NCBI GenBank assembly: GCA_026705295.1
Contig: JAPPBA010000086.1
Coordinates: 1 to 36,449 of the forward strand
Reading direction: 5' to 3'
Origin: Candidatus Palauibacter australiensis
Lineage (GTDB): Bacteria > Gemmatimonadota > Gemmatimonadetes > Palauibacterales > Palauibacteraceae
DNA: 36,449 bases
Of the stretch, positions 1-36,449 are shown one piece after another. The first letter of the stretch is position 1. The number at the start of each line of letters is the position of its first letter. Both the position numbers and the translations under genes were made by a program. The notes below the pieces were generated by a model, which saw only the letters and a list, made by a program, of their open reading frames with translations, searched no databases and was not told where the DNA came from.

Positions 1-60
1 CTCAAGGTATATTGTACTTCGTGGTATGGGTCATCGAAATCGGGGTTCGAATGAAGAGCC
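1..60 (+). promoter_or_regulatory. Leader with PadR-operator-like sequence
   Basis: Positions 3-17 read CAAGGTATATTGTAC, nearly the same as CAAGGTACATTGTAAC just upstream of padR at 2095-2110. The similarity continues through TGGTAT and GGTC blocks to an ATGAAGA at 51-57, matching the padR start at 2146. The left half of the operator would lie before the window edge. TATATT at 8-13 could be a -10 box. I infer that the PadR protein encoded at 2146 also controls the gene at 61. Confidence 0.5.
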
Positions 61-68
61 GTGTTTGA
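51..68 (+). pseudogene. Possible start-codon remnant of a lost padR copy
   Basis: ATGAAGA at 51-57 sits at the same place in the duplicated leader as the first codons of padR at 2146 and opens a five-codon frame (MKSRV) ending in the TGA at 66-68. That TGA lies inside the first codons of the gene at 61. The arrangement looks like a padR copy whose body was deleted, joining its first codons to the start of the following membrane-protein gene. It could also be chance similarity or a small upstream frame that couples translation. Confidence 0.35.
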
Positions 69-756
69 GCTGGACACCGGGGTCGCGAGTTGGCGCAGGC
101 GTCTCGAACGCAGGACGTCTCTCTCACCCCGCGAACTGGACGAACTCGAGGATCACCTGCGTGCGCGCGTCGACCTGGAGTTGGAACTGAACCCGGCGCT
201 CACTCCCTACCCGGCGCTGGTGATCGCTCGCGAGGGTCTCGGCGCGCCGGCGGCGCTCGCCAGGGAGTTCACCAGGGCCGGTCAGCCTTGGTGGCGATAT
301 CTCCTGCTGGCGGGATGTGCGATGTACGGAGTGTCGCTTTTTCTGCCGATTGCCGGGCCCGCGGCACTTCAAATCGCGTACAATGAAGTGCCGTGGTCGG
401 CCCCCGCTCACGAGTGGTTGCACCATGCGATCGTGGACGGATGGATTCTCCCTCTGATCCCCAATCTGGCCATGGCCATGACCTTGCCGGCCCTCCTGTA
501 TTCATGGCGGTCGAGAGTGCGATGGCTCACCTGGACCATCGGCGCGTTTGGCGTCTCGGCCCTCGGATTCGGCGTGGCCAGCCTCCTGGACGGATCAGCC
601 GTCACCACCGCTGGTGAGATCACGGTTCTTCCCTATCTCGGCCTCGGGTACTGGGCATGGTCCGCGGCGCATGTGCTCGTGGCGGCAGCCCTCCTGCTTC
701 GCGGCCGCGCGTGGGCCTCCACCCGCTCGGAGACAAGGAGAGCACGGTATGTTTGA
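61..756 (+). CDS. HAAS/permease-prefix-like four-TM membrane protein, copy 1
   Basis: The 231-residue protein belongs to a family present four times in this window. Residues about 8-75 form a charged helical domain with the shared core LSPRELDELEDHLRAR followed by a LG.P.AL..EF pattern, as in HAAS or permease-prefix domains that are often co-encoded with PadR regulators. Four hydrophobic segments follow at about 80-98, 122-149, 155-176 and 192-217; the last begins with a conserved GYWAWS motif. A GTG start at 61 is chosen because all paralogues begin MFEL or MFEF at this point; no strong ribosome site precedes it. Its end overlaps the next gene by 8 nt. A role as membrane partner of the PadR regulator is inferred; the signal it senses is unknown. 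Confidence 0.8.
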   Translation: MFELDTGVASWRRRLERRTSLSPRELDELEDHLRARVDLELELNPALTPYPALVIAREGLGAPAALAREFTRAGQPWWRYLLLAGCAMYGVSLFLPIAGPAALQIAYNEVPWSAPAHEWLHHAIVDGWILPLIPNLAMAMTLPALLYSWRSRVRWLTWTIGAFGVSALGFGVASLLDGSAVTTAGEITVLPYLGLGYWAWSAAHVLVAAALLLRGRAWASTRSETRRARYV

Positions 757-2017
757 GCTGGCTCGGCTGAGGCCGATCACCCGGGCGTGTCGGTGCGCTG
801 CGGCATTACTGTCCGGAACGGCGTTCGTCGCATGCGCTGACGGCGCAGACGCAGGGGGCGCAGACGCAGATGGCGATCCGTCGTCCCCCGCGATTGAGCT
901 ATCGGCGTCGGCCATCGAGGTGCTGGGCACGTCCGACTCCCTCGCGGTGGTCCGGGACCTCGAGGTGCTGGCCGACGGCTCCGTGTGGGTGCTGAATTCG
1001 CAGGAGCCGTACTTCATGGGATTCGGTGCGGATGGCGCATCCCTCGGCGCCCACGGATCGGCCGGCGGGGGACCTGACGAGTTTCCGATGCCCTCGGCCT
1101 TCGTCGCGGGAGGATGGGCGGGTGAAGCGTGGGTTCTCGACCTCCTGCACCACGCGCTGATCCGGATCTCCCAACCGGGTGCCGTCCAGGAGGCGTTCTC
1201 CCTCGTGTCGACATCGGTTCCCCGAGGCAGCGTGCGGAGCGGCATGAGCATGCTGGATTCGTCCGTGCGGACCGCACGGCTCGGCCGCGAGATCGTCGTG
1301 CCCCACTCGACCGCGACGATGGACGGGGGCGTGCTGCAGTTCCGTTACGGTCTCCTGGGCGCGGACCTGGTCGCCGTGGATCCGGAGACGGGCGGGGCGC
1401 GAACCCTCGTGGCGCTCGGCGACGCCCTGGAGGATCCGTCCGGAGACTTCATCCAGAGCGACGGCGGTTTTCCCCTGTGGTACCGGTTGTGGGCCTCCTG
1501 CGGCGAGAGCCTCGTGCGCGTGCACGACCGGGTCCGGAACCAACTGCGCGGGTTCGACGGATCCGGCGCCGAGGTGGATCCCATCGACCTTCCGCCCGTG
1601 CCCTTCACCGAGGTCAGTCCGCGACAGCTCGCCGCAGCCGTGTTCGCGCTCAGGCAGGCCGAGATGACGGGAGACGTCGCGACCCGGCTTACCCCGGAGG
1701 ACAGCCTTCGGCTCGTGAATCAGATGGCCGATATGGTGCAGGGGACACCGCGCGAACTCGCGAGCTACCTTCCCCGGTACGTGGACTTCCGCTGCAGCGA
1801 GGACGGGACGATGTGGCTGCGTCCCATGGATCTCGATGCGGGCGGCCTGAGCGGCGGCCCCGTGTGGCTGCGCATCGAGCCCGATGGCGCCGCGCGCGAC
1901 GTGCGACTCCCCGACCGCTTCGACGCGCTTCGTTTCACCCCCTCCCGGATCTGGGGTGTGTCCCGGGACGAGTTCGATCGCCCGTCCGTGGCGTCCATCC
2001 CGCTCCCGCCCGGCTGA
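749..2017 (+). CDS. Exported six-bladed-propeller-like protein, probable lipoprotein
   Basis: The 422-residue product has a basic N-terminus and a hydrophobic stretch ending in FVAC, a slightly atypical lipobox, then a Gly/Asp-rich linker. From about residue 50 it shows propeller-like blade repeats, including a G-GGGPDEF signature typical of six-bladed NHL-like propellers, and ends IPLPPG like its paralogue at 4717. ATG 749 is chosen over upstream in-frame codons because AAGGAG at 735-740 lies 8 nt before it and because it creates a sensible signal peptide. Its first codons (MFEL) are identical to those of the HAAS-like genes, as if the gene acquired their start. It overlaps the upstream gene by 8 nt, suggesting coupled translation. 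The ligand is unknown. Confidence 0.75.
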   Translation: MFELARLRPITRACRCAAALLSGTAFVACADGADAGGADADGDPSSPAIELSASAIEVLGTSDSLAVVRDLEVLADGSVWVLNSQEPYFMGFGADGASLGAHGSAGGGPDEFPMPSAFVAGGWAGEAWVLDLLHHALIRISQPGAVQEAFSLVSTSVPRGSVRSGMSMLDSSVRTARLGREIVVPHSTATMDGGVLQFRYGLLGADLVAVDPETGGARTLVALGDALEDPSGDFIQSDGGFPLWYRLWASCGESLVRVHDRVRNQLRGFDGSGAEVDPIDLPPVPFTEVSPRQLAAAVFALRQAEMTGDVATRLTPEDSLRLVNQMADMVQGTPRELASYLPRYVDFRCSEDGTMWLRPMDLDAGGLSGGPVWLRIEPDGAARDVRLPDRFDALRFTPSRIWGVSRDEFDRPSVASIPLPPG

Positions 2018-2028
2018 TGGCAAGTCCC

Positions 2029-2050
2029 GGACGTTCCCGCGGGAACGTCC
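2029..2050. promoter_or_regulatory. Perfect 22-bp palindrome, copy 1 of a repeated element
   Basis: The core ACGTTCCCGCGGGAACGT at 2031-2048 is flanked by GG and CC, giving a 22-bp perfect palindrome 12 nt after the propeller gene. The same 18-bp core occurs at 22995-23012, and in both places CGTTGCG follows after exactly 9 nt. It is probably a binding site for a dimeric regulator. A terminator role is less likely because the palindrome has no loop and no T-run follows. Confidence 0.55.
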
Positions 2051-2082
2051 GAGCGATCGTTGCGTACAACCATTCGACGGCA

Positions 2083-2108
2083 TACCTTGTCGTACAAGGT
2101 ACATTGTA
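2083..2108 (+). promoter_or_regulatory. Probable PadR operator
   Basis: TACCTTG at 2083-2089 and CAAGGTA at 2095-2101 form a perfect 7-bp inverted repeat with a 5-nt spacer. A second dyad overlaps it: TACAA at 2093-2097 with TTGTA at 2104-2108. It lies 38 nt before the padR start, the usual position for autorepression by a winged-helix PadR dimer. The 1-60 leader carries a close match. Confidence 0.65.
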
Positions 2109-2145
2109 ACTCATGGTATCAGGTCTCCGGCACAGGGGTCTCCGG

Positions 2146-2487
2146 ATGAAGAAGCCGGTCTACAAGGAGTTAGTGGCCGCGTCATCGCGCCCGATGGTGC
2201 TCTCCATCCTCGCGGGTGGTGAGACGTACGGGTACGAGATCCTCAAGCAGGTCCAGTTGCTCTCCGGGGGTGAACTCGAGTGGTCCGACGGGATGCTCTA
2301 CCCCGTCCTGCACCGGCTGGAGCGTGACGGACTCATCAAGGGCCGTTGGCAACTCACCGACGCGGGACGGCGTCGCAAGTACTACCGGTTGACGGGCCGC
2401 GGGAAGCGACAGCTCTCAACCGATCGGGAGAGTTGGCGGGCCGTGTACGGAGCCCTCCAGATGTCCTGGGGAGGCAGCCATGTTTGA
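2146..2487 (+). CDS. PadR-family transcriptional regulator
   Basis: The 113-residue protein is a compact PadR winged-helix repressor: the N-terminal helix MKKPVYKELVAAS, then MVLSILAGGETYGYEILKQV, the recognition region MLYPVLHRLERDGLI, and the wing ending in RRKYYRLTGRGK. The ATG at 2146 is preferred over ATG 2113, which directly abuts the operator, because AGGGG at 2134-2138 is well spaced and PadR proteins usually begin this way. The stop lies inside the first codons of the next gene (8-nt overlap, 2480-2487), so regulator and membrane protein are probably translated together. PadR proteins generally derepress in response to a ligand or partner protein; here the partner may be the HAAS-like domain. 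Confidence 0.88.
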   Translation: MKKPVYKELVAASSRPMVLSILAGGETYGYEILKQVQLLSGGELEWSDGMLYPVLHRLERDGLIKGRWQLTDAGRRRKYYRLTGRGKRQLSTDRESWRAVYGALQMSWGGSHV

Positions 2488-3127
2488 GTTCGAGAATGAA
2501 GTCCGACGGTGGCGGAGCGCACTGGATCGGAGGTCGTCGCTCTCGCCTCGCGAACTGGATGAACTCGAAGATCACCTGCGCGCCCGAGTCGACCTGGAAC
2601 TGGAGTTGGACGCCGCCCTGGCCCCGACGGAAGCCTTCGCGATCGCCCGGCGAGACCTCGGTGAGCCGAAGGCGCTCTCCAGGGAGTTCGCCCGGGCCGG
2701 GCGACCCCGATGGAAGCCTCTTCTTGCCGGTGCCTTGGCCCTCTACGCGGCTTCGATACTGCTGCCCGTGCTACACATGCAACTACTTCCGGCGTCGTGG
2801 GGCTTCGAAGCCTGGGTACCGCGCGGGTATGAGTTGCTTGCCGACATCGAGCTGCTGCCCCTGAACCTGCCGATGCTCCTGATGCTGCCTCTCATTTGGC
2901 GCAAGCCTCGACTAAAGGGCACCTGGCTCGCGGGGATCCTCGGAGTCATCGGCGCGTCGACTCTCGGACTCGGCGCGGCCGCGTTTATCTCGGACGGTAC
3001 TGGTGCGCTGGCCACGTTGCGTCCCGGCTATTGGGCCTGGGCCGCCTCCTTCGTACTCGCCTCCGTCGCCCTGTGGCGCCGCCGCCGCGGTTGGGCACCC
3101 GCCCGCCCGAAGAAGACGCTCGCCTAG
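2480..3127 (+). CDS. HAAS/permease-prefix-like four-TM membrane protein, copy 2
   Basis: This 215-residue paralogue is the one directly coupled to padR. Its N-terminal helical domain (about 1-75) contains SLSPRELDELEDHLRARV and DLGEPKALSREFARAG. Hydrophobic segments fall at about 81-98, 125-141, 147-169 and 183-199, and the last contains GYWAWAASFV. A GGGGAGG ribosome site at 2468-2474 serves the ATG. It is the shortest of the four copies, with a reduced loop between the first two membrane segments. The genetic link to padR supports a membrane-sensor or regulator-sequestration role, which is inferred. Confidence 0.8.
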   Translation: MFEFENEVRRWRSALDRRSSLSPRELDELEDHLRARVDLELELDAALAPTEAFAIARRDLGEPKALSREFARAGRPRWKPLLAGALALYAASILLPVLHMQLLPASWGFEAWVPRGYELLADIELLPLNLPMLLMLPLIWRKPRLKGTWLAGILGVIGASTLGLGAAAFISDGTGALATLRPGYWAWAASFVLASVALWRRRRGWAPARPKKTLA

Positions 3128-3139
3128 GTCGGCGTAGTC

Positions 3140-3868
3140 GTGTTTGAACTGGACCCGGAAGTCCGAAAGTGGCGGACGAAGCTGGAGCGGGGATCGTCGC
3201 TGTCGGCCCGTGAACTGGATGAACTCGAAGATCACCTCCGCGCGCGCGTCAGCCTCGAACTGGACCTGAACCCGGTCTTGGCCCCGGCCGAGGCGCTGGC
3301 CATCGCTCGCGAAGGACTGGGCCAGCCGAAGGCGATATCGAGCGAGTTTGCGAGGGCGGGACGGCCCCGGTGGCGGCGCGTTCTGTGGGCGGCGTGGGCG
3401 CTGTACGCGGCCTCGTTTCTCCTCCCGACTGTGGTGACCTCCGGAGTGGTCAGCCCGTCGGGCGGCGTCGTGGACTTTACAGCCTACGGATACGAGTTCT
3501 TCGTCCGCGTCTTTCGGGAAGGCGAACTCGGACCGCCGCTGGTCGTGCTGCTCCTCAATCTTCCCATGCTGATGACCCTGCCGGTGCTGTGGCGCTCCCG
3601 CCGGTGGAAGGTGCCGTGGCTGCTGATTGGAGCCGTGGGCGTCGGGACGCTCGGCTTCGGCATTCTCAGCCTCGGCTGGCCTCCAACCATCATGGCCGAT
3701 GGCGCCGGCGGACCCGCGTATCTGGGTCCCGGCTACTGGGCGTGGTCCGCTTCCTTCGTCTGCACCGCCGTCGCCCTCTGGCTCCGCAAACGCAATTGGG
3801 CCTCCGCCAGGCCGACGAACGGCGTGGCTTCAACGTTCGGCCCGTACTCCGGAGCAGATCATGTTTGA
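3140..3868 (+). CDS. HAAS/permease-prefix-like four-TM membrane protein, copy 3
   Basis: The 242-residue paralogue starts at GTG 3140, 12 nt after copy 2, with the same MFEL beginning. The prefix domain keeps SLSARELDELEDHLRARV and EGLGQPKAISSEFARAG. After the first TM (about 80-100) there is a roughly 35-residue loop, then three more TM segments, the last with PGYWAWSASFVC. There is no clear ribosome site, so translation probably depends on copy 2. It overlaps copy 4 by 8 nt. The extra-membrane loops vary between copies while the prefix and the last TM are conserved, which fits different inputs to a shared output. Confidence 0.8.
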   Translation: MFELDPEVRKWRTKLERGSSLSARELDELEDHLRARVSLELDLNPVLAPAEALAIAREGLGQPKAISSEFARAGRPRWRRVLWAAWALYAASFLLPTVVTSGVVSPSGGVVDFTAYGYEFFVRVFREGELGPPLVVLLLNLPMLMTLPVLWRSRRWKVPWLLIGAVGVGTLGFGILSLGWPPTIMADGAGGPAYLGPGYWAWSASFVCTAVALWLRKRNWASARPTNGVASTFGPYSGADHV

Positions 3869-4604
3869 GCTTGAGGCCGAAGTCACGCAGTGGCGCAGGA
3901 AGGTGGAGCGCAGTTCTTCGCTTTCTCCGCGCGAAGTCGATGAGTTGGAGGACCACCTCCGAGCCCGCTTCGAGTTGGAACGCGAGATGACGCCCGAGCG
4001 GTCGCCAGCCCGAGCCTTCAACACCGTGTGCGCTGAACTGGGTGAAGCCGCCGCGCTTTCGAAGGAGTTTGCGAAGGCCGGAAGGCGAAGGTGGCGACCC
4101 GTGTTGGCGGCCGGCTGGGCGATGTTCGCGGTCTCGTTCTTTCTGCCGATCTCTCGGCTGGCCTGGGTTGATTCCGGGGCGCTCCACCCGGATCTCGTGG
4201 CCCTCGTCGGATCGCAGCGCCCTTACGAGTTGCTGTGGGCGCTGACCACGATGGGGATGACGGACGCGGTGCTGGCCGTGTGGATCGGGGCTGCAGTACT
4301 ACTCCCGAATCTGCCGTTGCTTATGACCTTGCCGGCGCTGCTGGGCTCTCGGCGACCCGCCCGGCGGTGGCTCCTGCGGGTCCTCGGCGCCATGGGCGTC
4401 GTGAACCTGGGGCTGGGGATGTTCCGCGTCTTCAGCCCGTCACCCTTCCCGTACGATGAAGGTGCCGTCGCGTTCTCAACCCCGGGCGCCGGGTACTGGC
4501 TGTGGTCCGCGTCGTTCGCCTTCGCAGCCGCCGCGCTCTGGCTCCGCGGCCGAAGCTGGGCCGCTGGCGAACGGGCGGAACCGGCGACCCAGCGGGCGAT
4601 GTAG
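3861..4604 (+). CDS. HAAS/permease-prefix-like four-TM membrane protein, copy 4
   Basis: The 247-residue paralogue starts at ATG 3861 with GGAG at 3851-3854 upstream. The prefix domain (SLSPREVDELEDHLRARF) is the most diverged: the usual IAREGLG becomes VCAELGEA. Four TM segments follow, with a longer first external loop (about residues 100-130) and a GYWLWSASFAFAAAALW final segment. It closes the padR-containing run of genes; a weak terminator-like hairpin follows at 4643. The function is inferred only from family and context. Confidence 0.8.
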   Translation: MFELEAEVTQWRRKVERSSSLSPREVDELEDHLRARFELEREMTPERSPARAFNTVCAELGEAAALSKEFAKAGRRRWRPVLAAGWAMFAVSFFLPISRLAWVDSGALHPDLVALVGSQRPYELLWALTTMGMTDAVLAVWIGAAVLLPNLPLLMTLPALLGSRRPARRWLLRVLGAMGVVNLGLGMFRVFSPSPFPYDEGAVAFSTPGAGYWLWSASFAFAAAALWLRGRSWAAGERAEPATQRAM

Positions 4605-4642
4605 TCGGCACGGGAACTTCGATCGGTTAAGATCAGCTTTCG

Positions 4643-4665
4643 CGGTGACACGCTGTGTTTCACCG
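4643..4665 (+). terminator. Possible terminator after the padR-HAAS run
   Basis: CGGTGA at 4643-4648 pairs with TCACCG at 4660-4665, and the inner CAC can pair with GTG at 4655-4657 if two T bases bulge. TGCCGTTTTCT follows, a short T-rich tail. The stem is modest, so this is only a candidate end for the preceding transcript. Confidence 0.35.
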
Positions 4666-4716
4666 TGCCGTTTTCTACGAACGCCGGCCCATAACCCGCC
4701 TCGAGGAATCGCTCAA

Positions 4717-5934
4717 GTGAAGACCTTCCCTCGTGTGGCCGCTCTTCTGCTGGCTGCGGGATCGAGCACGATTCCAAGCGAAACCAGTGCCCAGGACGCT
4801 GCGGGTGTCGCCTCTCGCTGGATTGTGAATTCGCAGCCGGAGCGCGCTTACGGGTGGCTGGAGGGAGAGCCGGACAGCGAGTTCTCCGCCGTCGTCGGTG
4901 TCGTCTGGGGGCCGAATGAGAGCATCGCCGTAGCGGATCGGACCCTCGCGATGATCGCCGTCCTTGCCGTTGATGGGAGGGTCACGGCCACCATGGGGCG
5001 CGCGGGCGATGGTCCCGGGGAATTCGGGAGGCTGGCAGGCATCGCGGCGAGCGGAATGGGTCGGATTGTCGCCTTCGATCGCGAACACCAGCGCCTGTCG
5101 GAATGGACGTTCGACGGATCGCTGTCGGAGGACACCAGGCTGAACCGTACGGGCGCGGGCAGGCGGATCGGCGAAGTCGGACGATTCGCGGACGGCAGGT
5201 GGTACGCGCGCGAGGGGGATCGGATGGTCGCCGCAGATCGGGGCGGCGTGGGCCGGGATACGGTCGGCTTCCACCGGCTCGACGAGGACGGCGCGGTCGG
5301 CGAGGTACTGGCTCGCGTCCCGGGGAGCCTCAGCTCGCAGTTCGTCGTCGAGGGAATGTCCGGGATGCGCGGTGCGTTGTTCTCGCCGCGAGCACTCGGC
5401 GCCATCAGGGGCAACTGCCTCCTGCTCGCCGCCGGCGACGAACCCGTCGTACGGGTCTTCGACCAAACGGGTACCCCGCGGGGTGAACTGCGCCTCGACA
5501 TCCCGGTCGACCGCGTGAGCGCGGAACACAGAGAACGGTGGGTTGCGGCGTCGGTCGCGGCCGCGGGACGCGCAATGGGCGGCGAGGTCGTCCCGGAGGC
5601 GGCCCGGATGATCGAGGTGATGGGCGAAGCGGTCGGGATGGCGGAGCGGGTGCCGTTCGCCAACGACCTCATCGTGGACGAACTGGGGTACATCTGGATC
5701 CAGTCCTGGCAGCTTCCCGGTGGCCCGGGCAGTCCGGAGTGGCGGGTCTTCACGGAAACCGGCCGGGGGATCGGGACCGTTCAGGTGCCCGAAGGCTTTC
5801 GCGTGCTGGACATATCGGCGGAGGCGCTCACAGCCGTCCGGACAGATGAACTCGGCCGACAATTCGTGCAGGTGCATGCGCTTGACCGACGTGAGGCCGT
5901 CGCCACCCTCCCCCTTCCGCCCGGTTGCGGCTGA
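4717..5934 (+). CDS. Exported six-bladed-propeller-like protein
   Basis: The 405-residue protein has a signal peptide (KTFPRVAALLLAAG, probable cleavage after TSA near residue 26) and blade-like repeats with a GDGPGEFGRLAGIA signature, as in secreted 6-bladed/NHL-type propellers. It resembles the protein at 749 in order of motifs and in its ending (LPLPPG). GTG 4717 is chosen because GAGGA at 4703-4707 is correctly spaced and the signal peptide starts here; the longer in-frame reading would run back into the previous gene. It may be transcribed separately, since 112 nt and a hairpin precede it. The function is unknown, and the paired position beside the HAAS cluster suggests an envelope sensing or scaffold role. 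Confidence 0.78.
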   Translation: MKTFPRVAALLLAAGSSTIPSETSAQDAAGVASRWIVNSQPERAYGWLEGEPDSEFSAVVGVVWGPNESIAVADRTLAMIAVLAVDGRVTATMGRAGDGPGEFGRLAGIAASGMGRIVAFDREHQRLSEWTFDGSLSEDTRLNRTGAGRRIGEVGRFADGRWYAREGDRMVAADRGGVGRDTVGFHRLDEDGAVGEVLARVPGSLSSQFVVEGMSGMRGALFSPRALGAIRGNCLLLAAGDEPVVRVFDQTGTPRGELRLDIPVDRVSAEHRERWVAASVAAAGRAMGGEVVPEAARMIEVMGEAVGMAERVPFANDLIVDELGYIWIQSWQLPGGPGSPEWRVFTETGRGIGTVQVPEGFRVLDISAEALTAVRTDELGRQFVQVHALDRREAVATLPLPPGCG

Positions 5935-6003
5935 TCTCTCCCGCGGTATCCGGCTGGCCGGGCGATCTGCGTCGATGGTACATTTTCGAGTTGGTGTATC
6001 CTT

Positions 6004-6019
6004 GCGCCCCGCGGGGCGC
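6004..6019. promoter_or_regulatory. 16-bp GC palindrome upstream of the DUF1592 gene
   Basis: GCGCCCCGCGGGGCGC is a perfect palindrome 29 nt before the ATG at 6049, within a 114-bp gap. It could be an operator or a leader hairpin. GGTACATT at 5977-5984, part of the PadR-like motif, lies just upstream, but only as a half site. The role is unknown. Confidence 0.3.
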
Positions 6020-6048
6020 GACGCGGTTGCACGGAAGAGGCTTCGGCC

Positions 6049-8586
6049 ATGCGAACATCGCTCTTGCTGCTGGTCGCAGCGGGTGTTCTCCCGAGTCCCG
6101 CCGTCGGCCAAGAGGCCGGCAGGGCGCGGGGTGCCGAGCATCCCCCGGCCAGTTGGCCGCAACCGATCACGCCGCCGCTCACGCCGCCGCTGGCAGTGCC
6201 GGCCGCGCCGACACCGGCTCCCGCGGTCGACACGCTCTCCGTCGAAGTCGCGCAGGGCGTCGTGGCGGAGACCTGCCGGCGTTGCCACAACCCCCGGCGC
6301 GTCAGCGGGGGCATGTCGCTCGCGACCTTCGAGGTGACCTCGGCTTCCGACAACGCGGTGATCGCGGAGCGGATGGTGCGGAAGCTGCGGGCCGGCATGA
6401 TGCCGCCCGTTGGCGTGCGCCGCCCGAGCCCTGACAGCCTGCGGACGCTGGCCGCCGTCCTGGAGTCGCGGCTCGATGCGGCCTGGGAGGCGAACCCGAA
6501 CCCGGGACGGCGGACCTTCCAGCGGTTGAACCGGGCCGAGTACTCGCGCTCGATCTACGATCTCCTCGACCTGGACATCGACGCGGGCGACTACCTGCCG
6601 CTCGACACGAAGAGCGCGAACTTCGACAACATCGCCGACGTCCAGTTGCTCTCCCCGACGCTGATGGACGGGTATCTGCGCGCGGCGAGCGAGATCAGCC
6701 GGCTCGCGATCGGCGACCCGGAGGTGACGCCGAGCGAGGCGACGTTCCGGGTGTCGCGCTGGACCTCGCAGGCGGAGCACGTCGAGGGCACGCCGTACGG
6801 GAGCCGCGGCGGCGTCGCGGTGGACCACAACTTCCCGGCCGACGGGGAGTACGTCTTCCGCGTCTCCTTCCACCACGAGACGACCGGCGCCCTGTTCGGG
6901 AACGGCAAGGGCGCGCTGCATACGACCGATGAGCCCGAGCGGATCGAGATATCGATCGATGGCGAGCGCGTCGCGCTCCTCGACATCGACCGCTGGATGC
7001 ACGTCTCCGATCCCGACGGCGTGAACCTCCGCACCGATCCCGTCTTCATCGAGGCGGGGCCGCACCGCGTGGCGGCCGCCTTCATCCGCACCTTCGAGGG
7101 GCCATCGCAGGACCTGATGTCGCCGCACGACTGGTCGATCGCGAGCACGAGCATCACCGACGCGTACGGGTTCACGACGCTGCCGCACCTGCGCGACCTC
7201 GCGGTCACGGGGCCGTTCGCTCCGGCGGGGATGTCGTCCACGCCGAGCCGCGAGCGCGTGTTCTCGTGCCGTCCTTCCGCGCCGGACGCTGAGGCTTCGT
7301 GCGCGGAGGCGATCCTCTCGCGGCTGGGGACGAGGGCCTACCGCCGGCCGCTGACGGACGACAACCTCGCCGCGCTCATGAGACTGTACCGCGCCGGGGC
7401 GGAGGCGGGCGGGTTCGAGGAGGGAGTTCGGCTCGCGCTGGAGGGGATCCTCGCCAGCCCCCACTTCGTGTTCCGCTTCGAGGAGCGTCCCGCGCGCGAA
7501 GCGGACGGGGTGTACGCGCTGGACGACTACGATCTCGCTTCGCGGCTCTCCTTCTTCCTCTGGGCCACGGGCCCGGACGACGAACTGCTGGAGACCGCCG
7601 CGGAGGGCCGGCTCTCCGACCCGGCCGTGCTCGACGTGCAGGTGCGCCGGATGCTGGGCGATCCGCGCGCCGAAGCCCTGGCCACGCGTTTCGCGGGACA
7701 GTGGTTCCGGCTGCAGGACCTCGAGGGCATGAACCCCGACGTCCGCCTCTATCCGGACTTCGACCAGCAGCTCAAGGAGGCGATGCACCGCGAGACGGAA
7801 CTGCTCTTCCACACGATCGTGCAGGAAGACCGGAGCCTGCTCGACCTGCTGACGGCCGACTACACGTTCGTGAACGAGCGGCTGGCGCGGCACTACGGCA
7901 TCCCCGGCGTGACCGGAACGGATTTCCGCAGAGTCGAGATCGCCGAGCCCGAGCGCCGTGGTGTACTGGGGCACGGCAGCATCCTCACCCTTACCTCGCA
8001 CGCGAGCCGGACCTCGCCGGTGCTGCGCGGGAAGTGGGTGATGGAGGTATTGCTGGGGACGCCTCCGCCTCCGCCTCCGCCGGATGTCTCCGACCTGGAG
8101 GCGACGCCGGAGGCCGAGGAGGGGCGTCTGCTCACGGTGCGGGAACGGCTGGAGATGCACCGGGCGAGCCCGGCGTGCCGTTCGTGCCACCGCGTGATCG
8201 ACCCGATCGGTCTCGCGCTGGAGTACTTCGACGGGACGGGGGCTCGGCGCATCAAGGACAGCGGGAGGCCGATCGAGGCGCAGGGCGAACTCTACGACGG
8301 CACGCCGGTGACGAGCGCGGCGGATCTGCGCGCGGCGCTTCTCGCGCGGCCGGTGCCGCTCGTGCGCGCGTTCACGGAGAACCTGCTTGCCTACGCGCTG
8401 GGCCGGCGGGTCGAGTACTACGACATGCCGACCGTGCGGTCCATCGCGCGGCAGGCCGCCGAACAGGACCATCGCATGTCCGCGTTCATCCTCGGGGTGG
8501 TCAACAGCCCGGCGTTCCGGCTGAAGGGAACCGAGGCCGTGGTCGACGACATGGGGGCGGAAAGCCAGGGATCCCAGGAGGACTGA
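6049..8586 (+). CDS. DUF1592-family planctomycete-type cytochrome-like exported protein
   Basis: The 845-residue protein has a signal peptide (cleavage near AVGQ, residue 21), a Pro-rich spacer and a CRRCH haem-binding motif at residues 76-80. The usual domain order follows: DUF1587 (RRTFQRLNRAEYSRSIYDLL), a carbohydrate-binding-like beta region (about 225-345), DUF1595 (TRAYRRPLTDDNL), DUF1592 (SFFLWATGPDDELL...), DUF1588 with a second CRSCH at 710-714, and DUF1585 (FTENLLAYALGRRVEY). Two CxxCH motifs predict c-type haem attached outside the cytoplasm. The family is common in Planctomycetes and Gemmatimonadota, but its reaction is not established. The stop overlaps the next start by one base, so it is coupled to the DUF1552 partner. 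It has the usual length for the family. Confidence 0.9.
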   Translation: MRTSLLLLVAAGVLPSPAVGQEAGRARGAEHPPASWPQPITPPLTPPLAVPAAPTPAPAVDTLSVEVAQGVVAETCRRCHNPRRVSGGMSLATFEVTSASDNAVIAERMVRKLRAGMMPPVGVRRPSPDSLRTLAAVLESRLDAAWEANPNPGRRTFQRLNRAEYSRSIYDLLDLDIDAGDYLPLDTKSANFDNIADVQLLSPTLMDGYLRAASEISRLAIGDPEVTPSEATFRVSRWTSQAEHVEGTPYGSRGGVAVDHNFPADGEYVFRVSFHHETTGALFGNGKGALHTTDEPERIEISIDGERVALLDIDRWMHVSDPDGVNLRTDPVFIEAGPHRVAAAFIRTFEGPSQDLMSPHDWSIASTSITDAYGFTTLPHLRDLAVTGPFAPAGMSSTPSRERVFSCRPSAPDAEASCAEAILSRLGTRAYRRPLTDDNLAALMRLYRAGAEAGGFEEGVRLALEGILASPHFVFRFEERPAREADGVYALDDYDLASRLSFFLWATGPDDELLETAAEGRLSDPAVLDVQVRRMLGDPRAEALATRFAGQWFRLQDLEGMNPDVRLYPDFDQQLKEAMHRETELLFHTIVQEDRSLLDLLTADYTFVNERLARHYGIPGVTGTDFRRVEIAEPERRGVLGHGSILTLTSHASRTSPVLRGKWVMEVLLGTPPPPPPPDVSDLEATPEAEEGRLLTVRERLEMHRASPACRSCHRVIDPIGLALEYFDGTGARRIKDSGRPIEAQGELYDGTPVTSAADLRAALLARPVPLVRAFTENLLAYALGRRVEYYDMPTVRSIARQAAEQDHRMSAFILGVVNSPAFRLKGTEAVVDDMGAESQGSQED

Positions 8587-9977
8587 TGGAGTTCATCACA
8601 GGGAAACACCTCTCTCGCCGGACGTTCCTCCGGGGCGCGGGGGCGACCGTCGCCCTGCCGCTGCTCGACGCGATGGTGCCGGCGGGCCGGCTGTGGGCGC
8701 GGGAGGTCGCGGATCCGACGCGGCTCGTCTGCATCGAGATGGTGCACGGCTCGGCGGGGAGCAGCGGGTTCGGGGCGGCGCAGAACTACTGGTCCCCCGC
8801 GACGACGGGCCGGGGTTTCGATCTGTCCCCGACCGCGCTGAGTTCGCTTGAGCCGTATCGGGACTATCTCACGATCATCAGCGATACCGACGTCGAGCCG
8901 GCCGAAGCCACGCAGCCGAAGGAGATCGGCGGGGACCACTTCCGGTCGAGCGCCACCTTCCTCACGCAGGCGCACCCGAAGCAGACGGAGAGTTCGGACG
9001 TCTTCGTGGGGCCGTCGCTGGACCAGCTCTACGCGCACCGCTTCGGGCAGGACACGCCGATCCCGTCCATGCAGCTCTGCATCGAGAACGTGGACCAGGC
9101 AGGGGGCTGCGCGTACGGGTACGCGTGCGTGTACACGGACACGATCAGCTGGTCTTCGCCGACGCAGCCGCTTCCGATGATCCGGGATCCGCGGGTCGCG
9201 TTCGACCAGCTCTTCGGGGCCGGCGGGACGCCGGAGGCGCGCGAGGCGAGACAGCGCTCGAGCGCCAGCATCCTCGATTTCCTCACCGGTGAGGTCGCGA
9301 GCCTCAAGGGACGGCTCGATCCGTCCGACCGGCAGCGCATGGACCGCTACCTCGAGAACGTGCGGGAGATCGAACGCCGCATCCAGCGCGTGGTGGCGCG
9401 CAACGAGTCCGGTGAGAACCGGGATCTTCCGGAAGCCCCGGCGGGCGTGCCCGATTCGTTCGACGAGCACGTGAAGCTGATGTTCGACCTGCAGGCGCTC
9501 GCGTTCCAGGCGGACATGACGCGCGTGTTCTCGTTCAAGATGGGACGGGACGCGTCCGGGCGGGTCTATCCGGAGAGCGGGATCGACAGGGGTTTCCACC
9601 CGGCGTCGCACCACGGCGACAACGAGAACAACATCACGGACTTCGCGCAGATCAACCGCTACCACGTCGGGCTCGTCCCGTACTTCCTCGACCGGCTGAA
9701 GGCGTCGATGGAGGGGGACACGCACCTGCTCGACAAGACGATGATCGTCTACGGGTCGCCGATGGGGGATCCGAACGTGCACAACCACAAGCGGTGCCCG
9801 CTCTTCGTGGTGGGCGGCGCGCAGGGGCGGATGGAAGGAAACCTGCACCTGCGGGCCGCGCCGGGAACGCCGATGGCGAACGTGATGCTGAGCCTCATGC
9901 ACCGGCTCGGGTTGGACGACATGACGAGCTTCGGCAACAGCACCGGGACGTTCTCGTTCGCGGAGACGGCGGACTGA
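8586..9977 (+). CDS. DUF1552 family protein with Tat signal
   Basis: The 463-residue product starts at the ATG overlapping the previous TGA (TGATG). Its N-terminus carries a twin-arginine motif (LSRRTFLRG, arginines 13-14) and a hydrophobic stretch ending near WAREV, so it is probably exported folded. The rest is typical DUF1552, with features such as GGDHFRSSATFLT, a charged helix around DRQRMDRYLENVREIERR and YGSPMGDPNVHNHKRCP, which recall the alkaline-phosphatase-like fold of the related DUF1501. DUF1592 and DUF1552 are usually encoded together. The substrate is unknown, and a joint periplasmic redox or polymer-degrading role is only inferred. Confidence 0.88.
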   Translation: MEFITGKHLSRRTFLRGAGATVALPLLDAMVPAGRLWAREVADPTRLVCIEMVHGSAGSSGFGAAQNYWSPATTGRGFDLSPTALSSLEPYRDYLTIISDTDVEPAEATQPKEIGGDHFRSSATFLTQAHPKQTESSDVFVGPSLDQLYAHRFGQDTPIPSMQLCIENVDQAGGCAYGYACVYTDTISWSSPTQPLPMIRDPRVAFDQLFGAGGTPEAREARQRSSASILDFLTGEVASLKGRLDPSDRQRMDRYLENVREIERRIQRVVARNESGENRDLPEAPAGVPDSFDEHVKLMFDLQALAFQADMTRVFSFKMGRDASGRVYPESGIDRGFHPASHHGDNENNITDFAQINRYHVGLVPYFLDRLKASMEGDTHLLDKTMIVYGSPMGDPNVHNHKRCPLFVVGGAQGRMEGNLHLRAAPGTPMANVMLSLMHRLGLDDMTSFGNSTGTFSFAETAD

Positions 9978-11782
9978 TGCGGCGCGCGCGATCGCTGGTC
10001 TTCACGGCCGCGGCGCTGCTCGCGCTCGGGGCGGCCGCGCCGGTCGGGTCGCCGGTGGGGTCCCTGGCCGGGTCGCCGGTGGGGCTGGGCGGGCCGGATG
10101 CTCCGGTGGCCGACGCGGCCATGCGCGGCGATCTGGACGCCGTGCGGTCGCTGCTGGCCGCGGGCGAAGACGTGAACGCCGCGCGGGGCGACGGCATGAC
10201 GGCACTCCACTGGGCCGCGATGAAGGGCCGGCCCGACGTGGCCGGGGTGCTGATCGAGGCGGGCGCGGATCTCGAGGCGGGCACGCGGCTGGGCGGGCAC
10301 ACGCCGCTCCACGTGGCGAGCCGCGCGGCGCAGGCCCCGCTCGTCGAGGCGCTGCTGGCGGCGGGAGCCGAGGCCGACGCCGCGACATCGACCGGCGTGA
10401 CGCCGCTGCACTTCGCGGCCGCCGCCGGGTCCGCCGGTGCGGTCGAGGCGCTGGTGCGCCACGGCGCCGATCCGAACGCCCGGGAGCCCGAGTGGGGCCA
10501 GACGCCGCTCATGTTCGCCGCGGCGGCGGGCCGGGCCGGCTCGCTGGACGCCCTCATCGACGCGGGGGCGGACCCCTCGGCCACCGCGTACGTGCTCGAC
10601 ATCGTGGCGCGCGACGCGTGGGACCAGCTCGACCGCCGCGAACGCAATGCCCGCGTGGCCGCGCTCCGGGCGGGCCGCCAGCCGCCGGTCCCGTCAGCGC
10701 GCGAAGCCGCCCCGAGGCCGACCGCCGGCCCCGGCCCCGGCCTCCAGGCCGTGCGGCTCGAGGACCCCGAGGAGCCCACCTGCTCCGGCTGCCTGGGCAA
10801 CTACGCCGACCTCGTCGGCACGCACGGCGGGCTGACCGCGCTGCTGCTCGCGGCCCGCGAGGGCCACCGCGATGCGACGCTGGCCCTGCTCGACAAGGGT
10901 GCGGACATCGACCAGCGGAGCGCCGCGGACAACACGACCCCGCTGCTCATCGCGATGATCAACGGGCACTTCGACCTCGCGATGGAACTCTTCGCGCGCG
11001 GGGCCGACCCGAACCTCCAGAGCGATGCCGGCGCCACCCCGCTGTACGCGGCGCTCAACATGCACTGGGCGCCGAAGGCCCGGCATCCGCAGCCCACGGA
11101 CGTGCACCAGCAGCAGTGGTCGTACCTCGACGTCATACGGACGCTGCTCGAAGCGGGCGTTGACCCGAACCCGCGGCTGAAGAAGTCGCTCTGGTTCACG
11201 ACGTACAACCGCGACCTGCTGGGCGTCGACCGCACCGGCGCCACGCCCTTCTGGCGCGCCGCGCACGCGCTCGACATCGACGCCATGAAGCTGCTCCTCG
11301 AGTACGGGGCCGATCCCACGACGCCGACCGCGAAGGTTCCGGCGCGGCGCTACGGCCGAGGCGGAGACAACATCGATCACTCCGGTCTCGACCCGATCCC
11401 CGTGGGCGGTCCGGCGGTCCATCCAATTCACGCGGCGGCCGGCGTCGGCTACGGACAGGGCTTCGCGGGCAACTCGCACCGCCATGTACCGGAGGGCTGG
11501 CTTCCGGCGATGAGGTTCCTCGTCGAGGGACTCGGCGCCGATGTGAACGCGCGCGACCACAACGGCTACACGCCCGCACACCACGCCGCCTCGCGCGGCG
11601 ACAACGAGATGATCCTCTATCTCGTGGAACAGGGCGCCGACGTGACCCTCGTGGCCCGCAACGGCCAGACGACCGTCGATCTGGCCAACGGGCCGGTCCA
11701 GCGCGTGCAGCCCTTCCCGGAGACGATCGCTCTCCTCGAGAGCCTCGGGGCGAAGAACAACCACCGCTGCGTCTCCTGCTGA
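9977..11782 (+). CDS. Exported ankyrin-repeat protein
   Basis: The 601-residue protein starts at the ATG overlapping the DUF1552 stop by one base, which puts a signal peptide (RRARSLVFTAAALLALGAAA) at the N-terminus. Ankyrin repeats occupy about 44-190 (for example DGMTALHWAAMKGRPDVAGVLIEAGAD) and about 275-590, separated by a Pro-rich linker with CSGC near 266-269. The protein ends in RCVSC, so four cysteines are available for disulfides or metal. The third place in a coupled trio suggests a scaffold or interaction partner for the two enzymes outside the cytoplasm. Earlier in-frame codons lie inside the DUF1552 gene and are rejected. Confidence 0.85.
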   Translation: MRRARSLVFTAAALLALGAAAPVGSPVGSLAGSPVGLGGPDAPVADAAMRGDLDAVRSLLAAGEDVNAARGDGMTALHWAAMKGRPDVAGVLIEAGADLEAGTRLGGHTPLHVASRAAQAPLVEALLAAGAEADAATSTGVTPLHFAAAAGSAGAVEALVRHGADPNAREPEWGQTPLMFAAAAGRAGSLDALIDAGADPSATAYVLDIVARDAWDQLDRRERNARVAALRAGRQPPVPSAREAAPRPTAGPGPGLQAVRLEDPEEPTCSGCLGNYADLVGTHGGLTALLLAAREGHRDATLALLDKGADIDQRSAADNTTPLLIAMINGHFDLAMELFARGADPNLQSDAGATPLYAALNMHWAPKARHPQPTDVHQQQWSYLDVIRTLLEAGVDPNPRLKKSLWFTTYNRDLLGVDRTGATPFWRAAHALDIDAMKLLLEYGADPTTPTAKVPARRYGRGGDNIDHSGLDPIPVGGPAVHPIHAAAGVGYGQGFAGNSHRHVPEGWLPAMRFLVEGLGADVNARDHNGYTPAHHAASRGDNEMILYLVEQGADVTLVARNGQTTVDLANGPVQRVQPFPETIALLESLGAKNNHRCVSC

Positions 11783-11855
11783 CCGCGCGGCGTCGACTGT
11801 CCGTGCCGAGAACCTTCAACCAAGACCGCCGACATCCGGCCGGCCTGACCTGACC

Positions 11856-13385
11856 ATGCCAAATCCCGTCACCGTCCAGGAACTGCTCGCCGGCAGTTCG
11901 GGGGCGAGTCCCGCAATCGCCGCCCCCGGCCGCGAGCCACTGGACTTCGACGGTCTCCGCCGTCAGGTCGAGAACACCGTCAACGCGCTGAACGGGTTCG
12001 GGATCGGCCGCAACGACCGCGTGGCGATCGTGCTCCCGAACGGACCCGAGATGGCTTCCGCCTTCGTCTCCGTCGCGTGCGCGGCCACGGCAGCTCCCCT
12101 GAATCCGGCTTACCGGCAGCCCGAACACGAGTTCTATCTCTCGGATCTCAGCGCGAAGACGCTTGTCGTCGAAGCGGGAAGCGACTCCCCGGCGCGCGCC
12201 GCGGCCGCCAGCCGCGGGATTCCGGTGCTGGAGCTGCACGTCGGCCCGGAGGCTCGGGCGGGGGAATTCGAACTCGCGCCGGCCGGAACCGTGCCGGACG
12301 GCGACGGCCCTCGGGGCGGCCTGGCCGAAGCGGATGATGTCGCGCTCATCCTCCACACGTCGGGGACGACATCCCGACCGAAGATCGTGCCGCTCTCGCA
12401 CCGGAACGTGTGCGCCTCCGCGGTCAACGTTCAGCGCACCCTGCGGCTCACGGCCGACGACCGATGCCTGAATGTGATGCCCCTGTTCCACATCCACGGG
12501 CTGATCGCCGCCGTCCTCGCGCCGCTCGGCGTCGGAGGGTCGATCGTCTGCACTCCCGGTTTCAACGCCCTCCGCTTCTTCGGGTGGCTCGACGAGGCTC
12601 GACCCACCTTCTACACGGCCGTCCCCACCATGCACCAGGCGATCCTGACGCGCGCCCCGCGAAACCGCGACGTGATCGAGCGGAACCCGATGCGCTTCAT
12701 CCGCTCGGCTTCCGCCCCCCTCCTGCGGCAGGTGATGGCGGAACTCGAGGAGGCGTTCGGCGCCCCGGTGGTGGAGGCGTACGCGATGACCGAGGCGGCG
12801 CACCAGATGACGTCCAACCCGCTCCCCCCCGCGGAGCGCAAGCCGGGAACCGTGGGGATCGCCGCCGGCCCCGAGGTCTCGGTGATGGACGAGGCCGGTG
12901 CGCTCCTGCCGGCGGGCGACATCGGCGAGATCGTGATCCGTGGCCCCAACGTCAGCGACGGATACGAGAACAACCCCGCGGCGAATGCCGAAGCCTTCAC
13001 CAACGGCTGGTTCCGGACGGGTGACCAGGGCGTGATGGATGACGAGGGCTACCTCACGATCACGGGTCGCCTGAAGGAGATCATCAACCGCGGGGGCGAG
13101 AAGATCTCGCCGCGCGAGATCGACGAGGCGATCCTCGATCATCCGGCCGTGCGGCAGATCGTCGCGTTCGCGATGCCGCACCCGAAGCTGGGCGAGGAAA
13201 TCGCGGCGGCGGTCGTGGTCCGCAAAGGGATGGAGGCGACATCTCCCGAGCTTCAGGCGTTCGCGGCCGAGCGGCTCGCCGACTTCAAGGTCCCGCGCAA
13301 GTTCCTCTTCATGGACGACATCCCCAAAGGGCCGACCGGCAAGATTCAGCGCATCGGCATGGCCGAGAAGCTGGGCCTGACATGA
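11856..13385 (+). CDS. AMP-forming acyl-CoA ligase, oxalate-CoA-ligase-like
   Basis: The 509-residue ANL enzyme shows the AMP-binding loop HTSGTTSRPK (167-176), FHIHG (211-215), YAMTEAAH (309-316), the hinge region GWFRTGD and GRLKEIINRGGEKISP (about 384-419), and the catalytic C-terminal lysine in PTGKIQR (Lys496). The YAMTEAAHQMTSNPLPP segment and overall pattern match the oxalate-CoA ligase group (plant AAE3, yeast Pcs60) better than long-chain fatty-acid ligases. The reaction would be acid + ATP + CoA to acyl-CoA + AMP. Oxalate as substrate is an inference; no formyl-CoA transferase or oxalyl-CoA decarboxylase is in the window. The start has a weak ribosome site. Confidence 0.85.
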   Translation: MPNPVTVQELLAGSSGASPAIAAPGREPLDFDGLRRQVENTVNALNGFGIGRNDRVAIVLPNGPEMASAFVSVACAATAAPLNPAYRQPEHEFYLSDLSAKTLVVEAGSDSPARAAAASRGIPVLELHVGPEARAGEFELAPAGTVPDGDGPRGGLAEADDVALILHTSGTTSRPKIVPLSHRNVCASAVNVQRTLRLTADDRCLNVMPLFHIHGLIAAVLAPLGVGGSIVCTPGFNALRFFGWLDEARPTFYTAVPTMHQAILTRAPRNRDVIERNPMRFIRSASAPLLRQVMAELEEAFGAPVVEAYAMTEAAHQMTSNPLPPAERKPGTVGIAAGPEVSVMDEAGALLPAGDIGEIVIRGPNVSDGYENNPAANAEAFTNGWFRTGDQGVMDDEGYLTITGRLKEIINRGGEKISPREIDEAILDHPAVRQIVAFAMPHPKLGEEIAAAVVVRKGMEATSPELQAFAAERLADFKVPRKFLFMDDIPKGPTGKIQRIGMAEKLGLT

Positions 13386-13391
13386 CCCGCG

Positions 13392-13427
13392 CGGCCCACA
13401 GGAGCCGGACGGCCCACAGGAGCCGGG
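13392..13427 (+). repeat. Two tandem 18-bp repeats, each with an AGGAG
   Basis: CGGCCCACAGGAGCCGGA (13392-13409) is repeated with one change at 13410-13427, and a third partial copy CGGCCCCC follows. Each unit contains AGGAG; the nearer one ends 15 nt before the ATG at 13438, further than usual. The duplication doubled the ribosome site or arose by slippage. Confidence 0.75.
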
Positions 13428-13437
13428 CGGCCCCCTG

Positions 13438-14418
13438 ATGCGGATCTGCATCTACGGCGCCGGCGCGATCGGGGGATACCTCGGCGCGCAACTGTCGCTC
13501 GCGGGGCGGGACGTCACGCTCGTCGCGCGCGGCCCCCACCTGAAGGCGATGCAGCAACACGGCGTGCGCCTGCTGATCGACGGCGAGGAGCGCGTCGCCC
13601 ACCCCCGTTGCACGGACGATCCGGCGGAGGTGGGGCCGCAGGATTACGTGATCATCACGCTCAAGGCACACTCCGTCCCCTGGATCGTGGAACCGCTGCA
13701 GCCCCTGCTCGGGCCCGACACGGCCGTCGTCACGGCGACGAACGGCCTCCCCTGGTGGTACTTCTACCGACTCGACGGGCCGTGGCGGGACCGGCGCCTC
13801 GAGAGCCTCGACCCCGGCGGGGTGCAGTGGGACGGGATCGGCCCCGAACGCGTGATCGGCTGCGTCGTGTACGCGGCCACCGAGGTGTCGGAGCCCGGCG
13901 TCATCCGCCACCTGAAATACAACCGGTTCACGCTCGGCGAGCCCGGCGGCGAGAAGACCGAGCGCGTGCGGCGGCTGGCGCGCGCGTTGATCGGAGCCGG
14001 ATTCAGGGCCCCGGTGCGGGGGATCCGAAACGAGATGTGGGTGAAGCTGTGGGGGAACGTCGCCTTCAATCCGATCAGCGCCCTCACGCACGGGACGGTG
14101 GACACGATCGCCCGAGACCCCGACACCCGCGCCGTCGCGAAGACGATGATGCTCGAGGGACAGGCGGTCGCCGAAGCCCTGGGCGCCCGCTTCTCGATCG
14201 ACATCGAGCGGCGGATCAACGGGATCGAGGCCGTGGGTGCGCACCGCACGTCGATGCTGCAGGACCTCGACAAGGGCCGTCCCATGGAGATCGACGCCCT
14301 CGTCACCGCCGTCCAGGAGATGGGGCGCATGGTCGGCGTTCCCACCCCCACGATCGACGTGGTCCTCGCCTTGGTGCGCCAACGCGCCCGCGCCGCCGGC
14401 GCCTACCCTCCCGGCTAG
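13438..14418 (+). CDS. Ketopantoate reductase (PanE/ApbA) family protein
   Basis: The 326-residue enzyme opens with the Rossmann fingerprint ICIYGAGAIGGYLGAQLSLAG and has the family lysine region NEMWVKLWGNVAFNPISALT and the C-terminal LQDLDKGRPMEIDAL helix that holds the catalytic glutamate. It would reduce a 2-oxo acid with NADPH. The long insertion around FYRLDGPWRDRRLESLDPGG and the catabolic neighbours suggest a 2-hydroxy/2-oxo acid other than ketopantoate, so panE is not assigned. The gene lies between the acyl-CoA ligase and the amidohydrolase, and the start is set by the Rossmann motif at its first residues. Confidence 0.82.
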   Translation: MRICIYGAGAIGGYLGAQLSLAGRDVTLVARGPHLKAMQQHGVRLLIDGEERVAHPRCTDDPAEVGPQDYVIITLKAHSVPWIVEPLQPLLGPDTAVVTATNGLPWWYFYRLDGPWRDRRLESLDPGGVQWDGIGPERVIGCVVYAATEVSEPGVIRHLKYNRFTLGEPGGEKTERVRRLARALIGAGFRAPVRGIRNEMWVKLWGNVAFNPISALTHGTVDTIARDPDTRAVAKTMMLEGQAVAEALGARFSIDIERRINGIEAVGAHRTSMLQDLDKGRPMEIDALVTAVQEMGRMVGVPTPTIDVVLALVRQRARAAGAYPPG

Positions 14419-14442
14419 CGTCACCAGGAACGGCCCGATGCC

Positions 14443-16017
14443 ATGAGCCCTGATCTGGTCATTCGTGGAGGACTCGTGTTCGACGGGACGGGGGCGCCGC
14501 GGGTGAGGGCGGATGTGGCTGTCCACGAAGGTCGCATCGATCGCCTGGGCGTCGTCGACGCAGAGGCACCCGTCGAGCTGGACGCCCGCGGTCTCGTCGT
14601 GGCGCCCGGCTTCATCGACGTGCACAGCCACTCCGACTACACCCTGCTGGTGGACCCGCGGGCGATGAGTGCGATCCACCAGGGGGTGACGACGGAGGTG
14701 ATCGGCAACTGCGGCCACGGCTGCTTCCCGATCAGGGATCGAGAGCTTTCGAGCCGCATCATCTATGGCTTCGACGGCAGCCTGCCACTGGACTGGTCCA
14801 CCCCCGCCGCCTACCTGGAGCGGCTTGAGGAGGTGAAGCCGGCCGTCAACGTTCTGACACTCGTCCCGAACGGACAGCTGCGCCTGGCCACGCTCGGACT
14901 GGAAGCCCGTCCGGCGACGAGCGCCGAAGTCACCGCCATGACGCGGCTGCTCGAGGAGGGACTTGAGGCGGGCGCCTGGGGCTACTCCACCGGCTTGGAG
15001 TACGCGCCGGAGCAGGGTGCCGGGGAGGCGGAGATCACGGCGCTGGCCCGGGTGACGGCCCAGCGCGGCGGTTTCTACGCCACTCACACCCGCGAGCGCG
15101 AGGACCGCGCTGACGAAGCGGTGGCCGAGGCGATCCGCACGGCCCGCAACGCGGGCATCCGACTCCAGGTTTCTCATCTTGCACCGCGAAGCGGCCCGGA
15201 CCAGACGAACCGCTGCATCGACCTGGTGGACGCGGCCAGGGCGGGGGGCGACGAGATCGCCTTCGACATGCACACCCGCCTCTACGGCCTGACCTTCCTC
15301 TACGTCATGCTCCCACCCCGGATGTTGAACGCGAGCCCGGAGGACCAGGCGAGGTGGCTCCGGACACCGGAAATCCGGACGCAGATCGGCGCCCACAAGT
15401 CCATCATCACCGGGCTCGGGGACTGGGGCCGGATCTACCTGGTGGACAACGATGTCTGGCCGGACATGGCGCGCATGGACTTCGAGGAAATCGCGCGACG
15501 CCGGGGCACGACCGCCCTCGACGCCGCCTGTGATCTGCTGCTCGACAGCGTGGGGGCGGAGAAGGCTCCCATGGTGCTCCTCCGCGCCTATTCGGAGGAT
15601 CAGCAGAAGGAGGTCTTCGCCCACGACCTCTGTGTGCCGGCCTCGGACGCCACGGCGCTCGCCCCGGACGGTCCCTTGGCCGGCGCCTCGTTCATGGGCG
15701 CCTACACCTGGGCCTCCTGGTTCTGGCGCTTCATGGTCCGGGACACCGGCCGACTCACGCCCGAAGAGGCCGTACACCGGCTCAGCGGCCTGCCGGCGGA
15801 GATCGTCGGGCTCTCGGATCGGGGCCTGCTCAAGCCGGGCATGCGCGCCGACGTGGTCGTGTTCGACCCGGAGAGGTTCGCCGACACCGGCACGACCTTC
15901 GAGCCCAACCAGATCGCGACCGGCATGCGCCACGTTCTGGTCAACGGCACTGTTACGCTTCGCGATGGAACGCTCACCGGCGAGCGCGCCGGGAGGGTGC
16001 TGCGAAAGGGGACGTAG
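14443..16017 (+). CDS. N-acyl-D-amino-acid deacylase family amidohydrolase
   Basis: The 524-residue protein has the D-aminoacylase layout: beta-sandwich start (LVIRGGLVFDGTG), metal ligands HSHSD (His61, His63), the bridging Cys90 in GNCGHGCFP, THTRERE (His215), VSHL (His245), and PASDATALAPDGP with the catalytic Asp. The ending KPGMRADVVVFDPE is normal for the amidohydrolase superfamily. It should hydrolyse N-acyl-D-amino acids or similar amides with zinc in the cytoplasm (no signal peptide). The start lies 24 nt after the reductase gene, so they are likely co-transcribed. It converges with hyuB; the two stop codons are separated by only 6 nt. Confidence 0.88.
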   Translation: MSPDLVIRGGLVFDGTGAPRVRADVAVHEGRIDRLGVVDAEAPVELDARGLVVAPGFIDVHSHSDYTLLVDPRAMSAIHQGVTTEVIGNCGHGCFPIRDRELSSRIIYGFDGSLPLDWSTPAAYLERLEEVKPAVNVLTLVPNGQLRLATLGLEARPATSAEVTAMTRLLEEGLEAGAWGYSTGLEYAPEQGAGEAEITALARVTAQRGGFYATHTREREDRADEAVAEAIRTARNAGIRLQVSHLAPRSGPDQTNRCIDLVDAARAGGDEIAFDMHTRLYGLTFLYVMLPPRMLNASPEDQARWLRTPEIRTQIGAHKSIITGLGDWGRIYLVDNDVWPDMARMDFEEIARRRGTTALDAACDLLLDSVGAEKAPMVLLRAYSEDQQKEVFAHDLCVPASDATALAPDGPLAGASFMGAYTWASWFWRFMVRDTGRLTPEEAVHRLSGLPAEIVGLSDRGLLKPGMRADVVVFDPERFADTGTTFEPNQIATGMRHVLVNGTVTLRDGTLTGERAGRVLRKGT

Positions 16018-16033
16018 CCTCCCTCAGGGGGCT
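16016..16033. terminator. Small hairpin spanning two convergent stop codons
   Basis: AGCCTCCC and GGGGGCT pair across a short TCA loop with one T-G pair. The hairpin covers the end of the D-aminoacylase stop (16015-16017) and the minus-strand hyuB stop (16024-16026). With no T-run it may only slow polymerase or protect 3' ends. Confidence 0.4.
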
Positions 16034-17781
16034 GCCTCAGAGACCCGGTCGCCGCGGAGCGCTCGGGTCGCTGCCACGTCCAGGGCGCCTTCCTCGGTGA
16101 TGACGACGCCGTAGACGTCACGGGCGGCTGCGCGGGTCAGCTTTTCCTCTCGCACATCCTCCAACACGGCGGTCGGGTCCCGCTCGCGCGGGTCGCCGTA
16201 GCCGCCGCCCCCCGCGGACACCATGCGGAAGAGATCGTCTCGGCGCGCGATGAAGCTCTTCAGCGGCATCGTCTCCACTTCGTGATCGCCGTCGCGGTCG
16301 ATCATCGTGTTGGCGGAGGGTGCGCCCGGGCGGCCGCCGGCGATGCCGTACGGCGGGTGGGCGCGCCGGTCGGTGCGGATCGTGAACTCCGAGCGCTCGG
16401 CGAGGAAGCGGAATTCCCGCACCGACGCGAGGCCTCCTCGGTGTTTGCCGGCGCCGCCGGAATCGGGGACCAGTCCGTACCGGGTGACCTCGAGGGGCAG
16501 TTCCGCCTCGATCAACTCGACGGGCTGGTTCGAGAGGTTGGCCGCGGGGTTGGAGATGCCCTCCACGCCGTCTCGCGCGGCCCGGGCGCCCCAGGTGCTG
16601 ACGAGAACCTCGGTGAGCACGAAAGGTTTCCCCTCGTGGTGGCCGCCGACCGAGAACAGCGTCGGTCCCCCTTCGCAGCCGGCGATGACGAGTTCCGGCA
16701 CGGCCTCGGCGATCGCGCCCATGATCGCGTCGAACACCCGGTAGCCGATCACGCCGCGGGCGGCGCACGCCGCGGGCTCCACCGGGTTGACGATGGTGCC
16801 CGCCGGCGCGCTCATGCGGATCGGGCGCATGTAGCCTTCGCAGTTGGGGATGTCGTCCGTGGCCAGGCAGCGGATGGCGCAGTACGCGGCGGAGCGGACC
16901 ATGGCCATGGGGCAGTTGATCGCGGCCAGGACCTGACCGGCCGAGCCGGCGAAGTCGAGCGCGATCTCATCCCTGTCCACCGTGACCGTGACGGCGATGG
17001 GGAGCCGCTCCGGCTCGTCCCCAACTCCGTCGATCCAGTCGACGAACCGGTAGGTGCCGTCCGGGATGCGCCCGATCTCGGCACGCATCCGGGTTTCGGC
17101 GAAATCGTGGAGCTCCTCGAGGTAGGTCTCCAGTTCCGTCACGCCGTATCGATCGACAAGCTGGCCGAATCCCCGCTCCGCGATGCGGCAGGCCGCGAGC
17201 TGGGCCCGCAGGTCGCCCAGCACCTGGACCGGGGAGCGGGTGTTCTTCTCGATGATGCGGAACAGCTTCCGGTCCGGTTCCCCCGCCTCGTAGAGCTTGA
17301 GCAGCGGCAACCGCAGGCCTTCCTGGTAGATCTCCGTCGCATGGATGGCGACGCTCCCCGGCGCAATGCCACCGACGTCGCTGTGGTGGGCCATCGTCGC
17401 CGCGTATCCGTGCACCGCGCCGTCGACGAAGAGAGGCTTGATGACGTAGAGATCGGGCAGGTGCTGGCCGCCCGAACCGTAGGGGTCGTTACAGATGAAG
17501 ATGTCCCCGGGGACCATGTCGTCCCGGAATTCGCGCAGCAACACCTCCATCACGTCCGGGAACGAACCGAGCTGAACCGCCAGCGTCAGCCCCTGGGCGA
17601 CGACCTGTCCCTGGCGGTCGCAGACGGCCGTGGAGTAGTCCATGGCATCCCGCACCACCGGCGAGTAGGCGCTTCTCAGAATCACGAGGGCCATCTCGTC
17701 GGCGATCGACGAGAGTGCGTTGCGCACGACCTCGAAGGTGATCGGGTCGACTGTCCGGCTCGCGGATGGGGATCGGGTCAT
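16024..17781 (-). CDS. Hydantoinase B / oxoprolinase family subunit (HyuB-like)
   Basis: The 585-residue protein matches the HyuB family throughout: the DPITFEVVRNALSSIADEMALVILRSAYSPVVRDAMDYS start, ICNDPYGSGGQHLPDLYVIKPLF, ATMAHHSDVGG, and the C-terminal GGAGKHRGGLASVREF and AGGGGYGDPRERDP. With HyuA it forms ATP-dependent amidohydrolases or carboxylases (5-oxoprolinase, N-methylhydantoinase, acetone/acetophenone carboxylase). Its start overlaps the HyuA stop by 4 nt (ATGA, 17778-17781), indicating stoichiometric translation. The exact substrate cannot be read from the sequence; 5-oxoproline or a hydantoin is plausible next to an N-acyl-amino-acid hydrolase. Confidence 0.9.
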   Translation of the reverse strand: MTRSPSASRTVDPITFEVVRNALSSIADEMALVILRSAYSPVVRDAMDYSTAVCDRQGQVVAQGLTLAVQLGSFPDVMEVLLREFRDDMVPGDIFICNDPYGSGGQHLPDLYVIKPLFVDGAVHGYAATMAHHSDVGGIAPGSVAIHATEIYQEGLRLPLLKLYEAGEPDRKLFRIIEKNTRSPVQVLGDLRAQLAACRIAERGFGQLVDRYGVTELETYLEELHDFAETRMRAEIGRIPDGTYRFVDWIDGVGDEPERLPIAVTVTVDRDEIALDFAGSAGQVLAAINCPMAMVRSAAYCAIRCLATDDIPNCEGYMRPIRMSAPAGTIVNPVEPAACAARGVIGYRVFDAIMGAIAEAVPELVIAGCEGGPTLFSVGGHHEGKPFVLTEVLVSTWGARAARDGVEGISNPAANLSNQPVELIEAELPLEVTRYGLVPDSGGAGKHRGGLASVREFRFLAERSEFTIRTDRRAHPPYGIAGGRPGAPSANTMIDRDGDHEVETMPLKSFIARRDDLFRMVSAGGGGYGDPRERDPTAVLEDVREEKLTRAAARDVYGVVITEEGALDVAATRALRGDRVSEAAP

Positions 17782-19862
17782 GGGCGGACGTCCACGGCGA
17801 TGTCGATGTTGCCGAACGCATCAAGCCGTGCCCGGCATCCGGGCGGGACCACGCAGGTGGCGTCGTACTCTTCCACGATCAACGGCCCCTCCCGCCAGTC
17901 CGCCGTGAGGTCGGTGCGTGCCACGACGGCCGTCTCGAGGGTGCCGTCCAGGGGTCCGAAGTAGACCTGGCGCGGCGCGCCAAGCGTCGTGGGCGGTGAA
18001 GGAAGGAGGCGGCGGTTCGGGTCGGCGGCGTGCACGGCCACGCGGGCCAGCACCTTCACGTTCACGAGGTCCACGGGGTCGCCCTCCGATGGATGCCCGT
18101 AAGTGCGCTCGTGTTCCCGATCGAAGGCTCGCGCCATCGCCTGAAGGTCCGGCGCCCCGGAGGCAACGGGAACCGTGAGTTCGTAGGCCTGCCCCGCGTA
18201 GCGCAGGTCGGCCAGCCGCTCCACGGTCACTGCTTCGGCGGGGAAGCCGTCGGCGACCATGGCCTCCCGGGCCTCCGTCTCCAGGCTGTCGAAGGCCGCG
18301 GCCACGGTGTCCGGATCGGCGCCCTCGGCGCGAATCATGACCGTCTGGATGAACTCCTGTTCGGCGTCCGAATAGAGCAGGCCCAGGGCGCTGAACACGC
18401 CAGGCACCGGCGGCACCAGGACCCGGCGGATCTGCAGGGCGCGGGCGATCTCCACGCCGAGCACGGGCCCGTTGCCGCCGAAGGCCGCCAGCACGAAGTC
18501 GCGCGGGTCCCGTCCGCGGTAGGTGGTGACGGCCTTCACGGCCCGGGTCATGGTGGCGCAGGCGAGGGCGAGCACGCCGTGAGCGGCCTCCGCCACGGGG
18601 CGGTTGAGCGGTCGGGCCACCCTGTCCTCCAGGACGGCGAGCGCCTTCGCCGTGTTCAGCGGCAGGCTCCCGCCGACCAGGTAATCCGGGTTCAGGTAGC
18701 CGATGGCGACGAGGGCATCGGTGAGCGTCGGATCGACCCCGCCCAGGTCGTAGCACACCGGACCGGGCACGGCGCCGGCGCTCTGCGGGCCCACGCTCGT
18801 GCGGCCCACGCCGTCGACCCGGCAGATGCTGCCACCGCCGGCGCCGATCTCGGAGACGTCCACGAAGGGGAGCTTGACCGGATAGCCGCCGCCCTTGATC
18901 AGCTTGCTCGACAGGTTGATGCCGCCGCCCACTTCGAACTCGGTCGTTTTGGCCGCCTGGCCGCCTTCCACCATGGCCGCCTTGGCCGTCGTGCCGCCCA
19001 TGTCGAAGGAGATCAGGTTGTCGAGCCCCGTGCCGCGGGCGAGGCGGGCGCAGGCCATGACGCCGGCCGCAGGCCCGGACTCCACCATGCAGGCGGGTTT
19101 GCGTCCGGCCGCCTCGACGGACATGACGCCGCCGCTCGACTGCATGATGTGAACCGGGCAGTCGACACCCAGCTCCCGCAGCCGGTCCAGCAGCGTCTCC
19201 ATGTACCGCTGAACCACGGGTCCGATGTAGGCGTTCACGACGGCGGTGCTCGTCCGCTCGTACTCCCGGATCTCCGGCAGGATGTCGGAGGAGCAGGTGA
19301 CATAGAGGCCGTTCGGGAACGCCTCCCGCAGGCGGCCCGCGACCTGCCGCTCGTGGGCCGGGTTGGCGTAGGCATGGAGCAGGCTCACCGCCGCCGCTTC
19401 CACCCCCTCGCGCCGCAGTTCCGCCACGGCCGCGTCCAGACTGGCCGACTCCAGCTCCCGGCGCACCGTCCCATCGGGCCCGAGGCGCTCGTCGACCTCC
19501 CGGCGCAGGCGTCGAGGCACGAGCGGCGGGGGCTTCTCGTACTGGAGGTCGTACATGACGGGAATGCGCAACCGCCTCATCTCGAGCACGTCGCGGAACC
19601 CCCGCGTGGTGATGAGACCCGTCCTCGCGCCCTTCTGCTCAAGGATGGTGTTGGTGGCGACGGTCGTGGCGTGGACCACCGAAGCGACATCGCCCGGCGT
19701 GGCTCCGCAGTCGGCGAGCCCGGCCGCCACGCCCTCGGCGATACCGCGGCTGTAGTCCTCCGGCGTGGACGAGACCTTGCGGGCCACCATCCGTCCGTCG
19801 TCCCCGAGCAGGACCACATCGGTGAAGGTGCCGCCGACGTCCACGCCAACGCGGATTCCCAT
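17778..19862 (-). CDS. Hydantoinase A / oxoprolinase family subunit (HyuA-like)
   Basis: The 694-residue protein begins with the ASKHA-type phosphate motif GVDVGGTFTDVVLLGDDG, then VVHATTVATNTILEQKGARTG, and has the ATPase core with QSSGGVMS, ESGPAAGV and ISFDMGGTTAKA. A separate C-terminal beta domain closes with AYELTVPV and VEEYDATCVVPPG. The start at 19862 is preferred over in-frame ATGs at 19883 and 19937 because AAAGG lies 7 nt upstream of it and the catalytic motif starts directly. HyuA proteins bind ATP and activate the ring substrate that the HyuB partner opens. It is the first gene of the minus-strand hyuA-hyuB operon. Confidence 0.9.
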   Translation of the reverse strand: MGIRVGVDVGGTFTDVVLLGDDGRMVARKVSSTPEDYSRGIAEGVAAGLADCGATPGDVASVVHATTVATNTILEQKGARTGLITTRGFRDVLEMRRLRIPVMYDLQYEKPPPLVPRRLRREVDERLGPDGTVRRELESASLDAAVAELRREGVEAAAVSLLHAYANPAHERQVAGRLREAFPNGLYVTCSSDILPEIREYERTSTAVVNAYIGPVVQRYMETLLDRLRELGVDCPVHIMQSSGGVMSVEAAGRKPACMVESGPAAGVMACARLARGTGLDNLISFDMGGTTAKAAMVEGGQAAKTTEFEVGGGINLSSKLIKGGGYPVKLPFVDVSEIGAGGGSICRVDGVGRTSVGPQSAGAVPGPVCYDLGGVDPTLTDALVAIGYLNPDYLVGGSLPLNTAKALAVLEDRVARPLNRPVAEAAHGVLALACATMTRAVKAVTTYRGRDPRDFVLAAFGGNGPVLGVEIARALQIRRVLVPPVPGVFSALGLLYSDAEQEFIQTVMIRAEGADPDTVAAAFDSLETEAREAMVADGFPAEAVTVERLADLRYAGQAYELTVPVASGAPDLQAMARAFDREHERTYGHPSEGDPVDLVNVKVLARVAVHAADPNRRLLPSPPTTLGAPRQVYFGPLDGTLETAVVARTDLTADWREGPLIVEEYDATCVVPPGCRARLDAFGNIDIAVDVRP

Positions 19863-20018
19863 CCGTGCGCCTTTCGTTGCCATGACGGGCCGTGACAAAC
19901 CCCGCTGCGTTCGAGGGGCGCTGCATCTCGCCTGCAACGCTGCGCTCTACGTCGCTCCGGGGTCAAATAGTGCCGCGGGCGGTCGCCCCGAACCACAGAC
20001 TGCATCAGATTCGGGAGC

Positions 20019-20045
20019 TTGACGATGTGCAAGTCCCACTCTAAC
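20019..20045 (+). promoter_or_regulatory. Weak promoter candidate before the VOC gene
   Basis: TTGACG at 20019-20024 and TCTAAC at 20040-20045 resemble -35 and -10 boxes but have a 15-bp spacer, shorter than usual. They lie in the 220-bp divergent gap between hyuA and the VOC gene, where nothing else stands out. Confidence 0.25.
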
Positions 20046-20082
20046 GCGGAGGGGCTTTGCCACGGGCTGCGAGGAGGAGCGC

Positions 20083-20517
20083 ATGAAGGATCCACCCAAA
20101 GGCTGGCCGAGGATCACTCCGGCGGTGTTCTACGATGACGCCGGAGTCGCGATCGACTGGCTGGCGGACGCATTCGGGTTCGAGGTGCAGGAAAGAATCG
20201 AGAACGAGCAGGGAAGGGTCGTACATTCCCAGCTCTCGCTGAACGGCGGCCTCATCATGGTCGGACAGGCAGGACTCACGCCGGGCCGGAGCTATCCCCG
20301 ATCCCCGCGGGGCGTCGATGGCGCGAACACGCAGTCGCTCATGGTCTACGTGGATGACGCGGACGCGCACTGCGAGCGGGCGCGCGCAGCCGGGGCTGCG
20401 ATCACCACCGAGCCGGCCACCCAGGACTACGGCGAGGACTACTGGTCCGACCGGAGCTACGAAGTCAGGGACCTCGAGGGGCACTACTGGTGGTTCGTGC
20501 AGCGTCTCCGCGGATAG
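20083..20517 (+). CDS. VOC/glyoxalase-like family protein
   Basis: The 144-residue protein has two beta-alpha-beta-beta-beta modules: RITPAVFYDDAGVAIDWLADAFGFEVQ and LMVYVDDADAHCERARAAGAAI, ending in the typical VRDLEGHYWWFVQ strand with the metal-ligand-type glutamate. This is the PhnB/glyoxalase-bleomycin-resistance class of metal enzymes or binding proteins. AGGAGGAG lies just before the ATG. The substrate is unknown. It reads in the same direction as the potassium channel 66 nt downstream. Confidence 0.8.
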   Translation: MKDPPKGWPRITPAVFYDDAGVAIDWLADAFGFEVQERIENEQGRVVHSQLSLNGGLIMVGQAGLTPGRSYPRSPRGVDGANTQSLMVYVDDADAHCERARAAGAAITTEPATQDYGEDYWSDRSYEVRDLEGHYWWFVQRLRG

Positions 20518-20583
20518 CGGACCCGGCATGCCGAACCTGGCAGGCCGTGGCAAACCAGGCTGAGCCCCAATCCGGAGCTGCCG

Positions 20584-21330
20584 ATGAACGTACGCGACAA
20601 CATACGCGATATCGTGGAGGGCTCGGACACGGGGTCCGGCCGCTGGTTCGACAAGTGCGTCTTCTTCCTCATCATCGCCTCTCTCCTGGCGATGTCGCTT
20701 TCCACCCTTCACCAGTTGTCCTCCGCTTGGAAGACGGCGCTCGCCGTCTGCGAGATCGTGATCGTCGTTCTCTTCACGATCGAATACGTGCTGCGGATCG
20801 TCGCGGCCGAGCACAAATGGTCCTATGTCCGCAGCTTCTACGGCATCGTCGACCTCGTCGCTTTTCTTCCGTTCTACCTCTCGCTCCTGTCTGTCGGAAT
20901 CGACCTTCGGGCGGTTCGCGGACTGCGGTTGCTCCGCGTATTCCGGCTCTTCGAGATCGCGCGATACAGCACGGCCGTGACGAGGCTGGCGACCGCCGTG
21001 AGGTACGCGCGCAACGAGGCGATGGTGTTTCTCTTCGCCACGCTGGTTCTGCTGTACATCGCGGCTCTCGGCATCCATCACTTCGAACACGAGGCCCAGC
21101 CGGAAAAGTTCGAATCGGTGTTCCACAGCCTGTGGTGGGCAGTCGTGACACTGACGACGGTGGGATACGGGGACGCCTACCCGGTCACCGTGGGGGGCAG
21201 AGTCTTCACCTTCATCATTCTGATCTGCGGGATGGGGATCGTGGCCGTGCCCGCCGGACTGGTCGCAACCGGCATGTCGCGGGCGATGGATGATGAACGG
21301 CGAGCCGGCCGGCACGAGCCCGAGAGTTGA
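20584..21330 (+). CDS. Voltage-gated potassium channel
   Basis: The 248-residue protein has the six-TM KvAP-like plan. S4 carries arginines at 109, 112, 115, 118 and 121, spaced every third residue (RAVRGLRLLRVFRLF). The pore loop contains TTVGYGD (191-197), the potassium selectivity filter, followed by the S6 helix FIILICGMGIVAVPAGLVATG with a gating-type PAG. A short charged C-terminus lacks RCK or cyclic-nucleotide domains, so voltage is the only evident gate. The start has GGAG upstream. It is convergent with the SLC11-like gene. Confidence 0.93.
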   Translation: MNVRDNIRDIVEGSDTGSGRWFDKCVFFLIIASLLAMSLSTLHQLSSAWKTALAVCEIVIVVLFTIEYVLRIVAAEHKWSYVRSFYGIVDLVAFLPFYLSLLSVGIDLRAVRGLRLLRVFRLFEIARYSTAVTRLATAVRYARNEAMVFLFATLVLLYIAALGIHHFEHEAQPEKFESVFHSLWWAVVTLTTVGYGDAYPVTVGGRVFTFIILICGMGIVAVPAGLVATGMSRAMDDERRAGRHEPES

Positions 21331-21339
21331 GCTACGCGC

Positions 21340-21368
21340 GGTGAGCCAGCGGTGAGCCAGCGGTGGGC
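21340..21368 (+). repeat. Tandem 11-bp repeats between convergent genes
   Basis: GGTGAGCCAGC occurs at 21340-21350 and 21351-21361, followed by GGTGGGC. GCTACGCGC flanks both sides (21331 and 21368), so the whole 37-bp gap is built of direct repeats. No terminator hairpin is evident here. Confidence 0.65.
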
Positions 21369-22867
21369 TACGCGCCGAACAGGGGGATCCTGAACACGCG
21401 CGCGAAAATAAGAATGCCGCACAGGCCGGTGAAGATCAGCAGGCTCAACCCTCCGAACCAGCGCGCGAACCACGACGGGTAGAAGAGTTCGTCCTCCTTG
21501 GGGATCACCTTCAGGCAGAAGTAGAGGTTGAAGAAGTAGATCACGGGCGCGACGAAGAAGGCGAGCGCCGAGGCGACGAGCACGAGGAATACGGGCCGCG
21601 GGTCGAAGGTGATGTAGAGGACCGAAGCGATGAGCGAGTAGAACATCGTCATCCGGTAGATGTTGTACTCGGAGTTCCAGGTCCGCCGCCGTTCCGGATC
21701 GGCCCGATCCTCCGGCGATATCCCGTTCAGGCGCGCCGTCGTGCGGAAGAGGTTCCGGCAGCAGGCGCCGACGATGCGGGGCCATCCGTCGAAGTAGTTG
21801 AAGGCGGTGGAATAGGTGGCCGCGAGCGCCCCGAGCATGAAGATCATCATCATCCCCGGCCCCACGCTGAGCGTGAAGATGCCCGCGATCTCTCCCATGA
21901 CGGCGCGTCCCTCGATCGGACTCGGATAGAGCCACACCGCGGCGAGCAGAACGAAGATCGCCGCGAGCACGAAGGAGACGACGTGGCCGGTCCGGAAGTC
22001 CCACAGCCCGATCCGGAACCAGCGGCGGCAGTACTCCCGCGCGTGCGGGGAGAGCCGCGCCGTATCGACCGCCAGGTCGGAGGCGGGCGAGGTGAAGGGG
22101 TCGAAGCGAGGCACGACGCCCGACGCCTCGAGGTGGGGCCGGACCTTGCTCATGCCCGCGCGCTTCGCCTTCCCCCACTCCGACGCCTGCAGCGAGACGT
22201 CGATGCCGGTCGGCAGGAGGCCGAGGAAGCCCGCGATCACGAGCCACGACCCGTCGGGGATCTCGAAGAGGAAGAAGTTCCCCATCTCGGCTAGCGGCGC
22301 CGGCTGGACGATGTAGACGGCGACCGACGAGAGGACGAGGACGCCCGCGAGCGCCTTCGTCGTGTTCTCGACGGCCTTGTAACTGCCCCGGAGGATGATG
22401 GCCACGGAGAGCACGCCGAGCAGCGCCGCGTACGCTTCGAGCGGGACGGGAAGGCCCAGGTATTCGCTGAACAGGTAGTAGAGGACCGCGGCGGCCGCGA
22501 TCAGACGCCCCGCCTGGCCGATGGCGCACTGGATGAGCGTCGTCGCCATCACGTACCAGAGCGGCCACTTCCAGCGTGCCGTGGCGTAGGCCTCGAGGAG
22601 ACTCTTCCCGGTGGCGTTCGTGAACCGGAAGGCCATCTCGAACCCGTAGTACTTGAAGACGTAGGCGACGGGCAGGCACCAGAGGAGGGCATAGGCGAAC
22701 CGGCCTCCGGCGGTGGGCGCGGTCACGACGTGGCTCGTTCCGATCCCCGTCATCATGAGGATCAGCCCGGGGCCGAAGTGAGCGAGCAGATCGCGCGGCC
22801 GGAGCGACGGGAGGGTGAAGTCCTCCGGGTCCAATCCGTCGTCGGCCATCGGTTCGCGATCGGACAT
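21368..22867 (-). CDS. SLC11/Nramp-superfamily transporter without the DPGN motif
   Basis: The 499-residue membrane protein has about 11-12 hydrophobic helices in the LeuT/Nramp order. The TM1 region reads FGPGLILMMTGIGTSHVV: the family GPG is kept, but the metal-binding DPGN is replaced by GTSH (residues 43-46). The TM6 region reads LLPTGIDVSLQASEW instead of the usual MPHN-type metal motif. A hydrophilic insert (SKVRPHLEASGVVPRFDPF and after) follows. The start at 22867 is chosen because GGGGGAG lies 10 nt upstream; longer readings have no signal or TM sense. It probably moves a cation or small solute other than Mn/Fe, coupled to an ion gradient; this is inference. Confidence 0.82.
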   Translation of the reverse strand: MSDREPMADDGLDPEDFTLPSLRPRDLLAHFGPGLILMMTGIGTSHVVTAPTAGGRFAYALLWCLPVAYVFKYYGFEMAFRFTNATGKSLLEAYATARWKWPLWYVMATTLIQCAIGQAGRLIAAAAVLYYLFSEYLGLPVPLEAYAALLGVLSVAIILRGSYKAVENTTKALAGVLVLSSVAVYIVQPAPLAEMGNFFLFEIPDGSWLVIAGFLGLLPTGIDVSLQASEWGKAKRAGMSKVRPHLEASGVVPRFDPFTSPASDLAVDTARLSPHAREYCRRWFRIGLWDFRTGHVVSFVLAAIFVLLAAVWLYPSPIEGRAVMGEIAGIFTLSVGPGMMMIFMLGALAATYSTAFNYFDGWPRIVGACCRNLFRTTARLNGISPEDRADPERRRTWNSEYNIYRMTMFYSLIASVLYITFDPRPVFLVLVASALAFFVAPVIYFFNLYFCLKVIPKEDELFYPSWFARWFGGLSLLIFTGLCGILIFARVFRIPLFGA

Positions 22868-22934
22868 CGGTGTCGTGCTCCCCCGTTCAGGGACCACTGC
22901 TTCACGCCCTTGCCTCTTGGGCCGGACCCGGAAG

Positions 22935-22947
22935 GTACAAGGGACAT
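22935..22947. promoter_or_regulatory. PadR-operator-like site
   Basis: GTACAAGGGACAT matches GTACAAGGTACAT of the padR operator (2092-2104) at 12 of 13 positions, in the 268-bp gap between the SLC11-like gene and the lipocalin gene. The inverted left half is poorly preserved, so binding is uncertain. Confidence 0.3.
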
Positions 22948-22994
22948 CGCCCCCTGCCGAGAGGGTCGGCGTCCGAGTGCCGGCGAAGCTCAAG

Positions 22995-23012
22995 ACGTTC
23001 CCGCGGGAACGT
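22995..23012. promoter_or_regulatory. 18-bp palindrome, copy 2
   Basis: ACGTTCCCGCGGGAACGT is identical to the core at 2031-2048 and is again followed by CGTTGCG after 9 nt (23022-23028). It lies in the divergent region between the SLC11-like gene and the lipocalin gene and could control either. Confidence 0.55.
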
Positions 23013-23135
23013 GGCCGAAAACGTTGCGCGGAAAAGCGGCCGTGGAAAGGCGCCGGGATTGGACCTATCGTCCCTGGCAGCCACGGGCTGCCAGACCGCT
23101 GAAGACACGCGCGGCCCAGCGAAGCGGAGGTGCGA

Positions 23136-23687
23136 ATGTCTGCGACCCATCCCTCAGTGTGCCCCTCAGTGCGCCCCTCTGTGCGCGGCGTCTGCTGCGC
23201 GCTGACCCTGGCTTTGGCCGCGGGCTGTGCCCCGGAACCCGCCGCCGAAGCGGACAACCCCTTCGTCGGGGCGTGGTCGCTCGCCTCGTGGGAGAGCCGC
23301 ACCGCGGCCGGCGAGGTGTCGCTGCCCTACGACGGGAATCCCGCCGGCCAGATCGCCTACACGGCCGACGGCCGCATGTCCGCGCAGCTGATGCAGGTGG
23401 GGCGGGAACTCCCCGATGCCGCGGAGGTCACCGGACAGGAGATGCGCGACGCGATGCTGGGTGGCTTCTTCTCCTACTACGGGGACTACAGCGTCGACAT
23501 GGAGGCGGGTGTCGTCACGCACCACGTGGAGGGCGCGCTGCTGCCGAGCTGGGTCGGCTCGGACCGGCCGCGCTCGTTCACCTTCAACGGGCCGGACCGG
23601 TTGATTCTGAGCACCGAACCGGACCCCGCGCGCGGCGGAGGCGCCGTGGGAACGCTCGTCTGGGAGAGGGTTCGAGGACAACGATGA
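23136..23687 (+). CDS. Lipocalin-like domain lipoprotein
   Basis: The 183-residue protein has a long N-region, a hydrophobic stretch and a clear lipobox LAAGC (Cys about 32), then a lipocalin-like domain beginning NPFVGAWSLASWESRTAAGEVSLPYD with GQIAYTADGRMSAQLMQ, typical of the small secreted lipocalin-like family. ATG 23136 is chosen over GTG 23130 because GGAGG at 23126-23130 is then correctly spaced. Its stop overlaps the amidohydrolase start (ATGA, 23684-23687). A role binding a hydrophobic or small ligand at the membrane is inferred, possibly the amidohydrolase substrate or product. Confidence 0.75.
   Translation: MSATHPSVCPSVRPSVRGVCCALTLALAAGCAPEPAAEADNPFVGAWSLASWESRTAAGEVSLPYDGNPAGQIAYTADGRMSAQLMQVGRELPDAAEVTGQEMRDAMLGGFFSYYGDYSVDMEAGVVTHHVEGALLPSWVGSDRPRSFTFNGPDRLILSTEPDPARGGGAVGTLVWERVRGQR
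23150..23185 (+). repeat. Three 12-bp tandem repeats in the lipoprotein signal region
   Basis: Three units close to CCCCTCAGTGCG encode PSVC, PSVR and PSVR in the n-region of the signal peptide. The length is likely to vary by slippage without disturbing the mature protein. Confidence 0.75.
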
Positions 23688-25531
23688 AGAAATGGCTGAT
23701 TGCGGTCGGCGCGCTGACGGCGGCCTGCGGAGGGAGCGGTCCGGACGAACCGGCGGATCTCGTCCTCATCAACGGAGACGTGTACACGCTCGACGAGGCG
23801 CGGCCGGCAGCCGAGGCGATCGCGGTCCGGGGCGAGCGTATCGCCGTCGTCGGGTCGAACGCGGAGGCCGAGGCGTTCGTGGGCCCGGACACGCGCGTCA
23901 TCGACCTGGCTGGCGCCTTCGTGTCGCCCGGATTCAACGACGGTCATGTCCACGTCGAGAGCACCGGGGCGCTGATCGTGGGCGTGAACCTGCTCGAGGT
24001 GCACGAACCGGAGGGCTTCCGCGAGGAGATCGCGCGCGCGGCCGAGCGCCTGGCGCCGGGCAGCTGGATCACGCGCGGCGACTGGGGCGCCTACGAGGAG
24101 TGGGAGGTGGGATCGACCGGCCGCGAAGGCGAGGACGGCGCTGCGGAGGGCGGCGCTGCGGAGGCCGGCGCTGCGGAGGGCGGCGCTGAGAGTGCCGGCG
24201 GGCCGTTCACGCCGCACCGCGACCTCATCGACGACGTGACCGCGAATCACCCCGTCCTCGTGAACCGCTTCGACCGTTTCGTCTACCTCGCGAACAGCCT
24301 CGCGCTCGACATGGCGGGCATCACGGACGCCACGCCGTCGCCGCCGGGGGGCATGATCGCAAAGGACGAGGACGGCCGGGTCACGGGCATCCTCACCGGC
24401 TCCGCCGTCAACCTCGTCCGGGCCGCCATCACGCCCAAGTCGTTCGAGCAGCGCCTCACCGAGGTCCGCGCCGTGCTCCAGGAGGCCCGCGAGGGTGGCG
24501 TCACCACGATCCAGGACATCACCACCTCCGAGCAGTTCCGCGCCTACCAGGAACTGCACGCCCGCGGCGAGCTGACCGCCCGCATCAACATCCGCCCCTC
24601 GCTCGACAACGTGACCCACACCGGCGGGCTCGGGATCACCCGCGGCTTCGGCGACGACTGGCTCCGCTTCATCGGCTACAAGGCCTGGGTCGACGGGATC
24701 ATGGGCGGCTCCAGCGCGATGTTCTACGAGCAGTACGACCACGCGCCCGGCAACTTCGGGATCGTGCGCCAGATCATGCTTCCCGAGGGCGTCGACGGCC
24801 TCGCCCTCTCCCTGACCCGCGACCAGAACTACGCCGAGTTCCCGACCGGGAACCTCCAGCGGCTCATGCAGGAGGCGGTGCCCACCGGCCTCCCGCCCCA
24901 CATCCACGCCATCGGCGACAAGGCGGTGAAGATCCTGCTCGACCTGTTTGAGGCCGTGTTGAGCGAGCACGACATGATCGAAACGGATCACAGGTGGCGG
25001 ATGATCCACGCACAGGTGGTGGAGGAGGCGGACTTCCACCGTTTCGGCGAACTCAACCTCGTGGCGGAGGTGAACCCGTTTCACATCTCGGACGACATGC
25101 GGTGGATGGAGGAGAGGATCGGCGGAAGATCCCGCGGCGCCTACGCATTCCGGTCGCTCAAGGACGCGGGGGCGGTGCTCGTGTTCGGGAGCGACAGTCC
25201 CGGGACGAACGCGGCCCGCTACTTCCTCCACCCGAGGTACGGACTGTACGCGGCGGTGAGCCGGCAGACGCTGAGCGGCGAGCCGGCCGAGGGCTGGTTC
25301 CCGGATCAGCGGCTCACGATCGAGGAGGCGATCGAGGCCTACACCCGGAACCCGGCCTGGGCATCGTTCGAGGAGGACATCAAGGGCACGCTGACGCCCG
25401 GCAAGCTGGCGGACATCGCCGTGTTCGACGTGGACCTGATCGAGGCCGGCCGGAACGATCCGGCGCGGCTGCTCGAGGCCGAGGCCCTGTACACGATCGT
25501 CGGCGGCCGCATCGTCCATGAACGCGGGTGA
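23684..25531 (+). CDS. YtcJ-type amidohydrolase, probable lipoprotein
   Basis: The 615-residue protein starts MKKWLIAVGALTAACGG (lipoprotein-like signal), then ADLVLINGDVYTLDEARP and the metal site PGFNDGHVH, later PPHIHAIGDKAV and MIHAQ, and FGSDSP near the C-terminus, ending in the amidohydrolase tail TPGKLADIAVFDVD. This matches the YtcJ/exoenzyme-regulatory group of amidohydrolases. Starting at 23684 is supported by the lipobox-like sequence and the 4-nt overlap with the lipocalin gene. An unusual Gly/Ala/Glu linker made of 15-bp repeats (about residues 152-172) interrupts the domain. The substrate is unknown; export to the envelope is inferred. Confidence 0.85.
   Translation: MKKWLIAVGALTAACGGSGPDEPADLVLINGDVYTLDEARPAAEAIAVRGERIAVVGSNAEAEAFVGPDTRVIDLAGAFVSPGFNDGHVHVESTGALIVGVNLLEVHEPEGFREEIARAAERLAPGSWITRGDWGAYEEWEVGSTGREGEDGAAEGGAAEAGAAEGGAESAGGPFTPHRDLIDDVTANHPVLVNRFDRFVYLANSLALDMAGITDATPSPPGGMIAKDEDGRVTGILTGSAVNLVRAAITPKSFEQRLTEVRAVLQEAREGGVTTIQDITTSEQFRAYQELHARGELTARINIRPSLDNVTHTGGLGITRGFGDDWLRFIGYKAWVDGIMGGSSAMFYEQYDHAPGNFGIVRQIMLPEGVDGLALSLTRDQNYAEFPTGNLQRLMQEAVPTGLPPHIHAIGDKAVKILLDLFEAVLSEHDMIETDHRWRMIHAQVVEEADFHRFGELNLVAEVNPFHISDDMRWMEERIGGRSRGAYAFRSLKDAGAVLVFGSDSPGTNAARYFLHPRYGLYAAVSRQTLSGEPAEGWFPDQRLTIEEAIEAYTRNPAWASFEEDIKGTLTPGKLADIAVFDVDLIEAGRNDPARLLEAEALYTIVGGRIVHERG
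24137..24196 (+). repeat. Four 15-bp tandem repeats coding GAAEG-type peptides
   Basis: Units GGCGCTGCGGAGGGC (24137, 24152, 24167, with a diverged fourth at 24182) encode a Gly-Ala-Glu surface linker inside the amidohydrolase. The period of 15 keeps the frame, so copy number can change without loss of function. Confidence 0.85.
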
Positions 25532-25551
25532 TATCTCGCCACTCTTGAGTC

Positions 25552-25582
25552 AGATATACTTTCGTCCATAGATTGTATATCT
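25552..25582. promoter_or_regulatory. Probable VapB operator
   Basis: AGATATAC at 25552-25559 and GTATATCT at 25575-25582 form a perfect 8-bp inverted repeat with a 15-bp spacer, 25 nt before the antitoxin start. AT-rich dyads such as this in a GC-rich genome are the usual binding sites of ribbon-helix-helix antitoxins, giving autorepression. TATACT at 25555-25560 overlaps it and may be the -10 box. Confidence 0.6.
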
Positions 25583-25607
25583 AGGACGGCGACCAGGGAG
25601 AGGCCGA

Positions 25608-25817
25608 ATGAGAAAAACCAGCGTGGAAATCGACGACGGGCTCATCGAACAGGTTCGGGCCCTCCTTGGGACGTCCTCCATCAAGGAGACGATCGACTCC
25701 GCCTTGCGCGAAGTCCTGCGTCGGGAGGCGCGACGCCAGGAGATCGAGGCCCTGGCGACGATGGATGGGCTCGAACTGTCGAACGAGAAGGTCATGGCCG
25801 GCGCCTGGCGTTCCTGA
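25608..25817 (+). CDS. VapB-like antitoxin
   Basis: The 69-residue protein begins RKTSVEIDDGLIEQVRALLG, the ribbon strand and first helix of a ribbon-helix-helix protein, then TSSIKETIDSALREVLRREARRQEIEAL, the second helix, and ends in a short tail (LSNEKVMAGAWRS) suited to wrapping the toxin. It would bind the operator at 25552 and neutralise the PIN protein 21 nt downstream. GGGAGAGG lies before the ATG. Confidence 0.82.
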   Translation: MRKTSVEIDDGLIEQVRALLGTSSIKETIDSALREVLRREARRQEIEALATMDGLELSNEKVMAGAWRS

Positions 25818-25838
25818 ACCAGCCCGGGTCGAACGCGA

Positions 25839-26246
25839 GTGGCCTACCTCATCGACAAGAGCGCGCTGGCACGCATGGCGCATCCCCGGGTCCACGCACG
25901 GCTCACGCCGGTCATCGAAACGGGCCAGGCGGCGACCTGCGCCATCATCGACCTGGAGGTGCTCTACTCCACCCGTAATGGCGAGGAGCACGCGCGAGCG
26001 CGGGCCCGGCGTGCGCTGGCGTACCGTCACGTTCCACTCACGGAAGCGATCTTTCAGCGGGCCATCGCAGTGCAGGGACTGCTCGCCCGCCGGGCGCAGC
26101 ACCGGGTGCCGATCGCCGACCTCATCATTGCCGCCGCAGCCGAAGCCTCCCACCTGACCGTCCTCCACTACGATGCGGATTTCGACACGATCGCGGCCGT
26201 CACGGGCCAGGTTACCGAATGGGTTGCCCCACGGGGTTCCCTCTAG
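25839..26246 (+). CDS. VapC-like PIN-domain toxin
   Basis: The 135-residue protein has the PIN acidic residues: Asp6 in YLIDKSALARM, Glu40 in IIDLEVLYS, Asp94 in VPIADLIIAAAA, and Asp112/Asp114 in LHYDADFD. These bind Mg2+ in an RNase active site. A GTG start gives a length normal for VapC. With the VapB-like gene it forms a type II toxin-antitoxin pair; free toxin would cut tRNA or rRNA. Downstream lies the gene-free region with tRNA-like repeats, an intriguing neighbourhood for an RNase but not evidence of a link. Confidence 0.85.
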   Translation: MAYLIDKSALARMAHPRVHARLTPVIETGQAATCAIIDLEVLYSTRNGEEHARARARRALAYRHVPLTEAIFQRAIAVQGLLARRAQHRVPIADLIIAAAAEASHLTVLHYDADFDTIAAVTGQVTEWVAPRGSL

Positions 26247-26264
26247 CAGGCGCTTTGGCAGACG

Positions 26265-26314
26265 CTGCTTGAGGCCGCGTTGAGCGAGCACCACATGATC
26301 CAGGAGGAACACAG
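26265..26314 (+). pseudogene. 50-bp fragment related to the YtcJ-type amidohydrolase gene
   Basis: This stretch matches 24944-24993 inside the upstream amidohydrolase at 42 of 50 bases without gaps, and codes LLEAALSEHHMIQEEH against LFEAVLSEHDMIETDH. Changes are spread over codon positions, so it is an old copy or a scrap of a paralogue, not a recent duplication. Similarity stops abruptly at both ends. No open gene contains it. Confidence 0.5.
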
Positions 26315-26360
26315 CTTTACGGGCCTGCGAGCCCACAATAGGTTGACGCACAGAGGGATA

Positions 26361-26432
26361 GGTGGAGGCGCGGGGGATCGAACCCCGCCGGTCGAGTGTC
26401 AAGCCCTAACCGGGTACACCAGTACCGCCCCC
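26361..26432 (-). ncRNA. tRNA-like cloverleaf, unit 1
   Basis: On the minus strand four helices abut: GGGGGC/GCCTCC (one G-T pair), GGTAC-TGGT-GTACC, CGGTT/GACCG closing a 14-nt loop, and GCGGGG/CCCCGC closing the T-loop sequence TTCGATC. The 3' end reads ACC then T. There are no linker bases at tRNA positions 8, 9 or 26, and the anticodon-like loop is too long, so it is not a normal tRNA. Confidence 0.5.
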
Positions 26433-26455
26433 GCCGAACCCTCTTTCGAGGGAGA

Positions 26456-26527
26456 GGTGGAGGCGCGGGGGATCGAACCCCGCCGGTGGAGTGTCAAGCC
26501 CGCACCGGGTACACCAGTACCGCCCCC
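26456..26527 (-). ncRNA. tRNA-like cloverleaf, unit 2
   Basis: The fold is the same as unit 1. The anticodon-like stem is CGGTG/CACCG, all Watson-Crick, where unit 1 has a T-G pair: a compensating change that supports the helix. Confidence 0.5.
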
Positions 26528-26550
26528 GCCGAACCCTCTTTCGAGGGAGA

Positions 26551-26622
26551 GGTGGAGGCGCGGGGGATCGAACCCCGCCGGTCGGGTCTCAAGTCCACAC
26601 CGGGTACACCAGTACCGCCCCC
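26551..26622 (-). ncRNA. tRNA-like cloverleaf, unit 3
   Basis: The fold is the same, with the most diverged central loop (TGGACTTGAGACCC) and one G-G mismatch at the top of the anticodon-like stem. The acceptor-, D- and T-like arms are unchanged from the other units. Confidence 0.45.
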
Positions 26623-26704
26623 GCCGAACCCTCGAACGAGGGCTCTGACGCAATTCTCCGGTACGGGCACATCCGGCTATCAAGACGGTTTGGGGGTGAC
26701 CTGC

Positions 26705-27166
26705 TCAGGCGTCGAGGAAGCGCCAGCTTTCGTCGGTGCGGGGGAGTTCGCAGGCGGTCTGCTTGCCGAACCAGCGGTAGCGGTTCCGGGCTACGAGGCG
26801 GTAGGCGAGGTCGCGCAGCGGGGCGGGGATGACCAGGAAGACGGCGAGCAGCGGCCATCCCCCGTCGAGCCCGGCCGCGATGCGAAACGCCGCTCCGCTT
26901 CGCGCGTGGGTGCGTCCGTCCGCGACGAGGATCAGGGATTCAGGCGGCTCTCCGGCTTCCGGTAGCGGCTCTCCGGCTTCCGGTAGCGACGCCCCTTGTT
27001 CCGCGAGGATCCGGCGTCCCGCGTCGGACTGAAGCGCGGCGAAGCGGAAGCGGCCGCGGCGGTCCCGGCGGATGATGAAACGGACGGCGCCCGCACACAG
27101 GTTGCAGACGCCGTCGAAGAGGACGATGGGGCGGCCTTCCAGGCCCGGATCCGGATCGGCGGGCAC
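26705..27166 (-). CDS. DCC-family (DUF393) thiol-disulfide-like protein
   Basis: The 153-residue protein has the family signature VLFDGVCNLCAGAVRFIIRRD with Cys21 and Cys24, a middle beta region and a C-terminal YRLVARNRYRWFGKQTAC. DCC proteins resemble thioredoxins and are thought to act in redox reactions. A GTG start is used. An 18-residue Leu/Pro/Glu-rich segment made of a 21-bp repeat (LPEAGEP twice) is an insertion relative to typical members. It starts 14 nt after the choice-of-anchor-B gene and is likely co-transcribed with it. Confidence 0.82.
   Translation of the reverse strand: MPADPDPGLEGRPIVLFDGVCNLCAGAVRFIIRRDRRGRFRFAALQSDAGRRILAEQGASLPEAGEPLPEAGEPPESLILVADGRTHARSGAAFRIAAGLDGGWPLLAVFLVIPAPLRDLAYRLVARNRYRWFGKQTACELPRTDESWRFLDA
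26946..26987 (-). repeat. Two 21-bp tandem repeats inside the DCC gene
   Basis: Two identical 21-bp units (26946-26966 and 26967-26987) encode LPEAGEP twice on the minus strand. The frame is preserved, so this is a recent in-frame duplication. Confidence 0.85.
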
Positions 27167-27180
27167 GCGTCGCCCTCAGG

Positions 27181-29529
27181 TCACGGCACGAGGCGGGGTC
27201 TCGCCATGTTCTTGAGCAGGAAGAGCCCGTCCCCGGTCCCCGTCACGGCGATCGTGCCGCTCGCGAAGTAGGGGTAGTTGCTCCACGACGCGCCGCCCTG
27301 GTAGGGCGAGGTGTCGAAGAAGCCGATCTCGACCGGGTTCTCCGGGTCCGAGATGTCGAGCACGCGGAATCCGGCCGAGTAGTTCGACTGGTACATGAGG
27401 TCGCCGACGATGTAGAGGTTGTGGTCGGTAGCTGTCGTCTCCGCGATGTACTCGGTGACGAGGATCGGATCGTCGAGGTCCGTCACGTCCCACACCAGTG
27501 TGCGCGTCCCCTCCACGAGACCCTGGGGCTCATCCCCCTCGTCGTTCATGTAGAAGTAGCGGTGATCGTCGGTCAGCCAGCCCTGGTGCGCGTAGGCGAC
27601 GTTCGGATAGTCGATCGTGGCGAGGCCGACGGGCGCGTCCTTGTCGCTCACATCCGCGATGTTGAACGCCGTCTCGTTCGAGCCGAGGCAGATCTCCTTG
27701 CCCACGTGCTCGGCGTCGGGGCCGCGGTAGATGACGCACTGGGCGTCGTGCACGTAGCCCGTGCCCCGGCGTCCCGTCCCCTCCTGCGCGAAGCAGCCCG
27801 CGAAGACGGGCTGGGCCGGATCCTCGAGATCGATCATGTGGAGGCCGCCGCCACACGTCTCGCCTCCGCCGCTGTTCCCGACGGCATAGGCGAAGCCGGT
27901 CTCCTCGTTGATGACGATGTTGTGGGCCGAGTGGATCCCGTCGTAGAGGAACGTCTCCTCGAACGTCACGGGTTCCGCGCCCACGTCGCGCAGTTGCCGC
28001 AGGTCGAACACCTGCACGCCGTGCTCCAGCGCCGCGTCCGCGACGATGTAGGCGTGGTCGCGATAGACCTTGATGTCGCGCCAGATCATGTGCCGCGAGC
28101 CCTCCGTGGCGGGCAGGTCGCCGAGGAAGCGCGGGTGGTGCGGGTCGCTGACGTCGACGAACGAGGTGCCGTCCGTACGCCCGACGATCGCGATTTCGCG
28201 GCCGGTCTCGGGGTCGGTCCAGCCCCAGATGTCGTTGACGCGCGTGGCGCGCGTGCCGCCGAGGTCCTTGATCGGCATGAAGGCGGTGATGTTCACGTCC
28301 CGGCACTCGAAGACATGCGCCTGCCCCTCGGTGCACTCGATCTCCTCGCCGGCGATGGCGGGGAAGCCGCGGTAGTCGTTGACGAGGGTGCCGCCCTCCT
28401 CCCACGAGCCGGCGGCGGACCGTTCGTAGACGACGGCGGCGCCGGCGCCGGAGTCGAGGCCCGTCGCGCCGATGACGAGGTGCTCGCCGGATTGTGTCGC
28501 CGCGCCGGCGAAGCCGGAGCGCTCGCCGAGGGGAGAGCGCAGGAGGATGGAAGCCTCGCGCCACTGGCCCTCGGCGTCTCGCCGGTAGGCGTAGAGAGTG
28601 CCGGCGCCCATGCCGCTGCCCGGCGCCCCGATGAGGATGTCGCCGCCGTCGAAGCCGAGGGAGGACCCGAACTGCGCGTTGGGTTCCGGCAGGAGCGGGC
28701 CGAGGCGCGCCTCCATCGCCCAGCCCTCGGCGCCCCGCGAGAAGGCGAAGACGGCCCCGCCGCTCTCCCTGAGGGTCGGGGCGCCCACCAGCGCGAAGCC
28801 GTCGCGCACGGCGAGCGAGGCCCCGAATCCGCTGCGCTCCTGGAGCGACGGCGCTTCGAGCGTCCCGGCCGCCGTCCACGACCCCGAACCGCCGCGGGCG
28901 AAGGCGAACACGACGGGCGGCGCGTCGCCGGACTCCCGCGTGCCGACGAGCAGCGTCTCGCCGTCGAGGGCCAGCGCCGCACCGAACCCCTCGGTGGCCA
29001 CGCCCTCCGCTCGCCGCAACGCCATGCCCGCGGACGCGGACCCGTCGGAGCCCAGCGTATACGAGAACACCGCCCCCCGTCCGTCATCCGCTGCGGGGGA
29101 AGACACGATCGCGACGCCCTCGGCCAGCGCGATGGCGCTCCCGAACGCCCGCGCACCCTCCGGCGCCTCGAGCCGAGCCGTCCGCTCCCAGCCACCCGCC
29201 CCGTCGGACCGGAACAGGTAGACCGCGCCGGCCCCGTCCGCTTCGAGCGGAGCGCCCGCCCACAGCCAGTCCCCCTGCGTGGCGACCGCCCGCCCGAACC
29301 CGTCCGGAACCCGCACCTGGTCGGACACCGTGACCTGCCCCGTCTCCGCCCAGCCCGAACCCGTCAGGCCGTAGACCCACACGATGCCCGACATCGTGCC
29401 GTTGCCCGCTTCGCCGACCAGCACCTGGTCGCCGCTCACGGCCAGCGCACCGCCGAACTGCTGCGCGCCCACGACCGCCGGACCCGCCAGCGCCAGCCCC
29501 GCCGCCACGAAAAGAATTCGCCGATTCAT
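27181..29529 (-). CDS. Secreted FG-GAP/choice-of-anchor-B protein
   Basis: The 782-residue protein has a signal peptide (RRILFVAAGLALAGPAVVGA). Residues about 25-380 are FG-GAP-like blades (FGAALALDGETLLVGT, FGASLAVRDGFALVGAP). Residues about 385-782 are an LVIVD/choice-of-anchor-B propeller with DIWGWTDPETGREIAIVG, GTSFVDVSDPHHPRFLGDLP and NLYIVGDLMYQSNYSAGFRVLDI. The joining segment has cysteines (ECTEGQAHVFECRD) that may form a disulfide. Two propellers in one chain suggest an extracellular binding or adhesion role. GAGAGGG lies before the ATG. It is divergent from the S9 peptidase and followed closely by the DCC gene. Confidence 0.85.
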   Translation of the reverse strand: MNRRILFVAAGLALAGPAVVGAQQFGGALAVSGDQVLVGEAGNGTMSGIVWVYGLTGSGWAETGQVTVSDQVRVPDGFGRAVATQGDWLWAGAPLEADGAGAVYLFRSDGAGGWERTARLEAPEGARAFGSAIALAEGVAIVSSPAADDGRGAVFSYTLGSDGSASAGMALRRAEGVATEGFGAALALDGETLLVGTRESGDAPPVVFAFARGGSGSWTAAGTLEAPSLQERSGFGASLAVRDGFALVGAPTLRESGGAVFAFSRGAEGWAMEARLGPLLPEPNAQFGSSLGFDGGDILIGAPGSGMGAGTLYAYRRDAEGQWREASILLRSPLGERSGFAGAATQSGEHLVIGATGLDSGAGAAVVYERSAAGSWEEGGTLVNDYRGFPAIAGEEIECTEGQAHVFECRDVNITAFMPIKDLGGTRATRVNDIWGWTDPETGREIAIVGRTDGTSFVDVSDPHHPRFLGDLPATEGSRHMIWRDIKVYRDHAYIVADAALEHGVQVFDLRQLRDVGAEPVTFEETFLYDGIHSAHNIVINEETGFAYAVGNSGGGETCGGGLHMIDLEDPAQPVFAGCFAQEGTGRRGTGYVHDAQCVIYRGPDAEHVGKEICLGSNETAFNIADVSDKDAPVGLATIDYPNVAYAHQGWLTDDHRYFYMNDEGDEPQGLVEGTRTLVWDVTDLDDPILVTEYIAETTATDHNLYIVGDLMYQSNYSAGFRVLDISDPENPVEIGFFDTSPYQGGASWSNYPYFASGTIAVTGTGDGLFLLKNMARPRLVP

Positions 29530-29672
29530 GAGATCCCTCTCCCGGAGTTACATCCTGCCAAGCTGCCCAGTCCACCGATGACCGAGCATTGCAAGCTGCA
29601 TCACAACCGGCCCGCCACGCCAGCGTCCGCGCCGACCCGATGGTTTCCTTCCCCACATCCCCCCGTGTACGT

Positions 29673-29684
29673 TGCAGATCTGCA
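29673..29684. promoter_or_regulatory. 12-bp palindrome in the divergent promoter region
   Basis: TGCAGATCTGCA is a perfect palindrome in the 183-bp gap between the anchor-B gene and the S9 peptidase gene, 29 nt before the S9 ATG. It may bind a dimeric regulator. Nothing else is clear in the gap. Confidence 0.35.
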
Positions 29685-29712
29685 CATATCCCGCTTTTCG
29701 CAGGAGGTCATC

Positions 29713-31782
29713 ATGAATCGTGCCGCCCGCTTCGCTTCCGCGAGCCTGCTTCTTCTCCTTTTCGTCAGCCCGGCGCCGGTCTCGGCCCAGAACGGCGACG
29801 GGATGAAGACCCTCTCCCTCGACATGTACATGGACTGGGAACGGGTCTCGAACCCACAGATCTCCCCCGATGGCCAGCACGTCGTGTACACGCGCGGCTG
29901 GATCGACCAGATGAACGACCGGTGGGAGTCCACGCTCTACATCATGAACGCCGACGGTACCCGCAAGCGGGAGCTGATCGACGGCTCCGGCGCCATCTGG
30001 TCTCCGGACGGCACGCGCATCGCCTACACGGCGTCGGGCGATCCGGAGGGCTCGCAGATCTGGGTCCGCTGGATGGACGCGGAGGGCGCCACGACCCAGA
30101 TCACGCGGCTGGAGCACTCGCCCGGCAGCCTGCGCTGGTCGCCGGACGGGACCCACATCGCGTTCACGATGCTGGTGGAGGACGCGGAGAGCTGGCCCAT
30201 TGACCTGCCGAGCCGGCCGGAGGGGGCCAACTGGACGCAGGGCCCGAAGATCGTCACGCGCATGGACTACCGTCAGGACCGCCGCGGGTACGTCGACCAA
30301 GGCCACTCGCACATCTTCGTGGTGCCGGCCGACGGCGGCACGCCGCGGCAGCTCACCGACGGCATGTGGAACCACGGCAACCCCCAGTGGAGCGCGGACG
30401 GGACCGAGATCTACTTCTCGTCGCTGCGGGAGGAGGACTCCGAGTACAACTGGCGCGAGTCCGAGATCTACGCGGTGGACGTCGCCTCGGGCGCGATTCG
30501 GCAGCTCACCACGCGGCACGGGCCGGACGGGGGCGCCTATCCCTCGCCCGACGGCAGCCTCGTCGCCTATTCGGGACAGCCCTGGAACGATGACACGTAC
30601 CGGAACTCCCACATCTACGTCATGAACCCGGACGGCTCCGGCGTGCGTCAGATCTCGGGCGACTTCGACCGCGGCATGCGGGGGAGCCCGCAGCTCATGT
30701 GGGCGCCCGACGGGAGCGGCGTCTACTTCAACGTGAACCGCAAGGGCACGCGCAACCTGCACTTCGCCTCCGTGGATGGCGGCGTGACGCAGGTCACGAG
30801 CGGCAACCACCTCCTCAGCCTCAGCTCCTTCACGGACGACGGGAAGGCGATGGGCACGCTGACGGAGCCGCACGGTCCCGGCGACGTCGTCTCCTTCGAT
30901 CTCGACGACGGCGGCAACCTCATGCAGCTCACCGAGGTGAACGCGGACGTGCTGGCCGGGGTCACGCTCGGCGAGGTCGAGGAGATCTGGTACAAGTCGG
31001 TGAACGATTGGGACATCCAGGGCTGGATCGTGAAGCCGCCCGATTTCGACCCGTCGAAGAAATACCCGCTCATCCTGTCGATCCACGGTGGACCGCACGG
31101 CATGTACAACACCGGGTTCAACTTCGGTTGGCAGGAGCACGCCGCGAACGGCTACGTCGTCGTCTACACCAACCCGCGCGGCAGCTCCGGGTACGGGACG
31201 GACTTCGGGAACGCGATCAAGAACGCCTATCCGTCACAGGATTTCGATGACCTGATGGCGGGCGTGGACGAGGTCATCGAGCGCGGCTACGTCGACGAGG
31301 ACAACATGTTCGTGTACGGCTGCTCCGGCGGCGGCGTGCTCACCTCATGGGTCGTCGGCCACACCGACCGCTTCCGGGCCGCCTCGGCGAACTGCCCGGT
31401 CACGAACTGGCTCTCGTTCGTGGGGACGACGGACGGGCCCGGCTGGTACCGGAACTTCGAGCACTTCCCGTGGGACGACCCCTCCGAGCACCTGCGCCGC
31501 TCGCCGCTCATGTACGTGGGCAACGTGACGACGCCCACCATGCTCATGACGGGGGAGATGGACCTGCGGACGCCGATGCCGCAGACCGAGGAGTACTACC
31601 AGGCGCTCAAGATGGAGCGGGTGCCGACGGCCATGATCCGCTTCCACAACGAGTGGCACGGGACGAGCAGCACGCCGTCGAACTTCCTGCGCACGCAACT
31701 CTTCCTGCGCACCTGGTTCGAGAAGTTCGGCACGCACGACGACGGCGACACCCGCGCCGTCTCCGACGACGCCAGCTCCTGA
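29713..31782 (+). CDS. Secreted S9-family prolyl oligopeptidase-like peptidase
   Basis: The 689-residue protein has a signal peptide ending in VSAQ (about residue 25), a TolB/DPP-like propeller with repeated ISPDG, WSPDGT and YPSPDGS blades, and a C-terminal alpha/beta hydrolase. The nucleophile elbow is YGCSGGG (Ser about 539), and the acid and base are in GEMDLRTPMPQ and NEWHGTSS. The oxyanion region is SIHGGPHG. It should cleave short peptides outside the cytoplasm. A near-perfect AGGAGGT at 29702-29708 suggests strong translation, though it sits only 4 nt from the ATG. The much longer upstream open frame is antisense to the anchor-B gene and is not used. Confidence 0.92.
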   Translation: MNRAARFASASLLLLLFVSPAPVSAQNGDGMKTLSLDMYMDWERVSNPQISPDGQHVVYTRGWIDQMNDRWESTLYIMNADGTRKRELIDGSGAIWSPDGTRIAYTASGDPEGSQIWVRWMDAEGATTQITRLEHSPGSLRWSPDGTHIAFTMLVEDAESWPIDLPSRPEGANWTQGPKIVTRMDYRQDRRGYVDQGHSHIFVVPADGGTPRQLTDGMWNHGNPQWSADGTEIYFSSLREEDSEYNWRESEIYAVDVASGAIRQLTTRHGPDGGAYPSPDGSLVAYSGQPWNDDTYRNSHIYVMNPDGSGVRQISGDFDRGMRGSPQLMWAPDGSGVYFNVNRKGTRNLHFASVDGGVTQVTSGNHLLSLSSFTDDGKAMGTLTEPHGPGDVVSFDLDDGGNLMQLTEVNADVLAGVTLGEVEEIWYKSVNDWDIQGWIVKPPDFDPSKKYPLILSIHGGPHGMYNTGFNFGWQEHAANGYVVVYTNPRGSSGYGTDFGNAIKNAYPSQDFDDLMAGVDEVIERGYVDEDNMFVYGCSGGGVLTSWVVGHTDRFRAASANCPVTNWLSFVGTTDGPGWYRNFEHFPWDDPSEHLRRSPLMYVGNVTTPTMLMTGEMDLRTPMPQTEEYYQALKMERVPTAMIRFHNEWHGTSSTPSNFLRTQLFLRTWFEKFGTHDDGDTRAVSDDASS

Positions 31783-31808
31783 CCCGCAGGCCTTCTGACC
31801 CGCAGCCT

Positions 31809-31845
31809 TGACGGGCCGGGGCGCCAGCCGCCCCCGGCCCGGTCA
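31809..31845. terminator. Strong bidirectional hairpin between convergent genes
   Basis: GGGCCGGGGCG (31813-31823) pairs with CGCCCCCGGCCC (31829-31840), with one bulged C and a CCAGC loop. The outer TGAC/GGTCA bases include the minus-strand ATPase stop (31843-31845). It would end or protect both transcripts. A direct repeat of CTGACCCGCAG lies just upstream (31780 and 31796). Confidence 0.6.
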
Positions 31846-33147
31846 GGGTCCGAGCGCGCCGATGGGGATGACGTTTACGCCATCCGGGCGGTGGTAGCCG
31901 TAGGGACTGCCCGTGATCACGCCCAGCGCCGCCGGTTCGCCGGTGCGCTCCGTGTCGACCCGGTCCGCGAACTTCAGTAGAGTTTGCGCCGCCTCCTCGA
32001 TGCGTCCTGCGCCGAGCTTGATCTCGAAGGCCGCCCACCTGCTCGGCCCTCCGTCCACGATCGCGTCCACCTCGAGATCGGTGTTGTCGCGGTAGTGGTA
32101 GACGCTCGCGTGGTTGCCCTGTGCGTACACGCGCAGGTCCCGCACGGCCATGGATTCGAATAGCAACCCGAACCATTGAAGGTCGCGCAGCAGGTGTTCC
32201 GGCCCGGCGCCCAGGGCGGCCACGGCGAGAGACGGGTCCGCGAAGTGCCGCTTCGGCGTGTTCCTGAGTCGCGAACGCGAGCGAAGGTGCGGGGCCCACG
32301 GCGGCTGATGCTCGACAACCATGAGCCGCTCGAGCGCGCCCAGGTACGAGTGCGCGGTCTCGCGCGAGAGCGAGGCGTCCGAGCCGCCCGCGTCTGCCGC
32401 CATCGTCGCGACGGTGGCACACGTCGCCGTATTGCGTGCGATCGAACTCAGAAACCGTCTCACTCTTTCGGGATCTCTCGCGATGCCATCGACACGCCGG
32501 ATGTCGGTGCGACAGATCTCGTCGAGGTAGTCCCGGTTGGCCACCAGCGCGTCTTCCACCGACGGTGCGCGGAGGTGCCCGGGCCATCCGCCCACGCACA
32601 GCAGCTCCACGATTTCGTCGAGCGAGAGTTCGTGTTTCAGGCTTGGCGCGGCCTCTCCGCGGAGCAGGCGCGTCAACGAGACACCGCCGCCGGCCGGCTT
32701 CTGCGGGCGGTGGCCCTTCGTGCCCGCCAGCTCGAACAGCGACATGGGACGGAGCCGAACTCGACTCATCCGTCCGGCGCCCGTGTGCCGCGTGATGTCG
32801 TCGGGAGGGACCGCCGATCCCGTGAGAATGAAGTGCCCTCTGCCGGGGCGGTCATCCACCGCCCGGCGGATGTAGTTCCAGATGGCCGGTTCCACCTGCC
32901 ACTCGTCGATCAGCCGGGGTTCGGGACCTTCCAGGAGGAGCCGCGGGTCCACCGCCATCGCCTCGTTCACGGACGGGTCGGCATCCATGAGTAGTTCGCT
33001 CGATGCCGCCTGCCGGGCGGTTGTCGTCTTTCCGCACACGCGGGGGCCCTCGATGACGACAGCCCCCGCGGAAGCGAGCCGCCGGGCCAACTCGCGGTCC
33101 GCGACGCGGGGGATGTAGTCCGAAACGGATCGGGGATCGGGTACCAT
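31843..33147 (-). CDS. DUF4143-type P-loop ATPase
   Basis: The 434-residue protein has Walker A GPRVCGKT (34-41), Walker B LIDEWQ (79-84), a sensor-like FILTGS, a winged-helix region and the C-terminal DUF4143 domain with LEVDAIVDGG and AFEIKLG, which recall a PD-(D/E)XK nuclease core. These ATPases are widespread accessory proteins of unknown role. ATG 33147 is chosen since it matches the usual family start. No ribosome site precedes it, but a promoter ends 6 nt before it (33154-33182), so the mRNA may be leaderless. The upstream frame on the same strand lacks family similarity. Confidence 0.88.
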   Translation of the reverse strand: MVPDPRSVSDYIPRVADRELARRLASAGAVVIEGPRVCGKTTTARQAASSELLMDADPSVNEAMAVDPRLLLEGPEPRLIDEWQVEPAIWNYIRRAVDDRPGRGHFILTGSAVPPDDITRHTGAGRMSRVRLRPMSLFELAGTKGHRPQKPAGGGVSLTRLLRGEAAPSLKHELSLDEIVELLCVGGWPGHLRAPSVEDALVANRDYLDEICRTDIRRVDGIARDPERVRRFLSSIARNTATCATVATMAADAGGSDASLSRETAHSYLGALERLMVVEHQPPWAPHLRSRSRLRNTPKRHFADPSLAVAALGAGPEHLLRDLQWFGLLFESMAVRDLRVYAQGNHASVYHYRDNTDLEVDAIVDGGPSRWAAFEIKLGAGRIEEAAQTLLKFADRVDTERTGEPAALGVITGSPYGYHRPDGVNVIPIGALGP

Positions 33148-33153
33148 GATCGG

Positions 33154-33182
33154 AATATGTTGGTCCGTTTGGCGATTTGCAA
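33154..33182 (-). promoter_or_regulatory. Promoter for the DUF4143 ATPase, possibly leaderless
   Basis: Minus strand: TTGCAA (33177-33182) as -35, a 17-bp spacer, and CATATT (33154-33159) as -10. The ATG starts 7 nt after the -10, about where transcription would begin. The -35 is also the first of four spaced repeats. Confidence 0.45.
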
Positions 33183-33268
33183 CGTATACAGTCGATATGT
33201 TGCAATATCTTCGATCGTAGTCCTGCAACGCGCGTGGTCGTACTCTTGCAATGTCCGGTGCTCGGGCT
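33177..33268. repeat. Four TTGCAA-headed repeats with a 23-bp period
   Basis: TTGCAA at 33177, 33200 and 33246 and CTGCAA at 33223 are spaced exactly 23 bp. Units 1-3 also share an RTCGWA block near their ends (GTCGATA, ATCGTAG, GTCGTAC). This iteron-like array covers the region upstream of the ATPase and touches the M14 stop codon, and suggests cooperative binding of a regulator. Confidence 0.6.
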
Positions 33269-35933
33269 AGCGGCCGGGGCCGAGGAGGACGGCGTTCATG
33301 AACAGGAGTTGCGTCGCCTCGGTGTAGGCGCGGTAGTTCGGGTCTTCGGCGAACGCGACGAGCTGGCCGCGTCCCACAGGTTGATGGATGAGGAAGGCCT
33401 TGCTCGCGAGTTGCGGGCGCGACTCCTCCCACACGATTCCGCTCAGCACCAGGTTCTCGAGTGCCGCGTAGCGTCCCACGTTCGTGCCCTCGTCGAGCGT
33501 GATCGGACGGAAGACGCGGGAGCCCGAGACGAGGACGCCGATCTCGCCATCGGTGCCGGCGGCGAGCCAGTGTTCCGTGTCGAGCAGCGTGCGCAGGATC
33601 GCGCCGGGCACGCCCTCCGGCGACTCGTCTTCGGGCGAGATCGCGTCGAGGTACTCAATGGGTTGCTCGGGGGTGTCGGGCTCCGGCGGGTCGTCGCCCT
33701 CGGCGCGGCCGCCCCGGCGCTCCGCCTCGGTGGCGAGGAGCCCCGCCCGGGAGGCCCAGCGCGAGGACTCCGCCATCGTGATGAGCGTGCCGCCGTCGCG
33801 CATCCACGCCTGGAGGCGGTCGCGCAGGCCGTCGCCCACGGCGCCGCCGTAGTTGCCGCTCGGGAAGACGATGACGTCGTAGTCCGCCAGCCGCGCCTGA
33901 CCGAGGCTGGACGCCCGCACGGCCGTCGTGCGCTGGCCGTAGCGCCGCTCGAGGACGTAGCGCGTCCAGCCCACGGAGTAGCTCCCGCCCGGGGAATCGT
34001 AGACGAGGAGCACGCGCGGCTCGCTCAGCGCCCGGACGTAGCGGCTGCCGAGCGACATGCCCTCGCGCACGTACGCGTCGTCGACCGGCACGACCTCGGC
34101 GCGGTGCCGTGCGGCGATGCCGGCCAGGCGCTGGCGCAGGTCGGGGCCGTTCTCGGCTGCCCGGAGGATGGCGGTGCCGACGCCGAAGCGGCGGCCGTCC
34201 AGCGTGAACTCCGCACCGGCGGCCCGGACACGGAGGCCCTCGCGCAGCGCCTCGGCGACCGCCGCGGCCCCGTTCGTGCCCCAGGGGACGAGGTACCCGA
34301 CGAGCGCCTCGGGCAGCGGGTCGACGGGCCCGACTCCGCCGTCGCCCCCGCCGTCGCCTCCGTCCGCGTCGCCGGCCACCTCCGGGCGCGCGGCCGCGTC
34401 GCTCGCGGTCAGCGCCGCGCCGCGCGCGCCCGTCGCGGCGGTCTCGACCGCCTCCACGTCCCACAGCAGCGGCTGGCTCCACGCGGTCAGGTCGTAGATC
34501 TCGTCCGGCTGCCGGTTCGCGCGGCGTTCGATCTGCCGCTGCACGAACTCCTCCTCCATCGGCACATGCGCGTCGAGCAGGTTATGGATGAGGCGGTGCG
34601 CGGGCTGGTCGAGCGGCACGATGAAGCTCGAACCGGCCGGTAGCGTCCGGTCGCCGGCCGTCACCGGGCCGGAGGCGCGGAACACCTCGATCCCGTTCTC
34701 GACGAGCATGAGGGCGAGCCGCTCCGCCATCCCCGGGTCGTGCGCCGAGTGGAGCACGATCTCGGCCGGTCCCCGCTGCCCGAGCGCGATCCCCTCGCGC
34801 AGGTACGCCAGGTAGTCCCGCAGGATCCGGTCCCGGTTCCGCGCGGACGTGAGCGCGGTCTCGATCCCCGCCGTGAAGTGGTGCAGCACGCCGTCGCCGT
34901 AGGTGAGCAGGTCGTCGTCCGACTGCCGCAGCCTGAGACCGCCCGAACCCGCCTGCTCGTACGTCATCCCCAGCGCGCCGTAGCCCATCGGCCACATGTC
35001 CACGTAGCCCGGATAGAAGAGGTCGTACACGTCCCGGTTGAAGTAGGCGAAGCCGCGCTCGTCGAAGCGCGCCGCGATCGCCTCCCCGAACACGTCCATG
35101 AGCGCGACCTGCCGCTCCCCGAACCAGGGGTTGGAGGGCGGCGCCGTCGGCGGGAAGAAGTAGGTCGCGTCCCCTCCCATCTCGTGCAGGTCCGCCACGA
35201 TGTGGGGGCGGAACTCGAGGAAGATGTCCACCTTCCCGCGGGTCTCGACCTGGCTCTGGATGAAGAGGTCCCGGTTGAGGTCGAACAGGTAGTGGTTCCC
35301 GCGGCCGCCGGGCCACGGCGGGTCGTGCTCGGCGGAGATGCGGGCCTCGTCCGGCCAGCGCGCCTGCGCGACCGAGTTCTGGTACACGAAGCGGTTCCGC
35401 CCGTCCGGGTTCTCCAGGGGATCGATGAGGACGAGCGACTCCGAGAGGATGAGATCCACGTCGGGATCCCCCGTCGCCGCGAGCAGATGGTAGGCTTCGG
35501 CCATCGCGGCGCCGCTGGGGCTGATCTCGTCGCCGTGAATCGAGTGCATCAGCGCGGTGACGACCGGAAGCTCGGCCAGCAGCGCTTCCGCCTCCTCGTC
35601 GGACAGGCCGCGGGGGTCGGCGAGCCGCGCGATCCCGGCCTTGACCTCCTCGAGCCGCGCCATGCGTTCCGCCGAGCCGATGACGAGGACGACGAGCGGC
35701 CGCCCCTCCCAGCTCTCCCCGTACTGGATCAGATGCGTCCGCTCCGGCGCCGCCGCGGCGAGCGCCTCGATGTAGCGGAGGACGTCGGCCGGCGGCGTGA
35801 CGACGTCGCGGAAGCCGTGTCCCGCCACCTCTTCGAGCGTCGGGATGTCGGGGTCGTAGCGCGTTCCGGGCGCGAGTTCCTGCGTCACGGCGGGCGCCTG
35901 CATCAGCGCGGCGAGCGCGAGCGTGGATAGCAC
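33267..35933 (-). CDS. Secreted M14-like metallopeptidase with extra C-terminal domain
   Basis: The 888-residue protein has a signal peptide (LSTLALAALMQAPAVTQ), then an M14 carboxypeptidase-like domain: zinc ligands HGDE (His133, Glu136) and His250 in ADLHEMGG, with LIDPLENPDGRNRF in between. The region about 470-600 leads to a Gly/Asp-rich linker (GDADGGDGGGDGG) and a C-terminal flavodoxin or glutamine-amidotransferase-like domain (VLLVYDSPGGSY, YDVIVFPSGNYGG, WMRDGGTLITM). GTG 35933 is chosen because GGAG lies 8 nt before it and a signal peptide begins there; the longer reading runs into the divergent gene. It should act on peptides or amides outside the cytoplasm. The catalytic glutamate is not confidently located. 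Confidence 0.82.
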   Translation of the reverse strand: MLSTLALAALMQAPAVTQELAPGTRYDPDIPTLEEVAGHGFRDVVTPPADVLRYIEALAAAAPERTHLIQYGESWEGRPLVVLVIGSAERMARLEEVKAGIARLADPRGLSDEEAEALLAELPVVTALMHSIHGDEISPSGAAMAEAYHLLAATGDPDVDLILSESLVLIDPLENPDGRNRFVYQNSVAQARWPDEARISAEHDPPWPGGRGNHYLFDLNRDLFIQSQVETRGKVDIFLEFRPHIVADLHEMGGDATYFFPPTAPPSNPWFGERQVALMDVFGEAIAARFDERGFAYFNRDVYDLFYPGYVDMWPMGYGALGMTYEQAGSGGLRLRQSDDDLLTYGDGVLHHFTAGIETALTSARNRDRILRDYLAYLREGIALGQRGPAEIVLHSAHDPGMAERLALMLVENGIEVFRASGPVTAGDRTLPAGSSFIVPLDQPAHRLIHNLLDAHVPMEEEFVQRQIERRANRQPDEIYDLTAWSQPLLWDVEAVETAATGARGAALTASDAAARPEVAGDADGGDGGGDGGVGPVDPLPEALVGYLVPWGTNGAAAVAEALREGLRVRAAGAEFTLDGRRFGVGTAILRAAENGPDLRQRLAGIAARHRAEVVPVDDAYVREGMSLGSRYVRALSEPRVLLVYDSPGGSYSVGWTRYVLERRYGQRTTAVRASSLGQARLADYDVIVFPSGNYGGAVGDGLRDRLQAWMRDGGTLITMAESSRWASRAGLLATEAERRGGRAEGDDPPEPDTPEQPIEYLDAISPEDESPEGVPGAILRTLLDTEHWLAAGTDGEIGVLVSGSRVFRPITLDEGTNVGRYAALENLVLSGIVWEESRPQLASKAFLIHQPVGRGQLVAFAEDPNYRAYTEATQLLFMNAVLLGPGR

Positions 35934-35996
35934 GGCGACTTCTCCAGCGTTCGGGGATTGGACGGACGGCGACTCACTATTGCACGTTCGTCGCGG

Positions 35997-36028
35997 CGTT
36001 GCACCATCCGGCCGTTGCACCATCCGGC
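35997..36028. repeat. Two 16-bp tandem repeats in a divergent promoter region
   Basis: CGTTGCACCATCCGGC occurs twice head to tail (35997-36012 and 36013-36028) in the 157-bp gap between the M14 gene and the SLC11-like gene. The spacing of 16 may reflect paired binding sites or slippage. Confidence 0.7.
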
Positions 36029-36090
36029 GGGGGAGGGGCATCGTCAGGCTCCACACAGCCCCGCGACCCACGGTCGGCCGGAGAAGCCCC

Positions 36091-36449
36091 ATGAACAAAC
36101 CCGCCGCGCGTTCCCGCTCCAGCTTCTGGAGGAGCTTCGGCCCCGGCCTCATCTGGGCCGCGACCTCGATCGGCGTCTCCCACCTCGTGCAGTCCACGCG
36201 CGCGGGCGGGGAGGCGGGGTTCGCCTTCGTCGGCGTGATCGTCTTCGCGCTCGTCCTCAAGTACCCCTTCTTCGAGTACGGAGCGCGCTACGCGGCGGCC
36301 ACGCGGCGGAGCCTGGTCGAGGGCTACCGCGACATCGGCCGCTGGGCGCTGTGGCTCTTTCTCGCCATCACCCTCGTGACCGCGATCATCTCGCTGGCGG
36401 CGCTCGCGATGTTCATGGCGTTCCTCACCCGCTACGCCTTCGGCGCGGA
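36091..36449 (+). CDS. SLC11/Nramp-like transporter, partial at window edge
   Basis: The first 119 residues of a membrane protein are visible. GPGLIWAATSIGVSHLVQST (17-36) is the TM1 region of the SLC11 superfamily with SIGVSH where Nramp proteins have DPGN, close to GIGTSH in the gene at 21368. Two further hydrophobic segments follow. The ATG is preceded by CGGAGAAG. The 3' end lies outside the window, so length and TM6 motifs are unknown. It is divergent from the M14 gene. Confidence 0.75.
   Translation, partial: MNKPAARSRSSFWRSFGPGLIWAATSIGVSHLVQSTRAGGEAGFAFVGVIVFALVLKYPFFEYGARYAAATRRSLVEGYRDIGRWALWLFLAITLVTAIISLAALAMFMAFLTRYAFGA

Follow-up and report, generated by a model that had tools for sequence, protein, structure and literature searches.

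A PadR repressor and an array of HAAS-type membrane proteins, its possible partners, in Candidatus Palauibacter australiensis

Two transcription units at positions 61-5934 of a contig from Candidatus Palauibacter australiensis encode four paralogous proteins, each with a prefix domain followed by four transmembrane segments (4TM), a single PadR, and two exported propeller proteins. On balance I lean towards the view that they constitute an autoregulated PadR repressor and a recombining array of HAAS-type membrane partners, whose prefixes would make contact with PadR. The window considered here is the whole contig (JAPPBA010000086.1, 36,449 nt), which begins inside the first operator; the DNA upstream of the first unit (unit A) was therefore read from relatives.

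Organization of the Locus

The features of the region are as follows:

1..28, + strand: operator A, right-hand part only (match to operator model R1, model positions 14-41, E 7.9e-6)
51..68, + strand: padR1 fossil, a 5-codon ORF (MKSRV*), in-frame remnant of a padR that has been deleted; it overlaps the start of HAAS1
61..756, + strand: HAAS1, cytoplasmic prefix and 4TM protein, GTG start
749..2017, + strand: PROP1, lipoprotein-like, exported, propeller of the six-bladed type
2028..2051, no strand: 24-bp perfect palindrome after PROP1, terminator-like, without a T run, largely kept in relatives
2060..2088, + strand: presumed unit B promoter (TTGCGT, 17 nt, TACCTT), read by eye
2082..2120, + strand: operator B, dyad-symmetric (R1 E 2.1e-12 on the + strand, 0.024 on the - strand)
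2146..2487, + strand: padR (padR2), Pfam PF03551
2480..3127, + strand: HAAS2, 8-nt overlap with padR
3140..3868, + strand: HAAS3, GTG start
3861..4604, + strand: HAAS4, 8-nt overlap with HAAS3, GEA replacing GxP
4717..5934, + strand: PROP2, exported propeller with a signal-peptide-like N terminus, accessory
5951..6048, + strand: conserved downstream boundary, upstream region of a DUF1592 gene, where the variable part stops

A sequence-only reading of this DNA had described four paralogous prefix proteins and two related exported propellers, and both descriptions are borne out, the former by alignment of all four HAAS proteins over their full length, the latter by a BLASTP match between the C-terminal parts of PROP1 and PROP2 (E 7e-6, 26%). 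It had described the genes as mostly overlapping. Three of the six junctions do overlap, by 8 nt each, at an RTGTTTGA box, but the palindrome at 2028-2051 divides the array into two units. It had also described one PadR with an operator; the PadR is indeed single, but there are two operators, AAGGTATATTGTA at 4-16 and AAGGTACATTGTA at 2096-2108. The PadR matches the winged helix-turn-helix (wHTH) family PF03551 with an E-value of 4.2e-24 (84.8 bits, cut-off 27), and its best NCBIfam model is TIGR03433 (padR_acidobact; 8.6e-27, just under the cut-off).

The locus is present in 12 of 17 genomes of the same genus, with gene order and flanks conserved, and this conserved neighborhood supports the earlier interpretation. 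Across the 11 relatives that were fetched, padR2 is 96-100% identical, and PROP2 is found in only 5 of the 12 loci. The boundary at 5951..6048, highly conserved upstream of the DUF1592 gene, is near-identical in 11 loci, and the DNA preceding it differs among them. A PadR operator ahead of the DUF1592 gene was considered and rejected: there is a half site with three mismatches at 5975, and the operator model gives no match there. In the relatives, a stand-alone PadR wHTH gene overlaps or adjoins a HAAS gene, a constancy I dropped as evidence, since the loci were fetched via their HAAS genes. Within the source genome, three of the five PadR genes have an adjoining prefix-type gene.

The host group is marine and apparently lives in association with sponges. 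I take the genomes of the SB06 and RHO series to be sponge MAGs. For the jk18 MAGs, the available part of PMC9531527 gives Ircinia sponges as the source, and the available parts of PMC8163846 and PMC10469786 offer no confirmation of a sponge origin for the SB06 and RHO series.

The HAAS Proteins

The four HAAS proteins align end to end, with 45-51% identity to HAAS1 and an invariant ELEDHLRAR block. The HAAS2 prefix matches the NCBIfam model perm_prefix_1 (NF038403) with an E-value of 6.5e-6, below the curated cut-off, and those of HAAS1, HAAS3, and HAAS4 match it more weakly; among 59 HAAS proteins, 49 match it at E<=1, the best at 1.3e-7. In a structural model of HAAS2 (mean pLDDT 85.4), the prefix is predicted to form helices at residues 2-18, 23-43, and 49-60/63-74, the third kinked by a break at 61-62, and to be followed by four helices of transmembrane length. 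The G of the GxP motif is present in all 59 members and the P in 26, so that the motif is complete in only 26; it is complete in HAAS1-3 and not in HAAS4. None of the 59 matched the Pfam HAAS-type families DUF1700 and DUF1048. I count both observations against the explanation I favor. The domain is short and divergent, and for such a domain the failure to reach a sequence match to DUF1700, DUF1048, DUF1129, or PDB 2O3L is no exclusion. PDB 2O3L, a member of the HAAS superfamily according to the available text of PMC11237479, was absent among the fold and sequence matches listed, the structural list having barely probed the prefix.

The structural matches to the TM part are mostly of the claudin/TARP/LetA-type 4TM fold (Z 7.5-9.4, rmsd about 4-5, 112-137 residues), with Foldseek E-values of 0.5 or above. 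A profile of the whole protein gave one match of this kind (a calcium-channel gamma subunit, E 0.52), and a profile of the TM part only gave no claudin/TARP/LetA-type match, so the relationship to claudins is left as a resemblance. A literature search on LetA, TARP, and claudin found no paper.

Constraint is distributed unevenly along the proteins. In a set of 44 sequences limited to 200-262 aa (which leaves out a fused HAAS1 in G019 and a split one in G020), pN is 0.21 in the prefix and 0.57 and 0.60 in the loops, at similar pS (0.60 in the prefix, 0.58-0.73 elsewhere, values near saturation), in keeping with the earlier claim of conserved prefixes and variable loops. Gene conversion was considered as the source of prefix similarity and rejected: because prefix pS resembles that of the rest, selection rather than homogenization explains most of it. 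In the loops, pN/pS is near 1 and not above it, and therefore indicates relaxed or diversified use, positive selection being unproven. Some HAAS proteins are mosaics, in which TM/loop modules have been exchanged between prefixes.

The divergence of PadR seems to track that of the prefix and not that of the TM part. Distances between PadR wHTH domains correlate with prefix distances (r 0.754; partial correlation given TM 0.654) and hardly with TM distances (partial correlation given prefix 0.019), both over 33 pairs, and those of the C-terminal part of PadR correlate slightly better with TM (0.521) than with prefix (0.478), all values that may be inflated by the common phylogeny of the pairs and the greater nearness of TM distances to saturation. 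The wHTH-prefix correlation lends indirect support to the idea that HAAS passes a signal to PadR.

The Propellers

A model of PROP1, of low confidence (mean pLDDT 56), found six-bladed NHL propellers (Foldseek E 8e-8), the VIA match to 1q7f having a Z of 15.3 and an rmsd of 4.1 across 244 residues. Its first codons, MFEL, resemble the remnant of a HAAS start. A propeller lies beside PadR-HAAS genes at two of three loci in the source genome (p about 0.014), somewhat above chance, and at 5 or 6 of 22 loci outside the genus (counted by eye; p 0.016 or 0.003), where p is a rough binomial that assumes four neighbors. The suggestion that the propellers are sensors is nonetheless weakened: they are the weaker partners, because about 58 genes of this class are present among an assumed 3257 in the genome (near 1.8%) and PROP2 is accessory.

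Operators and Regulon

Before each unit stands one and the same PadR-type operator, whose first copy is truncated by the end of the contig, beyond which the unit A promoter lies. The R1 model was built from 15 sites, including operator B of the window and excluding its operator A. In 10 of the 11 fetched relatives operator A is complete (39 bp) and accompanied by a -35-like box, TTGCCG or TTGACG. Operator B, which contains the repeat TACCTTGT/ACAAGGTA, would span, over roughly 39 bp, the presumed -10 and the start region of the padR2 unit, the -10 falling within its left arm.

In a genus-wide scan, the R1 matches at E<=0.05 all fall at one or other of the two units, in 12 of the 17 genomes, and in the five genomes without the locus no match reaches E<=0.1. 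Since 150 of 289-679 first-look candidates were scored per genome, the scan may have passed over weak additional sites. With sites found only before the two units, the regulon looks closed, encompassing, as far as the sequences indicate, padR itself and the HAAS and propeller genes.

PadR1 and PadR2 share the stretch SDGMLYPVLHRLERDGLI, presumably the recognition helix, as well as an operator. Paralogous PadR-HAAS loci have SGGMLYPLLHRLEK in its place and different operator arms, GATATGTAG/CTACATATC. The layout is repeated in another, distant family, where the five strongest operator matches (L017, L015, L018, L016, L032) precede HAAS genes without padR.

LmrR-type PadRs sense small molecules directly. 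A closed regulon would also suit an arrangement, in my judgment rather unlikely, in which an envelope-active small molecule is detected by PadR directly, the prefix is non-regulatory, and the HAAS proteins and propellers serve solely as effectors, for envelope protection or immunity. When the HAAS-type gene lftS of Listeria was deleted, LftR repressed lieAB as before (PMC4517056, in the text available), so that control of PadR by a HAAS partner is not obligatory, and the available text of PMC6624303 shows its authors assuming that Listeria PadRs respond to envelope-acting compounds. It is harder to reconcile with this arrangement that constraint within the HAAS proteins is strongest in the prefix, that prefix divergence follows that of PadR, and that prefix-type genes adjoin most PadR genes of the genome. 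Alternatively, the prefixes might be co-repressor anchors that hold PadR at the membrane or the DNA, stress breaking the complex and weakening repression. This arrangement, of the same anatomy and opposite sign, draws on the same genetic evidence, but many HAAS copies per PadR inside the repressed units fit it more poorly, and I consider it decidedly improbable.

The Fate of Unit A

The 18-nt padR1 fossil occurs in 9 of the 12 loci, including that of the window, with the junction ATGAAGAGCC[G/A]TGTTTGA in 9 of 12. Two loci (L073/L074) retain in unit A a full padR1 (MKK...SSRV*/SGRV*), and one (G030) lacks both padR1 and HAAS1. The deletion of padR1 was in frame and left promoter, operator, and HAAS1 start intact; therefore, to judge from the sequences, the simplest reading is that the surviving PadR would repress unit A in trans. 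Since the loss, 5 of 39 columns of operator A have varied, versus 12 of 23 in the leader (Fisher p 0.0013). The claim that one PadR governs several prefix proteins gains from the fossil, the identical recognition-helix stretch, and the common operator. It is very improbable that unit A is a decaying relic, constitutive after the loss of padR1 and with an operator surviving through inertia: an in-frame TAG interrupts HAAS1 in G020, the PROP1 of L071 and L073 is divided over two frames, and padR1 and HAAS1 are missing from G030, but operator A is conserved better than the leader, prefix pN/pS among HAAS1 orthologues is 0.21, and PROP1 is present in all 12 loci. In G019 a single-base deletion makes HAAS1-PROP1 one ORF of 645 aa; this is a lone genome, the fusion may be a sequencing error, and I leave it out of the evidence.

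Proposed Mechanism and Known Systems

In the autoregulated scheme that I favor, padR2 would repress both units, unit A in trans, and the HAAS and propeller proteins would themselves be the output of the regulon. Each HAAS protein would sit in the inner membrane, its helical prefix in the cytoplasm and in contact with PadR. Its TM helices and variable outward loops would feel a disturbance and change the availability of the prefix; PadR would then come off the operators, raising the production of HAAS, propeller, and PadR until repression returned. A constant PadR-facing prefix with exchangeable TM/loop modules would therefore allow several inputs to feed one repressor. The nature of the signals is a guess, as is the sign, i.e., that the prefix is an anti-repressor rather than a co-repressor. 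A bolder proposal, which I offer tentatively and think doubtful, is that the array is a receptor repertoire diversified by recombination. Its cassettes would each pair a PadR-docking prefix, always the same, with an interchangeable claudin-like TM/loop module; they would be linked at the RTGTTTGA start-stop box, acquired, lost, and shuffled between sponge symbionts, and all read by one repressor with a closed regulon.

The partnership of repressor and membrane sensor has been little studied, and this locus is a good place to test its working. It offers natural experiments on the HAAS-PadR idea: the loss of a PadR whose operator survives, paralogous PadRs in which recognition helix and operator arms differ in parallel, and membrane partners with a retained prefix and a swapped remainder. 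For tests in a laboratory host it supplies a few named proteins and two DNA sites.

A search of the literature (most subscription journals being outside its scope) for HAAS arrays or the "permease prefix domain" found only PMC11237479 and PMC12419801, and "HAAS domain" occurs once in the available text of the latter. The former, in its available portion, proposes, on the strength of genome context, the HAAS-PadR dyad as an alternative to two-component systems and mentions 4TM fusions of HAAS. As in that dyad, padR here overlaps the gene for a membrane protein whose N-terminal domain is helical; the third helix of that domain is predicted to break at the GxP position. Unlike it, as far as that portion describes it, the loci here are tandem arrays (2-8 HAAS genes and 1-2 PadRs per locus) in which a unit lacking padR lies behind the same operator, TM modules have been exchanged, NHL-type propellers stand where the dyad has PspC/Toastrack partners, and no Pfam HAAS-type match is obtained. 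The prefix differs from perm_prefix_1 in being joined to a 4TM domain of about 140 residues rather than to a permease. A close parallel in regulation is the Listeria operon LltR (lmo0599)-lmo0600 (DUF1700)-lmo0601 (DUF4097), as given in the text available of PMC6624303: the DUF1700 operon that includes LltR is repressed by it more than 100-fold, LltR being an autorepressor mainly of that operon, as proposed here, and the operon likewise pairs a multi-TM HAAS-type protein with an exported protein. It differs in having one HAAS gene and another exported partner, and in belonging to the Firmicutes.

Layout and conservation of the locus

The genome considered here belongs to the Palauibacter group of the Gemmatimonadota, with 'Candidatus Palauibacter denitrificans' among its nearest named relatives, and the window is a complete contig of it (G000:C86). 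Two transcription units occupy positions 1-5934, and the four paralogues, the PadR and the two propellers that the sequence-only reading had described there are indeed present.

Features of the two transcription units (positions in the window)
1-28, operator A, right part only (unit A)
61-756, HAAS1 (unit A)
749-2017, PROP1 (unit A)
2028-2051, 24-bp palindrome after PROP1 (unit A)
2060-2120, presumed promoter and predicted operator B (unit B)
2146-2487, padR, called padR2 (unit B)
after padR2, HAAS2, HAAS3 and HAAS4, then a 112-nt gap and PROP2 (unit B)
4717-5934, PROP2 (unit B)

Three junctions (HAAS1/PROP1, padR/HAAS2 and HAAS3/HAAS4) have in common an 8-nt box, RTGTTTGA, within which the stop of the preceding gene overlaps the start of the next. 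Elsewhere in the window are an exported ankyrin-repeat protein (9977-11782; 601 aa), immediately after a DUF1592/DUF1552 pair, and a VapB/PIN-domain toxin-antitoxin pair (25608-26246).

A profile built from HAAS1-HAAS4 was searched against genomes of the genus and family. The neighbourhood proved to be conserved, the main locus being found in 12 of 17 same-genus genomes. Across the family, matches at E ≤ 0.001 occur in 15 of 35 genomes; the three outside the genus are weak, confined to the prefix and within longer ORFs. When the window was compared with the loci from 11 other genomes, PROP1 and padR2 were present in all 12, the downstream DUF1592 gene in every locus whose contig extends to it, and three to five HAAS genes in each. 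PROP2 is present in five of the 12 (one of them cut by a contig end); a different protein of 393-406 aa takes its position in three same-genus loci (L072-L074), that on the L072 contig giving propeller-type Pfam matches. Variation stops where the conserved region upstream of the DUF1592 gene begins.

The HAAS proteins and the evolution of the array

By alignment, HAAS1-HAAS4 are paralogues over their full length. A Pfam search of the four gave no domain above cut-off; perm_prefix_1 (NCBIfam) weakly fits their first ~60 residues and matches 49 of 59 HAAS relatives at E ≤ 1. In the predicted structure of HAAS2 (mean pLDDT 85.4), the prefix forms helices at 2-18, 23-43, 49-60 and 63-74, and helices of transmembrane (TM) length follow at 78-94, 123-140, 148-172 and 182-205. 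The predicted prefix fits the HAAS core as described in PMC11237479, three helices with the third one kinked; all 59 relatives keep the G of the kink, and 26 have the P of GxP. The modelled TM part resembles claudin, TARP and LetA folds (Z up to 9.4), which may reflect just a common arrangement.

In a set of 44 HAAS genes of the genus, pN between paralogues of one genome (61 pairs; 59 for loop 2) is 0.21 for the prefix, 0.57 for loop 1 and 0.60 for loop 2; the corresponding pS values are 0.60, 0.64 and 0.73. Some genes have a common prefix and a different TM part (L070|11774 against L064|6241, prefix 0.88 and TM 0.34; L072|10116 against L074|6163, 0.95 and 0.53). The first codons of the window's PROP1, MFEL, are those of a HAAS start; in L073 and L074 this reading frame opens, by eye, with a longer HAAS-like stretch. 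Given the shared prefixes with different TM parts and the MFEL start, HAAS cassettes appear to be re-assorted, as well as gained and lost. Single array members can also decay, since in L065 (G020:C44) an in-frame TAG divides HAAS1 into pieces of 88 and 141 aa. In L064/L012 (G019:C197), the apparent loss of one base from the overlap box joins HAAS1 and PROP1 into a 645-aa ORF.

A lost repressor and the control of unit A

In L073 and L074, the first gene of unit A is a padR of its own, padR1, which shares 87% identity with padR2 and ends in ..SSRV* or ..SGRV*. At this place the window and eight further loci have ATGAAGAGCC[G/A]TGTTTGA, encoding MK-S[R/H]V*. This fossil reflects the in-frame loss of about 107 codons, with promoter, operator, padR start and the overlap of its stop with the HAAS1 start all left intact. 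L072 has neither padR1 nor HAAS1. Over the nine loci with the fossil, variable columns number 5 of 39 in operator A, 12 of 23 in the leader and 1 of 18 in the fossil (operator A against leader, Fisher p = 0.0013; against leader plus upstream, 0.012). The recognition-helix stretch is identical in PadR1 and PadR2; in paralogous PadR-HAAS loci of the same genomes the recognition stretch is altered, and the operators have a similar centre but other outer arms. The simplest reading of these sequences is that unit A would now be repressed in trans by PadR2.

One paralogous single PadR-HAAS locus (L075-L082 and G000:C67) has a different dyad operator (GATATGTAG...CTACATATC). The locus follows, by eye, an ankyrin-repeat protein gene; in several instances the following gene's protein has an HTH-like C-terminal part (also by eye).

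The extent of the regulon was assessed by a sequence-only operator model, made from 15 operator sequences and run over the 17 genus genomes, scoring the best 150 candidates in each (weaker sites are possible beyond these). The 15 match by construction and are uninformative, and the model finds the truncated site A of the window, which it did not include. All other matches at E ≤ 0.05 are reverse-strand readings of the same palindromic sites. Among their best 150 candidates each, the five genomes without the locus gave no match at E ≤ 0.1, and G027 gave one weak extra match (E = 0.055), before another HAAS gene. The wiring is probably one PadR, two operators and a closed regulon.

Propeller proteins

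PROP1 starts like a lipoprotein, and fold searches with its model point to a propeller; PROP2, likewise exported, is related to it. The window genome has 82 stretches matching this propeller class, in about 58 genes, and for that reason adjacency by itself says little. Another PadR-prefix locus of the genome, in G000:C110, also has a downstream propeller, and in L029, L030, L031 and L033 a divergently oriented propeller lies just before padR. PROP1 is likely a partner of the PadR-HAAS system, and PROP2 is treated as accessory.

This C110 locus, L139 (G000:C110:27000-30400), the third PadR-prefix locus of the genome, comprises PadR, a prefix-TM protein, a small TM protein and a propeller lipoprotein, the last in frame, by eye, with a part resembling formylglycine-generating enzyme.

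Arrays in other families

The comparison took in 26 named loci, of which three repeat the genus locus and some carry Gammaproteobacteria titles; the longest array is HHPHHHHPHH (H, HAAS; P, PadR). The five best operator matches outside the genus locus (L017, L015, L018, L016 and L032) all precede padR-less HAAS genes. PadR lies deeper inside the locus in four of them, the contig of L016 ending earlier, and L018 has a 17-codon leader ending in NRV* at the same overlap box. A second plus-strand operator site was not found at E ≤ 0.1 in L015, L017 or L032. In the phylum sample, where up to seven best candidates per genome were scored, at least 89 of 395 genomes have some match at E ≤ 1e-10; among the matches listed, the strongest full-length ones come from this genus and one other family, f6.

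In the other family, an exported prolyl-oligopeptidase-type peptidase recurs downstream of HAAS genes (L031, by Pfam; L015 and L024, by eye), and proteins similar to it in length and position are found in L018, L029, L030 and L032.

PadR, its partners and known systems

The relation between PadR and the prefix was examined in 33 adjacent PadR-HAAS pairs, left from 43 once redundancy was filtered out. Distances of the PadR wHTH correlate more strongly with those of the prefix (r = 0.754) than with those of the TM part (r = 0.497); as partial correlations the values become 0.654 for the prefix and 0.019 for the TM part. All these values include shared ancestry and TM saturation. The bootstrap range of the prefix-minus-TM difference for full PadR is 0.02-0.24, and the C-terminal part of PadR, unlike the wHTH, gives 0.478 with the prefix and 0.521 with the TM part. 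Co-divergence thus favours an interface between PadR and the prefix, and I consider their contact somewhat probable; separate inputs for each array member seem rather doubtful. It had been proposed that the prefixes contact one PadR while variable loops and propellers sense different envelope signals. This proposal is supported in part: the sequences favour one PadR serving the array, and the role of the propellers is weakened by the ~58 such genes. On balance I lean towards a PadR autorepressor with a recombining array of HAAS-type membrane partners.

HAAS-PadR is proposed in PMC11237479 as a signalling dyad and an alternative to two-component systems. Among tested systems, the one closest to a closed PadR regulon is Listeria LltR (PMC6624303), which strongly represses its own operon; this encodes a membrane protein with DUF1700 and an exported one with DUF4097. 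Not every HAAS partner need control its PadR, since LftR repression of lieAB in Listeria was unaltered by LftS (PMC4517056). In contrast to these precedents, the Palauibacter locus has an array with one PadR; also new are a padR-less unit retained under the same predicted operator and what appear to be exchangeable membrane modules.

Follow-up and report, generated by a model that had tools for sequence, protein, structure and literature searches.

The window, as we call the whole 36,449-nt stretch of DNA that was analysed, carries a tandem array of three 95-bp units on its minus strand (26353–26642). TRF places a repeat of period 95, with 3.0 copies and 95% matches, at 26353–26633, the three units can be aligned over 95–100 columns, and a search pattern matched three times in the window versus never in 100 dinucleotide shuffles. 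The three-unit array noted in a preliminary description of this DNA is therefore real. Each unit holds a 72-nt core. That of unit 3, the first on the minus strand, lies with its ACC end at 26551–26622, and those of units 2 and 1 follow at 26456–26527 and 26361–26432. Small hairpins with a changing loop, also seen earlier, accompany the units on the same strand: sequence and fold give CCCTC-GAAA-GAGGG at the junction of units 1 and 2 (26439–26452), a second linker hairpin lies in the sequence between units 2 and 3 (26534–26547), and a leader hairpin, CCCTC-GTTC-GAGGG, stands ahead of unit 3 (26629–26642). Alternatively, the linker GAGGG and CCCTC pair across each unit as a closing outer stem, and the 95-nt fold shows that form. 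The array is flanked by a 7-bp direct repeat, TGACGCA on the plus strand (26344–26350 and 26646–26652), which by its sequence is a possible candidate for a target-site duplication.

A VapC-like PIN-domain toxin gene (25839–26246, plus strand) converges with the array, and read-through from it would be antisense to all three units. A consensus search found no promoter or terminator around the array, a weak test in DNA so rich in GC. The array lies in a variable stretch of about 450 bp (26247–26700) that, among the congeners compared, occurs only in G000 and G002. Several congeners instead have a convergent vapC directly after the DCC gene, at a distance of 20–50 bp, and others are without vapC too. 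Only 2 of 17 genomes of the genus have the array, both with vapC beside it. At the corresponding position the congener G002 has just one unit, with a core identical to that of unit 2, and the window's own genome holds no further copy.

Within the variable stretch, 50 bp (26265–26314) are 84% identical to part of an amidohydrolase coding sequence (24944–24993). The earlier suggestion that the units are hot spots for integration finds no support, as Pfam shows no integrase among the neighbouring ORFs, even though the array sits in a variable stretch missing from most relatives. The array could be a relic without current function in the host: a passenger from an IS1595-like or phage mobile element, with slippage at the CCCTC/GAGGG linker giving the three copies. 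With just 2 of the 17 genomes carrying it, it could be a decaying passenger, and the duplicated amidohydrolase fragment, the possible target-site duplication, the CCCTC microhomology at the unit junctions and the failure to find an antisense partner (see below) point the same way. We consider a relic quite improbable; the unit structure is fully intact, and the distribution of changes among the copies also speaks against it.

Fold of the units

All three cores share a 7-bp acceptor stem (GGGGGCG/CGCCUCC) followed by ACC, a D-arm (GUAC-UGGU-GUAC), an anticodon-arm base (CCGGU...ACCGG) and a T-arm (CGGGG-UUCGAUC-CCCCG). The helices of this cloverleaf abut directly, so the preliminary description was right in its four abutting helices, T-arm loop TTCGATC, ACC 3′ end and absence of linker bases. 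It erred in seeing a 14-nt central loop and no 7-nt anticodon loop. The interval between CCGGU and ACCGG is 16 nt long and structured, and it contains GGG-CUUGACA-CUC in units 1 and 2 and UGG-ACUUGAGAC-CCG in unit 3. This region forms a bulged extension of the anticodon stem, closed by an anticodon-type loop of 7 nt, CUUGA(C/G)A, in which the triplet UGA follows U33. The loop reads CUUGACA in unit 1 (26397–26403) and unit 2 (26492–26498) and CUUGAGA in unit 3 (26587–26593), and the MFE structure of unit 2 draws exactly these 7 nt as a loop. MFE folds agree with the cloverleaf, at z values of about −2.0 to −2.9 that are modest because the DNA is very GC-rich. Folding energy alone is insufficient to decide the structure; covariation among relatives decides it.

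The acceptor, D and T arms are identical in four copies (the three window units and that of G002). All six variable core columns fall within the 16 nt of the anticodon region, an outcome with a chance of about 1e-4 if changes were evenly spread, and this confinement argues against a relic. The changes include A.C to G-C, together with C to U, in the extended anticodon stem. Stem changes are thus partly compensatory, as had been proposed, and they are not spread over the stems generally.

In common with canonical bacterial tRNAs, the units have a 7-bp acceptor, a 5-bp T-stem, a UUCRA T-loop and GG in the D-loop. They differ in lacking linkers 8–9 and 26, a variable loop and recognition by tRNA finders: ARAGORN called 0 tRNA genes in the window, and an Rfam scan of the window gave no RF00005 match at gathering and did not report the units. 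Each unit carries the alanine identity elements G3:U70 and A73.

A family of compact tRNA-like genes

A covariance model built from the window cores (R1) recovers unit 3, as do TRF and the alignment. In another genome of the class it found an outlier, at 52 bits, that lies in an IS1595 transposon. The IS1595-borne copy has the same UGGU D-loop and GACUUGAGACC loop as the window units, and its stems differ. Exact-sequence scans of viral and genome contigs returned no match to the units, and DNA similarity searches of plasmid and phage collections returned chance or T-arm matches only. Since the exact scans were empty, the search turned to loop and D-loop patterns and to covariance models. Parts of the D-loop, T-loop and TCCA end were set by the pattern; the anticodon stem, acceptor positions 4–7 and, apart from one base, the pairing of the D-stem were left free. 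The 5′ ends of its matches were set by best acceptor pairing and are biased toward an acceptor helix. The loop pattern, which had 0 matches in 100 window shuffles, yielded relatives in viruses and several phyla, and a loop-free pattern added further viral relatives. Three pattern matches (L098, L107 and L094) were discarded as ordinary tRNA-Val or permuted tmRNA.

We aligned 12 gap-free 69-nt relatives from other bacteria and viruses, with no window sequence among them. The preliminary description had named a larger alignment as the place where covariation might fail; in these relatives it is strong. Paired cells make up 88.9%, versus 62.7% after shuffling, and double changes number 78 versus 28.5. 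The D-stem is 97.9% paired, and each of its 4 pairs shows changes on both sides; the acceptor, D- and T-stems are 98–99% paired. Pairing in the anticodon stem is lower (∼70%) because bulge positions shift. A second model (R2), built from the 12 relatives, scores window units 3, 2 and 1 at 66.6 (E 6e-19), 64.7 and 64.2 bits. By comparison, ordinary tRNA-Ala reached at most 38 bits in a first panel and ordinary tRNAs at most 45–47 bits across 346 genomes of the phylum; overall, the 64–67 bits of the window units stand against a maximum of ∼45 for ordinary tRNA-Ala. These data place the array firmly in a compact tRNA-like family.

The same scores bear on a possible origin from tmRNA, prompted by a common acceptor stem, in which an integrating element would have duplicated the tRNA-like domain of ssrA as a fragment or attachment site. 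The true host tmRNA, on contig C39, has the same 7-bp acceptor (GGGGGCG/CGCCTCC), and the acceptor and T-arm of the units match the 3′ ends of tmRNA and tRNA-Ala genes in members of the class. However, the tmRNA model RF00023 gives 31.3/30.4 bits over 72 nt only, under its 47-bit cut-off and under ordinary tRNA-Ala. The D-arm and anticodon arm fit R2 instead (the host's own tmRNA scores 28 bits with R2), and no integrase was found nearby. The units also differ from tmRNA in having an anticodon arm and no mRNA-like domain or tag. The model scores largely refute this origin, which we regard as very improbable; what units, tmRNA and tRNA-Ala have in common is the alanine identity G3:U70 and A73.

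Family members are scattered over viruses, transposons and distant bacteria. R2 exceeds 50 bits in only four of the 346 phylum genomes (G000, G002, G180 and G295), in 9 of 240 genomes of a candidate-phyla group and in 1 of 148 Acidimicrobiia-class genomes. With so few carriers per set, the distribution is sporadic. In family f6 of the class, a trio (L062–L064, beside a DUF5343-like gene) reaches only 38–40 bits with R2, the range of ordinary tRNAs; it may be a relative.

All members checked have the 7-bp acceptor, G3:U70, A73 and a UGGU-type D-loop; G3:U70 occurs in 12/12 aligned relatives, A73 with it, and in all 11 members found later. Their anticodon stem is long and interrupted and carries a 7-nt loop in which the anticodon varies: UGA in the window, and CUA, UUA, CAA, CGU and UAC among relatives. 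Carriers often hold several copies with different loops (UGA, CUA, UAA, CAA, GUC), with multi-copy sets of many anticodons in WWE3, Acidimicrobiia and Peregrinibacteria, and the prospective set adds CGU, UGU, UAC, UAG and CGA. These triplets were read by eye from the loop, the preceding base being taken as U33. In the loops, U almost invariably precedes the presumed anticodon, with A at its 3′ end, and position 37 is a pyrimidine in many members, which is unusual in decoding tRNAs. Two phage members of the same architecture have a genuine alanine anticodon, UGC, and lie within tRNA arrays.

This ∼70-nt family is apparently undescribed. Rfam has no family for the compact tRNA-like RNA or for its antisense partner, and no description of the family or of a tRNA/anti-anticodon pair was found among the open-access papers searched, an absence that is no proof of novelty. 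The closest known RNAs differ in several respects. Allo-tRNAs (Mukai et al. 2017, as reviewed in PMC7609411) have a 12-bp acceptor branch of 8/4 or 9/3, together with a long variable arm. The compact family is 7/5 and linker-free and in many relatives comes with a cognate antisense RNA; the window units likewise have a 7/5 branch, and no variable loop. The family resembles the Ma (M. alvus)-type tRNA-Pyl (PMC7609411) in having no base between acceptor and D-stem, a 4-nt D-loop and a long interrupted anticodon stem. Unlike that tRNA, it has alanine identity (G3:U70/A73), a GG D-loop, a UUCGA T-loop and varied anticodons.

Antisense partners and proposed working

In candidate-phyla bacteria, Eremiobacterota and two viruses, many relatives lie next to a small RNA gene. 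Over 9–19 nt, the 5′ end of that gene is the complement of its own tRNA's anticodon arm. Reading of the flanks showed short complements to the anticodon loop immediately after promoter-like boxes, and many partners have TTGACA/TATAAT boxes and a terminator, with no room for a gene. We searched systematically within 400 nt of each member, leaving out the matches of window units 1 and 2 to each other. Of 52 members, 18 had a partner at p ≤ 0.01, and of 11 in a prospective set identified by R2 alone, 8 had one at p ≤ 0.005. Overall, 26 of 63 members have a partner, compared to 6 of 212 ordinary tRNAs (Fisher 7e-14); the control comprised 213 ARAGORN tRNAs, 7 of them at p ≤ 0.01, of which one was a family member and was removed. 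Cognate duplexes average −24.5 kcal/mol versus −9.0 for non-cognate ones, and the cognate duplex ranks first in 21 of 23 cases. A −10 box match of at least 5/6 is seen in 16 of 23 partners, versus 16% at random. Partners lie up- or downstream and on either strand, and hence it is the pairing that is conserved, not the arrangement.

For the window array, no partner was seen by exact complement within 400 nt or by duplex scan within 700 nt, and a pattern search of the G000 and G002 genomes gave nothing above background. Nor was one found within 400–700 nt of the G002 unit, the IS1595 copy or most Acidimicrobiia copies. One candidate in the window, GGCTATCAAGACGG at 26671–26684 (plus strand), mismatches the loop region at two positions and was not taken as a partner. 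Since the array has no identifiable partner, its membership is claimed firmly and its function only provisionally.

The preliminary description had offered processed RNAs or tRNA mimics, a view supported by covariation across phyla, the complete acceptor, T-arm and ACC end, and the elbow nucleotides (GG in the D-loop, UUCGA in the T-loop). A non-decoding mimic would be charged or bound like tRNA-Ala and act as a decoy or regulator (of AlaRS, RNase P, EF-Tu or a tRNA-cleaving toxin such as VapC), its loop serving RNA–RNA pairing. The frequent pyrimidine at position 37, the use of the loop as the antisense pairing site in relatives, and the adjoining PIN-domain VapC gene in G000 and G002 suggest as much. 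However, the nearly constant U and A around the presumed anticodon and the two phage members with UGC argue for decoding, and other relatives have VapC without the array. We think a mimic rather unlikely.

G3:U70 is what AlaRS recognises, with little regard for the anticodon. Because G3:U70 is fixed while the anticodon changes, the family is best interpreted as alanine tRNAs that miscode, with the dedicated antisense RNA to the anticodon as their off-switch. Allo-tRNAs with G3:U70 are reported to insert alanine (PMC7609411). At a probability of roughly 55%, we take the window array to encode a compact, non-canonical tRNA of the alanine type in three copies, its anticodon switched to UGA, the complement of the serine codon UCA, and to belong to a sporadic family that is scattered horizontally. 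A minus-strand transcript would be processed by RNase P and at the 3′ end to release the units, which would then be completed to CCA. Host AlaRS would charge them with alanine via G3:U70 without reading the anticodon, and the charged RNA would either put alanine in at an incorrect codon or compete for that codon. In relatives, the adjacent antisense RNA would pair with the anticodon arm and turn the tRNA off, the pair acting as RNA toxin and RNA antitoxin or as a repressed suppressor tRNA. The host seldom uses UCA (1.5 per 1000 codons across ten ORFs), so the reach of miscoding would be limited.

We infer that the relatives are alanine-charged tRNAs with a switched anticodon that antisense RNA keeps silent, possibly as all-RNA toxin–antitoxins; a toxin–antitoxin role would be the simplest reason for their scattered, multi-copy occurrence, partly on mobile elements. 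An adjacent cognate antisense gene, as in RNA-only toxin–antitoxins, is present in many relatives, and none was found for the window array. CreTA and other RNA-only (type VIII) systems would, if our reading is right, be similar in that both partners are RNA and act at the level of tRNA and translation. CreT sequesters a tRNA and is repressed by Cascade-guided CreA (PMC8501985). The present family differs, as the tRNA-like RNA is itself the presumed effector and its partner pairs with the anticodon arm. More tentatively, and at somewhat less than even odds, the family may be an undescribed class of all-RNA toxin–antitoxin or addiction modules, in which an alanine-charged mini-tRNA with a switched anticodon mistranslates a sense or stop codon and a ∼50–75-nt antisense antidote invades exactly its anticodon arm with the 5′ end. 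Such modules would reside in viruses and many candidate-phyla genomes, relatives without a partner would occur in an IS1595 transposon and elsewhere, and the window array would be a partnerless, amplified outlier. If so, standard tRNA finders and Rfam have missed a whole family of inherently miscoding alanine tRNAs, a new route for RNA alone to control or poison translation. The family would supply natural compact suppressor tRNAs, and the idea, raised before, that allo-tRNAs are part of mobile elements or toxin–antitoxin systems would become directly testable.

Neighbours of other family members

A complete IS1595-family transposon with perfect 24-bp terminal repeats (L089, 1–3850, on G180:C50; L124 is the same element) contains several cargo reading frames and one tRNA-like gene at 1491–1561. 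In three other loci, a tRNA-like element lies downstream of a DUF5343-like gene (L090, 7942–8010; L091, 7378–7446; L092, 7112–7179), adjoining a type I restriction gene in L092. In L091 and L092 it is followed by a Shine–Dalgarno sequence, a short frame, ATG CCA CCG CCG CCG TAG (M-P-P-P-P-stop), and hairpins; the counterpart of this frame in L090 is TTG AAA CCG CCG TAG. A mutually similar set of ATPase genes lies near tRNA-like genes in L099 and L121, and the window has such an AAA_14/DUF4143 ATPase at 31843–33432 (minus strand).

In two Acidimicrobiia genomes, members lie between genes that read, by translation, as selA-like and selB-like (L100, 4755–4823; L105, 2270–2338), and in L100 a 9-nt loop complement overlaps the presumed selB ribosome-binding site. 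The member at L195 3656–3723 has the loop CUCUAAA, with an anticodon, CUA, complementary to the amber stop codon. A compact tRNA-like gene with the loop CUUUGCA (L210, 3462–3622) adjoins a tRNA called Ala(UGC) by ARAGORN, whose acceptor is without G3:U70.
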